Shown: piece after piece, positions 1-64,000 of the stretch | Numbering within the stretch: position 1 is the stretch's first letter | Layout of the letters: every line of letters starts with the position of its first letter | Assembly: GCA_022448945.1 (NCBI GenBank) | Contig: JAKVCV010000022.1 | Coordinates: 1-64,000 of the forward strand | DNA: 64,000 bases | DNA from: Saprospiraceae bacterium | Lineage (GTDB): Bacteria; Bacteroidota; Bacteroidia; Chitinophagales; Saprospiraceae | Reading direction: 5' to 3' | The notes under the pieces: model-generated | The model's input: only the letters and a program-made list of their open reading frames with translations | Database searches by the model: none | What the model was told of the DNA's origin: nothing | Position numbers and translations under genes: made by a program

Positions 1-467
1 AAGTGCGCTAATAAACGAAAAACCTGTGGGTTTAAAAATAAAATCCCCATGGCTCCTAAAACTGCTAAAATAGGACGCACTTTCAAACGTAATAGTATAC
101 CATATAGTAAAAAAGGAGTCCACCATATTGAAAAAAGTGCCAGATAGTTCAAAATCCCTATTGTATACTCTTTAATAAAAGGACAAACATATGCCAATGT
201 CTTAAATATAGCAGCAAAAAATGGCTGCCCGTCAAAGTACACAATATGCTCACCATATGGGTAATTAGATCCCAAATACTCTAAATAAGCAGGATTGTGT
301 TTTATGAAATATGTAAAGGTATAATACTGAGAAAAGCCATCGCCATATTTACAGAACAGTATATCATTAGGTGCTATAATAATAGCACCATAAAAGTATA
401 TCAAAAATGAGGTAGAAAGTAATAATAGTAGGAAATTATAAAGATTCTCTTTTTTTAATTTAAACAT
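1..467 (-). CDS. Multi-spanning membrane protein, truncated by the window edge (GT-C/YfhO-like architecture suspected)
   Basis: Not in the ORF track because it is open at the edge. Manual translation of the minus strand from ATG at 467 gives an uninterrupted frame: MFKLKKENLYNFLLLLLSTSFLIYFYGAIIIAPNDILFCKYGDGFSQYYTFTYFIKHNPAYLEYLGSNYPYGEHIVYFDGQPFFAAIFKTLAYVCPFIKEYTIGILNYLALFSIWWTPFLLYGILLRLKVRPILAVLGAMGILFLNPQVFRLLAH... Confidence 0.75.
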   Translation of the reverse strand, partial: MFKLKKENLYNFLLLLLSTSFLIYFYGAIIIAPNDILFCKYGDGFSQYYTFTYFIKHNPAYLEYLGSNYPYGEHIVYFDGQPFFAAIFKTLAYVCPFIKEYTIGILNYLALFSIWWTPFLLYGILLRLKVRPILAVLGAMGILFLNPQVFRLLAH

Positions 468-628
468 ATTTTTCTAGCCTCTTCAGCATTTTTCTTAGTA
501 GAATTAATTGCCTCTAGATTAACCCAAAAAATTGGCATTATTGATTTGTGGTATGTTTTATGTTGGTAAATTTAGAATAAAACTATAGAAGAAAAATATT
601 ATTAAAAAAAATTAATAGAAATTTAAAA

Positions 629-997
629 TTAGAGTACACCCAAACTATCTAATTCGTTCTTATTAGTGGAAGGTGGCATAATGCCATTTTGAATTTTGAA
701 TACAATAAATTTGGCCACGATCTCAGCTTTTTTCTCTGTGTCAAAACCCTTGTTTCCAGCGATTGATGGTATGTTAGGCTGACGAATAAATGGTTTTTCA
801 TTTTTAAGGATAATATATCCCCATCCATTTTCATTCTCAATAGTTTGGATTGAAAATACTACTTCTTTTGTCTTAAGAGTATCTTCTGTGGTTTTCTCTT
901 TTTTGGGTTGTATAGTAATTGGTTTATTCGTTTTTTCTGCTCCACAAGAATATATTATAACTGAAATTATCAGTATAAATAAGCTGTTTTTTATCAT
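629..997 (-). CDS. DUF4907-like small lipoprotein
   Basis: Lipobox-like IIYSCG at the N-terminus; WGYIILKNEKPFIRQPNIPSIAG...KAEIVAKFIVFKIQNGIMPPS resembles DUF4907. Start overlaps the stop of the upstream Kelch gene by 1 nt (997). Confidence 0.7.
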   Translation of the reverse strand: MIKNSLFILIISVIIYSCGAEKTNKPITIQPKKEKTTEDTLKTKEVVFSIQTIENENGWGYIILKNEKPFIRQPNIPSIAGNKGFDTEKKAEIVAKFIVFKIQNGIMPPSTNKNELDSLGVL

Positions 998-2235
998 TAT
1001 TTTGAAATTGTTATTTGTCCTGTCTTAATTGTCTGACCTTTTTCTCTGATGTTATAATAATACATCCCATTAGGAGTCATAAAAGTAGATAAATAAAATG
1101 TGGGGTTTTCATTATTTAATTTTTTAATGTCAAACTGGTTTGATACCTGCTGCCCTAAAGTATTATAGACTTCTAAAGATATATCATCAGTTTTTATGCC
1201 TTCAATTTCAATGTTGCAATAAAAGGATACAGGATTAGGGTATACTTTACATTTAATACTATTATTGTTAGAGATTTTATTGATATTAATTAGATTTCCA
1301 TATTCATAAAAATCATCTAGGAATTGTCCAGTAATACTATAGCCACAACCAATATAAACATGTTGTTGTATAACAAATCCTACAGCATTTGAACGGGCAC
1401 CGCCTGTAAAGTCTGCAAGTTGAACCCAACTGTTTGTGTTGGCATTATATCGCCATAAGTCAGAAGTGCAATTAAGCGTGTTGTCATAACCTAATCCTAC
1501 AATTGCATCTGGGAAATCTGCAATAGCGGTAGCCGCATACCTAGGCGTTCCGGGAAAAGAGGCAATGGGTGTCCATAGATCAGCACTTGGAGTATAAATC
1601 CAAAAATCATTAGTAAATGCACCATCATCTCCTGTTCCTACATATCCTTTTCCGTCCATAGCAAATGCTACTGCTTGTTTACGGTTTCCACCTCCAAAAG
1701 GAGCAATAACAGACCAGGAATTGGTATTGGGATTATATTTCCAAAAATCTGAAGTGTACCCATTGATATCTAATCCTGTTCCTGCATACCCAAAAGAATC
1801 GATTGCAAATGCAACTGCTTGACGACGTCCTGTTCCACCAAAATCAGCTTTTTGTGTCCATGTATTAGTAGCAGGATCATATTCCCAAAAGTCTTTAAAA
1901 TATGGATTGTTGCCATTTCCTAATCCAATATATGCTTTCCCATTTATTACAAATGATACAGGGGTTACCCTTTCTAGACCTCCGCCTGATACTCCACCTA
2001 AGCTTTCCATTTTATCCCAATCATCCGTTATTGGATCATATGCGTATAAACTTCGTTTGTATCCATTATCGGCTAGGCCAAAACCAATATATCCTTTCAA
2101 GCCAATAGAAAACGCAGTACTAGCACTCTTACCTGGGCCATTAACAGAGTCTCTTTTGATCCAAACATCTTGACATTTAGCGTTTAAGGTGATAAATAAA
2201 AATACGATTATTGTAATCAGTTGTAAATGTTTCAT
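997..2235 (-). CDS. Kelch-repeat secreted protein with T9SS C-terminal sorting domain
   Basis: Signal peptide; repeated DFWEYDPATNTWTQKADFGG..R.AVAF..D..GYAGTG units; C-term KVYPNPVSFYCNIEIEG...GMYYYNIREKGQTIKTGQITISK. Confidence 0.88.
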   Translation of the reverse strand: MKHLQLITIIVFLFITLNAKCQDVWIKRDSVNGPGKSASTAFSIGLKGYIGFGLADNGYKRSLYAYDPITDDWDKMESLGGVSGGGLERVTPVSFVINGKAYIGLGNGNNPYFKDFWEYDPATNTWTQKADFGGTGRRQAVAFAIDSFGYAGTGLDINGYTSDFWKYNPNTNSWSVIAPFGGGNRKQAVAFAMDGKGYVGTGDDGAFTNDFWIYTPSADLWTPIASFPGTPRYAATAIADFPDAIVGLGYDNTLNCTSDLWRYNANTNSWVQLADFTGGARSNAVGFVIQQHVYIGCGYSITGQFLDDFYEYGNLININKISNNNSIKCKVYPNPVSFYCNIEIEGIKTDDISLEVYNTLGQQVSNQFDIKKLNNENPTFYLSTFMTPNGMYYYNIREKGQTIKTGQITISK

Positions 2236-2281
2236 AGTAATGAATTATACGTAATTATAAATGGCTTTATCGAATAAAATA

Positions 2282-3229
2282 TTAGTTATATGGTACATAA
2301 ATATAGAAACTTCTTTTCTTACCAGTAGAGGCACTGCCAAGCCCTACATGAGCTCGATTACTAATGACAAAACAAGTAGCATTTTTGCGTCCTGCAGCTG
2401 GGAAGTTCCTTCTGGTAATCCATGTGTCATTACTTGGTATATATTCCCATAGGTCTTTTTTATATCCTCCATCGCTTCCCAGTCCAACATATGGTCGGTT
2501 GTTGATTGTAAATGTAATTACATTTGCTCGTCCAGTGTTGGGGAAGTCCCCTTTTTGGTTCCATGTATTGCTACCTGGATGATATTCCCACCAATCTCTT
2601 CGGTGAATATCTTCGTCTGTACCCAAACCAATGTATACTTTATTACCACCGACTACACTTGTCAATTGGAATCTCGGACCACCTGGGAAACTCGCACGTG
2701 CGCCCCATTGATTGGCAGAGGGTTTGTATTCATATAGCTTGTCAGAGTAAGTGTCAGGTCCTTTTTTGCCTCCACATACATAACCTTTTCCATCGATACT
2801 AAATGCAGTGGCAAAATACACTTCTTCAGGATAATCGGCAATACTTGACCAGGTATTACCAATAGGGTCATATTTCCAAAAATCATCCAGGGGATCACCC
2901 ATTGGTGCTTCAGCATGATCCATTCCTCCACCAACATAAGCATAGTCATTAATAACAAAACTGACAGCATTACGTCTGGCATCTCCTGGGAGACTTGCTT
3001 TTTGGGTCCATGAGGCAGATGCTGGATCATACTGCCATAGGTCATTTCTAACCTGATCAGCAGTATCCACACCACAACTTACATAACCTCTTCCCCTAAG
3101 CGAGAAACCTACGGCCCTCTCTCGTTGGCCTGCTCCAAAGTCATCTGTTGTTGACCATACATTGCCAGTCTGACAAAAACATATGCTTTCAAAGAACAGT
3201 CCAAGAAATAAAAAAAAGTATTTTTTCAT
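2282..3229 (-). CDS. Kelch-repeat secreted protein lacking a C-terminal sorting domain
   Basis: Signal peptide; about six Kelch units (LWQYDPASASWTQKASLPGDARRNAVSF); ends ...KKRSFYIYVPYN without a PNP/GxYxxxI tail. Confidence 0.85.
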   Translation of the reverse strand: MKKYFFLFLGLFFESICFCQTGNVWSTTDDFGAGQRERAVGFSLRGRGYVSCGVDTADQVRNDLWQYDPASASWTQKASLPGDARRNAVSFVINDYAYVGGGMDHAEAPMGDPLDDFWKYDPIGNTWSSIADYPEEVYFATAFSIDGKGYVCGGKKGPDTYSDKLYEYKPSANQWGARASFPGGPRFQLTSVVGGNKVYIGLGTDEDIHRRDWWEYHPGSNTWNQKGDFPNTGRANVITFTINNRPYVGLGSDGGYKKDLWEYIPSNDTWITRRNFPAAGRKNATCFVISNRAHVGLGSASTGKKRSFYIYVPYN

Positions 3230-3232
3230 AGT

Positions 3233-4435
3233 TTACTGAAATATAAATTTTCCTGAATTTAATAGATTATTACCATCATTAATTTGATAAAAATACACAC
3301 CATTGCGTAAGTGATTTCGTTCAAAACTATATGGTCCATCTTTTATTTGTGCTTGATGAATAACTCTACCCGAGGCATCCAAAATGTTTAAAGTTAAGTA
3401 AGGCTGATTATCTAATAAATCTGAAGTGATTTCAAAATTAATATAATCTGTAGAGGGGTTTGGAAAGATATTTACTTCAATATTTTCACGGAGAATTTTT
3501 CCTTCAGGTTCTCCAGTAGGATCAAAACACCAAAAATCATTGAAGTTAATACCATTAGTCCCAGATCCACAGTAACCTCTTTCGTGAATACTAAACCCAT
3601 TCATAAATCTTCTGCCAGAACCAGGAAAATCATCCAATTGTTTCCAGGTATTTGAGCCAGGATTAAATTCCCAAACGTCATCAAAATCTTCTGACCAATC
3701 ATTCCCGCAAAACACATACCCTCTACCTTTAACAGCAAAAGCAGTAGCACCTTCACGGGGCAACCCTGGTACATTAGCGCGTTGCAACCATTGATCTGTA
3801 CTAGGCTTATATTCCCAAAAGTCATTTCCTGTTCCAAAAGAACCACTACCAGTACCCACATATCCTTTTCCTCCCAATGAAAAGGCAATACCAGTATTTC
3901 TTACGGCACCAGGAAAATCTGAAATAGCAGTCCAAGCGTCATTATCGGGGTCATATTTGTAAAATCCATTTTCATTGCCAGAACCCATACCCATACCAAT
4001 ATAGGCTACATCTTCTATAATAAAAGATAAAGGTCCCAAGCGTGAACCACCAGGGAAATCATTTAATTGTGTCCAGGCATTAGTAGTAGGATCATATTCC
4101 CAAAAATCATCAAATGTTGAAGATTCACTTCTTCCTAATCCAGCATAAACTTTTTCTTTAACTGAAAAAAATAAATTATGATATCTTCTTCCTCCACCAA
4201 AATCTGCTTTTTGAGTCCAGGTGTCGGTTGCGGGGTCATATTCCCAAACATCATCAAAAGCGATATTGACAACGGAATTAATATGGCCGAACCCCATATA
4301 TCCTTTATTAGTACTTGCACAAGCAGCACCTCTATGTCGGCCAATCCCACCAAAATTTGCTTTTTGAGTCCATTGGTCTACAGCCAATAAATCTAAGGCA
4401 ATAAATAATAAAAAAAGTAATAAGTGTGATTTCAT
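3233..4435 (-). CDS. Kelch-repeat secreted protein with T9SS C-terminal sorting domain
   Basis: Kelch units (DVWEYDPATDTWTQKADFGGGRRYHNLFF); C-term NIFPNPSTDYINFEIT...GVYFYQINDGNNLLNSGKFIFQ. Confidence 0.88.
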   Translation of the reverse strand: MKSHLLLFLLFIALDLLAVDQWTQKANFGGIGRHRGAACASTNKGYMGFGHINSVVNIAFDDVWEYDPATDTWTQKADFGGGRRYHNLFFSVKEKVYAGLGRSESSTFDDFWEYDPTTNAWTQLNDFPGGSRLGPLSFIIEDVAYIGMGMGSGNENGFYKYDPDNDAWTAISDFPGAVRNTGIAFSLGGKGYVGTGSGSFGTGNDFWEYKPSTDQWLQRANVPGLPREGATAFAVKGRGYVFCGNDWSEDFDDVWEFNPGSNTWKQLDDFPGSGRRFMNGFSIHERGYCGSGTNGINFNDFWCFDPTGEPEGKILRENIEVNIFPNPSTDYINFEITSDLLDNQPYLTLNILDASGRVIHQAQIKDGPYSFERNHLRNGVYFYQINDGNNLLNSGKFIFQ

Positions 4436-4456
4436 CTGATTGTAATATTTTTTGTA

Positions 4457-5698
4457 TTATGTTAATTCAAATCTACCATATTGAATCATTTTTTTATTTG
4501 AATGAATTTGGTAAAAATATATTCCAGCAGGTAAATTCTCACCATTGAAATATGTGCTCTCACCTGTATATGGACCACTGAATTTATTGTTGTTTTGTCC
4601 GTCAAGAATTATAAGTTTCAATGAGCCTTTATTTTTTTCAATTTTTTCATCTAGTAAGATATGTACACCTTTAGATGTATTGTCAGCTATAACATATGGG
4701 TCATAGTTTATTTTATTACTACTTTTACTTTTGAATCTTGAATCAAAGACCCATAGATCATTGAAATTAATACCACTAGTTCCTGAGCCACAATAGGCTT
4801 TTTTATTAATAACAAAAGAGGCCATAAAATGTCTTCGAGTTCCAGGGAAGTCACCCATTTGAGTCCATGAGTCAGTATTTGGGTTGTATTCCCAGACATC
4901 ATTTAAAGCCATCCCAGACGTTATACCAGTCATAATATAACCCAGGTCGTTTATAACAAACCCAATAGCAGCACCTCTATTAATTGGTCCAACATCAGCT
5001 TTTTGAGTCCAGGTGTTATTAATGGGGTTGTATGCCCAAAAATCTTTAGAAGAACCAAGATCGCCAAGCCCTGTCCCATAATATCCCGTTTTTAGTATAG
5101 AAAAAGCTACTCCATCATTACGTTGTGGTCCAGGGAAAGTAGCTATTTGAGACCATGAATCAGTTGTTGGGTTGTATGCATAAAATGCATTATCAGTATT
5201 TGAATTATTAGCTAATCCTGAACCAGCATAAGCAATGCTGTCTATAACAAAAGCTTTAGGTCCTGAACGTGGTGAACCGGGGAAATCTGCTTTTTTTGTC
5301 CATATATTAACTACTGGGTCATATTCCCACATATCATTGAATTGAGTTCCTCCGGAATTCCTCCCACATCCAACATAAGCTTTGTTACCAATTACAAAAT
5401 CAAAACAGTGGTATATTTTTCCACCCCCATAGTTGGCTTTTTGAGTCCAAGTATCAGTAGCAGGGTCATATTCCCAAAAATCTTCAAATACATTGTTGAC
5501 ACCAGCAACTGAATTGTGATGACCAAGGCCAAAGTATCCTTTGCCTCCAAGACTAAAGTCATTACATCGATGACGTGATACAGCTTCCATATTCGCTTTT
5601 TGAACCCACGTAGTTGAGTCCGCAATAGCAAATTGCAAAAATAAAAACATCATAAGTATAAAACTCAATAACTTCATTGCTTTATATTTTTTACTCAA
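4457..5698 (-). CDS. Kelch-repeat secreted protein with degenerate sorting-domain-like tail
   Basis: Kelch units (DFWEYDPATDTWTQKANYGGGKIYHCFDF); tail ...LPAGIYFYQIHSNKKMIQYGRFELT but no PNP motif. Confidence 0.85.
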   Translation of the reverse strand: MSKKYKAMKLLSFILMMFLFLQFAIADSTTWVQKANMEAVSRHRCNDFSLGGKGYFGLGHHNSVAGVNNVFEDFWEYDPATDTWTQKANYGGGKIYHCFDFVIGNKAYVGCGRNSGGTQFNDMWEYDPVVNIWTKKADFPGSPRSGPKAFVIDSIAYAGSGLANNSNTDNAFYAYNPTTDSWSQIATFPGPQRNDGVAFSILKTGYYGTGLGDLGSSKDFWAYNPINNTWTQKADVGPINRGAAIGFVINDLGYIMTGITSGMALNDVWEYNPNTDSWTQMGDFPGTRRHFMASFVINKKAYCGSGTSGINFNDLWVFDSRFKSKSSNKINYDPYVIADNTSKGVHILLDEKIEKNKGSLKLIILDGQNNNKFSGPYTGESTYFNGENLPAGIYFYQIHSNKKMIQYGRFELT

Positions 5699-6101
5699 AC
5701 ATTCAAATTGATCGACACACTTGTAATTTAATATTTATAAATGCACATAATTTATTGAACAAATAATCTGAATTAAATAATATTGATTAGGAGGTAGGTT
5801 TACTATATAAGTAACTAGAAAATATTTTGATATAATTATTATCAATTATTTAAAAACAAATAATGTCAAAGATTTAATAAAGTTATTAAAACCTGTCCAC
5901 CTATTTAATTAACTATTTGTTCTAAGAACAGTGTATCAGAAGTCATGAAGGCTCAACTACAAGATAAATAATTATTTAATAGCAACAAACTTTTTAACTC
6001 TCAAAGGTCTAAAACATCATCATTAACATTGTTTATATTGTATTTTAGCTATTTAATTTTAATAGTCTAGTTCGTATTAGGGAATTGTATTAAAGAAATG
6101 A

Positions 6102-7178
6102 TTATTTGCAATCATGTGTGACAACAGGTAGCGAATTAATACCCTGAATTGTAGGACTGCCCCCCCATTTTAAATTGGCAATATTGTACTTCATAATAGG
6201 GAATTGTGAAAAGATGTAGTGTGGTATTATTTCTATGGCTTTCCGGATAATTGGAGCTCCTAGACAAGCATGTTTTCCTTTTCCAAAACTTAGATGGGCA
6301 ACCGCATTTCTCTCTAGGTCCAATTTGTCAGGATTCCTGAAGGAAGTAGTATCCCTATTAGAATGTGTTATTATTAGTGCAATACGATCTCCACGTTTGA
6401 ATTGGTGATTGCCGATTCTAGCATCTTTTAAAGTCAATCTGTAAATTACTTGTACAGGACTAGCAAAACGAATTAGTTCATTTATTGCAGCTTTTTTTGT
6501 TTTTAGATAATTTAACTTTTGTTTAGGATCAGATAAAAGCGTTAACATAATATTCCCTATTAAAAGGGGCAAGGAAGTAGAAAGACCAACAAACATTTGT
6601 ATTACAGGGGAAAGTAATACATGGATAGGATAATTACTTTGAGCAAATAGACTTACAAAGTCATCAGATGGATTTTCTCTTCTTTGATTGATTAATTTTA
6701 GAAAATATTTGGATAATTCATTTGTCGCTTTTTCGGCGTCAGGTAGATTTTTGGTATTGGTATATAAAAAAACGGTTTGGGCGTAATCATATAATAATTG
6801 TGATTCTTTGGTGTTAGAATCCGTACCTGTTAAAACATATGATAACTGTTTGCAACAAGGAACGATTAAATCTTGTTGAAGGTCAAAACAATCATAGTCT
6901 TTATGTTTTTCGCAAATATCAGCGATTATTATTTGCATTTGTTCTGTTGCCCATGATAGTTGTTTTTGTATGCTGTAGATTACACTATCACTAGCAGCGG
7001 AAGGGTCTGCTATAGATGGTAAGGTCTCAGATTGATGCTTTATATTCGCTGAAGTTGCAGAAAATCGCTGGTCCGTTAGTATAGTCGATACATCATTATA
7101 TTGCCATACAGCCCAAGCGCCAAGGCTTTCAGTCCATACTATTCGCCCATCAGGTTTTTTGATCTGTTTTAGCTGCAC
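6102..7178 (-). CDS. Cytochrome P450
   Basis: Heme-ligand motif LSFGKGKHACLGAPIIRK; ExxR-type helix NELIRFASPVQVIYR; PERF-like FRNPDKLDLERN. Confidence 0.9.
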   Translation of the reverse strand: MQLKQIKKPDGRIVWTESLGAWAVWQYNDVSTILTDQRFSATSANIKHQSETLPSIADPSAASDSVIYSIQKQLSWATEQMQIIIADICEKHKDYDCFDLQQDLIVPCCKQLSYVLTGTDSNTKESQLLYDYAQTVFLYTNTKNLPDAEKATNELSKYFLKLINQRRENPSDDFVSLFAQSNYPIHVLLSPVIQMFVGLSTSLPLLIGNIMLTLLSDPKQKLNYLKTKKAAINELIRFASPVQVIYRLTLKDARIGNHQFKRGDRIALIITHSNRDTTSFRNPDKLDLERNAVAHLSFGKGKHACLGAPIIRKAIEIIPHYIFSQFPIMKYNIANLKWGGSPTIQGINSLPVVTHDCK

Positions 7179-7234
7179 GTAAAAGGGTTGTGTGTTCTAT
7201 TAATGGGGACGGAGAAATATGAAACTTCGTTATT

Positions 7235-7801
7235 TTAATCATCAAGGGTAACATATTTCCAATCAATTCCTTTCTCTATTTTTCTTAACTGTTCAACGGT
7301 TATTCCAAAGGTTTTTGCAAGTATTTTCTTTTTCGTTTTCCCTTCTTTTAATCGTTGTTTAAGGAGTTTAACCCTGGTAGGATTCATCTTGTAATTGATA
7401 GAACGTTTTCGGTTTTCATGATGATAGACTCCATTCTTGATTTGAAAGTCTGTCATTTCTCTTTGATCCATCCACTTGAGGTTATTATAGTGATTATTAA
7501 AGTTATCCCTGTCTAAGTGAATAAGGAAAGTTTGACTTTCACGTTCTCTTGGAACAAATGCTTCCCCTACAAGTTTGTGTACATAAAACCCTTGTCTGAT
7601 GTTATCTTTTAATTTTAAGTTAATTTGAAGAAAATTTTGAATCGTTTTGGAACCCCTTAACAGCGTTTCGTTTTCAGTTAGTTTGTCAATACTTTTCAGT
7701 CTTCCATAATCTGAAAAATAATAGTCTTTTGTTTTAGTGGGTGCCTTGGCTTTGATGATTGCCCAACGCTCGTTCCAAAAGCTTTTAATTTTTGTTCCCA
7801 T
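7235..7801 (-). CDS. NUMOD4/HNH-type endonuclease-like protein
   Basis: YYFSDYGRLKSIDK (NUMOD4-like), VHKLVGEAFVPRE...LIHLDRDNFNNHYNNLKWM (HNH_3-like), C-terminal helix-turn-helix-like KKKILAKTFGITVEQLRKIEKG. Confidence 0.78.
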   Translation of the reverse strand: MGTKIKSFWNERWAIIKAKAPTKTKDYYFSDYGRLKSIDKLTENETLLRGSKTIQNFLQINLKLKDNIRQGFYVHKLVGEAFVPRERESQTFLIHLDRDNFNNHYNNLKWMDQREMTDFQIKNGVYHHENRKRSINYKMNPTRVKLLKQRLKEGKTKKKILAKTFGITVEQLRKIEKGIDWKYVTLDD

Positions 7802-8335
7802 ATCTTAGTTTTTATTAAGTCAAAGTGAATAACACAGTACTGTATTTACTTGATAATACTGTATTAATCCAGAGTAAAACTCCATATTATACAATTCCTA
7901 TAACAAGCTGTATGCATGTTAGTTTAAAGGCATTAGGTTAAATTATAGTGTCGGGAATTATACACTATTGTTGTTAATAATGTGGTAAATTGGAGTGTGT
8001 ATTATGATAGTGTTAGTAATGTAGATTGTGCCTCAGTGTTCTCAAATATAATAAAATATACTCGTAAATCCAAGAATTCACTATGTTATCTTTTGCAACA
8101 AATAATTTAATAAACTTGTGCTATCTTATTTTTTTCGATACATATTTTATTAAGTACATATACTATTTATCAGATATCTTATATTATTAGCCTTGTATGA
8201 TTGATAGTGATTAGTTTTACTAATGATGTTTTAGATAGGAGTTCTCGGAAATAATATAATTGCTAAAAGGAGATATCCTGTTCCTATAAATAGGATGCTC
8301 TAAAAAGTGAAAATTATAATAGTTGTTTTCTTCAC

Positions 8336-8815
8336 CTATATGAGTTTTCTAAATGATAATAAAATACCATCTGTGTCAACATAAATATGCTGGTTGGTAT
8401 CTATTTTTGTTCCTTTGAGTATTAATGGTTCGCCAATAATACCTACATTTCTTTTTATGCTTTTTACTGGGCAAGTGCCAATAGCTTTTATGCCAATATT
8501 CATTGAATTAATTTCTTTTGAGTCCCTTATACAACCATAAACTACAATACCTTCCCATTGATTATCAATAGCAAGTTTTGCTATATTATCTCCAATTAAA
8601 GCACATCGTTTTGAGCCGCCTCCATCAATAACTAGAACCTTACCTTTACCATTTTCAGCAAGTACTTTCCGCACATATGAGTTGTCCTCATAGATTTTAA
8701 GCGTTTCTACTTTTCCAGCAAAGTTTTCTTTTTTTCCGTATTGTATTAGATCTAAATTGAGCAAAACCAAATCTTCTGTATATTCATCCCAAAGGTCTGC
8801 AGTAATAATTTCCAT
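8336..8815 (-). CDS. RraA-family protein (RraA / HMG aldolase-like fold)
   Basis: GKGKVLVIDGGGSKRCALIGDNIAKLAIDNQWEGIVVYGCIRDSKEINSMNIGIKAIG is the RraA-family core. Confidence 0.85.
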   Translation of the reverse strand: MEIITADLWDEYTEDLVLLNLDLIQYGKKENFAGKVETLKIYEDNSYVRKVLAENGKGKVLVIDGGGSKRCALIGDNIAKLAIDNQWEGIVVYGCIRDSKEINSMNIGIKAIGTCPVKSIKRNVGIIGEPLILKGTKIDTNQHIYVDTDGILLSFRKLI

Positions 8816-8859
8816 TTTTTTTATTTAAGTTGTCTAATTCTAATGGTTAATTTAAAATG

Positions 8860-11800
8860 CTATAAAATTAATTTACTATAGCCCTGAGCATTTTTTTGCA
8901 ATTTGATTTGAACATTAATTCGCTCTTTTAGTGAGGTTACATGAGAAATTACTCCAATTGTCTTTTGGCTTTCTGATTGTAGGCTGTCAAGGGTGTTCAT
9001 TGCTTCTATTTGTGTTTGTTGATCAAGCGAACTGAAACCTTCATCTATAAATAGGCAATCTATGGCAACTGTACGTGATGCCATATCAGATAAACTTAAG
9101 GCAAGTGCAAGACTCACCAAAAAAGTTTCACCTCCTGAAAGTGTGGTAACGGATCTGATAATATTTCCTTGAAATTGATCGACTACACGAAGTGGGCCAT
9201 CATTTTCAGGCATCATAATTAGGTAGCGGTCCGTAAGTTTTTTAATCCTATTATTTGCATATACCAGAAGGTTCTGGAGGGTTAGTCCTTGTGCAAAATT
9301 GGCAAAATTATTACCATTTGCATCTCCAATAAAACTATTAAGTTTTTTCCATTTTTCAACTTTTGCATTCAATACTTTATTTTCCTCTTGTTTTTTTTCA
9401 ATACGTTTACAATTTTCGATGTCGATTTTAAGTTTTGCGTCAATCTCACTTTTTTGAGTGCTGATTTTTTTCAGTTCAACAGTGCTATCTTCTATAAGTT
9501 TGTTTAATTGTTCTGTAGTTAAGTCAGGGAATGCATCATTTTTTTGTCCTTTATTAATTGTTTTAAATAGGGAATTAATTTTAGTATTTAATTCGGTCTC
9601 TAGAACAATTATTTCATTTTTCTTATTATTGATTCTTTCATATTCATGTTGTGGAAGTAGGTAAATGTTTAATTCTTCTACATTTTGTAGCCCGGATTGT
9701 TTTACTTTGGTTAGAAGACTTTCAGAAAGCTTTTTAAAGAGTTTTATATGTTTATTCTTGATTTCATTTTCTTTATCAACAGCTGTTTTTAAAGATGCAA
9801 GACTTTTATTTTTATCATTAAATTGTTTTTGTAATTCCTGACAATCATCCTTAACGGATTTTCCTGAATAAATAGCATTTCTTTTTGTTTTTAGCACTCT
9901 GAAATCATTATATAGATCTCCAAGAGATTTATAATCCTTGATAATATCACTGTTGATTTTTAGTTCACTTAGAGAACTAACAGCAATTTCTTTTTGATTT
10001 AACTTCTTGTTTAAATTGAAAATTAATAATTCATCATAAGCAACTGGAAGAGGGAATTTTCCTGAATATGCTTCTTTACATTTTTGTAAGGATTTATTTT
10101 GTATTGACAAGTTCGATTTACTAGAGTCAATATTCTTCTGCAATACAGAAATGCTTCCTTTAAGTTTTGTGATTTGGTCCCTTAAAGATTTTTCTTCAGC
10201 AATTTCATCTGAAAGAGATATTTCTGTTTCTTTTATTTTTCCATTAAGTTCATTTTTTTTGTTTTCGGGAATATCAATATTAAAAGGGTGTTCTAGCGCA
10301 CCACATAAGGGGCAGGCCTCACCATCAACAAGTTCATGACGAAGATCTTCATATTTTGCAATCTTTATAGCATCAAGCTTTTTGTCTTGTAATAATTTTA
10401 ATTGATTTGTAAGTATTGTAATGAGTTTGTTTTTTTCTTCATATAACGGAACTTTTAAATTGAGCTCTTTTTCATTATTATTTAGTTCAATATGAATCTT
10501 TTCAATTTCTTTTTCTAAATTTTCAATATTTAAGAGTAACTGAGAAAAACTATTTATATACTCAGCCATTTTTCTTTCTTCGAAAAGGGCATTTCTGTAT
10601 TTTTCTAATTCGCTGTAATTCTGTTCTATAAAGCCTGCATCTTCGAGTTTTTGTTTTAGTTCTTCTTTATGTTCATCAAGAATTTTTATGGCTTCAATGG
10701 GGACTATATTATCACTGATCTTATCTCTAAGTATATTATTCAAATCATTTTTTCTGGTATTTATTCTATTTCGTTCTGTTTTGCCATTATCTTGTAATTT
10801 ATTTAATTCCGCATCTTTAGCAGAAACTATTTTGTCAAAGCTGTTAAGTTTGTCAATAATGTTTTTAGCGTTTATCTCATATCCTGTCAATTCCGAAGCT
10901 TTTGAAAGTACCTTATTAAGTTCATCTGAGATTTCTTTTTCTTTATTTATGTAATTTTCAAGATTTTCTTGAGCTGTATTTATCGCTTTTTGACTTTGTT
11001 TATATTTACTGAAATCAACCGCTAATGGGCTTAATTGGTTGTGTATACTAAGTTTTTCTAGTTTTGGTTCAAATGCTGTTTTTTCTTTTAGAAGTTGATG
11101 CTGTTTGTTTTTAACATTTTCAAGTTCAATTGTATTATCTTTTATGGATTTTTTAATTATTTGATTTTTATGAAGTTTCCGGAGTTCCTTTTCCATTTTG
11201 CTTTGTTTTCCCATTAAGGAATTCTGGGTCGATTGTAATTCTATTTTTTCTTCAGTATTAAGTATACTGATCGCTTCCCACTCTAATTTTTTAATTTTTA
11301 ATTGATCATTTAGTTCTTTAAATGTTTCATATGTGAGTTGTCCTAATTTTCTATATATAGAAGTTCCGGTAATATTTTCGAGTAATTGTCCTCTTTCATT
11401 TTTGTTGGCCTTCAAGAATTTTGCAAATTCTCCTTGAGAAAGAATGATGGATTTAACAAATTGGTCATATGTAAGGCCTATCAATTCTTCATTTTTAGCC
11501 GGAATTTTGCTTTTTAATAGATCAAAAGGAACTTCACCATTAAAAAGGGTCATTTCATAATCATTAAAGATACCATTTCTGTTTTTTGCTATCTTCCAGC
11601 TAGATGTATATCTTATATTCTTTATGTCATATACAATATTAGCGTATGCTTCATTAGTATTATGTGTTACTATAGATCCATTATTACTGATTCCTTTTTT
11701 TGAAATTTTACCCAAGCGAGGTACTTGATTAAACAATGCAAGGGTCATGACATCCAATAATGTAGATTTTCCGGAACCTGTAGGTCCGGTTATAGCAAAA

Positions 11801-11895
11801 ATACCACTGGAAGCTAGTGGTTCTTTATTAAAGTCAACACGATGTTCTCCTTTAAGACTATTGATATTTTTGAATGCTATACTAATGATCTTCAT
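8860..11895 (-). CDS. sbcC: Exonuclease subunit SbcC (SMC-like ATPase)
   Basis: Walker A GPTGSGKSTLLDVMTLALF; coiled coil; zinc hook CPLCG; signature TLSGGETFLVSLALALSLS; Walker B LFIDEGFSSLD; overlaps sbcD by 4 nt. Confidence 0.93.
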   Translation of the reverse strand: MKIISIAFKNINSLKGEHRVDFNKEPLASSGIFAITGPTGSGKSTLLDVMTLALFNQVPRLGKISKKGISNNGSIVTHNTNEAYANIVYDIKNIRYTSSWKIAKNRNGIFNDYEMTLFNGEVPFDLLKSKIPAKNEELIGLTYDQFVKSIILSQGEFAKFLKANKNERGQLLENITGTSIYRKLGQLTYETFKELNDQLKIKKLEWEAISILNTEEKIELQSTQNSLMGKQSKMEKELRKLHKNQIIKKSIKDNTIELENVKNKQHQLLKEKTAFEPKLEKLSIHNQLSPLAVDFSKYKQSQKAINTAQENLENYINKEKEISDELNKVLSKASELTGYEINAKNIIDKLNSFDKIVSAKDAELNKLQDNGKTERNRINTRKNDLNNILRDKISDNIVPIEAIKILDEHKEELKQKLEDAGFIEQNYSELEKYRNALFEERKMAEYINSFSQLLLNIENLEKEIEKIHIELNNNEKELNLKVPLYEEKNKLITILTNQLKLLQDKKLDAIKIAKYEDLRHELVDGEACPLCGALEHPFNIDIPENKKNELNGKIKETEISLSDEIAEEKSLRDQITKLKGSISVLQKNIDSSKSNLSIQNKSLQKCKEAYSGKFPLPVAYDELLIFNLNKKLNQKEIAVSSLSELKINSDIIKDYKSLGDLYNDFRVLKTKRNAIYSGKSVKDDCQELQKQFNDKNKSLASLKTAVDKENEIKNKHIKLFKKLSESLLTKVKQSGLQNVEELNIYLLPQHEYERINNKKNEIIVLETELNTKINSLFKTINKGQKNDAFPDLTTEQLNKLIEDSTVELKKISTQKSEIDAKLKIDIENCKRIEKKQEENKVLNAKVEKWKKLNSFIGDANGNNFANFAQGLTLQNLLVYANNRIKKLTDRYLIMMPENDGPLRVVDQFQGNIIRSVTTLSGGETFLVSLALALSLSDMASRTVAIDCLFIDEGFSSLDQQTQIEAMNTLDSLQSESQKTIGVISHVTSLKERINVQIKLQKNAQGYSKLIL

Positions 11896-13118
11896 TCGTG
11901 TTCTTTTTCGTGGTGCATGTCAATTAATTCCTGGAAAACTTCAATGAGCAACGTTTTTTCATCATCGTTTTTAGCAGCTGCATCCAGCTTTTTACAAAAA
12001 ACATCTTTTACGTTCAAATCTTCTATGTTTGCTCCTTCTTTGAATAGATCAGCAGTATTTAATACTCCTTGTTCAAATTCTGTCCGAGTTTTTAAAATTT
12101 TAAATCTTTCTTCATCATCAAATTGATAAACGAATTCATCCAATTTAGTTAAAATAGAGGTATCACGGATTTTTTCTTTAATTTCTAGCTCAATAAACGC
12201 AGGCAATGGAAAAATATTCGTATAATTTTGTACTTCAGTCATCACTTCTTGAAGGGAGCCACTAATTTTTTTTAGTTCTCTTTGTTTCGGAATTTTGATA
12301 ATCTGAGGTTTACTAATAGTCTTGTTTTTACATTCAACGACCAAAATACATTTGTTGTCTTTTTTTTCTGAAAAGCTTAGTGCAATTGGTGAGCCAGAAT
12401 AGCGAATCATGGGGTTCTTATTAATAATCTGAGGTTGATGTATGTGTCCGAGAGCAACATAATTGAATACATCGGGAAAGATATCTGAAGATACAGCAGC
12501 TGAGTTTCCAACGTGTATTTCTCTTTCGCTTTCACTTCTATTTACACCTTGTGCATATAAATGCCCCATTGCAATAATAGGTGTTGAAGCGTATTTTTGT
12601 TCGCAAATTTTAGCTAGAGTAGCATAATGTTTTTTTATTCCTGCTCTTGTAGCTTCAGTTTTATTTTTAAATTTTTTGTCGCTTTCTAGTGTTCTCAAAT
12701 CTTTATCCCTCAAGAAAGGAACAGCAGCAACAACAAGCTTTAATTCACCATCTTTATCTTTTATTTCTATTAGTTCATCTTCTATATTATCTGTTGCACC
12801 CCCTATAATAGAAACATCAAGCATTTTGAGAATTTCACGTGGTGCATTCAACAGTCCAATAGAATCGTGGTTGCCACCAGTAATGATGATTTTGATGTCA
12901 GCACCAATAAGTTTTTTCAAAAAACGAAAATATATACTCCTGTCTTTAACTGAAGGATTTGCCAAATCAAAAACATCTCCCGATATTAATAAAACATCTA
13001 TCGAATTTGTTTTTATTGTATTCAATAACCATTCGAGAAAAAGATTCTGTTCTTCTTCCAATGGGTTTTTGTGTAAAACTTTACCGATATGCCAATCAGC
13101 AGTGTGTAGGATTTTCAT
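11892..13118 (-). CDS. sbcD: Exonuclease subunit SbcD (calcineurin-like phosphoesterase)
   Basis: MKILHTADWHIGK, LISGDVFD, ITGGNHDS, MGHLYAQG, ALGHIHQPQ. Confidence 0.94.
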   Translation of the reverse strand: MKILHTADWHIGKVLHKNPLEEEQNLFLEWLLNTIKTNSIDVLLISGDVFDLANPSVKDRSIYFRFLKKLIGADIKIIITGGNHDSIGLLNAPREILKMLDVSIIGGATDNIEDELIEIKDKDGELKLVVAAVPFLRDKDLRTLESDKKFKNKTEATRAGIKKHYATLAKICEQKYASTPIIAMGHLYAQGVNRSESEREIHVGNSAAVSSDIFPDVFNYVALGHIHQPQIINKNPMIRYSGSPIALSFSEKKDNKCILVVECKNKTISKPQIIKIPKQRELKKISGSLQEVMTEVQNYTNIFPLPAFIELEIKEKIRDTSILTKLDEFVYQFDDEERFKILKTRTEFEQGVLNTADLFKEGANIEDLNVKDVFCKKLDAAAKNDDEKTLLIEVFQELIDMHHEKEHE

Positions 13119-13373
13119 GGCTTATAAAACAAAATCAGTTAATTTGTTTAAGAAAAGGCAAACAGAATAATCGTGGTAAAAATTAAATTAATCTCTGATG
13201 ATGAAATTAATATTTTAGCTTCAAAATTCACAAAAAAATGATCTTAAAAAACAATTGTTTTTCAAAATCATGAATATGTGCTATTTGCTAGTAGGAAATT
13301 ATTGTTTAAATAATATTTTCTGTTGAGAACTGCCTTTAAATTTTAGGTTGCCTAGTAATATTACGATATATAA

Positions 13374-14399
13374 TTAATAAGGTTTTATGTCAAATAATCT
13401 ACGGAAACGATATTCTAATTTACGAAAAAATGTGGGTTTGTAATCTTGATGCCAAGGTGGTACTACTTTTTGAATAACATAATCTTGCATTTGTTTTTCT
13501 TTCACCTTCTTTGCTTCTTGTGTGTTTATCTGTTCAACAAAATATGGAAAGAATTGGTATTTGTTTAAGATTAAATTCCTGGCTTCCTCTATTGCATCTA
13601 TGTTTTTTTCCCAGCTTTTATTAGCAATTGCTTCTTTAATTATTTTGAGTGATTCTTTAGGTTTTTTGGCATTAATTATAATCATTGATTCTTTAGGAAA
13701 ATATTCAAAAATATTTGGTGCTCCAGAATAGATTGGCATAGTCCAGGAAAGGAAACAGTCAGCAATTTTTTCTGTCCAATAGTGATCATAATAACTATTT
13801 TCAATAGCAATTGAATATTTGTATGGGTATAGAATTTCAAATTTATCGTCATTTGGCATAGGTCTTATACCTCTTCCATAAGTTTCAACTTTAAACCCGG
13901 ACTTGTCAAATTCTTTTAGTAAATTTATACGATCTGCATGACCAGGTTTCCAGGTTAAATTGGATGTAATACATGATACTTTATCAATTTTATTTTGATC
14001 ATTTTTAGGTAATGAAATAAGTTCATTGTATGTTTTTTTTATTATCCATGGGACTTTTGGATCTATTTTGATATGATCTTTTATCAAGTTTTTAGAATGT
14101 TGAGTGAAAATTTTATCAAACTGTTTATAAGTTGGTATTGCAAATTTGTTGTAGTTGATTGGAGGTTCTCCAGACACCAACCATTTGTTTCCAGGGTAAC
14201 ATCGAACTTCTAATTTTTCTAGTGGCCAATTAAAGACCATTAGATAATCAAAATCTTTTATATTCTGAGTTGTTTTTTCATCAAAAAAAAACTTCACATT
14301 TCCCCAAACACCATCTAATTTTGGGGTTTGACGCAACAAACTGTTTTCCCCATGCCAACCACAGTGTACTTTAACTCGAATTTGTCTTTTATCCATCAT
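13374..14399 (-). CDS. GT10-family fucosyltransferase-like glycosyltransferase
   Basis: SIAIENSYYDHYWTEKIADCFLSWTMPIYSGAPNIFEYFPKESMI matches the conserved alpha-1,3-fucosyltransferase motif. Confidence 0.82.
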   Translation of the reverse strand: MMDKRQIRVKVHCGWHGENSLLRQTPKLDGVWGNVKFFFDEKTTQNIKDFDYLMVFNWPLEKLEVRCYPGNKWLVSGEPPINYNKFAIPTYKQFDKIFTQHSKNLIKDHIKIDPKVPWIIKKTYNELISLPKNDQNKIDKVSCITSNLTWKPGHADRINLLKEFDKSGFKVETYGRGIRPMPNDDKFEILYPYKYSIAIENSYYDHYWTEKIADCFLSWTMPIYSGAPNIFEYFPKESMIIINAKKPKESLKIIKEAIANKSWEKNIDAIEEARNLILNKYQFFPYFVEQINTQEAKKVKEKQMQDYVIQKVVPPWHQDYKPTFFRKLEYRFRRLFDIKPY

Positions 14400-14499
14400 T
14401 TTTTTTTTTCATGGGCAAAGGTAAGCATAAATATTTTTAGAAGGATTTTTTCTTAATATTTAGTTCTTAATAGATAAAATTCAATGTTTGAAACATTAG

Positions 14500-15573
14500 T
14501 TATTTTAAAATATCAACATAGGCTTCATAATGTAATTTGCCTACTTTTTCCCATGACCAGTTATTTTTTGCATACTCTAAGTTTTTGTTTCCATGACCTG
14601 ATATGGCTAAGGATTTGCCCTTGTTTAAACGCTCTTTTAAATTATTTAAATTTGAAGGATTGTACATAGGGTTTCCGGTTTCTTTCAGTATGTCTCCCAT
14701 GTTTCCTGCCGATGGGCCAATTACAGTCCTGCTAAAAGAAAAACCTAATGAAATTAGACCTGAATTTATTGAATCCATTCGCGGTGAAATTAATACATCA
14801 CAAGCATTCAAATATAATTGTATTTTATTATCTGGGATTGCTGGAAGAAATTTAAAAGTGTGCTTTGGAAATTTTATTTTGGTTAATAATTGTCTAATTT
14901 GTTTAAGAATGATGCGATTTCCATAAAATGGCCATTGTGCAACAAATAATAGATCATTTTTGTCTTCTAAAAGGGCTGCTATATTTTGAATTAATATTTT
15001 TTCTTTTTTATTTCTAATAGATCCTATAACAAGGTACATGAACTTATTCGGATTAATATTTAAAGCAGCACGAGCTTCAATTTTTGAAATTGTATTAGGT
15101 AATTTAGAGTACATTATAATCGGTGCAAAAAAGTGTTTCTGTTTTGTATACCAGTTGAATTCCCCATAAAATTCTTTATATTCATTATAGCTGAATTTTT
15201 CCATATGGAAAATAGCATCTGCAAAGCTAAATGCTGTTTTGTATAAAGCTGCATCAAGCTTTGTTTTTGTATGAGGAATTGCATTATGGCGTGTAATTAT
15301 GATTTTTTTTTCTTGAGTCTTGAGTTGTTTTAATCTATTGTTTAGTTTTTTGATATCATTTTCTGTTGGTATTTTCCAATCCACTAAAGCTTCTGGCCAA
15401 TGGATATGTATTATGTCATAATCTAGATTGTCAATTTCCCAAAAATCATTCAAATTTATATCAAGCTTAAACGTGCCTTCATGTTTAGAAAGGCCAAAAT
15501 CACGTGTAGCTTCCATCATTTCGTGAACACTTAGGTTCAACATATTATCTGGTAAAGTAGCTAGAATTTTCAT
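14500..15573 (-). CDS. Glycosyltransferase (GT-B, GT4-like)
   Basis: Rossmann-like C-terminal half ...PNKFMYLVIGSIRNKKEKILIQNI; HIHWPEALVDWKIP; 4-nt overlap with upstream gene at 15570-15573. Confidence 0.7.
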   Translation of the reverse strand: MKILATLPDNMLNLSVHEMMEATRDFGLSKHEGTFKLDINLNDFWEIDNLDYDIIHIHWPEALVDWKIPTENDIKKLNNRLKQLKTQEKKIIITRHNAIPHTKTKLDAALYKTAFSFADAIFHMEKFSYNEYKEFYGEFNWYTKQKHFFAPIIMYSKLPNTISKIEARAALNINPNKFMYLVIGSIRNKKEKILIQNIAALLEDKNDLLFVAQWPFYGNRIILKQIRQLLTKIKFPKHTFKFLPAIPDNKIQLYLNACDVLISPRMDSINSGLISLGFSFSRTVIGPSAGNMGDILKETGNPMYNPSNLNNLKERLNKGKSLAISGHGNKNLEYAKNNWSWEKVGKLHYEAYVDILK

Positions 15574-16778
15574 TTTTGTGATAAAATAAATTTAAACAGA
15601 CTTAGGTATGATTCTGCCTGAATTTTTAAATCATATTTTTCTACTGCATTTTGACGAATCCATGCCCTGTCGTATTTTGTTTTAAGTGATGTTATAATTA
15701 AATCTGCTAAGCAATTAGAATCGATTGTTGAACAAATTTCTCCATTCTTTCCTGGAATAATCATGTCTGGTATTCCCCCAATATCAAAACCAATCACTGG
15801 TGTTCCACAGCACAAGCTCTCAATTACCGTATTAGGTAAATTGTCTTCGATCGATGGAATCACAAAAACATCAGCAGCAGCATATGCCATAGCAATTAAA
15901 TTTTCATCTGATAGGTATCCAAGTTCATGTGATTTTTGTGGGTCAAGATTTAATTTATTTATATTTTTACCTATAATGGCTAGTTCTACATTTTTATCTT
16001 TTATTTTTTCTAGGGCATCTAGAAGATAATTTATTCCTTTACGTTTACCATCAACAGAAGCTGCTACAAATAAGATGATTTTTTTATCTTTAGGTATGTT
16101 CAATTGATCTCTGGCAAAGTCTTTAGTATAGGGTTTGAATATATGTGTTTGGATACCATAAGGTATAAGTTTATGTGTCGCATTTGGATAAAGTTCTTGA
16201 GCATTTTCTGCACAATTTTTTAACCAAATAGAGGGACTAACAATAGTAAAATGTTGATTTTCAAAAAGTGATTTTTTTAGTGTATATTGTTGTAGTATTA
16301 GATCTTTAAAACTATTTAAAGGAAATCCTTTCAAATAATGATATCCCCCTGTAAATAAAAGCATATCATGTAGTGTCCAAACAATGGGTTTTGTATTACT
16401 AGTAAAAAAAGAGGGATAGTCTAAAAAATTAGCAACCCAATGGATATTTATTATATCGGCCCAATTATAAAGATGGTGATCTTTAATATCATGAAGCGTT
16501 TCGCAAAAGCTAAATAGTTCATCTGATGGTCTTTTTTCTAAATTTTTCTTTCGTTTCTTATTGAATAAAAGTACTCTTGGAGCCTTTTTGAGCCGTTTAA
16601 ATAAAGTTCTTGGTTCATATACTTCTAAGAAAGGATAAATTTCTGGAATCTTAGTATTGTTTTTTTGTAATACCAATACTTTTGAGTTAACACCAATTGA
16701 TAATAAACCCTGATGAAGTCGAATACATGCATTTGCAGCACCGCCACTATTAGTTGTAGATAGGATTAAGATGTTCAT
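15570..16778 (-). CDS. Glycosyltransferase family 4
   Basis: LSTTNSGGAANACIRLHQGL; DVFVIPSIEDNLPNTVIESLCCGTPVIGFDIGGIPDMI. Confidence 0.88.
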   Translation of the reverse strand: MNILILSTTNSGGAANACIRLHQGLLSIGVNSKVLVLQKNNTKIPEIYPFLEVYEPRTLFKRLKKAPRVLLFNKKRKKNLEKRPSDELFSFCETLHDIKDHHLYNWADIINIHWVANFLDYPSFFTSNTKPIVWTLHDMLLFTGGYHYLKGFPLNSFKDLILQQYTLKKSLFENQHFTIVSPSIWLKNCAENAQELYPNATHKLIPYGIQTHIFKPYTKDFARDQLNIPKDKKIILFVAASVDGKRKGINYLLDALEKIKDKNVELAIIGKNINKLNLDPQKSHELGYLSDENLIAMAYAAADVFVIPSIEDNLPNTVIESLCCGTPVIGFDIGGIPDMIIPGKNGEICSTIDSNCLADLIITSLKTKYDRAWIRQNAVEKYDLKIQAESYLSLFKFILSQK

Positions 16779-17665
16779 TTTTTAATAAATCTAGCTTGAA
16801 TTGTTAATCCTTTAAACTTTTTTGTTAAAAATGGTTTTACAATTTTTGCTAATAGAAAGAAGATTCTAAAAGGTATTAGTCTAAATTTTCTCTTCCAGCT
16901 TCGCATTAGATTCCCCTCAAAATAACTATTGTGCTCTTTATTCAGTGGAGAAAAAAGGACTTGCGCTGTTTCGATATTAAAAATTTTTTCTAAATTTCTC
17001 AGTGACTCTTCAGTCCATAGTCCCATATGGTGTGGAGGTAAATTTAATGTGTTTGATTCTAAATTTATAAAACTATCATTATTTGGAACACTAATAATCA
17101 TTAATCCCCCTGGTTTAAGACTCATTAAACTAGCCTCAATAAAACTATGTACATCAGCAATATGTTCAACAACTTGAAATGAACATACAATATCATATTT
17201 TTCTGGATTCTCTTTTGCATGTTCTTGAATCGATTGAAAATGAACATCTAAGCCTTTTTTTTGGCCATCATTAACAGCTTTTTTATTTAGTTCTAGTCCT
17301 GTGATTTCGAAACCTTTCTTACTAAGTGTTGACAAAAAACCAGCCGCCCCACAACCAATTTCTAAAATTTTTTCGTTCCCCTTTAAACTATCTAATACAA
17401 CCTGATGTTCCCATTTCCAATGTTGGTAGTAAAACTCCCATTTTTGGAGTTGTTCATAAAAATGACCATCGCCTGCAATATCATAGGGGTAAAAGAATTG
17501 ATATTTTGTGTCAACACATTCATATTTTTCCACTTGATTAAGATCATCAAAAAAAGTAGAGACATCTATATCAAATTGTTTTTGGTATGCCTCGATTATA
17601 CCAGGGCAGGAGATCTTGTCAATTTTCTTTGCTTTTTTTTCAATATTTAAGGGTGAATTGGGCAT
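16775..17665 (-). CDS. Class I SAM-dependent methyltransferase
   Basis: ILEIGCGAAGFLSTLSKKGFEITGLELNKKAV; YDIVCSFQVVEHIAD; LKPGGLMIISVPN. Confidence 0.87.
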   Translation of the reverse strand: MPNSPLNIEKKAKKIDKISCPGIIEAYQKQFDIDVSTFFDDLNQVEKYECVDTKYQFFYPYDIAGDGHFYEQLQKWEFYYQHWKWEHQVVLDSLKGNEKILEIGCGAAGFLSTLSKKGFEITGLELNKKAVNDGQKKGLDVHFQSIQEHAKENPEKYDIVCSFQVVEHIADVHSFIEASLMSLKPGGLMIISVPNNDSFINLESNTLNLPPHHMGLWTEESLRNLEKIFNIETAQVLFSPLNKEHNSYFEGNLMRSWKRKFRLIPFRIFFLLAKIVKPFLTKKFKGLTIQARFIKK

Positions 17666-17669
17666 GCTA

Positions 17670-18347
17670 TTAGTAGTTTTTGATTAGATAACAGATACTA
17701 TCATTGAACTGTCTAATTCTAGTTGCAGATTTTCGACTTGATAAAAAATCATGTAATGCTTTAGTACAACCATCCCAGGAATAATAATCATCAAAAATAA
17801 TATATCCACCTTCAACAACGTGATCAAAAAGAGAATTTAGACAATCCATAGTAGATTCATACCAGTCACCGTCTAATCTTAGAAGCGCAATCTTTTGCTC
17901 GGGGAATTTTGGTAAAGTTTCATTGAACCAGCCTTTAATAATATGAACATTTTTAACATTTGCAATAGCCATTGCTTTTTCAGCAAAATCTATTTCTGCT
18001 GAGCAGTTATCATAATATGAAGAAGAAGTTTTGTTGTTTTGCCAATCAATTGCATTTGCACCATCAATTTCCTTGGCTTCAGGTAGGCCTTCAAAACTAT
18101 CGTAAAGAAAATACTCTCTTTCATTTCCTAGAATAGTAGCAATCCCTGCACTCATGCCCCCTCTCCAAACACCGCATTCTACAATTGCTCCAGGAATCAA
18201 TTTGATTTTTTTAGCTAACATTAAGTTCTCCATGTATATTCCAGACGAAATCATGGTGAAATCTCTGAATTCATTATAGATTTTTCTAGCCTCAATGTAA
18301 TCTTTGCGCGCTGTTAATTTATTTTTAAGAATATTTAAGAAGCCCAT
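17670..18347 (-). CDS. TylF/MycF-family O-methyltransferase-like protein
   Basis: IPGAIVECGVWRGGMSAGIA, YDSFEGLP, LRLDGDWYESTMDCLNSLFDHVVEGGYIIFDDY. Confidence 0.85.
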   Translation of the reverse strand: MGFLNILKNKLTARKDYIEARKIYNEFRDFTMISSGIYMENLMLAKKIKLIPGAIVECGVWRGGMSAGIATILGNEREYFLYDSFEGLPEAKEIDGANAIDWQNNKTSSSYYDNCSAEIDFAEKAMAIANVKNVHIIKGWFNETLPKFPEQKIALLRLDGDWYESTMDCLNSLFDHVVEGGYIIFDDYYSWDGCTKALHDFLSSRKSATRIRQFNDSICYLIKNY

Positions 18348-18550
18348 TCTTCTATTAAAATTTCAGTGTTAATCAGTATTCTTTTTATTATTCAGCTAAA
18401 ATAGAAATCAAATATTGTTCATGAAGTCTATTTTGGCCTTTTAAATGTCATATGTTATATAATTCAATCATGAATATAAACTTATTTGTTCACATGTAAA
18501 AAAACCAAGTTGTTTGATTGTCAATTTCGAAAGGTAAAACGTTAAAAATA

Positions 18551-19360
18551 TTATTTAACGGCTTCCATGAATAATGAATCAGGTTTTCTTACAGTATTAG
18601 TAACGTCCAATTTATATTTGTTCCAGTCAGGGATATTACTTTTGTAAGCGTCTTTTATTTCAATATGTTTAAAACCGCATTTCTCCAGTAATCTTTTTAG
18701 TGAAAACCTATCATACATATAAAGATGATTTTCACCCTGCATTCTAAACTTACCAATTTTTAGTGCTTTTTTTTCTTCAGAAGATAATAATAATACTTTC
18801 GCTTTCCTTAGATATGTCATTGGATTAAAAAAGCGAAAAAAAGATCCTCTATGAACAGGAAGTTTTTCGTAATTAGTATTACTGGGTTTACCGATTCGAC
18901 TATAAACAAATTCAGGGTTAGGCATATTTGATTTAAGATATTCTCCCATTTTTCCACCACTATAATTCCGAGTAGTTTGATCATAGAGTTCAATCATTGT
19001 CCAATTGTAATTATGTTCAGCATCTTTATCGTTTTCTATAGATGCATTTAGGTATTTAAGATAATTTTGGGCTATTTGTTCTAAATCTGGAACAGCAACT
19101 CGAATTATACCTTTAGGTTTTAAAACATTGTAGCACTCTTTAATGAAATTTTCTCCATCTTTTTCTTCAAAATGCTCAAGAACATGTGAATGATAGACGA
19201 CGTCAAATGAGTTTTTAGCAAAAGGGATTCCATTAAGAAGGTTATGTGCTATTACCTTTTCTCCCGTTGAGATAAAATCAACATTTGTCCAATCATTATG
19301 ATAATGTCTCCCACATCCAAGGTTTAACAGTTTCAGGTTTGAATTTTTAAATTTTTCCAT
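18551..19360 (-). CDS. Class I SAM-dependent methyltransferase
   Basis: LKLLNLGCGRHYHNDWTNVDF; FDVVYHSHVLEHFEEKDG; LKPKGIIRVAVPDLE. Confidence 0.85.
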   Translation of the reverse strand: MEKFKNSNLKLLNLGCGRHYHNDWTNVDFISTGEKVIAHNLLNGIPFAKNSFDVVYHSHVLEHFEEKDGENFIKECYNVLKPKGIIRVAVPDLEQIAQNYLKYLNASIENDKDAEHNYNWTMIELYDQTTRNYSGGKMGEYLKSNMPNPEFVYSRIGKPSNTNYEKLPVHRGSFFRFFNPMTYLRKAKVLLLSSEEKKALKIGKFRMQGENHLYMYDRFSLKRLLEKCGFKHIEIKDAYKSNIPDWNKYKLDVTNTVRKPDSLFMEAVK

Positions 19361-19398
19361 TTAAATTGAAAAGCTAAGGAATCTTAAAATGTATATTA

Positions 19399-20232
19399 TT
19401 ATTTGTTTTCAGGAAAAAGATTATAACCTAAAGCTAATAATTCAGTTTTAGATTCATTATTAAAATAATCAATTAATTCAGGGTTCATTTCTTCAAGGTA
19501 ACTACCTGTTTTCCCTTTTCTTATAAACTTTTCTTCTTTATTCCATTTTTGATTGTCCCACCCAAATTTTTCCTCTTTTTTTTGCATATTATTAAATGAG
19601 TTTCCATTAATACTTCTCTGTATTGTATCATCTGTTCGGGCTATTCCAACAAAATCACAGAATTTCCTCATTTCTTCAAGTGGTTTCGAATGTAAATCTT
19701 CATATCTAATCCATAAAATTTCTGCATTATATTTATTCTCTTTCCATTGGCGTACATGTTCGTGCCATTTACATGGTATGATGCCTTTACCATCAATAAC
19801 CATTTCTCTTAAGGTAGTGTCTTTACCCTCTGCTTTAATCATATGGTAGTATGATACCAACGAATCTCTACCATCTCTTACAATATAAACCACTTTTTTG
19901 TATTCAGGTTGTGGTAGTAAATGTGATTTGAAGCACGTGAAATCTAGTATCCGTTTATAATGTTTTGAACCATGAATGTTTGGAATTAATATCTGTGTTA
20001 GTTTATCTGGCAAAAAATTGGTGTCAATTCCAAATAAAACACCTGATATAAGATTTTGAATCCATGTGTTTCCTGATTTTGGAAATCCAACAATAAAAAC
20101 ATCTTGAGGTTCTTTATATGAAATATGTTGGAACCCATTATTAAGGAGATATGAATTAACTATTTGTTGTTCTTTTTCTAAGGAATAGTTATTTGGTTGT
20201 ATTATTTTCTTTAATATTTGTTTTATCGTCAT
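19399..20232 (-). CDS. PAPS-dependent sulfotransferase
   Basis: FIVGFPKSGNTWIQNLISG (PAPS 5'-phosphosulfate loop); VVYIVRDGRDSLVSYYH (3'-phosphate site). Confidence 0.88.
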   Translation of the reverse strand: MTIKQILKKIIQPNNYSLEKEQQIVNSYLLNNGFQHISYKEPQDVFIVGFPKSGNTWIQNLISGVLFGIDTNFLPDKLTQILIPNIHGSKHYKRILDFTCFKSHLLPQPEYKKVVYIVRDGRDSLVSYYHMIKAEGKDTTLREMVIDGKGIIPCKWHEHVRQWKENKYNAEILWIRYEDLHSKPLEEMRKFCDFVGIARTDDTIQRSINGNSFNNMQKKEEKFGWDNQKWNKEEKFIRKGKTGSYLEEMNPELIDYFNNESKTELLALGYNLFPENK

Positions 20233-20238
20233 AATGTT

Positions 20239-21483
20239 TTACTTAGTTATTATTTCCCAATTAAGAACAGGAGCAATATATCCAGGCAATACACTATCTC
20301 TCATAGTACCTGATGAAGTTAATTTTTCAGTTGTAAATTTAAGGTAAATTTGTTCTGGTAAAAGTTCTTTGTAGCCCGGGCTGCCTGCTTGAAGCCATAT
20401 TTTATATACCCCTTCATTCAGTAAATCTTTTGAAAATTTAGTAATACAAGTATAATAGCCTTTATTTTTTGAATGTGGCTCTTTGCTATGACTACTACCT
20501 GCAAATAATATCTGATCATCACCAGTTAATACCCTCACATTTAATCGCATATTAACAACTTTTTCAGTTAGATAATAATCTATTTCTAGTGTAATTTCTT
20601 CACTAGTAGAGAAAGTGCCTTTTATATTACCTAACTCATCTTTTAAACGTATTCCTAATAATTTTAATTCTTCTTTTCCAACTGCATTTTCCATCGTGAA
20701 ATTAACTTGTCCCATTTCTGACATATTTTCATTTGCCATTCCAAGATAGATATTTACTCCCGTTTCGACATCACCCTGAAAAGCTACTTTACCACCATTT
20801 AGTACTATTACCGTTTCACATAGTGTTCTTACAGCTCCCATATTATGACTTACAAAAAGTACAGTACGACCACCTTTCGCAACTTCATTCATTTTTCCAA
20901 GACATTTTTTTTGAAATTCTACATCACCTACTGAAAGTACTTCGTCAATTACTAATATTTCCGGTTCTAAATGTGCAGCAACAGCAAATGCTAGTCGCAC
21001 ATACATTCCTGAAGAATATCGTTTGACTGGAGTGTCTAGAAATTTTTCAACACCTGAAAAATTAACTATTTCATTAAATTTAGAGCGTATTTCAGAGCGG
21101 GTCATTCCCAAAATTGATCCATTGAGAAATATGTTTTCTCGACCTGTTAATTCAGGGTGGAAGCCTGTACCTACTTCTAAAAGTGATGCTACACGCCCAT
21201 TGAGAACAATTCGGCCATTCGTAGGTTCGGTAATTTTTGAAATTACTTTCAGCAAAGTACTCTTACCTGCACCATTACGTCCTATTATACCAATCACATC
21301 TCCTTTGTTAACATCAAAAGAAATATCTTTTAATGCCCAAAATTCGTCTTTACTAGATTTTGATCTTTTTTTATTCGATAAAGAGATAGCATTGGTGAAC
21401 GTTTCCCTAAAAGAACCACTAGCAACCATACCAATCTCATATTTTTTACTAATATTTTGTACACTTATAATCTTGTTGTCCAT
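20239..21483 (-). CDS. wzt: Polysaccharide ABC transporter ATP-binding protein (Wzt type, with C-terminal Wzt-like domain)
   Basis: Walker A GIIGRNGAGKST, signature VKRYSSGMYVRLAFAVAAHL, Walker B ILVIDEVLSVGD; about 150-aa C-terminal beta-rich extension. Confidence 0.9.
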   Translation of the reverse strand: MDNKIISVQNISKKYEIGMVASGSFRETFTNAISLSNKKRSKSSKDEFWALKDISFDVNKGDVIGIIGRNGAGKSTLLKVISKITEPTNGRIVLNGRVASLLEVGTGFHPELTGRENIFLNGSILGMTRSEIRSKFNEIVNFSGVEKFLDTPVKRYSSGMYVRLAFAVAAHLEPEILVIDEVLSVGDVEFQKKCLGKMNEVAKGGRTVLFVSHNMGAVRTLCETVIVLNGGKVAFQGDVETGVNIYLGMANENMSEMGQVNFTMENAVGKEELKLLGIRLKDELGNIKGTFSTSEEITLEIDYYLTEKVVNMRLNVRVLTGDDQILFAGSSHSKEPHSKNKGYYTCITKFSKDLLNEGVYKIWLQAGSPGYKELLPEQIYLKFTTEKLTSSGTMRDSVLPGYIAPVLNWEIITK

Positions 21484-21486
21484 ATT

Positions 21487-22314
21487 CTATAAAATATCTG
21501 CCATTACACGTTCAACTCGTTTAAAATACATTAGCCCAAAAACCAAAAAGAGAAAAATAACAAAAAAAGAAATATATGCATAATAATGTAAAGGAGCTCC
21601 TCCAATAATACACCATCTCATTCCTTCTACTACACCTGCCATTGGATTCATATAAAAAAGTAGCTGATATTTTTCAGGAACAGCACTTGCAGGGTAAGCA
21701 ATAGGCGTAGCATACATTCCGATTCTTAGTAACATAGGAGTTATGTGTTGAAAATCCCTGAACCTTATTGTTAGAGCACTCATCCATATTCCTGCAGATA
21801 ATCCTGAAACAACAGCGATAATAAAAAATAAAGGAAAGTAAATAATATTTTCACTAGGGGGAAACTGATATATAATCATGCAAATAATCATAATAATGAT
21901 TACGACTGCAAAATCAATGAAAGCAGTAATAGCTTTAGACATTGGAATGATTAATCGTGGGAAATATATTTTTTTAACCATGTTTTGAGCACCAATAATT
22001 GATCCTCCAGCCTGTGCTAAAACTTCAGAGAAATATTGCCACCCACAAAGTCCAGTGATTGTATATATAATATGTGGTACAACTACACCATCTGTGCCTT
22101 CGACCTTAACATTTGCAACAGTTCCAAACACAAAAGAAAGAATTAACAATGTAAAAAGGGGATTTACAATTGCCCAAGCAAAACCTATGGCTGTTTGTGC
22201 ATATTTAACACGTATATCACGATAGGTAAGTGTCCATAATAACTCACGGTATTGCCAAATTTCTTTGAGATTTAGATTTATACCATTTGATGGTTCAATT
22301 ATTGTCTTATACAT
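21487..22314 (-). CDS. wzm: Polysaccharide ABC transporter permease (Wzm type)
   Basis: ABC-2 permease: ELLWTLTYRDIRVKYAQTAIGFAWAIVNPLFTLLILSFVFG; PMAGVVEGMRW. Confidence 0.9.
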   Translation of the reverse strand: MYKTIIEPSNGINLNLKEIWQYRELLWTLTYRDIRVKYAQTAIGFAWAIVNPLFTLLILSFVFGTVANVKVEGTDGVVVPHIIYTITGLCGWQYFSEVLAQAGGSIIGAQNMVKKIYFPRLIIPMSKAITAFIDFAVVIIIMIICMIIYQFPPSENIIYFPLFFIIAVVSGLSAGIWMSALTIRFRDFQHITPMLLRIGMYATPIAYPASAVPEKYQLLFYMNPMAGVVEGMRWCIIGGAPLHYYAYISFFVIFLFLVFGLMYFKRVERVMADIL

Positions 22315-22590
22315 TCATCTCTAGTTAATCATACCAGTAAAAACTATTAAAGGTTGTAAATGTAATTCTTTTATTTTTTTAATGACACTTTAAAATCTTA
22401 AAGGTAATATTTAATTATAAAACTACTTTATTTGTAATAAACAATCTGATCTTTAATATAAAAGATCGAATCGTTCCACTATTTGAGGTCTAATATTAAA
22501 TAAAAACTCTACAACATAGTAATTATTCATTCAAAATATGGTAGTTTTACACACTATTGGTTTATTCTTTAACACTAATAGAAACTTATA

Positions 22591-24189
22591 ATGGCTAAGT
22601 ATATTTTTGTAACAGGTGGTGTGACATCTTCGCTAGGTAAAGGTATAATTGCAGCTTCTGTGGCTAAGTTGCTTCAAGCACGTGGATTTTCTGTGACAAT
22701 TCAGAAATTTGACCCCTACATTAATGTTGATCCAGGCACATTAAATCCTTATGAACATGGTGAATGTTATGTTACTGACGATGGTGCAGAGACGGATCTT
22801 GATTTGGGGCACTATGAGAGGTTTTTAAATATCCCAACTTCACAAGCTAATAATGTAACTACAGGCAGAATTTACCAAACAGTCATTAACAAGGAACGTG
22901 AAGGTGCCTACCTTGGTAAGACTGTACAGATTATTCCACATATTACCGATGAAATAAAGCGCCGAATGTTGTTGATAGCCAATACAGGTGATTATGATAT
23001 TGTTATTACAGAAATAGGAGGGACAGTTGGAGATATAGAATCTTTACCTTATATAGAAAGTATTCGTCAATTGCGCTGGGAGTTAGGTTCTCAAAATTGT
23101 TTGACGATTCATTTGACTCTAGTGCCATATTTGAGTGCTGCTCGTGAATTAAAAACAAAGCCGACGCAACATTCAGTAAAAGAGTTATTGAGTGCAGGGA
23201 TACAGCCTGATATTCTTGTATGCCGTGCTGAGCACCCTCTTACTCAAAGTATTAGAAAAAAATTGTCTTTGTTTTGTAATTTGGCTCCAACTGCTGTCAT
23301 TCAAGCTCTTGATGCTGCAAGTATATATGATGTGCCAATGTTGATGCTTAAAGAAAAACTTGATCTTACAGTAATCTCAATGTTGAACTTAACGACTAAA
23401 GTTACTCCAGATTTATCAAAATGGAAATCGTTTTTGGAGTTCATGAAAAATCCAGTAAATGAAATTAAAATTGGATTGGTTGGTAAATATATAGAACTGC
23501 AGGATGCATATAAGTCTATTTTAGAAGCTTTTGTACATGCAGGAGTAGCCAATAAGTGTAAGGTTAATGTTGTTAATATTTCTTCAGAAGAAATTACAGG
23601 CAAAAATGTGAATAAAAAATTAAAGGAATTAAATGGTATTTTGGTTGCTCCAGGCTTTGGAGAACGTGGAATAGAGGGTAAAATTCAAGCTATTAAATAT
23701 TCAAGAGAAAATAACTTGCCATTTTTTGGAATTTGTCTCGGTATGCAATGTGCTGTAGTTGAATTTGCTAGGAATGTTTTGAAATTAAAAGATGCTGCTT
23801 CTACCGAAATGATAGAAGAAACTGAACATCCTGTTATTGATCTAATGGAAGAACAAAAAGGTATAAATAAAAAAGGTGGAACAATGCGCCTAGGAGCTTA
23901 TCCTTGTAATTTGCAGAAAGGATCTAAAATTGCAAAAATATATGGTAAAGAAGACATTTATGAAAGGCATAGGCATCGTTATGAATTCAATAATGAATAT
24001 CTTGAACATTTTAAAGATGCAGGTCTTTCCACTGCAGGGATTAATCCGGAATCAAATCTTGTTGAAACGATAGAAATCTTTGACCACAAATGGTTTGTTG
24101 CGGTGCAATTTCATCCTGAATATAAAAGCACGGTAGAAAACCCGCACCCTCTTTTTGTTGATTTTGTTTCAACTTGTTTGAATGGTTAA
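22591..24189 (+). CDS. pyrG: CTP synthase
   Basis: [33 protein letters not shown]; glutamine amidotransferase [25 protein letters not shown]. Confidence 0.98.
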
Positions 24190-24265
24190 ACATCTGAATT
24201 AGTATTATTAATTCTCTATTCTATTCAATGATTACTTATGTAATTTCTATCGTCAAAGGCCGGTT

Positions 24266-25345
24266 ATGAAAAAAATATTGTTCATGGGACTACACCGTCC
24301 TGACCGTTCACCATCACAACGTTATCGATTTGAGCAGTTTCAGCCTTATTTGGAACAGCATGGATTTATTATAGATTATTTTTATATAATACGGGAGCAA
24401 GATGATATAAAGTTTTATAGTTCAGGGAATTATTTTACCAAAATGATTATTCTTTTTCGTAGTATTTTTAAGTTGGTGATTAAATCTTTTTCTGCCCATA
24501 AATTTGATTTAATTTTTGTTCAAAGGGAGGCATTTATGTTGGGTACTGTTTTTTTTGAGCGTCTTTTTTCTAGGAAAACGAGAATGATATATGACTTTGA
24601 TGATTCTATTTGGTTACAAGTAGTATCTGAAGGTAATAAAAGTCTCAGTTTTTTGAAAGATGCAAATAAAACATCTAAACTTATTGGAATGGCAGATGTT
24701 GTGTTTGCAGGAAATTCATTTTTGAACAATTATGCGTTAAAATATAATTCTAATTCAAAACTAGTTCCTACAGTTGTAGATACTGATAATTATTCACCCA
24801 AAACGATAGCATCTATAGATAGAGTTTGTATTGGTTGGAGTGGGAGTTTTTCAACAATCCCATATTTTGAACAGGTATTAACGGCTTTAAAAAAAATAAA
24901 AGAAAAGTATGGCGATAAAATATATTTTAAAGTTATCAGTGATAAGTACTATTTTAATGAGGAACTAGATATATATAGTGTAATATGGTCCAGTGCGATA
25001 GAAGTTGAAGAACTTTCTGAAATTGATATAGGCATAATGCCCTTACCTGATGATGAATGGACCAAAGGCAAATGTGCTTTAAAAGCGTTATTGTATATGT
25101 CTATGGGACAAGCTGCTGTTCTTTCACCTGTAGGTGTAAATGAAGGTTTAATCGAGGATGGCGTAAATGGTTTTCTAGCTAGAACAAATGAAGAATGGGT
25201 AGATAAGTTATCATTATTGATTGATAATACTTCACTAAGGGCGACAATGGGAGATAAGGCTAGAAAAATGGTTGTAGACCAATATTCTGTACTAGCTCAT
25301 AAAGATGTATTTGTTAGGTATATTTCTGATGAAATTTTAAAATAA
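24266..25345 (+). CDS. Glycosyltransferase (GT4-like)
   Basis: GLHRPDRSPSQRYRFEQFQPYL; GWSGSFSTIPYFEQV; IGIMPLPDDEWTKGKCALKALLYMSMGQAAVLSPVGVNEG. Confidence 0.85.
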   Translation: MKKILFMGLHRPDRSPSQRYRFEQFQPYLEQHGFIIDYFYIIREQDDIKFYSSGNYFTKMIILFRSIFKLVIKSFSAHKFDLIFVQREAFMLGTVFFERLFSRKTRMIYDFDDSIWLQVVSEGNKSLSFLKDANKTSKLIGMADVVFAGNSFLNNYALKYNSNSKLVPTVVDTDNYSPKTIASIDRVCIGWSGSFSTIPYFEQVLTALKKIKEKYGDKIYFKVISDKYYFNEELDIYSVIWSSAIEVEELSEIDIGIMPLPDDEWTKGKCALKALLYMSMGQAAVLSPVGVNEGLIEDGVNGFLARTNEEWVDKLSLLIDNTSLRATMGDKARKMVVDQYSVLAHKDVFVRYISDEILK

Positions 25346-25399
25346 AATATTTTGTTATACTATTTTAGAACTTGTCTTTTTCTGTTTGGCTTAAAGGTA

Positions 25400-26623
25400 C
25401 TATTCAATAGAATAAATTTTCTTATATACTGATTCTGCCCGCTCCATACTTCTGTTATAAATCCCAAATTCTGTTATTCCTTTTTTTAATTCAAGAATAT
25501 TTTCTTTTTTAATAAATGTGTCTAACCAATTTAGTGCATTATTATATTCTTTTTCTGTTAAATCTTTTAGCACATAACCTATATTTTTTGATTTAATAAT
25601 ATCTGAATCATCTGAAATGCCTTTTGTTATTATAACAGGAAGCCCCAGCACCCAATATTCTCCATTTTTTATAGGCGAACAGTATCTTTTTGATGGAGTA
25701 GGTTTTACTGGTGTTAAAGCAAAGTCTGCAAGACCCATATAGTAAGCTAGTTCTTCTGCAGATACAAACTCTTTTGTTATAACATTTCCAGGGATTCCTC
25801 TTTCGGCTGCCTTCTTATTAAGATATTTTTCATCTATGCCTCCAAGAATGATCATATGAAAAGTATCTTTCCATTTATTATAAGCTACTTTAATAATGTC
25901 AAATATTTCATCTTCTAAATACAATCCTCCGAATTTTCCAGCATATAATCCAATAATTTTATTTTTAAGTTTTAATTTATTAATGTAGGCAGCGTTTTTA
26001 ATATAATCTGGATTTTTAAACTTGTTTACATCAATACAGGAAGGTTTAATATAGAAATTTTGTATCTGAATGCCATATTTTTTTTTGGCATATTGATACA
26101 TTTCTTCCGTAAGTGAAATGACAAAATCAGCCTTTTTTGTTTGTTGCTTTTCTAGGAAAAATAGTAATTTAAATGCTAATCCATTTGGTTTCCATTGTCC
26201 CGATTCCACCATTGATTCTGCATGAGGTTCATAACTGTCCAATACCAGTATAACGTTAGAAAATAATTTTAATAGATACCCAATTGCTCCAGCAGGAGAG
26301 CAGAAAGCGTGAATATGTGTAATTTTTTCTTTTTTAATTATCCGTATAAGCTTCCAGATTAAAAAGACCATTTTTAAGATAGCTTTTATCCCGAATCGAC
26401 TATAATTAAATGCTAATAATTGGGTTTTGAATTTTGATAATTTTTTATTTGCGTTTTCGATGTCGGTAGAAGACATTGATTGATGCTTTTTGTTTAAAGT
26501 AAACAAAAACATATTCATCTTTGGATTTACCTGATGCAAGGATTGAATATATGGAATGGTAAAATTGGAGATCAATGTTTCTTTGTACCCCCAATATGTG
26601 AGTATCAATACTTTTTTAGTCAT
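25400..26623 (-). CDS. Glycosyltransferase (GT4-like)
   Basis: IIGLYAGKFGGLYLEDE; LADFALTPVKPTPSKRYCSPIKNGEYWVLGLPVIIT; overlaps the next gene at 26616-26623. Confidence 0.8.
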   Translation of the reverse strand: MTKKVLILTYWGYKETLISNFTIPYIQSLHQVNPKMNMFLFTLNKKHQSMSSTDIENANKKLSKFKTQLLAFNYSRFGIKAILKMVFLIWKLIRIIKKEKITHIHAFCSPAGAIGYLLKLFSNVILVLDSYEPHAESMVESGQWKPNGLAFKLLFFLEKQQTKKADFVISLTEEMYQYAKKKYGIQIQNFYIKPSCIDVNKFKNPDYIKNAAYINKLKLKNKIIGLYAGKFGGLYLEDEIFDIIKVAYNKWKDTFHMIILGGIDEKYLNKKAAERGIPGNVITKEFVSAEELAYYMGLADFALTPVKPTPSKRYCSPIKNGEYWVLGLPVIITKGISDDSDIIKSKNIGYVLKDLTEKEYNNALNWLDTFIKKENILELKKGITEFGIYNRSMERAESVYKKIYSIE

Positions 26624-27707
26624 GGATCTGACGTTTTTTTTCCATCAGTTTTTGAGTTTTATTATATTCTTCCCATACACCGATGTCCATCCATGATTTT
26701 TCACTTACAGGGAAAACACCTACCTTACCTTTATTCTTAATTACTTTTTCCATTAAGTGTGTAATGTGAAAGAGTTTGTCATTAGGAATTAATTCTAAAA
26801 CTTCAGGTTCTAGAATGTAAAAGCCAGTATTTACCAAAAAATTAAAATTTGGTTTTTCATTTAATGATATTAACACACCATTTTCTACAGTTTCAAAAGT
26901 GCCATATGGTATTGCATAGTTTTTGATTGCACCAACTGCAGTTATCAGGTTTTCGTTTTCTTTGTGGTAATTCATGATTTGTGTGTAATCATCATCGATT
27001 AGAATATCACAATTGGAAACAAAAAATGTTGTTTTTATTTTATCTTTCAACATAGATAAACTGCCAGCTGTACCCAGGGGTTTTTTTTCATGTACAAATC
27101 CAATGTTATAGGGGTGATCAATATCTTCAAAATATTGTTGAATCATATTAGCTTTGTAATTTACTGTAAAGAAGAAATCTGATACACCATGTCGGCAAAA
27201 ATTATCGATAATAACTTCAGCGATTGGTTTACTGCCAAGTGGCACAAGTGGTTTAGGGATAATATTTGTTATTGGGCGCAACCTAGTTCCTTCACCACCT
27301 GCCATTATAACAACAGGACAGCCATTTAATTTATTATCTTTTTGTTTGAGGTAATTTTCATCAAATAAATCTTCCCAAAAAATGATATTGTTAACAAGTT
27401 GGGTTTTAGTGTCTATTACAGGCATATATTCCATCCTAAAACGAAGCATAATATTTTTGATGTCATTATAGTTGTCATCAGTAGTAGCCGTTTTTGCATC
27501 TTTCCTTAAAATATTAAAAATATCGGTTGATAGATCAATGTTTTTGAGAATTGCTCTTTGAATGTCACCAATACTAACTACACTAATAAATTTGTTTTCT
27601 TCATCGACAACTATTAATAATTTACGCATTAATTTGTCCATTTGCTGAATAGATTTCAACACGGTTTCATTTTTGTTTATTATTAAGTCTTTTAATGAAT
27701 GTTTCAT
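26616..27707 (-). CDS. Nucleotidyltransferase with N-terminal CBS-domain pair (PtmE-like sugar-1-phosphate nucleotidyltransferase)
   Basis: CBS-like LLIVVDEENKFISVVSIGDIQRAIL and YMPVIDTKTQLVN; PVVIMAGGEGTRLRPITNIIPKPLVPLGSKPI. Confidence 0.87.
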   Translation of the reverse strand: MKHSLKDLIINKNETVLKSIQQMDKLMRKLLIVVDEENKFISVVSIGDIQRAILKNIDLSTDIFNILRKDAKTATTDDNYNDIKNIMLRFRMEYMPVIDTKTQLVNNIIFWEDLFDENYLKQKDNKLNGCPVVIMAGGEGTRLRPITNIIPKPLVPLGSKPIAEVIIDNFCRHGVSDFFFTVNYKANMIQQYFEDIDHPYNIGFVHEKKPLGTAGSLSMLKDKIKTTFFVSNCDILIDDDYTQIMNYHKENENLITAVGAIKNYAIPYGTFETVENGVLISLNEKPNFNFLVNTGFYILEPEVLELIPNDKLFHITHLMEKVIKNKGKVGVFPVSEKSWMDIGVWEEYNKTQKLMEKKRQIHD

Positions 27708-27770
27708 AATTGATCTGCTATATTGGAGATGACATTGTTTTGGTCAAAAGTCTAATTATTTTTAATATTA

Positions 27771-28607
27771 TTATTTCATTTCAGATATTATTTTTTCTAT
27801 GCCTGTTTCAATTTTTACCTGAGGTTTCCAGTCTAGTACTTTTTTTGCTAAGCTAATATCAGCTTTGGTGTCCATGATTTCATTTAAGCGAATTGTTCCA
27901 TCTGAAACGATTTCTTTATGAATGCTACAGATATTCATTATCATTTCTGCTATTTCTTTTACATTATATGAGTCTCCACTAGCAATATTAATTGATTCAG
28001 AATTAGGTCTTTTTATACTTTTTAATATAGCAGAAATTAAGTCATCAATGTGAATATAATCTCTTTTTGGGGTTAGTGATCGCAGATGAATTTTCTTTTT
28101 GTTTTTGTCCAAAACCTGTTCACAAATTAAAGGAATAAGAAATTTTTTTGATAATCCTGAACCATATAAATTAAAGGGTCGAAGGATACAGATTTCGAGA
28201 TCAAAATTTTCACGATAAAAATTACATATTTCCTCAGCCATAATTTTACTTTGCATGTATGGGTTGGAGGGAATTAGTTCATGTTCTTCGTCTATTGGCA
28301 AATATTGGGGGTTGCCATATACATAAGATGAAATATATGTGAGGGGTATGTTTGCTTTACGAACAGCTTCTAAAACGTGGGCAGTCCCCACTGTATTGGT
28401 CTGATAAAACAGATTGGGCTGCTCCCAACTTTGTGGTACAAAAGTCAGAGCAGCAAGATGTATTACATGTTTACAGTCTTCAAAAGAAGGTATATGGTGG
28501 TTTAGGTTACAATCGGAGATTAAGAGATCATAGCCTTCGTTCTTAAGCCTTTTTACAAGATGGGTTCCAACAAACCCATCTGCTCCTGTTAACCCTATTT
28601 TATCCAT
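27771..28607 (-). CDS. NAD-dependent epimerase/dehydratase (extended SDR)
   Basis: GLTGADGFVGTHLVKRL; YISSYVYG...NPYMQSKIMAEEI; RPFNLYG. Confidence 0.85.
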   Translation of the reverse strand: MDKIGLTGADGFVGTHLVKRLKNEGYDLLISDCNLNHHIPSFEDCKHVIHLAALTFVPQSWEQPNLFYQTNTVGTAHVLEAVRKANIPLTYISSYVYGNPQYLPIDEEHELIPSNPYMQSKIMAEEICNFYRENFDLEICILRPFNLYGSGLSKKFLIPLICEQVLDKNKKKIHLRSLTPKRDYIHIDDLISAILKSIKRPNSESINIASGDSYNVKEIAEMIMNICSIHKEIVSDGTIRLNEIMDTKADISLAKKVLDWKPQVKIETGIEKIISEMK

Positions 28608-28644
28608 AAAACATTTATATTATTGTCAGAATTTAATTTTAGTA

Positions 28645-29631
28645 CTATAGGTTATAAATGTCTGCTTTATATAATTTTAGGTTTTCTTTATTGTCAAACC
28701 ATTCAATAGTGGCTTTAATGCCATCTGCTAATGAATGCTCGGGTACCCATCCGGTATATTCCTTGAGTTTCTTTTGTGAGCCATAGAGTCTGTAGACCTC
28801 TGAATTTGCAGGGCGCATTCGTTGTGTGTCCTGTACTATTCGGGCTTTTGGATTTATTTGTCCTATTATTGTTTCTGCTAATACCTGAATTGAGATCTCA
28901 TCTTCTGTAGCTATATTACAATCTTGACCTATCAATTCCTTGCATTTGGCAATTTCAAGAAAACCACGGACAGTATCTTCTACATATACTAGGTCACGTG
29001 TAGGTTTTAAATCACCTAACTTGATTTCTTCAAAATTATTCAGCAGCTGACTGATTATTGTAGGAATTATAGCACGCGCACTTTGTCTTGGTCCGTATGT
29101 GTTAAAAGGACGGACAATAGTTAATGGTAGTTCAAAAGACCTGTAAAAAGATTCAGCAATAGAATCCGCTCCGATTTTAGAAGCGGAATATGGCGATTGA
29201 GGTTGTCGGGGATGATTTTCATCTATAGGGATATATTGAGCAGTTCCATAAACTTCTGAAGTAGAAGTTACTATCACCCGTTCAACACAAAGGTCTTTTG
29301 CAGCTTGAACGATATTTAATGTCCCTTTTACATTTGTATTGATATAGGTATCTGGTGAATGATAAGAATAAGGAATTGCGATTAATGCTGCTAGATGGAA
29401 CACTGTATCGATATCTTTCATTGCAGTACGTACTCCATTAGGGTCCTGGACATCTCCCATGAATATGTCGATCTTGTCTAATATATATTTAGGTAAACTA
29501 TCGAGCCAACCCCATGAATTAAATGAATTGTAATAGCAAAATGCTCGTACTTGATATCCTTCCCTTACCAGCAATTCTGTTAAATGAGATCCGATAAATC
29601 CATCTGCCCCTGTTACTAATATTTTTTTCAT
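28645..29631 (-). CDS. LegB-like NAD-dependent sugar-nucleotide 4,6-dehydratase
   Basis: VTGADGFIGSHLTELLVREGYQVRAFCYYNSFNSWGWLD; STSEVYGTAQYIPIDENHPRQPQSPYSASKIGAD; RPFNTYGPRQSARAIIPTI. Confidence 0.85.
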   Translation of the reverse strand: MKKILVTGADGFIGSHLTELLVREGYQVRAFCYYNSFNSWGWLDSLPKYILDKIDIFMGDVQDPNGVRTAMKDIDTVFHLAALIAIPYSYHSPDTYINTNVKGTLNIVQAAKDLCVERVIVTSTSEVYGTAQYIPIDENHPRQPQSPYSASKIGADSIAESFYRSFELPLTIVRPFNTYGPRQSARAIIPTIISQLLNNFEEIKLGDLKPTRDLVYVEDTVRGFLEIAKCKELIGQDCNIATEDEISIQVLAETIIGQINPKARIVQDTQRMRPANSEVYRLYGSQKKLKEYTGWVPEHSLADGIKATIEWFDNKENLKLYKADIYNL

Positions 29632-30506
29632 CTTTTTAATTTGTTAGCTACACTTTTCAAAATAACAACAGGGTTATAAAAAAAAGATTTTAAGAAAAAT
29701 AACATACCTCTGCTTTTGTTATTACCATCACCCCACCAGGACGCTCCAACAATCTTGTACATTTTTGCAAAACAATATCGTTCAAATTTTTTTGAATGGA
29801 AAAGGTTATTATCCTTAGCACATTTATATGTAAATAAAGCATCTTTTTCCATATGTGCAACATTATTGTGCATATTATTTGAGTGAATTCTATATGACCA
29901 TAAGGGTATTGGTACCCTGCCAACTTTAAAATATTTGGCTACCCGAAAGAAAAACTCCTGATCTGCTGCATTTGCAAGTCCAGTGTTAAATGCACCTGTT
30001 TTTTCAATCACTTTTCTTTTCACTAGAATGCTACTTGGTGCAGGAATACATGTGCCTTCCCATCCCAATAAGTCTTCTAACAGCCACCCTTCTTTACCTC
30101 TAATAATTTCTCCTGTTTCTTGAGACGCACTATTAATAATCATTGCATCTGAATGTACTAAGCCTAATTCCTCGTCTAATTCAAATTTTTCAAGTTTTTT
30201 TTCAATATTACCAGAAGACCAAATGTCATCGGCATCTAAAAACCCCAGATATTCACCTTTAGAAAGCTTGTATCCATGGTTTCTTGCTGCGGATACTCCT
30301 GCATTCTTTTGTGTAATATATTGTATTCTTTTATCTTCTGATAATAATTTATTAATAATAACATCTTGATTATCAGTAGAGCCATCATTAATTATGATTA
30401 GTTCAAGATTCTTATGAGTTTGAGCTAAGACTGAACGGACCGTTTCCTCAATGTATAAACCAGCATTATAGGCTGGTATGATTACAGAAACTAAAACCTC
30501 TTTCAT
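29628..30506 (-). CDS. Glycosyltransferase family 2
   Basis: VSVIIPAYNAGLYIEETVRSVLAQTHKNLELIIINDGSTDN; GEYLGFLDADDIW; 4-nt overlap at 29628-29631. Confidence 0.93.
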   Translation of the reverse strand: MKEVLVSVIIPAYNAGLYIEETVRSVLAQTHKNLELIIINDGSTDNQDVIINKLLSEDKRIQYITQKNAGVSAARNHGYKLSKGEYLGFLDADDIWSSGNIEKKLEKFELDEELGLVHSDAMIINSASQETGEIIRGKEGWLLEDLLGWEGTCIPAPSSILVKRKVIEKTGAFNTGLANAADQEFFFRVAKYFKVGRVPIPLWSYRIHSNNMHNNVAHMEKDALFTYKCAKDNNLFHSKKFERYCFAKMYKIVGASWWGDGNNKSRGMLFFLKSFFYNPVVILKSVANKLKR

Positions 30507-30535
30507 TTGTTAATTCATGTTTTTGTAGGTTAAAA

Positions 30536-31663
30536 TCAGGTATGTCTTTCAACCAACTTACTGGCATTTTTTAATACATTTTCAAAGGTATAATGCATGG
30601 CATGGTCTATCCGCAATTGTTCTAATTCAGGTGCTTCGCCATTATTTAAAAAGGATTCAATTAAATTCAATTGTTCTTCCCCATCATTGTGCATATACAT
30701 AATATTCCCCAGGTCTTTATATTCGCTAAAAACAGGCCCAAAAACGGGTTTCCCTTGTGTTAGATATACCAGTGTTTTGTGATGATGAACGGTATTTGCA
30801 TGGTATTCCATGTCCATAAAGGAAATACAGAATTTAGCATTTTTTATATAATTTTTTAGCGTTTTAAAGTGCCTTGACCCAATAGAATGGAGGTTGTTGT
30901 ATTTTTTTTCTTCAAAAATACGTTTTGCAGCTGTTAGGTCCTTTTCCTTTATAGGGCGGCTATATAGCCTCAATGGTCCAACAAAAAGAAAAGGAACATC
31001 TGGAAATTTAGTAATAGCACGTTCAAGTAAAGAAAAGTCCATCCGATGGTCTATTACTCCTGCATATAAAGCATAGTCTTTAATTTCAATATCCATATTA
31101 TTAAGTTCTTCAGGGCTTGTAATAAATTCTTCTGAAGAAATTCCATGTGGGACAACATATTTTGGAGCACTGAAATCTCCATAATCATCCAGAAAGCGCT
31201 GGGAAGTAGCAAAAAGCAAGTCGGAATTTTTACATAATTCATGTTCTCCCAGGTATTGGAAATAATAAAAATCAACGCAATGGTAAATGCCAAACTTGCA
31301 ACCCAATAGTTTATGGTTGTACAGACGTAAAGGATCAAATGCCCACAGAATAGTATCCTCAATACCTTTTTTTTGAAAATAATTCTTAAGGTGTTTTGAT
31401 ATTAACTTATTATTCAACCTGTTAAGGAAGCTACTTCTTAATGGTAGAAAATTTTCATAATTTATATAATGTAAATTTTCATTGTATGCCCCCTCAGTAA
31501 TGGGGTTAGAGAATAGATTACTTAACCGCCATTTAGTAGGAGGGTTGATAAAGTAGACTGTATTTTTTTTTGATAATTCATAAGCATAGTTCTGCTTTGA
31601 ATACCAAAGGTCGCCCCATGGTTCGTTAGATGTTATTAGTATTGTTTGGTTTTCTAACTTCAT
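30536..31663 (-). CDS. Glycosyltransferase (GT-B-like)
   Basis: ILWAFDPLRLYNHKLLGCKFGIYHCVDFYYFQY; YALYAGVIDHRMDFSLLERAITKFPDVPFLFVGP. Confidence 0.75.
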   Translation of the reverse strand: MKLENQTILITSNEPWGDLWYSKQNYAYELSKKNTVYFINPPTKWRLSNLFSNPITEGAYNENLHYINYENFLPLRSSFLNRLNNKLISKHLKNYFQKKGIEDTILWAFDPLRLYNHKLLGCKFGIYHCVDFYYFQYLGEHELCKNSDLLFATSQRFLDDYGDFSAPKYVVPHGISSEEFITSPEELNNMDIEIKDYALYAGVIDHRMDFSLLERAITKFPDVPFLFVGPLRLYSRPIKEKDLTAAKRIFEEKKYNNLHSIGSRHFKTLKNYIKNAKFCISFMDMEYHANTVHHHKTLVYLTQGKPVFGPVFSEYKDLGNIMYMHNDGEEQLNLIESFLNNGEAPELEQLRIDHAMHYTFENVLKNASKLVERHT

Positions 31664-31732
31664 TTTTTCTTTTGGGCTAAGATAATAAATAATCGGGTTA
31701 ACTTTCTGAAGTCGAAATTTGAAATTGTCTAA

Positions 31733-32821
31733 TTAAGTATTTTTTAATAGTGTATTTACAATCCGTTCAGATGTTTTTCCATCCCATAATTCTGGAATTT
31801 CACCTTTTTTCCAGTTATCAGATTTTAATTTATTAAACGCTGCAATGATTTTTTTATGATTAAGACCGATTAATTCATTTGTTCCTAAGGTAATTGTTTC
31901 AGGACGTTCAGTATTTTCCCGAAGTGTAAAACAGGGAACTCCTAAATACGTTGTTTCTTCTTGTATTCCTCCGGAATCGGTAAGTACAGCATAAGCATTT
32001 TTCACCATATATATAAATTGTAGATAACGCATAGGTTCAACCATAATTACGTTTTCAGGCATTCCGACAGCTTTAAGTTGGTTTTGTGTCCGAGGGTGAG
32101 CAGGGAAAATAATAGGTTTATCTCCTGCTTGTGTTCCGAGTAATAAAATGAGTTCTTGTAAGCTTTTTTCTTCATCTACATTTGACGGTCTGTGTAGTGT
32201 CATTAAATAATAAGATCCTTTTGTGAGCGCAAGATCTTTCCAGACTGGTGGCATTTCAATTCTTTCAAGATTGGAAATAAGAGAATCTATCATAACATTA
32301 CCCACAAAAAATATATTGTTTGCATCTGCTCCCATCTTCAATAACTTTTCACCAGCTTCTGGAGTAGTAGTAAAAAATATATCGGCTATTGAATCTGTTA
32401 CCATTCGATTTATTTCTTCGGGCATTCTCAGATCATAGGATCTCAACCCGGCTTCAACATGAATAACTTTTGTATTCATTTTTTTTGCTACAAGCGTACA
32501 GGCCATTGTCGAATTAACATCACCTACAACCAATAAATAGTCACATGGATGATTTAATAATTCCTGTTCAAAAGCGATCATTATTTTTGCAGTCTGTACA
32601 GCATGACTAGCTGAACCTACTTCAAGATTGGCATTAGGGAGTGGGATATTTAGGTCGTCAAAAAAGTTTTGACTTAATTTTTTATCATAATGTTGACCAG
32701 TATGAATTAATCTAAAATTTATATCTGCACCTTTTTCAGTTTTTGCTTTTTTCATAGCATGGATAATAGGCGCTATTTTCATAAAATTTGGTCTTGCTCC
32801 AGCTATTAATGTGATTTTCAT
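31733..32821 (-). CDS. wecB: Non-hydrolysing UDP-N-acetylglucosamine 2-epimerase
   Basis: IAGARPNFMKIAPIIHAMK; HTGQHYD; VVGDVNSTMAC; HVEAGLRSYDLRMPEEINR; LTDSGGIQEE. Confidence 0.93.
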   Translation of the reverse strand: MKITLIAGARPNFMKIAPIIHAMKKAKTEKGADINFRLIHTGQHYDKKLSQNFFDDLNIPLPNANLEVGSASHAVQTAKIMIAFEQELLNHPCDYLLVVGDVNSTMACTLVAKKMNTKVIHVEAGLRSYDLRMPEEINRMVTDSIADIFFTTTPEAGEKLLKMGADANNIFFVGNVMIDSLISNLERIEMPPVWKDLALTKGSYYLMTLHRPSNVDEEKSLQELILLLGTQAGDKPIIFPAHPRTQNQLKAVGMPENVIMVEPMRYLQFIYMVKNAYAVLTDSGGIQEETTYLGVPCFTLRENTERPETITLGTNELIGLNHKKIIAAFNKLKSDNWKKGEIPELWDGKTSERIVNTLLKNT

Positions 32822-33393
32822 AAAGTTTGTTGAAGAAATTAATAAATAACAAAAGAGCTTTTATGTGTTTAATCAAAAAAAGGGCTTTTGTTAATTGTTT
32901 GAATTAGTTTAATATACAATAATTCATAAATAAGGTTAATAGAATGTTTAGCTGGATTTCAGAATTGGACCTATATGAAATATTTTTAGATTCAATTCTA
33001 TTGTTATTTTGGTTGTTTAAAAGTTGATATTTAATTTTCAAAATTACAACATTTTTGCAGATAGGAACTATTTAAAACTATTTTTTTTCATACTTTTTCG
33101 TTTTTGATTTAACGTTTTATGAGTATACAATAATTAATTAAAACTTGTATGATTATATTTATGTAAATTAATACTTATCAGGTTGTTATGCTATAATAAC
33201 GAATAATTCTATCTGTTAATAATTTAGATCTAATTGTATATTTTGTTTCTAGATTGTCAAGGATTACATGGCAGGAAGTAAATTTTTAGAGAATTCTTTC
33301 TAATACACAAGGAATATTCCTTTAATTTTTCGACTTTTGCTTTTTTTAGACATAAACATATTTTCAAGAGAGTAATAATGTAATAATATATAG

Positions 33394-34686
33394 ATGTATA
33401 ATCAGATTATAAATAAAGAAAAAAAAATAGCAGTTATTGGATTAGGATATGTAGGACTCCCTATAGCTTTAGCCTTTGCTAGAAAAGTTAGTGTTATAGG
33501 TTTTGATATAAATTCTGATAGAATTGAAATGATGAAAAGGGGTGTTGACCCTTCTAAGGAATTAGTATTGGAAGATTTTCAAGCGTGTGATATTCATTTT
33601 ACTTCAGAAATTGAGGAATTAAGAATGGCAAGCTTTTATATAATTGCTGTACCAACACCTATTGATAATTCACGTGTCCCAAATCTTAAGCCCCTTTTTA
33701 GTGCTTCTAATACTGTTGGACAAGTCCTTGAGCAAGGAGATTATGTTGTTTTTGAATCAACAGTTTATCCCGGTTGTACTGAAGAAGATTGTTTGCCGAT
33801 TCTGGAAAAATTATCTGGTTTGAAATTGGGCGAAGGCTTCAAAATTGGTTATTCTCCTGAGCGAATTAATCCAGGTGATAAGGAAAGAACTATAGAAAAA
33901 ATTGTTAAGGTTGTTTCAGGTTCTGATGGTCACGCACTAAACGTTATATCAGACGTATATAAACTAATTATTGATGCAGGTGTATTTTGTGCTTCTTCTA
34001 TCAAGGTAGCTGAAGCTGCTAAAGTTATAGAGAATACTCAACGTGATCTAAATATTGCACTGATGAATGAATTGTCTGTAATATTTGATAAAATGGATAT
34101 TGCTACGCATGATGTTTTAGAAGCAGCAGGAACTAAATGGAACTTTCTTAAATTTTTCCCAGGCTTAGTAGGAGGTCATTGCATAGGTGTTGACCCTTAT
34201 TATTTAACATATAAAGCAAAGAAATTAGGTTATACTCCTCAGGTGATTTTAAGTGGAAGGAGAATCAATGATAATATGTCAAAACATGTGGCTACAAAGA
34301 TTGTACAGATTCTCTTGAAACAGGAGAAGATACTTAAAGTATCGAATGTCCTTGTGATGGGGGTTACTTTTAAAGAGAATGTTTCAGATATAAGAAATTC
34401 TAAGGTGGCTGATGTAGTTTATGCACTTAAGGAATTTTCAGTCAATGTTGATGTTGTTGATCCATGTGCATCATCAGAAGATGTAGAAAAAGAATATGGT
34501 TTCTCTCTTTTAAATAAGCCTGATAAACTTTATGATGCCATAGTTGTTGCTGTAGCACATGATGATTATAAAAAAATAAACTCAGATTTTTTTGTTTCTT
34601 TAAGTGTTGGAACACCTTTTGTGATTGATTTAAAGAATATTTTTGCCAAAGAAGTACTCAAGGACTTTATTGTATGGCGTTTATAA
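33394..34686 (+). CDS. UDP-N-acetyl-hexosamine 6-dehydrogenase (TviB/WbpA/WbpO-like)
   Basis: IAVIGLGYVGLPIALAFA; VESTVYPGCTEEDCLP-type loop; GLVGGHCIGVDPYYLTYKAKKLGY. Confidence 0.93.
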   Translation: MYNQIINKEKKIAVIGLGYVGLPIALAFARKVSVIGFDINSDRIEMMKRGVDPSKELVLEDFQACDIHFTSEIEELRMASFYIIAVPTPIDNSRVPNLKPLFSASNTVGQVLEQGDYVVFESTVYPGCTEEDCLPILEKLSGLKLGEGFKIGYSPERINPGDKERTIEKIVKVVSGSDGHALNVISDVYKLIIDAGVFCASSIKVAEAAKVIENTQRDLNIALMNELSVIFDKMDIATHDVLEAAGTKWNFLKFFPGLVGGHCIGVDPYYLTYKAKKLGYTPQVILSGRRINDNMSKHVATKIVQILLKQEKILKVSNVLVMGVTFKENVSDIRNSKVADVVYALKEFSVNVDVVDPCASSEDVEKEYGFSLLNKPDKLYDAIVVAVAHDDYKKINSDFFVSLSVGTPFVIDLKNIFAKEVLKDFIVWRL

Positions 34687-34850
34687 TTATAAAATATCTT
34701 AATCGCTTTTTTGCCCTTTTTGTTTTTTAGTTGAATATCACTATCTTCGACATCATAAACTCGCTTTTTAATCTCTTATACACATAAGTGAGAACAATTT
34801 TATCTTTCCACAATTATATGGATAAATCTTTTTGTAACTCAACCTAATAA

Positions 34851-37800
34851 ATGAATATGAAAGTTGTTGACTGGATTTGTTATATTTTGCTGTTTATTTT
34901 TCCTATAATATCAATGGCTCAACCTGTAGTTAATCTAGGCCCAGATACTACTATTTGTGGTTCATATACTTTAGATGCTGCAAATACTGGGGCTACATTT
35001 TTGTGGAGTACTGGTGAATCTTTGCAAACTATTACAGTTGATAGTACAGCTGTATACTGGGTAGATGTAACAGATATGAACGGAACTATTAGAGATAGTG
35101 TTTATGTTATTGTTCAACCAATCCCATCAATTATATTACAACCTATTGATAGTTTTTATTGTGGAGGATTTAAGGAAATTATTTCTGCATCAACAAGTGG
35201 AAATGTAATTTGGACAGATTCTTCAGCAAATGTCTTAGGGGTAGGTGATACACTTAATTATAACATTCAGAGTGATGTGACATTGTATTATCAAGCTAGT
35301 GCATTAACCCCCGTTTTAACTCCAGTTGGTTTGCAGAATTTTACTAGTGGTGCATATTTTAATTCAGGTCAGAATGGACGGGGCGTTGTATTTGATGTGT
35401 TCGAACAAATACGCCTTGAATATGTATGGATTAGTATTGATAATGGACCTTTTACAGCTACAATAGAGTTATTGGATGGTGCAAATATGGTTGTCTATTC
35501 AACTAATATTAATCTATCATCTGCTGGAAATCATAAGATAATATTAGGTTATGACATCCCTGTTGGTTCAGGATATACACTTAAAATGAATGCTATAAAC
35601 GGTGGGAAAATATATTGTCAATATCCATTTTCTTCATGGAGTGGGCTCACATATCCATTTTTGAGTATGACTACAGGTGTGGTTTCAAATGTATATTCTT
35701 TTTTTTATAACTGGGGTGTTAGTTTGGCATCTAATGGAGTTTGTTCAAGTAGTTTGGATAGTGTACATTTAGGCCTTTTACCTACTCCTGTTGTTGATTT
35801 GGGACAAGATACTGTTGTTTGTGGTGATAGTCTTATTCTTGATGCAACATTTGTTGGAGTTAGTGTTAATTATATTTGGTCTACTTTAAATACAAGTAAT
35901 ACAATTAGTGCTAATTCCACAGGACAATATTCAGTCACTGTAGTTGAAAGTGGTAGTTGTTCCTCATCAGATTCTATATTTCTTACTTTACAAACTCAAC
36001 CGTTAATTATTTATTCACCTCAGGATACTACTATTTGTGGTGGTGCGATTCCAATCATTGCTAGCCCGAATACAGGGAATGTAATTTGGCAAGATAGTAT
36101 TGGTGAAGTATTAGGTGTGGGCGACACCCTCCATTATAATCTTCAAAATGATGTGACTCTGTATTATCATGCAAGTGCTAAAACCCCTGTTACAACCACA
36201 GTTGGGTTGCCTGATTTTACAGGTGGAACCTATTTTAATTCTGGTCAAAATGGACGGGGCGTAGTATTTGATGTGTTTCAACAAATACGCCTTGAACATG
36301 TATGGATAAGTGTAGATAATGGACCATTTACGGCTACTATAGAATTATTGGATGGTTCAAACACGGTTCTATATACTACAAATATTAATCTGTCTTCGTC
36401 AGGTAATCATAAAGTTATTTTAGAGTTTGATATCCCAGTTGGCAATGCATATACACTTAAAATGAGTGCTATAACTGGAGGGAATATATATTGTCAATTC
36501 CCATTTAGTAGTTGGAATACATTAACATATCCATTTTTGAGTATGACTACAGGTGTGGTTTCAAATGTATATTCTTTTTTTTATAACTGGGGCGTTAGTT
36601 TGACTCCTAATGGGATATGTAAGGGAAGTACTGATAGTGTGTCATTGGTTGTTTTGCCGACGCCTTCTATAGATTTGGGTTCTGATACAGTAATTTGTGG
36701 TGATAGCCTTTCTCTTGATGCTACTTATTCGGGGATGAATATTTCTTATCTATGGAATACAACTAGTACTTCTTCTGTTATTACAGCGGACTCAAGTGGT
36801 AAATATACAGTTACAGTTACTGAAAATGGGGACTGTTTTGATATTGATTCAATCAATTTAACTTTTTACACACAACCTATAATTACAAGTTTTCCTGCAG
36901 ATACTTCACTATGTGTAGGTGTTGTTCCTATAATTTCAAGTTTAAATACAGGAAATATAATATGGGAGGATAGTTTAGGAAATCTTTTAGGTGTAGGGGA
37001 CACATTACATTATGATCTTCAGAATGATATTACTCTGTATTATCAGGCTAGTGAAAAAATACCTATTACAACTAGTGTAGGTTTAACTGATTTTTCAGGG
37101 GGGGGATATTATAATTCGGGCCAGAATGGAAGAGGAATTAAGTTTGATGTATTTCAAGATTTACGTCTTGAACATGTATGGATAAGTGTAGATAACGGAC
37201 CCTTTACTTCAACAATTGAATTACTCGATGGTTCTAATACAGTATTGAATATAACTAATGTAAACGTGCCTTCGGCAGGGAATCATAAAGTAATATTGGG
37301 TTTTGATATTCCTGTTGGAACAAATTATACTCTGAGAATGACAGCCATTAGTGGTGGTAATATTTACTGTCAATCTCCTTTTTCTAATTGGGGGTCGCTC
37401 ACATATCCTTTTCTGGATATGACTACAGGTGTGGTTGCTTCAGTATATTCTTTTTTCTATAATTGGGGTATCAGTTTAACACCTAATGGGTTTTGTGAAA
37501 GTACTTTTGATAGTGTTTCTTTACTTGTTTTGCCAACTCCAAAGATAAATATAGGAGTGGATACTATAATATGTGGTGATAGCTTGTTGTTGGATGGTAC
37601 TTATATAGGGTCAGGAATTACATATTTTTGGAGTAACTCAAGTACTGATCCAACTACTTATGCTACAAGTACTGGTGAGTATTCATTAACAGTAACAGAA
37701 AATAATATTTGCTCAGATATTGATACTATAAATCTAGAATTTTTCACACAGCCTTTTATTACTTCATTACTTAATGATACTTCATATTGTAGAGGGAATA

Positions 37801-40800
37801 CTGAGATTATTAGCGCATCTAATTTTGGTTCTATATATTGGGAAGAGCCGATTGGAAATATAATTGCTTTAGGAGATACTTTGAATTATGATATGCAAGA
37901 TACTACAATTCTTTATTATAAGGCAAGTAATTTAATTCCGGTTAATTCGACGGTAGGATTATCAACTTTTTCTGGGGGCAATTTTTTTACAGCACAAAAT
38001 GGCAAAGGGATTCAATTTGATGTTTTGCAAGATCTCCGTTTACATTATGTTTGGATAAAAGTTGATAATGGTCCTTTTTCAGGTACTATTGAATTGCAGG
38101 ACAATAACAATAATACTATTTATTCAACTCTAGTCAATTTACCTAGTTCTGGAGAATATAAGATAGAATTAGATTATGATATTCAAATTGGAACTGGGTA
38201 TACTTTATACATGTTTAACATAACTGGTGGTGGAATATATTGTCAATTTCCATTTAGTTCTTGGAATTCGCTCACATATCCATTTTTAGATATGACAACA
38301 GGTGTTGCACCTACAGTTTATTCCTTTTTTTATAATTGGGAAATTAGTTTGACCCCTAACGGGGCTTGTGAAAGTACTTATGATAGTGTGATTTTGGATT
38401 TGTTACCTACGCCCGAAGTGGATCTGCAAGAGGATACTATTGCATGTGGTGATACATTAATTATTGATGTTTTTTATCCTGGTGCATCTTATTTATGGGG
38501 GAATACGGGCTTCACAACAAGTTCAATTACAATTACGCAAGAGGGATTTTATGAGGTTTCTTCTACTATCGGTATCTGTAATGATTCAGATTCAATTAAT
38601 GTATATTTGAATTCTCCGCCGTCAACATTAGTGACATCTCAGGATACAACAACATGTGCAGGGTTTATTGAACGAAAGGCTAATTATGCAGATTACTATG
38701 CCTGGTATACAGATTCAGTAGGAGGGAACTTGATTGGTCAAGGTAATCCATTTATGTATGATGCACAAGTAACAGATACAATATGGGTTGAAGGCCAAAA
38801 TTATTCAAACAAATACTATCTTCAAGGCTTAACTGATACTTTTGTTACTTCAAATGCTGCGTATTTTTATCCTGTTCAGCAAAGGGGGCTAATATTTGAT
38901 GTACATGAGAACATTCGATTGAAAACGGTTGCTATTTATGTTGAAGATGGTGATTTGTTATTAGCAAATATAGAATTACGAGATTATAATGGAGTATTAT
39001 TAAATTCATTAAGTATAAATGCTTCCTCAGGGGAAAATATAATAAATTTGGATTTTGATATTCTTAAAGGGCAGGATTATCAACTGGTTTTAACCAATTT
39101 CAATACTGCAGGGGTTTTAGTAGAAACGCCATTTTCTGGATTTCCCATTGTTGGTGATCAGGTGACTATTAAATCCAGTCTATATAGTTCTAATTATTAT
39201 AGATATTTTTATAAATGGAATGTTCAAACCCTAAGTTGTCCATCAGAAAGACAGCCAAGTATTGTCAACGTATTACCAACACCTATTATTGATTTTCCAG
39301 TAGATTCTATTATTTGTGGTGATACTTTGTTTTTTGATGCATCTGGTACTGGTGCTTCCACTTTTCTTTGGAGTACAGGAGACACATCATCTTTAATTAT
39401 TATAGATTCATCACAAACCCTTTCTCTTACTGGATCATTAGGAAATTGTACTGTTACTGATGATGTAAATGTTTTTATCATTCAACCACCTGATATTATT
39501 ATACCTCCTACTGATACTACTGTATGTCAAGGTACTCATACACTATATGCATCAGGTAATGCTGCATACTATGCATGGTATGATTCTCTAAATAGTACAG
39601 TCCCATTTGCAGTAGGTGATTCAGTTTTAATTGGGTTTCATGATTCTACTACACTCTGGGTAGAAGGAACGGGGTTTATATTGAATTCATTACACGTAGG
39701 AGCGAACTATAATTCAAGTTCAAATTTAAATTATTATGATCCAATACAAACGACAAATAAAACAAATAGGTATTTGGAATTTGATATAAATTCTCCTATT
39801 ATTTTAAATTCAGTATCTCTATATGCAGATACAGTAACTACTGCAACATTAACAATTAAAAAATATAGCTTTCCTATATTTACAAAATCAATTTCACTTA
39901 ATGCATTAGGAGAAAATATTATATCTATTGATACAATATTAGATATTGGTAATTATACTATTGAATTGAGTAATAATGCAGCAGGAGGAATATTGGTCTT
40001 ACAGCCGTTTTCAAATTTAAGTCAATTAAATACTTCTGAAATATCTTTTATACAGTCGTATCCTTCAGGGCAGTATCCTTGTTTTTTTGATTGGAGAATC
40101 TCAACACCTTCCTGTGCAACAGAAAGAAGATCTGTACGTGTAGATGTGCCTATTAATCCACCAATAAGGATGGTTTCAGATACTGCAACATGTTTATTTT
40201 CAACTATTACTTTGGATCCAATTGGATATGATTCTTTATATACTTATTTATGGGATGATTTTAGTACTGCTGATACATTATTAGTAGATAGTTCAGGCTA
40301 TTATGGTGTAACTGTTACTTATGATGGAAAATGTTCATCTGAAAAAGATGTTTTTGTGCAATTCCTTAGTACCCCAAACAACCCGGGTGTAACTGATACG
40401 AGTATTTGTTCTTCAAGAGATATACAACTCGGGCCTATTGTTAATGATGGAATAATGGTTTGGTATGATTCTAGTAATCTTGGTGAAACTGTTTATCTTT
40501 CATCGCCCCAAAATATATATGTTTCTGATACTACCAATTTTTGGTTTGATGTTGCTCCAAAAGCAACTACTCGTCTTGGACGCCAATCGTTTCCAAATCC
40601 TAATATTCCTATCTCTTATTCAAATTTTACTGTGCCTAATGAGTTTGATGTTCATCAGTATGCTATTTTAGATTCAGTTGCTCTTTATGTTGAAACTGCA
40701 CCAGCAACGATAGAGATTAAATTAGAAGATAGTACTACTATCCTTAATTCAACAACTTTTACTATTTTAGACGCAAAACAAAAGGTTTTTGTTCCGTTAA

Positions 40801-42206
40801 ATTATTTGCTGCCACCAGGGAATAACTATGAATTGGTTTTTTCTAGTTTTGATACTAAAATTCTTCAAGATACCAGTAAAGTCGCTTACTATACATCTTC
40901 TGCAAATATCGCAACTGTAAAAGGCAAAAATAATATTGGTTATTTTAGTAATTTTTTCGATTGGCATTTTACTTATGCCTTTCCTGATTGTCATTCTCTT
41001 GCGGATACTTTTACTGTATCCGTTAATATGCCTGTGGATCTTGTTGATTCTCTTCATACTTGTGATACGATACAAGTTGATATTAGTGATTCCAGTATAT
41101 TGTCATATCAGTGGAGTAATGGATTGACAACAGGTATGGTAATGTTATCAGATGCGGGTGTTTATGCCGTTACAATTTCAGATGGCGCAACATGTACGGT
41201 AGTGGATTCAATGTTTTTAACAATCCCTATACCGTTGAGCTTTCCTAATGATACTTCATCATGTGATTTTACCGTTTTTACTAATTATTCCTCAAGTCAA
41301 GCTACCTTTTTATGGGATACAGGAGATTCCACCCCTTATGCTACGATTCCACATATAGGTTTGTATGGAGTAACAGTTACGACCAATGAAGGGTGTGTAT
41401 TAATAGATACTGTTGAAATCAAAGAAATTGTACAACCACCTACTCCTGATTTAGGTTCTAGTTATTCTGTTTGTTTTTCTGATACTTTGGATGCAGGACA
41501 TGGTGGTGAAAATATGTCATATCTGTGGAATACAGATGATACAACTCAACAAATAATTGTTGACTCAACTGGTTTTTATTCTGTAGTCGTTACAAGTCCT
41601 TTAGGATGTTCTGGACAGTCATATGTCAATGTTACTATTGATACTGCACCATATGCTTACTTTATAATAACATCTAAAAATGATTCAACTCTAGAAATTG
41701 CTTGTGAACAGTTTTCTAGTTTAAATGGACCAAATCAAACACATTATTGGGATATGGGCGATAGTTCACCATATTATCCAGGCTATAATTTATTTCATAC
41801 TTATCAAGATACAGGATGTTATAAATTGTCTTTAGTTGTAAGCAGTGACTGTGGTGTAGATACATTTTCGATGTTAATTGGAGTTGGTGTCCCTGATACA
41901 TCTTGTGCGCCAGATACTACAGTTGCCTTTTTTCATATAAAGACTTTGTCAGATCTAGGGTTTCAGGTCTTTCCAAATCCTAATGATGGACAATTTAAAT
42001 TACAATTATCCAGTAAAATTGAAGAAGAAAGTCTTTTGTCGTTGTATGATATAAATGGTAGAGTACTATTTAATAAAAGAATCCCATTATCTCAGCAATT
42101 GATTTGGGATGTATCGACCCCTAATTTGCCCACTGGGATTTATTTTGTTAGACTTGTCAATAGTCAACAAAGTAAAACACGACGTGTAATGATTCTTCGA
42201 GAATAA
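34851..42206 (+). CDS. 2451-aa secreted T9SS surface protein with seven tandem ~290-aa repeat units and a PKD-like region
   Basis: Signal peptide ...FPIISMAQP; repeated LGxDTxxCGxxLxLDA and SSGNHKVIL..DIPVG.NYTLKM..I.GG.IYCQ.PFSSW..LTYPFL.MTTGV...YSFFYNW blocks; C-term QVFPNPNDGQFKLQLS...GIYFVRLVNSQQSKTRRVMILRE. Confidence 0.92.
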   Translation: MNMKVVDWICYILLFIFPIISMAQPVVNLGPDTTICGSYTLDAANTGATFLWSTGESLQTITVDSTAVYWVDVTDMNGTIRDSVYVIVQPIPSIILQPIDSFYCGGFKEIISASTSGNVIWTDSSANVLGVGDTLNYNIQSDVTLYYQASALTPVLTPVGLQNFTSGAYFNSGQNGRGVVFDVFEQIRLEYVWISIDNGPFTATIELLDGANMVVYSTNINLSSAGNHKIILGYDIPVGSGYTLKMNAINGGKIYCQYPFSSWSGLTYPFLSMTTGVVSNVYSFFYNWGVSLASNGVCSSSLDSVHLGLLPTPVVDLGQDTVVCGDSLILDATFVGVSVNYIWSTLNTSNTISANSTGQYSVTVVESGSCSSSDSIFLTLQTQPLIIYSPQDTTICGGAIPIIASPNTGNVIWQDSIGEVLGVGDTLHYNLQNDVTLYYHASAKTPVTTTVGLPDFTGGTYFNSGQNGRGVVFDVFQQIRLEHVWISVDNGPFTATIELLDGSNTVLYTTNINLSSSGNHKVILEFDIPVGNAYTLKMSAITGGNIYCQFPFSSWNTLTYPFLSMTTGVVSNVYSFFYNWGVSLTPNGICKGSTDSVSLVVLPTPSIDLGSDTVICGDSLSLDATYSGMNISYLWNTTSTSSVITADSSGKYTVTVTENGDCFDIDSINLTFYTQPIITSFPADTSLCVGVVPIISSLNTGNIIWEDSLGNLLGVGDTLHYDLQNDITLYYQASEKIPITTSVGLTDFSGGGYYNSGQNGRGIKFDVFQDLRLEHVWISVDNGPFTSTIELLDGSNTVLNITNVNVPSAGNHKVILGFDIPVGTNYTLRMTAISGGNIYCQSPFSNWGSLTYPFLDMTTGVVASVYSFFYNWGISLTPNGFCESTFDSVSLLVLPTPKINIGVDTIICGDSLLLDGTYIGSGITYFWSNSSTDPTTYATSTGEYSLTVTENNICSDIDTINLEFFTQPFITSLLNDTSYCRGNTEIISASNFGSIYWEEPIGNIIALGDTLNYDMQDTTILYYKASNLIPVNSTVGLSTFSGGNFFTAQNGKGIQFDVLQDLRLHYVWIKVDNGPFSGTIELQDNNNNTIYSTLVNLPSSGEYKIELDYDIQIGTGYTLYMFNITGGGIYCQFPFSSWNSLTYPFLDMTTGVAPTVYSFFYNWEISLTPNGACESTYDSVILDLLPTPEVDLQEDTIACGDTLIIDVFYPGASYLWGNTGFTTSSITITQEGFYEVSSTIGICNDSDSINVYLNSPPSTLVTSQDTTTCAGFIERKANYADYYAWYTDSVGGNLIGQGNPFMYDAQVTDTIWVEGQNYSNKYYLQGLTDTFVTSNAAYFYPVQQRGLIFDVHENIRLKTVAIYVEDGDLLLANIELRDYNGVLLNSLSINASSGENIINLDFDILKGQDYQLVLTNFNTAGVLVETPFSGFPIVGDQVTIKSSLYSSNYYRYFYKWNVQTLSCPSERQPSIVNVLPTPIIDFPVDSIICGDTLFFDASGTGASTFLWSTGDTSSLIIIDSSQTLSLTGSLGNCTVTDDVNVFIIQPPDIIIPPTDTTVCQGTHTLYASGNAAYYAWYDSLNSTVPFAVGDSVLIGFHDSTTLWVEGTGFILNSLHVGANYNSSSNLNYYDPIQTTNKTNRYLEFDINSPIILNSVSLYADTVTTATLTIKKYSFPIFTKSISLNALGENIISIDTILDIGNYTIELSNNAAGGILVLQPFSNLSQLNTSEISFIQSYPSGQYPCFFDWRISTPSCATERRSVRVDVPINPPIRMVSDTATCLFSTITLDPIGYDSLYTYLWDDFSTADTLLVDSSGYYGVTVTYDGKCSSEKDVFVQFLSTPNNPGVTDTSICSSRDIQLGPIVNDGIMVWYDSSNLGETVYLSSPQNIYVSDTTNFWFDVAPKATTRLGRQSFPNPNIPISYSNFTVPNEFDVHQYAILDSVALYVETAPATIEIKLEDSTTILNSTTFTILDAKQKVFVPLNYLLPPGNNYELVFSSFDTKILQDTSKVAYYTSSANIATVKGKNNIGYFSNFFDWHFTYAFPDCHSLADTFTVSVNMPVDLVDSLHTCDTIQVDISDSSILSYQWSNGLTTGMVMLSDAGVYAVTISDGATCTVVDSMFLTIPIPLSFPNDTSSCDFTVFTNYSSSQATFLWDTGDSTPYATIPHIGLYGVTVTTNEGCVLIDTVEIKEIVQPPTPDLGSSYSVCFSDTLDAGHGGENMSYLWNTDDTTQQIIVDSTGFYSVVVTSPLGCSGQSYVNVTIDTAPYAYFIITSKNDSTLEIACEQFSSLNGPNQTHYWDMGDSSPYYPGYNLFHTYQDTGCYKLSLVVSSDCGVDTFSMLIGVGVPDTSCAPDTTVAFFHIKTLSDLGFQVFPNPNDGQFKLQLSSKIEEESLLSLYDINGRVLFNKRIPLSQQLIWDVSTPNLPTGIYFVRLVNSQQSKTRRVMILRE
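35320..41000 (+). repeat. Seven in-frame tandem coding repeats, ~870-880 bp period, progressively diverged toward the 3' end
   Basis: Landmark ACATATCC at 35649, 36525, 37401, 38274 (spacings 876, 876, 873 bp); a 68-nt block is identical at 35649-35716 and 36525-36592; diverged copies start near 38820, 39690 and 40570. Confidence 0.88.
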
Positions 42207-42215
42207 AATTATGCT

Positions 42216-42292
42216 TTAAAGCTCAGAGAAAAATGCTTTATTCCAAATAAATTGCTGCAAGGTGCAAGTCACAGTGCAGCTTTTTTTATCTT
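42216..42292 (+). terminator. Possible rho-independent terminator downstream of the giant gene
   Basis: GCTGCA (42254-42259) ... TGCAGC (42275-42280) followed by TTTTTTT. Confidence 0.5.
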
Positions 42293-42356
42293 TATGTTTT
42301 TTAATATCCTTAGAATAGGTTGTATTATTTAAAAAACGCTTCAGGAAATAACAATT

Positions 42357-43391
42357 ATGATCAACCCCAAAAGTGTAAAGTTTGCAGTAATTGGTGTCGG
42401 ACGTATAGGTAAACGACATGCAAGTATGATTATGCGAAACCCTGAGGCTGAGCTGGTTGCTATATGTGATGTTGTGCCTTTTGAAGAACTTGATCTCAAT
42501 CAGTTTGATCAGCCATTCTTTCAATCTATTGACGCTTTGTTAGCCTCTGGGTTGCCAATAGATGTAGTTTGTATTTGTACACCCAATGGAGTACATGCTC
42601 AACAGGCTATTAAGGCATTGGATGCTGGTAAACATATTGTTTGTGAAAAACCCATGGGATTAACTAAAAAATCCTGTGAAGAAATGATTTTTAAATCTCT
42701 ACAGGTTGATAAGCGTATTTTTTGTGTCATGCAAAATCGTTATTCCCCCCCGTCTATATGGGTCAAAGGTCTTGTTGATCAAAAGCGATTAGGAGATATA
42801 TATATGGTTCAAATTAACTGTTATTGGAATAGGGATGATCGGTATTATTATCAAAATGGGGAAAAACATCCCTGGAAAGGATCTATTGATATGGATGGCG
42901 GACCTCTCTATACGCAGTTTTCTCATTTTGTTGATGTTTTGTATTGGTTGTTTGGAGATATAGATAATATTCAGGCAGCATTTCAGAATTTTGCCCATAG
43001 ACACTCAACACCTTTTGAAGATTCTGGTATTGTCCATTTTGATTTTGTAAATGGAGGAATGGGTTGTATAAATTATTCTACAGCTGTATATGAGACTAAT
43101 CTTGAAAGTAGCCTGACGGTTGTAGGTAGTAAAGGGAGTATAAAAATAGGTGGTCAATATATGAATGATGTTGAATATTGTAATATTGAAAACTATGATA
43201 TGCCTGAATTAGCAAAGACAAATCCTGTAAACGATTATGGTGACTATAAGGGATCTGCAGCAAATCATGTGTATGTTATAGAAAATGTAATTGATGTTCT
43301 TAAAAATCGAAAACCAATTACTACAAATGCTTTAGAAGGTTTGAAGGTAGTTGAAATCATTGAAAAAATATATAGCTTAAAGCAAGATTAA
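42357..43391 (+). CDS. Gfo/Idh/MocA oxidoreductase (WbpB-like UDP-GlcNAcA 3-dehydrogenase candidate)
   Basis: [88 protein letters not shown]. Confidence 0.9.
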
Positions 43392-43392
43392 T

Positions 43393-43962
43393 ATGGATTA
43401 TTTCGCTCATCCGACTGCTGTTGTTGATAATGGTTGCAGTATAGGGAAAGATACTAAGATCTGGCATTTTTGCCATTTAATGTCTGATTGTATAATAGGC
43501 AATTCATGCAGCTTGGGACAAAATGTAATGGTTGCGTCTAAAGTAGTCTTAGGAAATAATGTAAAAGTACAAAACAATGTATCTATATATTCAGGTGTCA
43601 TTTGTGAGGATGATGTCTTTTTAGGTCCTTCAGTGGTATTTACTAATATATTAAACCCTAGGTCTGCAATTGTTAGACGAGATCAATATATTGTAACAAA
43701 GGTTTGTAAAGGGGCTACAATAGGTGCTAATGCAACAATTATTTGTGGGAATACAATAGGTGAATATGCATTCATAGGTGCTGGTTCAGTAGTTACTAAA
43801 GATATTCCTCCGTACGCTTTAGTTATGGGAAATCCTGCGATACAAGTGGGTTGGATGAGTATCTGTGGGCATAGATTAGTCTTTGATGCAACAAATAAGG
43901 CTACTTGTCCCGATTCAGGGCAAGTGTATTCTCTTCAGAAAGGTATGGTTGTAAAAGAATAA
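43393..43962 (+). CDS. Left-handed beta-helix acetyltransferase (WbpD-like)
   Basis: Hexapeptide repeats [78 protein letters not shown]; tail GHRLVFD...CPDSGQVY. Confidence 0.9.
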
Positions 43963-44002
43963 ACTTATCTGTTCAATTAATTTTTTATATTCTAAATTAT
44001 AA

Positions 44003-44032
44003 AAATGTGTCAATTAGACTAGTGACACATTT
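44003..44032. other. Perfect 10-bp stem-loop between the acetyltransferase and MFS genes
   Basis: AAATGTGTCA (44003-44012) / TGACACATTT (44023-44032), 10-nt loop; no clear U-run after it. Confidence 0.6.
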
Positions 44033-44068
44033 AACTTCTTACTCCTTACTTTTTACTAATCAACTATA

Positions 44069-45283
44069 ATGGACATTGCAGCAAATATCTGGAAACTTTA
44101 CTTGATTAAAATGTCAAAGTGGTTTATGGTTTTTATGCCAATTGTAGTTTTGTTTTTTCAGTCAAACGGTCTTAGTTTGCGCGAGGTAATGACAATTAAT
44201 GCCATTTATTCTTTATCAACTGCTTTTTTTGAAATTCCTTCAGGATATTTTTCAGATAGATTTGGTAGAAAGTATTCCATTGCATTAGGGACACTATTTA
44301 TTACTTTACAGTTTTTTGTATATAGTTGGTCTTTTGACTTTTGGTCTATGTCTATAGGTGCTGCTATAGGTGGCTTTGGAGCAAGCTTTATCTCAGGGTC
44401 AGATTCAGCATTGTTATATGATTCCCTTTGTTTTTTAGGGCGCAAAGATGATTACCTGAAGTGGGAAGGCCGTAGTTATGCTATAGGAACTTTTTCAGAA
44501 GCTGTTGCTGCTGTTATAGGTGGCTGGTTGGCTTATTATTTTAGTCTAAGGTACCCAATATATATTCAGGTTGGTATCAGTATTGTTGGTTTTGTTACTG
44601 CACTTACATTAATTGAACCTCCTGTTCATAAAGATGATAATCGGGGTAATTGGGAACAAATTAAACTTATACTTTCTTATACTTTTATTAAAAATATTAA
44701 ACTGAGATTTTTTATTTTTTTAACTTCTGTCTTTGGTCTTGGATCTTTATTGTTGGCGTGGTTCGCACAACCATATTTTGATTTAAAAGATATTCAAGAA
44801 AATTTTATAGGATATCTTTGGGCCTCATTGAATATTACAGTAGCGGTTTTTGCTTTGAATGCCTACCGTGTAAATAAGATCATTAGTGACAAGAAACTTG
44901 TAATTCTGATTTTAATTGGATTTATATTAGGTTATTTGGTTTTGGGCTATTATGGCAGTAACTTGCTTTGGTTGGGTTTGTCAGCTATGTTCTTTATGTA
45001 TGCTCTTCGTGGTTTAGCAATCCCTACTTTTCTGAATCTAATTAATAAGAATACACCATCTGAAATGAGAGCCACGGTCTTATCTATCAGAGGATTTTGT
45101 GTGCGTATTCTATATGCATTAATTGCCCCTTTTTTAGGTTGGCTTGCTGATGTGTATACTGTCATGGAAGTCTTTTTATTCATTGGCCTATTAATACTAG
45201 GAGCCAGTATTATAGCTATTGGATTATATTCCTTAATTTTGAAGGATGGTTACAATAATGATTCAAAAATTGTTGAGCAATAA
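44069..45283 (+). CDS. MFS transporter
   Basis: 12-TM pattern; SGYFSDRFGRKYSIALGTLF between TM2 and TM3. Confidence 0.87.
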   Translation: MDIAANIWKLYLIKMSKWFMVFMPIVVLFFQSNGLSLREVMTINAIYSLSTAFFEIPSGYFSDRFGRKYSIALGTLFITLQFFVYSWSFDFWSMSIGAAIGGFGASFISGSDSALLYDSLCFLGRKDDYLKWEGRSYAIGTFSEAVAAVIGGWLAYYFSLRYPIYIQVGISIVGFVTALTLIEPPVHKDDNRGNWEQIKLILSYTFIKNIKLRFFIFLTSVFGLGSLLLAWFAQPYFDLKDIQENFIGYLWASLNITVAVFALNAYRVNKIISDKKLVILILIGFILGYLVLGYYGSNLLWLGLSAMFFMYALRGLAIPTFLNLINKNTPSEMRATVLSIRGFCVRILYALIAPFLGWLADVYTVMEVFLFIGLLILGASIIAIGLYSLILKDGYNNDSKIVEQ

Positions 45284-45335
45284 TTTAGCATGCCTTTTTT
45301 AGTATTTGTTACTCATTCTTAATATAATATTTTTC

Positions 45336-46409
45336 ATGCAACGGCATATTTTATTCTTTTGTCTGTTATTTGTTTTTTTTTATTTTAAAATCATAGCTTG
45401 TCCGTCAATAGCTTCTTATTATATTGATGATGTTAAAGCATTGTTGTATGTAGAAAAATATAAACACATTGCTATATCTGAAATGGACCGGACGGGTATT
45501 CCAGCGAGTATCAAAATGGCACAGGGTATTTTGGAATCAGGTGTTGGAGAAAGTGAATTAGCCCTTGTGGCAAATAATCATTTTGGAATTAAATGTGGTG
45601 GTGATGTTTGGCAAGGGAAAACACATTATGTATGGGATGATGAAGTTGTGAAATCTTGTTTTAGAGTATATAGTAGTGCAGAAGAATCTTATATTGCTCA
45701 TTCTGAGTTTTTGATGAATCCCAAAAAAGAATTTAGATATGGTGCTTTATTTCAATTAGATAAGAGAGACTATAAAGGTTGGGCCAAAGGACTTCAAAAA
45801 TCAGGATATGCAACTTCCAAAACTTATACAAAGAATTTAATATCTATTATTGAGCGTCTGGAATTGTATAAACTTGATTATTTGACTATAGAATTATTAG
45901 CAGTTAATGATGGAGAATTGGCAAGTATTTTCCCTTCATTAATACCTAAGCCGCATTTTGCGGATTACGATACTTCTTCTACGCTAATCCGTATTAGAGA
46001 TCCTTTTAGTTCTTCTATGGATAGCGTAGATGTTATTTTGACAAAGTATGTCTTTCAAGTAAACAATATAGATGCCGTTTATGTACAGCCTGGAGATGAT
46101 CTTAATTCTATTGCAGATCGATATCGAAAAAATCCAAAGAAATTGTACTGTTTTAACGAATTAAAAGGACGTCAATTAAAAGTAGGGCAATATGTCTTTT
46201 TAAATAGAAAAGCCAATTGTTATAAGAGTATAAATCCGCTGAAGGATACACAAGCTCATATCTTAAGAGCTGGTCAGTCAATGTATGACGTAGCACAATT
46301 ATATGGTGTTAAACTAAGAAAACTTTATTCTTATAATAGAGGATATAAACATGAGACACCCAAACCAGGTGTACAAATTTTCTTAAAAAGGCAAAAAGGT
46401 AAAATTTAA
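45336..46409 (+). CDS. Secreted glucosaminidase with C-terminal LysM domains
   Basis: IPASIKMAQGILESGVGESELALVANNHFGIKCGG; LysM-like DDLNSIADRYRKNPKKLYCFNEL and QSMYDVAQLYGVKLRKLYSYN. ATG at 45336 preferred over the TTG start in the track. Confidence 0.9.
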   Translation: MQRHILFFCLLFVFFYFKIIACPSIASYYIDDVKALLYVEKYKHIAISEMDRTGIPASIKMAQGILESGVGESELALVANNHFGIKCGGDVWQGKTHYVWDDEVVKSCFRVYSSAEESYIAHSEFLMNPKKEFRYGALFQLDKRDYKGWAKGLQKSGYATSKTYTKNLISIIERLELYKLDYLTIELLAVNDGELASIFPSLIPKPHFADYDTSSTLIRIRDPFSSSMDSVDVILTKYVFQVNNIDAVYVQPGDDLNSIADRYRKNPKKLYCFNELKGRQLKVGQYVFLNRKANCYKSINPLKDTQAHILRAGQSMYDVAQLYGVKLRKLYSYNRGYKHETPKPGVQIFLKRQKGKI

Positions 46410-46442
46410 ATTAAGCTATTAAGCATTTGTGTTTTAAACCTA

Positions 46443-46886
46443 TCAGCGTTTTTTTTGAAAAAATTCCTTTATCATTTCTGTGCTTTCTAGTGCTAGAAGC
46501 CCTGAAATTACTTTAGTTTTTGGATGTAATACATTAGGGGCTAGCTGGCTATATCCACGTTTGTTGTCATTGGCACCAATTATTAATTCTCCAATTTGGG
46601 ACCATGCTAATGCTCCGGCACACATCACGCAGGGCTCTAATGTTACATATAAACTACATTCTTGAAGATATTTATTACCTAGGTGTTTACTAGCTGCAGT
46701 AATAGCTAATATTTCAGCATGGGCTGTTACATCTGTAAGATGTTCAGTCCAATTATGAGCTCGTGCAATGATCTGTTGATTGCAAATTACAACAGCCCCG
46801 ACGGGTATTTCGTCGAGAAGAGCAGCCTTTTCGGCTTCTTTTAAGGCTTGTTTCATATAATATTCGTGCGAGAAAACAGAAAACAT
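46443..46886 (-). CDS. tadA: tRNA-specific adenosine deaminase
   Basis: VTAHAEILAI; LYVTLEPCVMCAGAL; IPVGAVVI. Confidence 0.93.
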   Translation of the reverse strand: MFSVFSHEYYMKQALKEAEKAALLDEIPVGAVVICNQQIIARAHNWTEHLTDVTAHAEILAITAASKHLGNKYLQECSLYVTLEPCVMCAGALAWSQIGELIIGANDNKRGYSQLAPNVLHPKTKVISGLLALESTEMIKEFFQKKR

Positions 46887-47144
46887 CGTATCTTAGAGCT
46901 TTTATTGATAGTTTAAGATATCTCGTTAATGAAGTTTTATTATTTTAATTCATTAAAATAGATCTTGTTAACCTCAAAGTTATATTTTTTTAAATAGACA
47001 AGAGAATAATGTTATTTCATTTTATTTTTGTTTCTTATTCATTGTTTATTATCAAAATGGCTGAAAGATAAGGCCTAAAAAAATTTAGTGTTTAATAGGT
47101 TAACAGAATTAGTCATAAACCATCTAACTGATAATTAAATATAT

Positions 47145-48569
47145 ATGAGAATATTTATCGTTCTTTTTTTTCTACTATCCTTAAACACCTATGGGCAGGA
47201 AGATAGTATATGGTCCCTTGAAAAATGCATAGATTATGCTGTTCAAAATAGTTTAACTGTAAAACAAGCTAATTTAAGTGTAATACAAGCAACTTTGTCA
47301 AAGAAGCAAGCAATATGGGCACAGGCTCCAAATTTAAATAGTAGCTATAGCTATGGATTTAATTTTGGTCGTTCTGTGGATCCTACATCCTATAGTTTTA
47401 TTAATCAGATTACAAATTCTTCTTCTATTTCTTTGAATATGAACCAACCTGTTTTTCAGGGATTACGAATTCGCAATTCAATTAAACAATCAAAGGTTGA
47501 TTTGGAAGCTTCAAAGAAAGACGTTGAACAGGCAAAAAATGACGTTGCTCTATCTATTGCTCAAGCTTATTTATCGATACTATTGGCACAGGAAAGTCGA
47601 TCTGTCCTTGTTGAACAGGCAAAAATCACTAAAATCCAGTATGATCAAACTCAAAAACTAATTTCTGCCGGTGTGCTCGCAGATAATAGCCGTTATGACC
47701 TAGAGGCTCAGATGGCAAGAGATGAAGAAAATATTGTAACTGCTCAGAACTCAGTTGATTTGGCCTATGTGAATTTAAAAGTGCTTATGAATATTGACTT
47801 GGCTAAAGTAATTCAAATAATTCCTATTACTGAATTAATAGTTCCTGAAGTACTTGAGTTATTAACTCTTGATGAAATATATGAAGAAGCTTTAAATAAT
47901 CAACCTAATGTTGCGGCTTCATATTTAAGAGAACGAAGTGCTGAACTTGCAGTGAAAATCGCAAAAGGTGCTTTATGGCCATCAATTTCAATTTATGGAA
48001 GTGTCAATAGTAATTTCTCAAGTGCTGCAAGATTATTTAATGTTGTTTCAACCCCAGACACTTTAAGTGGCTTTCAGACAGGCACAACTACACCAGTAGA
48101 AGTTTATGAAAATAAATTTTCAACTGTTCAAGGAGATGTTATTCCTTATTTCACACAGCTTGGAGGAAATATATATGCAAATGTTGGGATAAATCTTTCA
48201 ATTCCTATATTTAATGGTTTTCGTAACCGAATAGCTATTCAGCAAGCAGATTTAGCTATAAAATCTGCTAAATTGGCTACAGTACAGATAGAGACAACCC
48301 TTAAATCTAATATTAAACGTTCATTAACTGATGTGAAAGCAGCAGAAAAACGTCTTGCAGCAGCTTCAAAAACTGTAGTATCGACAAGGCTGTCAGTTCA
48401 AAATACACGTAAAAGATACGATTTGGGAGTTGTCAATTCTTTTGAATTGACAAGTGTGCAAAATACACTTGTTGCAGTTGAATCAAACTTGTTGCAAGCT
48501 AAATATGATTATTTGTTTAAACTTAAGATTTTGGATTATTACAGGGGTAATGTAATTCAGATCAAATAA
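47145..48569 (+). CDS. TolC-family outer membrane efflux protein
   Basis: WSLEKCIDYAVQNSLTVKQA; duplicated helical hairpins; KRYDLGVVNSFELTSVQNTLVAVESNL. Confidence 0.92.
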   Translation: MRIFIVLFFLLSLNTYGQEDSIWSLEKCIDYAVQNSLTVKQANLSVIQATLSKKQAIWAQAPNLNSSYSYGFNFGRSVDPTSYSFINQITNSSSISLNMNQPVFQGLRIRNSIKQSKVDLEASKKDVEQAKNDVALSIAQAYLSILLAQESRSVLVEQAKITKIQYDQTQKLISAGVLADNSRYDLEAQMARDEENIVTAQNSVDLAYVNLKVLMNIDLAKVIQIIPITELIVPEVLELLTLDEIYEEALNNQPNVAASYLRERSAELAVKIAKGALWPSISIYGSVNSNFSSAARLFNVVSTPDTLSGFQTGTTTPVEVYENKFSTVQGDVIPYFTQLGGNIYANVGINLSIPIFNGFRNRIAIQQADLAIKSAKLATVQIETTLKSNIKRSLTDVKAAEKRLAAASKTVVSTRLSVQNTRKRYDLGVVNSFELTSVQNTLVAVESNLLQAKYDYLFKLKILDYYRGNVIQIK

Positions 48570-48611
48570 TGTTTCTTCTCATAGGTTTGTTTTTTAATTT
48601 TTAATATAAAA

Positions 48612-49940
48612 ATGGCACGAAAACGAAAAAAAAGGACAGGTTTATATATCTTTTTATTAATAATCATCATTTTATCTTTAGCCACCTATTATAAAATGAC
48701 TAGAAAAAAAGTATTAATTGAAGAGGTAGCCGTAGAAGCTGCTCAAAAACGTACTATTGTTGAGACAGTTTATTCAAGTGGCAAGTTGTTTCCTGCAACC
48801 GAACTAGAAATAACTTCTAATATTTCAGGCACAATCATTGAATTATATATAAAAGAGGGTGACTTGGTTAAAAAAGGACAAATGCTTGCAAAAGTAGATC
48901 CTGAAGCATTAGTGTCTATTGTAGAAAGGGCGGAAGCAGCTACGGAAGGTTCTAAAGCTCAATTGGAAGCTGTTCGAGCACAGAAAAAACAATTGGAAGC
49001 ACAATTTGTAAATACTAAAATTGTTTATGATAGAAATAAGAATTTGTATAAGGAGGGTATAATATCTAAAGCTGATTTTGAGGCAGCAGAGGCTACATTT
49101 AATACTGCTAAAGCTAATATAGAAGCAGCTACTCAAAATATTCTGGCGGCTGAATTTACAGTCAAAAGCTCTGAAGCTACAGTAAAGGAACAAAAGAAAA
49201 ATTTATCTCAGACTCGTATCTACGCTCCAATTAGTGGTGTGGTTTCAACATTATACAAAAAACAAGGCGAACAGGTCGTTGGTACTGCACAAATGGCAGG
49301 TACACCTATACTAAAAATTGCTAATCTTAAAACTGTTGAAGTACGTGTTGATGTAAATGAAAGGGATATTTTGAATATAATAATAGGAGATTCTGCAGAC
49401 ATAGAATTAGATGCATATCCAGATCGTAAATTTGGAGGAATTGTTACTCAAATAGCCAATACTGCTACAGGTTTGAATTCAGTTACTGCTCAGCTTACCT
49501 CTGATCAGGTTACCAATTTTGAAGTTCGAATTCTCATGTTCCCTGATTCATATAAAGATCTTGGATTTAAATCAGATAGATCCCCTTTTAGGTCAGGATT
49601 ATCTGCTTCTGCAGAAATTATTACAAATAGAGCCGATGATATACTTTCAGTGCCTGTTGCTGCAGTAACTGCCAGAGAAGATAAAGAGCAGATGGTAGAT
49701 ATCAATACAGAAATAGAATTAAAAGAATATGTATTCGTCCAAACCCTTGATTCAGTAAAGATAAGGGAAGTTAAGACAGGAATTCAAAACGACAATTTTA
49801 TAGAAATTACAGAAGGTTTAGAAGAAGGGGAAATATTAGTAAAAGCTCCTTATGATGCGATTTCAAAGCTACTTAAGGATGGATCTAAAATCAAAGTCGT
49901 AAAAGAAAAAGATCTTTATAAAGAAGCTATAGAATATTAA
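48612..49940 (+). CDS. Periplasmic adaptor subunit (HlyD/MacA-like)
   Basis: ISGTIIELYIKEGDLVKKGQMLAKVDPE; TRIYAPISGVVSTLYKKQGEQVVGT. Confidence 0.92.
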   Translation: MARKRKKRTGLYIFLLIIIILSLATYYKMTRKKVLIEEVAVEAAQKRTIVETVYSSGKLFPATELEITSNISGTIIELYIKEGDLVKKGQMLAKVDPEALVSIVERAEAATEGSKAQLEAVRAQKKQLEAQFVNTKIVYDRNKNLYKEGIISKADFEAAEATFNTAKANIEAATQNILAAEFTVKSSEATVKEQKKNLSQTRIYAPISGVVSTLYKKQGEQVVGTAQMAGTPILKIANLKTVEVRVDVNERDILNIIIGDSADIELDAYPDRKFGGIVTQIANTATGLNSVTAQLTSDQVTNFEVRILMFPDSYKDLGFKSDRSPFRSGLSASAEIITNRADDILSVPVAAVTAREDKEQMVDINTEIELKEYVFVQTLDSVKIREVKTGIQNDNFIEITEGLEEGEILVKAPYDAISKLLKDGSKIKVVKEKDLYKEAIEY

Positions 49941-50066
49941 AATTCAAGCCTTTATTTTGGTTTTTTGGTATATAGTCTTTTGTACTATGATATGGTACTT
50001 ATTTATCAAAAAATAAAAAAATCCTTTTTCCTTATCATTAAATAACTCTTTTTTCACAAAAAAATG

Positions 50067-50074
50067 TATTTTTG
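50067..50074 (+). promoter_or_regulatory. Candidate Bacteroidetes -7 promoter element (TATTTTTG) upstream of the PpiD-like gene
   Basis: TAnnTTTG match 108 nt before the ATG at 50182. Confidence 0.35.
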
Positions 50075-50181
50075 TCCCCTTTAGGATTTAAATTTAACAA
50101 GTGTAAAATATATTTCTTGCCTGTTAAAATAAAATCAGTTTGTTAGATATAAATATTTCTCTTAAATAATTAAAATATAAA

Positions 50182-52365
50182 ATGGCTTTATTAGGAACAA
50201 TAAGAAACCGCTTTGGCTGGGTGATGATGGCTTTAATTGGTATTGGGATGTTATCTTTTTTGTTTATGGATATTAGTCCTGGATCTAATACTTCTTCCGG
50301 ACGTTCAGCAACTGTTGGATATGTAAATGGGGATAAAATTTCTAATGATCTAGTTCAGATGTATTCTAGAGAATATCAAGGGAATCAATTGTTGCCTGAA
50401 CAAATCAGTATATATGTTTGGGATAGAATTGTAAAAGAAAAATTACTAGACGAAAAAACTTATAACGCTGGTATATTAGTTACTCCCGATGAAATGGGGG
50501 ATATGTTTGTTAGTTCTGACCCAAGTCTATTAAGTTCTATTGTTAAACGTTACTTTGGAGATTCTAAGAAAGGTGGATATGTAAATACTGAAGAAATTAA
50601 ACAAAGAATAGAGATTTTTCACAACACCAGTTCTTTATTAAAACAAGCTGGAGATGATCCACGAAAGAAGGAAGAATTGCTTGAGCAACAAAAAAATTGG
50701 GTAAATCTTGAAAAAACAGTTAAACTAAACAGGCTTCAAAATAAATTTTTTAAAGCAATTGGGCGAGGTGTTTATACCCCCCTTTGGATGGCCCAAATGG
50801 AACAAAAAACCCAAAAAACTGCATACAATTTTGACTATGTTCGTATCCCATATACTAATATTAATGACAAAATTGATGTGTCTGATCAAGAATTAAAAGA
50901 TTATATCAGTGCACGTCCTAGACAATATAAAAGGGAGGCTGCAGCAAATATAAATTATATTGTTTTTGATGTCTTTCCTACATCTGAAGATTCTGCTACA
51001 TATCGTACTGAAATGGAATCTTATGCCGATGATTTTTCTAAAAGAACTACCAGCAAAGATGATTCTGCATTTGTTGACCTTCATTATGGAGAATATGCAG
51101 CTGCCTATTATACTAAAGAAGAAATGTCTGAACCTAAAGATATTATTGATTCAATTTTTGCTTTAGAGGATGGAATAGTTTTAGGACCATATATTCATAA
51201 TAGGAAATATAGAGTGCTAAAGAAAATTGAACAAAAAACATTGCCGGATTCAGTAAAGGCACGTCATATTCTTATTCGTGCTGAAAACCCTCAGGATGGT
51301 CAAAAAGCAAGGTTGTTACTAGATTCTCTTAAAAATGTGTTGGCGACAGATTCTAAAGCTTCTTTTGACTCTTTAGCCGTAAAATATAGTCAGGATGGTT
51401 CAAGAACAATAGGTGGTGACCTAGGATGGAAAGCTAAAGATGGTTCGTTTGTACCACAATTTGAAGAATATATGTTTTATACTGGAAAAAAAGACAGCTT
51501 AAGACTTCTGTACACTCAATTTGGTGTTCATCTGATACAAATAACTGGTTACAAGTATGAAACAGATAAACAGGGTGTGCGAATTGCCTATATAGATCAA
51601 GACATTATACCAAGCCCTGGAACTACTGAGGATAAACAGCGGGAAGTAATAGATTTTATTACAAATAATAGAATAGATGACGATATGAAAGCCACAGCAA
51701 AAGAATTAGGGTTTGTTGTTAATACGGCTTCTGCCCTAGAAGAAGGTGGTTTTAGTATAGATGGTATTGGTGAAAATTCAACTTCTGCTGATATTATCAA
51801 GTGGGCACATGATACTGAAACTGAAATTGGGGAAGTGACTAATCGTCCTTATGCTGTAGAAAATGAAGAGTTGAATTGTACAGAAAAATTCGTTGTTACA
51901 TCTTTGGTTTCCAGAAACGAAAAAGGTTTAGCAAGTATTGACGATCCAAAAGTTAAAGGGGATGTTGATAGAATAATTCGTAACCAGAAGAAAACAGATT
52001 TGGTAAAATCTAGACTTGCAACTTTGACCTCATTGGATGCTATTGCAGGTGAATATAGCTTAATTAAAGAGACTGCGACAAATGTCACCTATGAAAGTGG
52101 ATATCTTGGTACTATTGGTTCTGAACCCAAAGTAGTTGCTTTGGCTGCAGTTACTGAAGTAGGTCAAATGTCTGGTGCTATAGGTGGTAAAGAAGGCGTA
52201 TATATTTTGGAATTAACTTCTATCTCTGAAGCACCAAAACTTCCTCAAACCGCTGGAGCAAGAAAAAGTATTTCACAACGAATTGGTCAGATAGTATCTG
52301 CAGAATCAATATATAATAATATGAAAGACAATGCTGACATTCAAGATGATCGTTCTTCATATTAG
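50182..52365 (+). CDS. SurA-N/PpiD-like peptidyl-prolyl cis-trans isomerase
   Basis: MALLGTIRNRFGWVMMALIGIGMLSFLFMDI single TM; parvulin domain KARHILIRAENPQ...YSQDGSRTIGGDLGWKAKDGSFVPQFEEYMF. Confidence 0.93.
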   Translation: MALLGTIRNRFGWVMMALIGIGMLSFLFMDISPGSNTSSGRSATVGYVNGDKISNDLVQMYSREYQGNQLLPEQISIYVWDRIVKEKLLDEKTYNAGILVTPDEMGDMFVSSDPSLLSSIVKRYFGDSKKGGYVNTEEIKQRIEIFHNTSSLLKQAGDDPRKKEELLEQQKNWVNLEKTVKLNRLQNKFFKAIGRGVYTPLWMAQMEQKTQKTAYNFDYVRIPYTNINDKIDVSDQELKDYISARPRQYKREAAANINYIVFDVFPTSEDSATYRTEMESYADDFSKRTTSKDDSAFVDLHYGEYAAAYYTKEEMSEPKDIIDSIFALEDGIVLGPYIHNRKYRVLKKIEQKTLPDSVKARHILIRAENPQDGQKARLLLDSLKNVLATDSKASFDSLAVKYSQDGSRTIGGDLGWKAKDGSFVPQFEEYMFYTGKKDSLRLLYTQFGVHLIQITGYKYETDKQGVRIAYIDQDIIPSPGTTEDKQREVIDFITNNRIDDDMKATAKELGFVVNTASALEEGGFSIDGIGENSTSADIIKWAHDTETEIGEVTNRPYAVENEELNCTEKFVVTSLVSRNEKGLASIDDPKVKGDVDRIIRNQKKTDLVKSRLATLTSLDAIAGEYSLIKETATNVTYESGYLGTIGSEPKVVALAAVTEVGQMSGAIGGKEGVYILELTSISEAPKLPQTAGARKSISQRIGQIVSAESIYNNMKDNADIQDDRSSY

Positions 52366-52381
52366 ATTTTTTTGATGCTCA

Positions 52382-52421
52382 AAAAAAGGGTTGTTCACTA
52401 ATTAGTGAACAACCCTTTTTT
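52382..52421. terminator. Perfect 40-bp palindrome, bidirectional intrinsic terminator
   Basis: AAAAAAGGGTTGTTCACTAATTAGTGAACAACCCTTTTTT; lies between convergent genes and overlaps the minus-strand TPR gene stop at 52420-52422. Confidence 0.92.
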
Positions 52422-53169
52422 AGTCTTGACTCTCCATCTCCATTTCAAAGTTAACGGCCTCTATCAAATGATCTACATCTGCACCTAATTCTTTAGCCTT
52501 TTTTAGATCAGGTAGCGCTTTTGAGAATTTTTGAAAAGTCATGTAGTATGCTGCCCTTTCCGTATAAGCTTCTGTAAAATCTGGTTTTATAGTAATTGCT
52601 TTATTATAATTATTTATTGCTGTCTTAAATTCCTCCTGGCTAACTTCTTGTTTGAATTTACCACATTGAAATTGGTATTCAGCATTTTCAGGTTCGTACT
52701 CAACAGCTTTTTTTATGTCACTCAGACGAGATTTGTGATCATTAAGGTCGTTATATACCCATGAACGTGCACAATAATAAGCTGCAGGATAATCAGTATG
52801 TTCTATAGCTTTCGTAAAATCATTAATAGCAGTTTTATATAGTTTTTGTTCTTGATGACAACAACCGCTCATGTAAAAGATTTTCGGGTCTTTTGGGTTG
52901 TATTTTAAAGCTTTTTCCAAAAAATGTAAAGCATTGTCGTATAATTTTTTGTCGTAATAATCAAGTGATGTATTATAGTATATAACGCCCAGGTTTTTAA
53001 TTGCACTCTTGTTATTAGGGTTTATTTTAAGACATTGATTATAGTAGCTTATTGCTGTTTTATAATCTTTTGCATTGTGCGCTTCAACACCCTTGTTATA
53101 CAGCTTTATATCTTCTTGGGCTAGAAGGTATAGAGGGAATATTATGATAAGTAATAATATTTTCTTCAT
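52420..53169 (-). CDS. TPR-repeat protein, secreted/periplasmic
   Basis: Signal peptide MKKILLLIIIFPLYLLAQ; TPR units YNKGVEAHNAKDYKTAISYYNQCLKINPNN, ALHFLEKALKYNPKDPKIFYMSGC. Confidence 0.9.
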   Translation of the reverse strand: MKKILLLIIIFPLYLLAQEDIKLYNKGVEAHNAKDYKTAISYYNQCLKINPNNKSAIKNLGVIYYNTSLDYYDKKLYDNALHFLEKALKYNPKDPKIFYMSGCCHQEQKLYKTAINDFTKAIEHTDYPAAYYCARSWVYNDLNDHKSRLSDIKKAVEYEPENAEYQFQCGKFKQEVSQEEFKTAINNYNKAITIKPDFTEAYTERAAYYMTFQKFSKALPDLKKAKELGADVDHLIEAVNFEMEMESQD

Positions 53170-53334
53170 TTGTTTTAATTTGATTTTGTTGTTTAGAGGT
53201 TAATATTCTATTAAATAAATACTCTGTAAAAAACGTATAGAATTCCTTGCATTTATGTCTTAAGACCATTATTTTGAAGGTGTTAAAAAACAATAAATTA
53301 ATTATCTGAAGTATAATAAAAATTGAATAGAATA

Positions 53335-56300
53335 TTAGTCAATTATTTCACGTATCTGAAGCTCCAATTTCTGCTGTCCCTGATTTAAATCATTCCACCA
53401 CTCTTTAGACCAAATTCTATATAAGGTAATTCCTGCTTTTTTTAAGCGTTCTTCGTGATAAATATCCCATAAATATGCTTCTTCAGAATGTATTTCATGG
53501 TAAACATCAAAATATAACCCAATAATCACTTTGTTAGTGTCATTTAAAATCGCTATTGGAAGGTTAATGCCGTAGTATTCATATTCGGTTTTGATTATTA
53601 GGTTTGGAAATACATTATTTAAAAAATGGATAACGTTTTCTTTAAAATATTTTTTTTGGGATTTGTAAATTTGTTTAGCAGACTTCTTGTTACAGAATTT
53701 ATTCAACTCGTTTAAGATATCTTTTCTGTTTTTATCATTCTGATTGTTTACCGCTTTTGCGTAGCATAAGTAAGCATATAGTAACCCTATGCCAATGTTG
53801 TCATTTTTGCTGAGTTCCTTTTTATAATTCTCATATTGTTGTGATGGGATTGAATTGAACACACATACTTTATGACGCGCTCGTGTAACAATAACATTAA
53901 GTAATTTATAACTATAAGGATTTTTTAGGCTAATATAATTTTCTGATTCTTTTCCATTTTCATCTAAGCCAAAAGTTGTTGAAATTAGGACTATATCCCA
54001 CTCTTCGCCCTGAATATTATTTATGTTTTTAATTGTTAGTCCATTTTTTTTCAGCAAGTTTATTTTTTTGGATGTTAGAGGGTCTTTAATTGATTTTTTT
54101 TGAATTTTTTCAGAGATTAAGTTCCGCTGATATATATTAAAAGTTACGATCGCTACAGAAGGGCAAGTATTTTCTTCCTCTGGCAAATTTAAAAGATAGT
54201 TAATTATTTCGGTGGCTTCCTTTATATTGCAAAATTCTATAAAGTTTCCACCAACTTCATTAAATTCTATTGGTATATAATTTTTTTCTGCAGGGAAAGT
54301 CTTGAGGCGGTTGTTATAAAATGCAGCATTAGAAAAATCAATTAGATAAGGATGTTTGGAGCGATAATGTAGTTCAAGAAATGATTCGTGATAAGTGCTC
54401 TCAGCTAGACTGTATTCTAGCAATGATTCTGAATTTGATAAATAATTAATGTGTTCAACTTCTAAATCATTAGCATCGGAATATTGATTGTCTAAAAGAA
54501 GTGTACTATCTGTTTTTGCTTTGCAATGAACATCCATTTTTCTAAGAGGCGGGAGTTGAAGTTGGTCACCGGAGATGATTTTGTATTTGCCACGCATTAA
54601 AGCACAATAGGTATCTTCCAGAGTTAGTTGGCTCGCTTCATCAAATATTACAACATCAAATAAATTGGGTTGTAAAGGCAAAATTGAAGAACATATTTCA
54701 GGACTAACCAATACAACAGGGTAAAAGCTTGTAAATACATCTGTAGATGTATTTATTATCTTTTGAAGTGGTGTACGCCTAGCACTATTTTCGCTTCGAG
54801 TATTGTACAAGCTATTTAAGTTTACAGGTGCTTTGTCCTTTTGAAAGGCATATACTGCTTTACTTTGCTTGCCTCGCCAATATTCGAGTGTGTGTGTTCC
54901 TAGCATTTTTTGGAAATCATCATTTTCCTTTTTAAAATTTAATCTGGAAATATTATAGGATTTATCATCTGGAATAAATTCATCTTCGTGATGAGCTAAA
55001 AGGGCATTAAGATACCAAGAACTAAAACTTGTTTTCCAATCTTTTAATTTTGATTTTACAAGCCCGTGGAATGCAAATTGTTGTTGTTCATTTAGGCTTA
55101 ATGAAAAGAATTTTAATGCGTGATAATCTGAAAAGTTTCCAAATTCTGTTTTAAGTAATATTAAGTTTTTGTCGAGATCTTCAACTTGAGTTAAACGTTT
55201 GCGAATATTTTTTGTGACAAATTTGAATTCTATTTTGAAAACTTTACTATTAGTAAAGTTCTGTTCAAACTTATCTAAATTTTTACTTACCTCAGTTACT
55301 TTTTTGTCAAATGAAACATATTTAAATATTTTATTGGGGCCTAATTCTTTTACTAATTTTTGAATAATTTTATTTCTTTCATCATACCATTCATATACCT
55401 TAATTTTGTAATTTTTTATGTGGTTGAGTAGATTGCTGAATTTTAATTTTTTGGTGTTACTAGTGTCTATGAATTGAAAATCAAAATAATTGTATTGCCT
55501 TTGCAATTTTTGTAATTTGAAATAGGTTTCCAGAACTTCTATTTTTTGAGAATCAAGTTTTTTATACTTATTGCTGATTCGCGTCATTAAATTACGATAC
55601 AATCCGAAGTTGTTATTAAAATAATATTTGTTTTGAGCTAATCCATTTTCTATAAGATCAATAATTTTATCTGTAAGTTTAATTTTCTCAAGGTATACAT
55701 CTGAGAAATGCTGATCAAGTAACTGCTCATATTCGAATAAATAAGTAAGTATATCACGTTGTGCCGATTGTACTACTTGTGATATATTCTCAAGAGCCGT
55801 CATTATTTCTGATTCTACTTTTGTAGCATTCGATTCAAGGAAAAAGCGATCATGTAATGCATTCATTGGATGTTTAAGGGTGCCTAATTTTTTAAAAAGC
55901 ACTTCTCCTTCTGAAAGAACACTAATGATTTCATCAAATTCTATTGTTGTAAATTTGAATTGGTATCCTTTTAGATTAGCTTCCAAGATGCTATTGTCGT
56001 AATTTTTGGGGTATAATATGTATTTGCCAACTATATCTATCCATTTTAATTCGCCTGAGAGTGGTTGTAGTAATTTATTATGGTATCCTTGAAGGTGTTG
56101 AACGTGAGATGCACAACTTTTTAGCAATCTAATAAATGTTGCAGGAACTCTATAATAAGGATGTTTGTATTTGGAACGTTCAAGGACTGAATGAACTACT
56201 TTATATCGATCGCGGTATTCGTCTTCAATGATAATTGCTAATTCTTCAAAACCGATAGATTGTAGATTTTTATAAATTACTTCTAAAGCTGATTTTTTGT

Positions 56301-57348
56301 TACAAACTACTAAGCATGTTCCAGCATTTGAAAGTGTATTTGCAATTACATTGCTTAATGTGTGACTTTTTCCAGTACCAGGAGGACCTTGAATAATCAG
56401 ATTTTTCCCTTTGTCAAGGCTGTGTAGAATATGTTGTTGGTATGGGTCAGTTTTTTGTAAAGTAAAACTGTGTTTCATAAACGAAGATTTGTTAGGATCT
56501 TCAGGATTGCACTCTTTTTCTACAAGGGTTTTTAATTGCTCTATATTATTTATCGAATGATCAATGTCTTTCACTATATCAGCTTTCTGTGATCGGAATA
56601 AACCAAAAATGCCTGACCAAAGTATCTGAGGACTGTTCAAAGGCAAATCATTTATTTCTTTTTCAGTTTTTAATAATGAAATGTCGCCATCTAATACTTT
56701 TCTATATGAAGCTTGAGTTCTATCAGAAATATTCGGATTCAATTGCTTCATATGAATAAAAACCATCTCTGCAAGTTCTTTTTTGTCTAGTATTGAATCT
56801 TCGAGTATTTGATCATATAAAGACTCTAGTTTAATACCTGCTTGGTTATATAAAAAGGAAGTTAATCCGGGATTTGTTGTTACAGAAAAATTATTATTAC
56901 GCTTTATGATCCATTGAAACTCTTCTTTAAAATTTCTTTCAATATCTAAAGACCATATTAATAGGGGGGCTTTTATAATTTTTGTTTTGTCCTGAGGGGC
57001 TTTAAATAATAAAATAGGGTACCCAAAGCCAAATGTCTGCCTACCTTGTTCTTCAAAATGATCATCGTTCTCTATAGTTATACTACATAGTCGATTTATT
57101 ACTTGCCTTTTTTGATTTTCTTGAATTTTAATTTTTGAATTAGGTTCAAGAACAAAAGTAAATTCATCTTTCGTTAATAAAGAATCTAAAAAAGTTTTTG
57201 ACAACCCCTCTTTAAGTAGGTTTAAGTCTCCTAGGTCAATACGGTTTAAATACTTTTGAGGTAAAGCATTTAAGTATATAGATTGAAGGTTTCTGGAAGA
57301 AAGTTTTTGTTTGAGGTTTTTGAGGAGCCGAATGTCAAGTTTTTGCAT
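53335..57348 (-). CDS. SF1 DNA/RNA helicase fused to a C-terminal Vsr/MTES_1575-like nuclease domain
   Basis: Walker A NLIIQGPPGTGKSHTLSNVIAN; motif II VVIFDEASQL; GDQLQLPP; LELHYRSKHPYLIDFSN; LNVIVTRARHKVCVF; C-term IGLYFDVYHEIHSEEAYLWDIYHEERLKKAGITLYRIWSKEWW. Confidence 0.88.
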   Translation of the reverse strand: MQKLDIRLLKNLKQKLSSRNLQSIYLNALPQKYLNRIDLGDLNLLKEGLSKTFLDSLLTKDEFTFVLEPNSKIKIQENQKRQVINRLCSITIENDDHFEEQGRQTFGFGYPILLFKAPQDKTKIIKAPLLIWSLDIERNFKEEFQWIIKRNNNFSVTTNPGLTSFLYNQAGIKLESLYDQILEDSILDKKELAEMVFIHMKQLNPNISDRTQASYRKVLDGDISLLKTEKEINDLPLNSPQILWSGIFGLFRSQKADIVKDIDHSINNIEQLKTLVEKECNPEDPNKSSFMKHSFTLQKTDPYQQHILHSLDKGKNLIIQGPPGTGKSHTLSNVIANTLSNAGTCLVVCNKKSALEVIYKNLQSIGFEELAIIIEDEYRDRYKVVHSVLERSKYKHPYYRVPATFIRLLKSCASHVQHLQGYHNKLLQPLSGELKWIDIVGKYILYPKNYDNSILEANLKGYQFKFTTIEFDEIISVLSEGEVLFKKLGTLKHPMNALHDRFFLESNATKVESEIMTALENISQVVQSAQRDILTYLFEYEQLLDQHFSDVYLEKIKLTDKIIDLIENGLAQNKYYFNNNFGLYRNLMTRISNKYKKLDSQKIEVLETYFKLQKLQRQYNYFDFQFIDTSNTKKLKFSNLLNHIKNYKIKVYEWYDERNKIIQKLVKELGPNKIFKYVSFDKKVTEVSKNLDKFEQNFTNSKVFKIEFKFVTKNIRKRLTQVEDLDKNLILLKTEFGNFSDYHALKFFSLSLNEQQQFAFHGLVKSKLKDWKTSFSSWYLNALLAHHEDEFIPDDKSYNISRLNFKKENDDFQKMLGTHTLEYWRGKQSKAVYAFQKDKAPVNLNSLYNTRSENSARRTPLQKIINTSTDVFTSFYPVVLVSPEICSSILPLQPNLFDVVIFDEASQLTLEDTYCALMRGKYKIISGDQLQLPPLRKMDVHCKAKTDSTLLLDNQYSDANDLEVEHINYLSNSESLLEYSLAESTYHESFLELHYRSKHPYLIDFSNAAFYNNRLKTFPAEKNYIPIEFNEVGGNFIEFCNIKEATEIINYLLNLPEEENTCPSVAIVTFNIYQRNLISEKIQKKSIKDPLTSKKINLLKKNGLTIKNINNIQGEEWDIVLISTTFGLDENGKESENYISLKNPYSYKLLNVIVTRARHKVCVFNSIPSQQYENYKKELSKNDNIGIGLLYAYLCYAKAVNNQNDKNRKDILNELNKFCNKKSAKQIYKSQKKYFKENVIHFLNNVFPNLIIKTEYEYYGINLPIAILNDTNKVIIGLYFDVYHEIHSEEAYLWDIYHEERLKKAGITLYRIWSKEWWNDLNQGQQKLELQIREIID

Positions 57349-57620
57349 TAATTTATTGTTTGTCCATGTCAGTAGAGCTTTAAAATAACTGTTTTTGTCC
57401 GTTTTTTATAATCTCTGTCAAATTATAGTTTATTAAGTATTTATATAAACAAAACGCTTAACCTATTTACTAGCTTTTTTTATCGTTAATAATTTTTAAT
57501 GTTATGTTTTGTTGATTTTTCCGCAATTTTTTTTTGTTAAAACATTGTTTATCAGCCGATTACTGTTTATTGTATTTTATAATTTAGTAAAATAGATAAA
57601 AATACTTGTGTTTTGAAAAT

Positions 57621-57665
57621 ATTGACTATGGTCAATGTAAGCGCGTCTGTTCTGTTCTATTTTTG
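57621..57665 (+). promoter_or_regulatory. TTGAC-N4-GTCAA palindrome plus TAnnTTTG promoter (copy 1)
   Basis: ATTGAC-TATG-GTCAAT at 57621-57636; TATTTTTG at 57658-57665; 22 nt between GTCAA and TA. Confidence 0.75.
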
Positions 57666-57747
57666 TTATATGATGTCAAAAACATACCTATGGTCTTTTG
57701 ATATTTTTTATTCATTTTACCAAACAAAATTAAATCGGAACCAAACC

Positions 57748-58785
57748 ATGTACAATTTAAATCATATTACTATTAAATTATTACCATTGATTGCTAGTTT
57801 GCTTTTAGCTGTAAATGTCCGTGCCCAGGATATTCTATTTGCGGACCCACATTTAAAAGCAGTATTAGTGGCTAATAATCAAGTTAATACCAACGGAGAT
57901 GGAGAAATTCAAAAAGCTGAAGCTTTGGCTTTTACAGGACTGTTAGATGTATCGTCATCATCAATTTATAATATGGCAGGAATAGAATATTTCCAAGGAA
58001 TTACTTCTTTGGATTGTAGGAATAATTCAATTACATCTTTAAACTTAAGTTCAAATAGTAATATTGTTCGACTAAATTGTAGCAATAATAAGTTGCATTT
58101 ATTAAATGTAGATAAATGTACAGATTTATTGACTTTAGATTGTAATAATAATAATTTAACAGATATTGACTTGTCATTTAATTTGATGTTGAATCTTTTA
58201 TATTGTCAGGATAATAAGTTGTCTGATTTAGACTTGTCAGTTAATACAGATCTTCAACAATTGGATTGTAGTAGTAATCAAATTTCTACCCTTAATGTTA
58301 GCAATAATAGTTACCTGAGTACTTTTAATTGTTCTAATAATCAACTTACAGAATTGAATATTGCTAATAACAATAATAATAATATCCAAAGTTCTTCTTT
58401 TGATGCCAAAAACAATAATTTAAATTGTATTCAAGTAGATGATGCTCATTATTCTATGCAAAATTGGTCTACTAAAATTGATTCTTTTGCATACTTCAGT
58501 ATTAGTTGTATTGTTTTAGGGGAACAAACTTCTAATACAGAATATTTAGGTACTTTAAAAGTTTATCCTAATCCAGTTGGTGAAGTTTTCACTGTGGAAC
58601 TAGAAAAAACATATTTCAATGTTACGTTGGAAATTTATAACGTGTTTGGAAGGAGGGTAATCGTTAAGAACTTTAAGGAATTTAAATATGGAAACATAAA
58701 TTTAGACTTAAATTCTGGTGTGTATATTCTTACAATTAAATCCGAAGAAGGAATGGCAAAGTCTACTAGTATAATAAAATCTTAA
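57748..58785 (+). CDS. Secreted EF-hand/leucine-rich-repeat protein with T9SS sorting domain (paralog A)
   Basis: Signal peptide MYNLNHITIKLLPLIASLLLAVNVRAQ; NTNGDGEIQKAE; repeated LDCSxNxIxxLNLSxNxxL units; VYPNPVGEVFTVEL...SGVYILTIKSEEGMAKSTSIIKS. ATG at 57748 preferred over the TTG at 57613. Confidence 0.87.
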   Translation: MYNLNHITIKLLPLIASLLLAVNVRAQDILFADPHLKAVLVANNQVNTNGDGEIQKAEALAFTGLLDVSSSSIYNMAGIEYFQGITSLDCRNNSITSLNLSSNSNIVRLNCSNNKLHLLNVDKCTDLLTLDCNNNNLTDIDLSFNLMLNLLYCQDNKLSDLDLSVNTDLQQLDCSSNQISTLNVSNNSYLSTFNCSNNQLTELNIANNNNNNIQSSSFDAKNNNLNCIQVDDAHYSMQNWSTKIDSFAYFSISCIVLGEQTSNTEYLGTLKVYPNPVGEVFTVELEKTYFNVTLEIYNVFGRRVIVKNFKEFKYGNINLDLNSGVYILTIKSEEGMAKSTSIIKS

Positions 58786-58926
58786 AACAATAATTCAAAG
58801 GACTTTTTTAAAGAGAGTGGCTATATAGATTTACGGGTTTTCAGGTAAGATTATTTAATTCGGTTAAAATTCCGCTAATATTGATTAATAAATTAAAATT
58901 TTAATTTTTATCAATAATTTAACTTC

Positions 58927-58970
58927 TTGACATTGGTCAATGTAGCCACATCTACATTCATTTATCTTTG
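58927..58970 (+). promoter_or_regulatory. TTGAC-N4-GTCAA palindrome plus TAnnTTTG promoter (copy 2)
   Basis: TTGAC-ATTG-GTCAA at 58927-58940; TATCTTTG at 58963-58970; 22-nt spacing. Confidence 0.78.
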
Positions 58971-59075
58971 TAATTATAAACGTATACGCGTTTTTTGCAC
59001 ATTAGATTTTATTTGTAAAATAACCTTAACTTTTAATTTACATAAAAAACTTACTATTTAATAAAACTCGAAATT

Positions 59076-59639
59076 ATGAAAACTAAGGAAAATAACATGT
59101 ACACATTGTTGCTTTTAATTTTCAGCTTAGTTGTAAACACCGCAATGTTAATTTTAATTATTAGCTTACTGCTGAACTCATCTTTAAAGGCTCAAGACCT
59201 TACTTTAACGAATGATTATTTCGATTCAGAGGATATAGGAAAAACACCGCTTTTTGCACAACCAGATCAAGCAAGTTTTACTGAACAAGAAAATCTTACT
59301 TCGAAAGAAAATAATTTCGATCACAAAAAACAATTTAATTTGGTTGTAGTTTATGAATCAGTTGCTACCTGGGCTCAAGTTTTCAATTCTGGTCTATATT
59401 CTCAGACGGGGAGTGAAACTATGAACGGAATAATGGCATCATATGATATGACGATAATTGAACAAATAGAAATTGATGACATTAATGAATGTATAGTGTT
59501 GGAAATTAATAATTTGTATGAAAAACCTATTGATGTCGCTCGTCAATTATCTATGATAGAACATGTTGTAATGGTATATATAAAAGAAATTCCTCAAGGT
59601 GAAATTTTGGGGTCTGATCATAAATTAAGTCAATATTAG
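59076..59639 (+). CDS. Small secreted protein of unknown function
   Basis: Hydrophobic N-terminal signal ending ...SSLKAQ; conserved-looking QFNLVVVYESVATWAQVFNSGLYSQTG...VARQLSMIEHVVMVYIKEIP; no family recognised. Confidence 0.8.
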   Translation: MKTKENNMYTLLLLIFSLVVNTAMLILIISLLLNSSLKAQDLTLTNDYFDSEDIGKTPLFAQPDQASFTEQENLTSKENNFDHKKQFNLVVVYESVATWAQVFNSGLYSQTGSETMNGIMASYDMTIIEQIEIDDINECIVLEINNLYEKPIDVARQLSMIEHVVMVYIKEIPQGEILGSDHKLSQY

Positions 59640-59750
59640 AATTTAAAAAGCATTTATAAATTTATAGCCTTTGAATCATAAGTTCAATAGCAATTAAATT
59701 ATTTGAAGAATAATAAGATTAAATGTTTTGTCTTTTTACCTATGAAGTAT

Positions 59751-59795
59751 AAAAAAGGCTCCAAGTGATTTTTTAATTACTTGGCCTTTTTTTTT
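59751..59795 (+). terminator. Intrinsic terminator
   Basis: AAAAAAGGCTCCAAGT ... ACTTGGCCTTTTTTTTT stem-loop with T-run after the 59076-59639 gene. Confidence 0.78.
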
Positions 59796-59984
59796 ATGTC
59801 AATCTTAAATTGTAAAGCTTCAATATATATCAATATCTATTTGTAATGAGCCAATATAAGCTTTATTGAAATAATTTTCCAAGGGTTTCAAACAACAGAA
59901 AAGTCCTATAAAATGCTAATTATCAGTATTATATGCTTCTTTTTTGAGGATAATTTAAATTTAAATAAAAAAAATATGCTGTTC

Positions 59985-60028
59985 TTGACAAACGTCAATG
60001 ATAATTTTTTTGATCTGGTCTATATTTG
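59985..60028 (+). promoter_or_regulatory. TTGAC-N4-GTCAA palindrome plus TAnnTTTG promoter (copy 3)
   Basis: TTGAC-AAAC-GTCAA at 59985-59998; TATATTTG at 60021-60028; 22-nt spacing. Confidence 0.78.
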
Positions 60029-60113
60029 TTGTGTGACTTATAATAAATAGGTTATATGTTAAAATTAAATACACAAAAATTTTTTTATTCATAAATAAAG
60101 ACTTTAAAACATC

Positions 60114-61154
60114 ATGAAAAATTTAATTAGAATTAATCCCGCATTATTACTTTTTTTAGCTTGTATGTTTACAGGTTTAAAAACACACGCACAGAGCAAC
60201 ATTACTTTTGTAGACCCACACTTTAAGGCTGTACTTGTCGCTAATCCTCTTATAGATGTTAATGGCGATGGTGAAATTCAGAAATCAGAAGCTCAGGCTT
60301 TTGTTGGACCATTAAATGTAGCTTCATCTTCTATTGTTGATATGACAGGAATAGAACACTTTTCTAACCTAATAGTATTAGATTGTAGTCGAAATGCTAT
60401 TACTGAATTGGATCTTAATGCCAATGAAGCACTTGTTCGTTTATCATGCAATGATAATCGTATTACTGATCTTGAAATCACAGATTGTACAGAATTAAGA
60501 ATGTTAGATTGTAGTAAAAATCGAATAACTAACTTACAAGTAGGAACAAATAATCTTTTAGAATTTCTTACATGTACTCACAATGACTTAGCATCATTAG
60601 ATTTAATAAATAATATAGAGCTTAGAATACTTGATTGCAGCAGTAATCTGATCAATTCTTTGGATCTTAGTTATAATATTCAAATGACTGCTTTGGATTG
60701 TTCAAAAAACAATTTATCACAATTGAATGTAGCGAATAGTAATAATGTAAATATTGCTGCTAATTCATTTGATGCAAAAAATAATAACCTACAATGTATA
60801 GAAGTTGATGATCCGACACATGCGTCACAGAACTGGAATAGTCAAATTGATGCATGGTCATATTTTAGTAGTAGTTGTATGGCCTTAGGTGGTCAAAATA
60901 TTAATGCTGAATTTGTTAATGAATTCACAGTTTATCCTAACCCTGTTGATAAAGTTCTTACGCTGGATCTAGCAGAAGCTTATGAAAGTGTAACTGTAGA
61001 AATTTTTAATACACTTGGGGCATTGGTGTTTACACAACATTTTAAAGACATGACAAAGGAAAACATCAATTTAAGCCTGAATGCTGGTATTTACACAGTC
61101 CGTGTAAACACCTCAAAAGGTCATTCCAGTATAACTAGGCTGGTCAAGAAATAA
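60114..61154 (+). CDS. Secreted EF-hand/leucine-rich-repeat protein with T9SS sorting domain (paralog B)
   Basis: Signal peptide ...TGLKTHAQ; canonical EF-hand loop DVNGDGEIQKSE; LDCSKNRITNLQVGTNNLLEFL-type repeats; VYPNPVDKVLTLDL...AGIYTVRVNTSKGHSSITRLVKK. Confidence 0.9.
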   Translation: MKNLIRINPALLLFLACMFTGLKTHAQSNITFVDPHFKAVLVANPLIDVNGDGEIQKSEAQAFVGPLNVASSSIVDMTGIEHFSNLIVLDCSRNAITELDLNANEALVRLSCNDNRITDLEITDCTELRMLDCSKNRITNLQVGTNNLLEFLTCTHNDLASLDLINNIELRILDCSSNLINSLDLSYNIQMTALDCSKNNLSQLNVANSNNVNIAANSFDAKNNNLQCIEVDDPTHASQNWNSQIDAWSYFSSSCMALGGQNINAEFVNEFTVYPNPVDKVLTLDLAEAYESVTVEIFNTLGALVFTQHFKDMTKENINLSLNAGIYTVRVNTSKGHSSITRLVKK

Positions 61155-61189
61155 TTTTTTCTTGATATAGAACCCATGAAAATTGATGT

Positions 61190-61242
61190 GCACCCTAAGC
61201 TATTGTAGATTTATCTGCATAAAACTTGGGGTGCTTTTTTTT
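61190..61242 (+). terminator. Intrinsic terminator downstream of LRR paralog B
   Basis: GCACCCTAAG (61190-61199) / CTTGGGGTGC (61225-61234) followed by TTTTTTTT. Confidence 0.82.
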
Positions 61243-61265
61243 ATTCCCGTTTAAGGAAAATATTT

Positions 61266-63539
61266 CTAACGAAATAGTGTTATATCTCCATTAACAATTA
61301 CAGTACGACCATCAATCAATAAAAGTTCTGCAGAGTAAACATATACTCCAGGATTTAACTGTTTTCCTCTGAAACTTCCATCCCAGCCATAATTAGCTGT
61401 ATTAGGCGGAAAGTTATTTTGGTTAAATACCATTTCACCCCACCGGTCAAATATTCTGAATGATTTTACTTTTTCTACATCTCCAGGGCTAAAAATCATT
61501 AAAATATCATTCACACCATTATTGTTTGGGCTGAAAGCATTTGGAATAAAAACTCGTGTTTCCTCTATTACTTCAATTGAAAAACTAGTTGTGTCATAAC
61601 AACCTTGGATGTCCATGCCAATGATAGTATAGGTTGTAGATTCTGTTATATTAATTATTGGATTAGCGCAATTGCTGCAGCTTAACCCTGTTGTTGGTGT
61701 CCATTGGTATCCAACTTGAGAGTTTGTATTTTGTTGTATATTGACGCCTAATTGTTCGCCTATTCGCATTATAGTGTCATTAGGAGCTTGAATTGCTAGT
61801 AAAAAAGTAGGTTCTGTTAGGGTAAAGGGGATTTGATTGTTACAGCCATAATTGTCTAGTGTATAAAGCATGTGATTCCCTGCAGATAGATTATCAAATT
61901 GAATGTTGGAGTTATATGTAATTCCATCTAATGAATATTGGTAGGGTTCATATCCCCCAATAGTACTATCTATAGTTAATGAACCATTATTTTGGCCATT
62001 ACATTGTACATTTTCAGTATTGAAATAATTTGTTAATGTTATATTCTCTATAAATATTTGATCAGATAAAACAATTTCACAGCCATAAGAATCGGTTATT
62101 GTTACTGTATGAATTCCTGCCGATAAGCCAGTTGCAAGACTATTAGTTTGTCCGTTGTCCCATAAATATGATAATGGTTGAGAACCACCATTTGCATTTA
62201 ACTCTATTGTCCCTGTATTTTGGTCACAAATGATATTTGTTGTAGTTGGATTAGTCGATAATGGTGTACTGATAAGCGTAAAAGTAGTGGGATCGCCTAT
62301 TGCGAGACTATTAGGATTGTCTGATAATATTGTATCTTTTAGAGGTAGTGGAAGATTACTTAAAACAGCTTGATTAGTATAATCGGTTCCTGTATAATTA
62401 CAAGGAATACGCGCATCTATACTGAAAGAGGATTTTCCCTGTGGTAAATTGTCAATTGAAAAATTTGCGTTGGTGTTTCCAATTGTATTTGTATTTCCAG
62501 ATAATTGAATGTTAACGAGGTTGTAGGGGTTTGAAGTCCATTGAAATCCACCTGTAAGCATATCATCAAAGGACAAGGAATTGGTAATAGCAGAAAATGA
62601 TTGATTAAAAAATTCAAAATGGTAAGAAATAGTATCGCCAGGCATAAATGAACCTGTAACAGATTTTGTCATCTCAACGCCAAAGGAGCAGGAACAACCA
62701 TCATTACTAGATTTACTAGGTCCCGTTCCAATCTGTAATCCAATGCCAGTACTGGGGTTGATTTTAATCATTTTCGTTCCCTGATATCCAAGAATATCTC
62801 CCTGTGCATTAAAATACATTGCTCCAGTCCAGCCCCAGCTGTTGATTGCTAGGGGGGCATTGCCAGGGATAATTGTTTGAGAGCCCGTATTTGGGTTTAT
62901 TTTAAAGAGCAGTTTTGGATTACCACTCCAGCCATAAATTTGATTATCAACAGGATTAAAAACAATATCTGCAGAACCATAGGTGCCCGTACCTCCGATA
63001 GTTGTCAAAGAAAGATTAGCGATGTCAATTTTGCGTAGTATATTATCTCCAAAGACATAATAGTTGCCAAGGTTATCAAAAGTTCCTCCGTTTATGAAAA
63101 ATGAATTAAGGCCATTGACATTACCAAGAAATTCTACATTGCCATTTGCATCAATCCTGTAAATCTTTGAATCAGTTGTTCCCATTCCATACATTAGGTT
63201 ATCTAAAGGGTTATATGCAAGCGAATTGAATGAGTTTAGATTGCCATTTTGCGATAGGTTAGTTATGAATGTAAATTGAACAGGGTTTACATCAACTTTA
63301 TATAAAATAAAATCATTGTTATCTCTAGCGCTTTGATATAAACTACCGTCACATTCAAAAGGTTGACATACTTCGTCAATTGAACCATCATTGTCGTTGT
63401 CGATACCATCTCCACAGATTTCATGTTGCCCTATTGTTACGAAGGATAAAATAAGGAATATATTGAGTAAAAATATTTTTATTATATAGTGCAAATTGGG
63501 TAGTTGTAGGGTCTGATTAATAATATTTTGATTTAACAT
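61266..63539 (-). CDS. SprB-repeat, gliding-motility-associated (T9SS type B) surface protein
   Basis: EICGDGIDNDNDGSIDEVC metal-binding-like motif; propeller-like NPLDNLMYGMG..DSKIYRID; SprB-like YLWDNGQTNSLATGLSAGIHTVTITDSYGC; C-term VFIPNAFSPNNNGVNDILMIFSPGDVEKVKSFRIFDRWGEMVFNQ...GVYVYSAELLLIDGRTVIVNGDITLFR. Confidence 0.9.
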   Translation of the reverse strand: MLNQNIINQTLQLPNLHYIIKIFLLNIFLILSFVTIGQHEICGDGIDNDNDGSIDEVCQPFECDGSLYQSARDNNDFILYKVDVNPVQFTFITNLSQNGNLNSFNSLAYNPLDNLMYGMGTTDSKIYRIDANGNVEFLGNVNGLNSFFINGGTFDNLGNYYVFGDNILRKIDIANLSLTTIGGTGTYGSADIVFNPVDNQIYGWSGNPKLLFKINPNTGSQTIIPGNAPLAINSWGWTGAMYFNAQGDILGYQGTKMIKINPSTGIGLQIGTGPSKSSNDGCSCSFGVEMTKSVTGSFMPGDTISYHFEFFNQSFSAITNSLSFDDMLTGGFQWTSNPYNLVNIQLSGNTNTIGNTNANFSIDNLPQGKSSFSIDARIPCNYTGTDYTNQAVLSNLPLPLKDTILSDNPNSLAIGDPTTFTLISTPLSTNPTTTNIICDQNTGTIELNANGGSQPLSYLWDNGQTNSLATGLSAGIHTVTITDSYGCEIVLSDQIFIENITLTNYFNTENVQCNGQNNGSLTIDSTIGGYEPYQYSLDGITYNSNIQFDNLSAGNHMLYTLDNYGCNNQIPFTLTEPTFLLAIQAPNDTIMRIGEQLGVNIQQNTNSQVGYQWTPTTGLSCSNCANPIINITESTTYTIIGMDIQGCYDTTSFSIEVIEETRVFIPNAFSPNNNGVNDILMIFSPGDVEKVKSFRIFDRWGEMVFNQNNFPPNTANYGWDGSFRGKQLNPGVYVYSAELLLIDGRTVIVNGDITLFR

Positions 63540-63639
63540 TTAATAATAGAGGAGATACAATTAATTGTTTTTGTTTAGATTTTAAATGGGAGCACAAAGA
63601 TAGTAAAAATGCAGATAGTCTTAGTGATTTGGGATTGAG

Positions 63640-63684
63640 TTTTGAAACTGTTTTGTTTTATAAAAAAATAAAACAGTTTCAAAA
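63640..63684. terminator. 15-bp perfect stem-loop just downstream of the cytochrome b5-like gene, probable terminator
   Basis: TTTTGAAACTGTTTT (63640-63654) / AAAACAGTTTCAAAA (63670-63684). Confidence 0.6.
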
Positions 63685-63692
63685 TAATAGTT

Positions 63693-63926
63693 CTATTCTA
63701 TAAGTAGTTTTCCTACAACCTTAAATTTCTTAAAAACTATATCGGAATGTGGAGCCTCTGCTAATTCAGAAGTAAGATCTTGGCCTGCCCAATGTTGGTA
63801 GTGTTTCCCTCCATCCCATAATCGACTATTTGTTACGTCATAAATTAATCCTTTATAGGCAATATAAGAGGTTTCTTTATCTTGGCCATTATGAAGAGCG
63901 AGTTGTGATATTGTGAATACGGTCAT
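63693..63926 (-). CDS. Cytochrome b5-like heme/steroid-binding domain protein
   Basis: MTVFTISQLALHNGQDKETSYIAYKGLIYDVTNSRLWDGGKHYQHWAGQDLTSELAEAPHSD. Confidence 0.88.
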   Translation of the reverse strand: MTVFTISQLALHNGQDKETSYIAYKGLIYDVTNSRLWDGGKHYQHWAGQDLTSELAEAPHSDIVFKKFKVVGKLLIE

Positions 63927-63937
63927 TTAAAATAGTA

Positions 63938-63985
63938 AGGTCTGTAAATAATTTATGTAAAATTAAGCAAATTATTTACAGACCT
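63938..63985. other. Perfect 17-bp inverted repeat upstream of the cytochrome b5-like gene
   Basis: AGGTCTGTAAATAATTT (63938-63954) / AAATTATTTACAGACCT (63969-63985), 14-nt loop. Confidence 0.85.
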
Positions 63986-64000
63986 GTATAAATCAATTAT

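Follow-up and report, generated by a model that had tools for sequence, protein, structure and literature searches.

The classic position of a class II activator is −41.5 relative to the transcription start, and the E-x-x-S-R triad of the recognition helix is a feature of FNR. The promoters described here resemble the class II promoters of E. coli FNR and CRP in the −41.5 centre and in the FNR-like TTGAY half-sites, and the helix of the CRP-like proteins of the same genome shares the E-x-x-S-R triad with FNR. Unlike in E. coli, the promoter is of the −33/TAnnTTTG type, and the candidate regulators have neither the FNR cysteine cluster nor the cAMP-contact residues of CRP. Their closest solved relative is 3dn7 (PDB), a 194-aa cyclic-nucleotide-binding regulatory protein which, like them, stops at the end of the recognition helix and lacks the usual wing; its record names no operator or target. 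The operator of HcpR1, wyTTGACnnnnGTCAArw, described in delta-proteobacteria and cyanobacteria (PMC1274295), has the same half-site and N4 gap, and HcpR1 belongs to the same superfamily, with Glu 181 and not Arg at 180. HcpR1 controls hcp and frdX in NO metabolism, whereas here the operator precedes components of the type IX secretion system (T9SS) and exported proteins, and the regulator would be a short Bacteroidota-type CRP. Known T9SS regulation proceeds through PorXY/SigP in Porphyromonas and an ECF-type motif in Flavobacterium psychrophilum (PMC9723704). These systems coordinate the transcription of T9SS components, as the boxes described here might, but they employ an ECF sigma factor and another promoter motif, whereas here a CRP-type operator is placed on a housekeeping promoter. 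The literature searched contained no published CRP-type regulator of T9SS, and no published operator was found there for the short Bacteroidota CRP class.

The window, a stretch of 64,000 nt, corresponds to positions 1-64000 of contig C15 in a genome of 4.35 Mb (G000). The original prediction described three TTGAC-N4-GTCAATG palindromes in it, each at a fixed distance from a TAnnTTTG element and followed by a gene after 82-105 nt. All three palindromes and all three elements are present, at each site 22 nt separate GTCAA from TA, and the elements end 82, 105 and 85 nt ahead of the start codons (Table 1). An in-frame ATG/TTG upstream of gene 1 overlaps box 1, and the signal-peptide start is the likelier beginning of this gene. 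Gene 2 has no family match; a kinship with the boxed 187- and 190-aa proteins of two genomes of the same genus (G671 and G688) was considered and rejected, as no relationship was found.

Table 1. Operator boxes, promoter elements and genes in the window (C15), and CRP-like paralogues elsewhere in the genome. Predicted starts take the −12 to −5 position of TAnnTTTG from PMC9723704.
Feature	Position	Strand	Remarks
Operator box 1, TTGACTATGGTCAATG	57622..57637	+	TTGAC-N4-GTCAA palindrome followed by TG; core 57622-57635
−7 element, promoter 1, TATTTTTG	57658..57665	+	predicted transcription start ~57670
Gene 1	57748..58785	+	secreted leucine-rich-repeat (LRR) protein, 345 aa, T9SS sorting tail (Por_Secre_tail)
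Operator box 2, TTGACATTGGTCAATG	58927..58942	+	palindrome core 58927-58940
−7 element, promoter 2, TATCTTTG	58963..58970	+	predicted start ~58975
Gene 2	59076..59639	+	187-aa protein, long hydrophobic N-terminus ending KAQ; start uncertain, internal Met possible
Operator box 3, TTGACAAACGTCAATG	59985..60000	+	palindrome core 59985-59998
−7 element, promoter 3, TATATTTG	60021..60028	+	predicted start ~60033
Gene 3	60114..61154	+	secreted LRR protein, 346 aa, T9SS sorting tail; 46% identical to gene 1
CRP-like paralogue, ~195 aa	C14:8869-9444		recognition helix PETLSR
CRP-like paralogue, ~195 aa	C18:36690-37268		recognition helix PETLSR
CRP-like paralogue, ~195 aa	C23:166314-166904		recognition helix PETLSR
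CRP-like paralogue, ~195 aa	C23:167603-168190		recognition helix PETLSR

TTGAC-N4-GTCAA occurs nine times in the whole genome, against four occurrences of the reversed control. When the gap was left free (TTGAC-N4-GTCAA, then N{10,40}, then TAnnTTTG), all five sites with a TAnnTTTG element showed a spacer of exactly 22, and the chance of five sites sharing one of 31 spacings is ~1e-6. Beyond the window, the two other strict sites are C3:53959 and C7:49380. The relaxed motif TTGAY-N4-RTCAATG-N20-TAnnTTTG, with at most two mismatches, has 21 matches in the genome against one for the reversed control, and the regulon is therefore genome-wide and not the local set of three genes first proposed. 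Four of the 21 matches look spurious, three of them lying inside genes (C3:367281, C11:75221 and C56:40102) and one lacking the TG (C11:51556); at least 15 sites with no more than one mismatch to the relaxed motif are spread over several contigs. The half-site TTGAC, as originally given, is present at all three window sites, but the half-site of the regulon is broader, TTGAY.

The box-spacing architecture extends well beyond this genome. In the family, 149 other genomes were scanned, and their 72 TTGAC-N4-GTCAA sites most often had spacer 22 (15 sites; binomial P ~1e-8), with a shoulder at 23 (8 sites); background bins hold one or two sites each. A further 394 genomes of the class yielded 15 matches at spacer 22 against two at spacer 18. 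A random distance between motif and TAnnTTTG had been named as the outcome that would refute the pattern, and the scans instead returned a distance that is fixed in the genome, modal in the family and in excess in the class. The TG following GTCAA is mainly a trait of the genus.

The genes behind the boxes are linked to type IX secretion. C3:53959 precedes another LRR/sorting-tail paralogue, and C7:49380 a 1095-aa laminin-G-type protein with a T9SS sorting tail. Boxes also precede a PorU2-type sortase at C23:170978 (NF052324, 682 bits) and PorV at C23:175937 (NF033710, 449 bits); other boxed genes encode small secreted proteins on C5, a secreted protein on C13, a lipoprotein-like product on C7 and a 992-aa product on C20. 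Signal peptides were assigned to 9 of 14 targets against 26% of genes (P = 0.004), a figure to be taken as indicative, since it comes from a crude heuristic with some target starts trimmed by hand. The three boxed LRR genes, two of which lie close together in the window, are paralogues with 46-48% protein identity to the gene at 60114. Two further LRR paralogues (C1:91929 and C3:132736) carry no box, and a scan of the contigs for LRR relatives returned only proteins of 26-43% identity. Boxed secretion components and exported proteins are probably switched on together.

In two genomes of the same genus, G688 and G671, boxes precede orthologues of several of the boxed genes. Both have boxes before the orthologues of the 992-aa gene of C20 and the 1095-aa secreted protein of C7. 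G688 has them also before three LRR relatives and, in the arrangement seen at C23, before porU2, porV and a divergent gene (about 487-488 aa). At the place of the C23 pair of CRP genes, G688 carries two CRP genes with 86% and 77% identity to the C23:167603 protein. Across five sets of orthologous promoters, the core is 92% identical, against 36% for the spacer and 34% for the flanks; the core identity is inflated because the sites were collected by pattern. The coincidence of boxes with orthologous genes is not a product of that collection. TTGAC and TTGAT exchange between orthologous promoters, and both forms therefore belong to one regulon.

TAnnTTTG spans −12 to −5 in F. psychrophilum (PMC9723704). 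Given this position, a spacer of 22 puts the arms of the box at −48 to −44 and −39 to −35 and its centre at −41.5, in agreement with the −41 of the original prediction. The box is a dyad of two 5-nt arms 4 nt apart, as at class II sites, and its centre is fixed near −41.5, with overlap of the upstream promoter element, the absolute position being taken over from the F. psychrophilum TAnnTTTG. Promoters without a box show a TTG peak 20 nt ahead of TA (10 of 114 promoters, compared with 2.3% of controls taken from coding regions; P = 3e-4, uncorrected for ~20 positions). The TG of GTCAATG falls exactly at this −33 TG; it follows the box at every one of the 24 collected sites, which were gathered in part by this very pattern, and at all 24 the −33 TTG reads ATG, with its first T replaced by A. 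The box had been supposed to replace the −33 element. It does lie at −41.5 beside it, but the replacement is not complete, the −33 TG being kept. A weakened −33 element beside a fixed dimer site has the look that would be expected of an activator-dependent promoter. Besides the box and the −7 element, the 24 promoters are enriched in T at −17 (20/24), G at −16 (14/24) and T at −14 (17/24), perhaps forming an extended −7 element.

Gene linkage supports the view that the palindrome is the landing site of a CRP/FNR-family regulator, as the resemblance of the half-sites had first suggested. All 14 distinct spacer-22 sites of the family are intergenic, mostly 6-46 nt ahead of a start codon, and seven of them have a CRP/FNR-like gene as the immediate upstream neighbour, so that CRP gene, box and target follow one another. 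A CRP-family gene likewise adjoins 7 of the 15 spacer-22 sites of the class. Together, 14 of 29 spacer-22 sites have such a neighbour, against 1 of 18 sites with control spacers (Fisher P = 0.002), although the 29 are not all independent: a module of CRP gene, box and epimerase accounts for three, two sites come from one genus, and the independent cases number closer to 11 than to 14. The one such neighbour at a control spacer, L262, was judged by eye to be an FNR-like gene that is truncated. In the module itself, a CRP gene and an NmrA/epimerase-like gene accompany a TTGAC box with spacer 22; it is seen in four genomes (L183, L185, L251 and L337), one of which belongs to another family. The spacer-22 sites of other genomes lack an adjoining CRP gene in half of the cases, and the three boxes of the window have no CRP gene next to them. 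In the upstream regions of the four CRP genes of the window's genome, no autoregulatory box was detected. Palindromes were also sought de novo around 30 CRP loci, but the outcome was too sparse for a general code to be drawn from it.

The look-up of a CRP/FNR-family regulator in the genome returned four paralogues (Table 1), two of which, the C23 pair, lie beside the boxed porU2-porV locus. They are 60-69% identical to the C23:167603 paralogue, and their best matches in the sampled family reach 35-41%. All four score above the cut-off for PF00027 (cNMP-binding fold); matches to PF13545 stay below its cut-off and cover only positions 18-46 of its 70, which the missing wing explains. In alignment with E. 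coli CRP, the recognition helix GMTPETLSR places Pro at 180, Glu at 181 and Arg at 185. The published correlation between helix and operator pairs R180 with G3 and E181 with A6 (PMC1274295), and a helix with E181 and R185 but not R180 fits TTGA half-sites. xPETLSR recurs in the four proteins and in most of the box-adjacent CRPs of ~190 aa. One adjacent CRP, L196, has Ala in place of Glu at 181, and several class-level ones are of longer types (~230 aa). At the cAMP-contact positions of E. coli CRP, the protein aligned carries Leu for E72 and Ser for R82, and the four sequences contain no FNR-type N-terminal cysteine cluster. By the proximity to boxes at C23 and by their helix residues, the four paralogues are the likeliest regulators of the boxes in this genome. 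A small secreted gene beside the C14 CRP was rejected as a paralogue of the boxed C5 genes (E = 0.065). Two shorter CRP-like proteins of 157 and 154 aa (L059, C24 ~16749-17099; L060, C14:51133-51390) have a cNMP-binding domain without a helix-turn-helix (HTH) and end alike in LMALYKNLEN; L060 is flanked by a murE-like gene on one side and a mraY-like gene on the other. Lacking the HTH, the two proteins could act as partners to the four CRPs.

The reading that we consider probable, with good confidence, is one of CRP/FNR-type class II activation by four CRPs at ~15 T9SS-linked promoters. The promoters would be of the housekeeping Bacteroidota kind, with TAnnTTTG at −7, and a dimeric regulator of this superfamily would bind the palindrome around a centre at −41.5. 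This site immediately precedes the −33 element and shares part of it, and from there the dimer would activate transcription in the class II manner. The four PETLSR paralogues may act in this way on ~15 promoters serving type IX secretion, those of PorU2, PorV, the LRR and laminin-G sorting-tail proteins and other exported proteins, presumably under a shared signal. This goes beyond the first reading in its T9SS-linked scope, in the linkage to regulator genes, in relaxing the half-site and in relating the box to the −33 element.

The same operator and protein family could serve repression, with a dimer over −48 to −35 blocking the contact of sigma with −33; the operator abuts and partly includes this element, and a bound protein could occlude sigma region 4. 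We regard a repressor as unlikely, since its centre would occupy the classic class II activator position, the invariable ATG in place of the −33 TTG at the collected sites suggests a promoter needing help, and the spacing is nearly invariant, whereas a repressor would need no fixed 22 nt. Still less probable is an HcpR-type reading. The box has the form of the HcpR operator, TTGACnnnnGTCAA, and fits the HcpR1 consensus (PMC1274295), but the boxed genes encode parts of the secretion system and secreted proteins, with no hcp, nor, nir or hmp among those identified; the CRPs are short, with 3dn7 as the best PDB match, and the CRP loci read show no linkage to hcp.

That the sites are duplicated copies of one ancestral promoter, sharing no common regulator, might be suggested by three of the five strict targets being LRR paralogues, two of them close neighbours. 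The spacers of the five strict sites agree at only 4-10 of 20 positions, however, and the flanks at 13-27 of 60; the intervening sequence is as poorly conserved as originally stated, and the sites are therefore not simply a recently copied promoter. Unrelated genes are boxed as well (porU2, porV, the C20 gene and the laminin-G protein), and the same spacing recurs across the class, which leaves copying as a very improbable account, while an old common origin of the three LRR promoters is possible.

Activation by the four CRPs may be an instance of a broader pattern, which we favour with some reserve. It would concern a class of short CRPs without a wing that has expanded in Bacteroidota, with four paralogues in this genome and at least ten in some relatives. 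Such CRPs would activate housekeeping promoters from an operator at −41.5 beside the −33 element, often that of the next-door gene, and in this genus would have been recruited to a dispersed regulon that ties the sortase PorU2 and PorV to T9SS cargo. Bacteroidota genomes hold many CRP-like regulators, and a rule of operator, spacing and promoter that also predicts the neighbouring target would make the class readable from sequence. The boxes also give a testable transcriptional tie between T9SS components and cargo outside the PorXY/SigP route.

Other motif occurrences and neighbouring genes were observed in passing. A perfect TTGACATTTGTCAATG palindrome at G000:C1:614443-614456, with TGCA on both sides and without a good −7 element, lies ~290 nt ahead of an aconitase-like gene. 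One genome, G132, contains at least six copies of TTGACTATCGTCAAAAATTCCC...GTATA (on C52, C78, C186, C192, C253 and C290) with TAnnTTTG at spacer 28, which looks like a dispersed repeat and not an operator. In the window, the minus strand beside box 1 (53335-57348) encodes an SF1-type helicase of 1337 aa that carries an MTES_1575 endonuclease-like domain at its C-terminus and resembles defence-type helicase-nucleases. Convergent with gene 3, the minus-strand gene at 61266-63539 encodes a protein of 757 aa that has SprB repeats and a T9SS signal of the CHU_C type.
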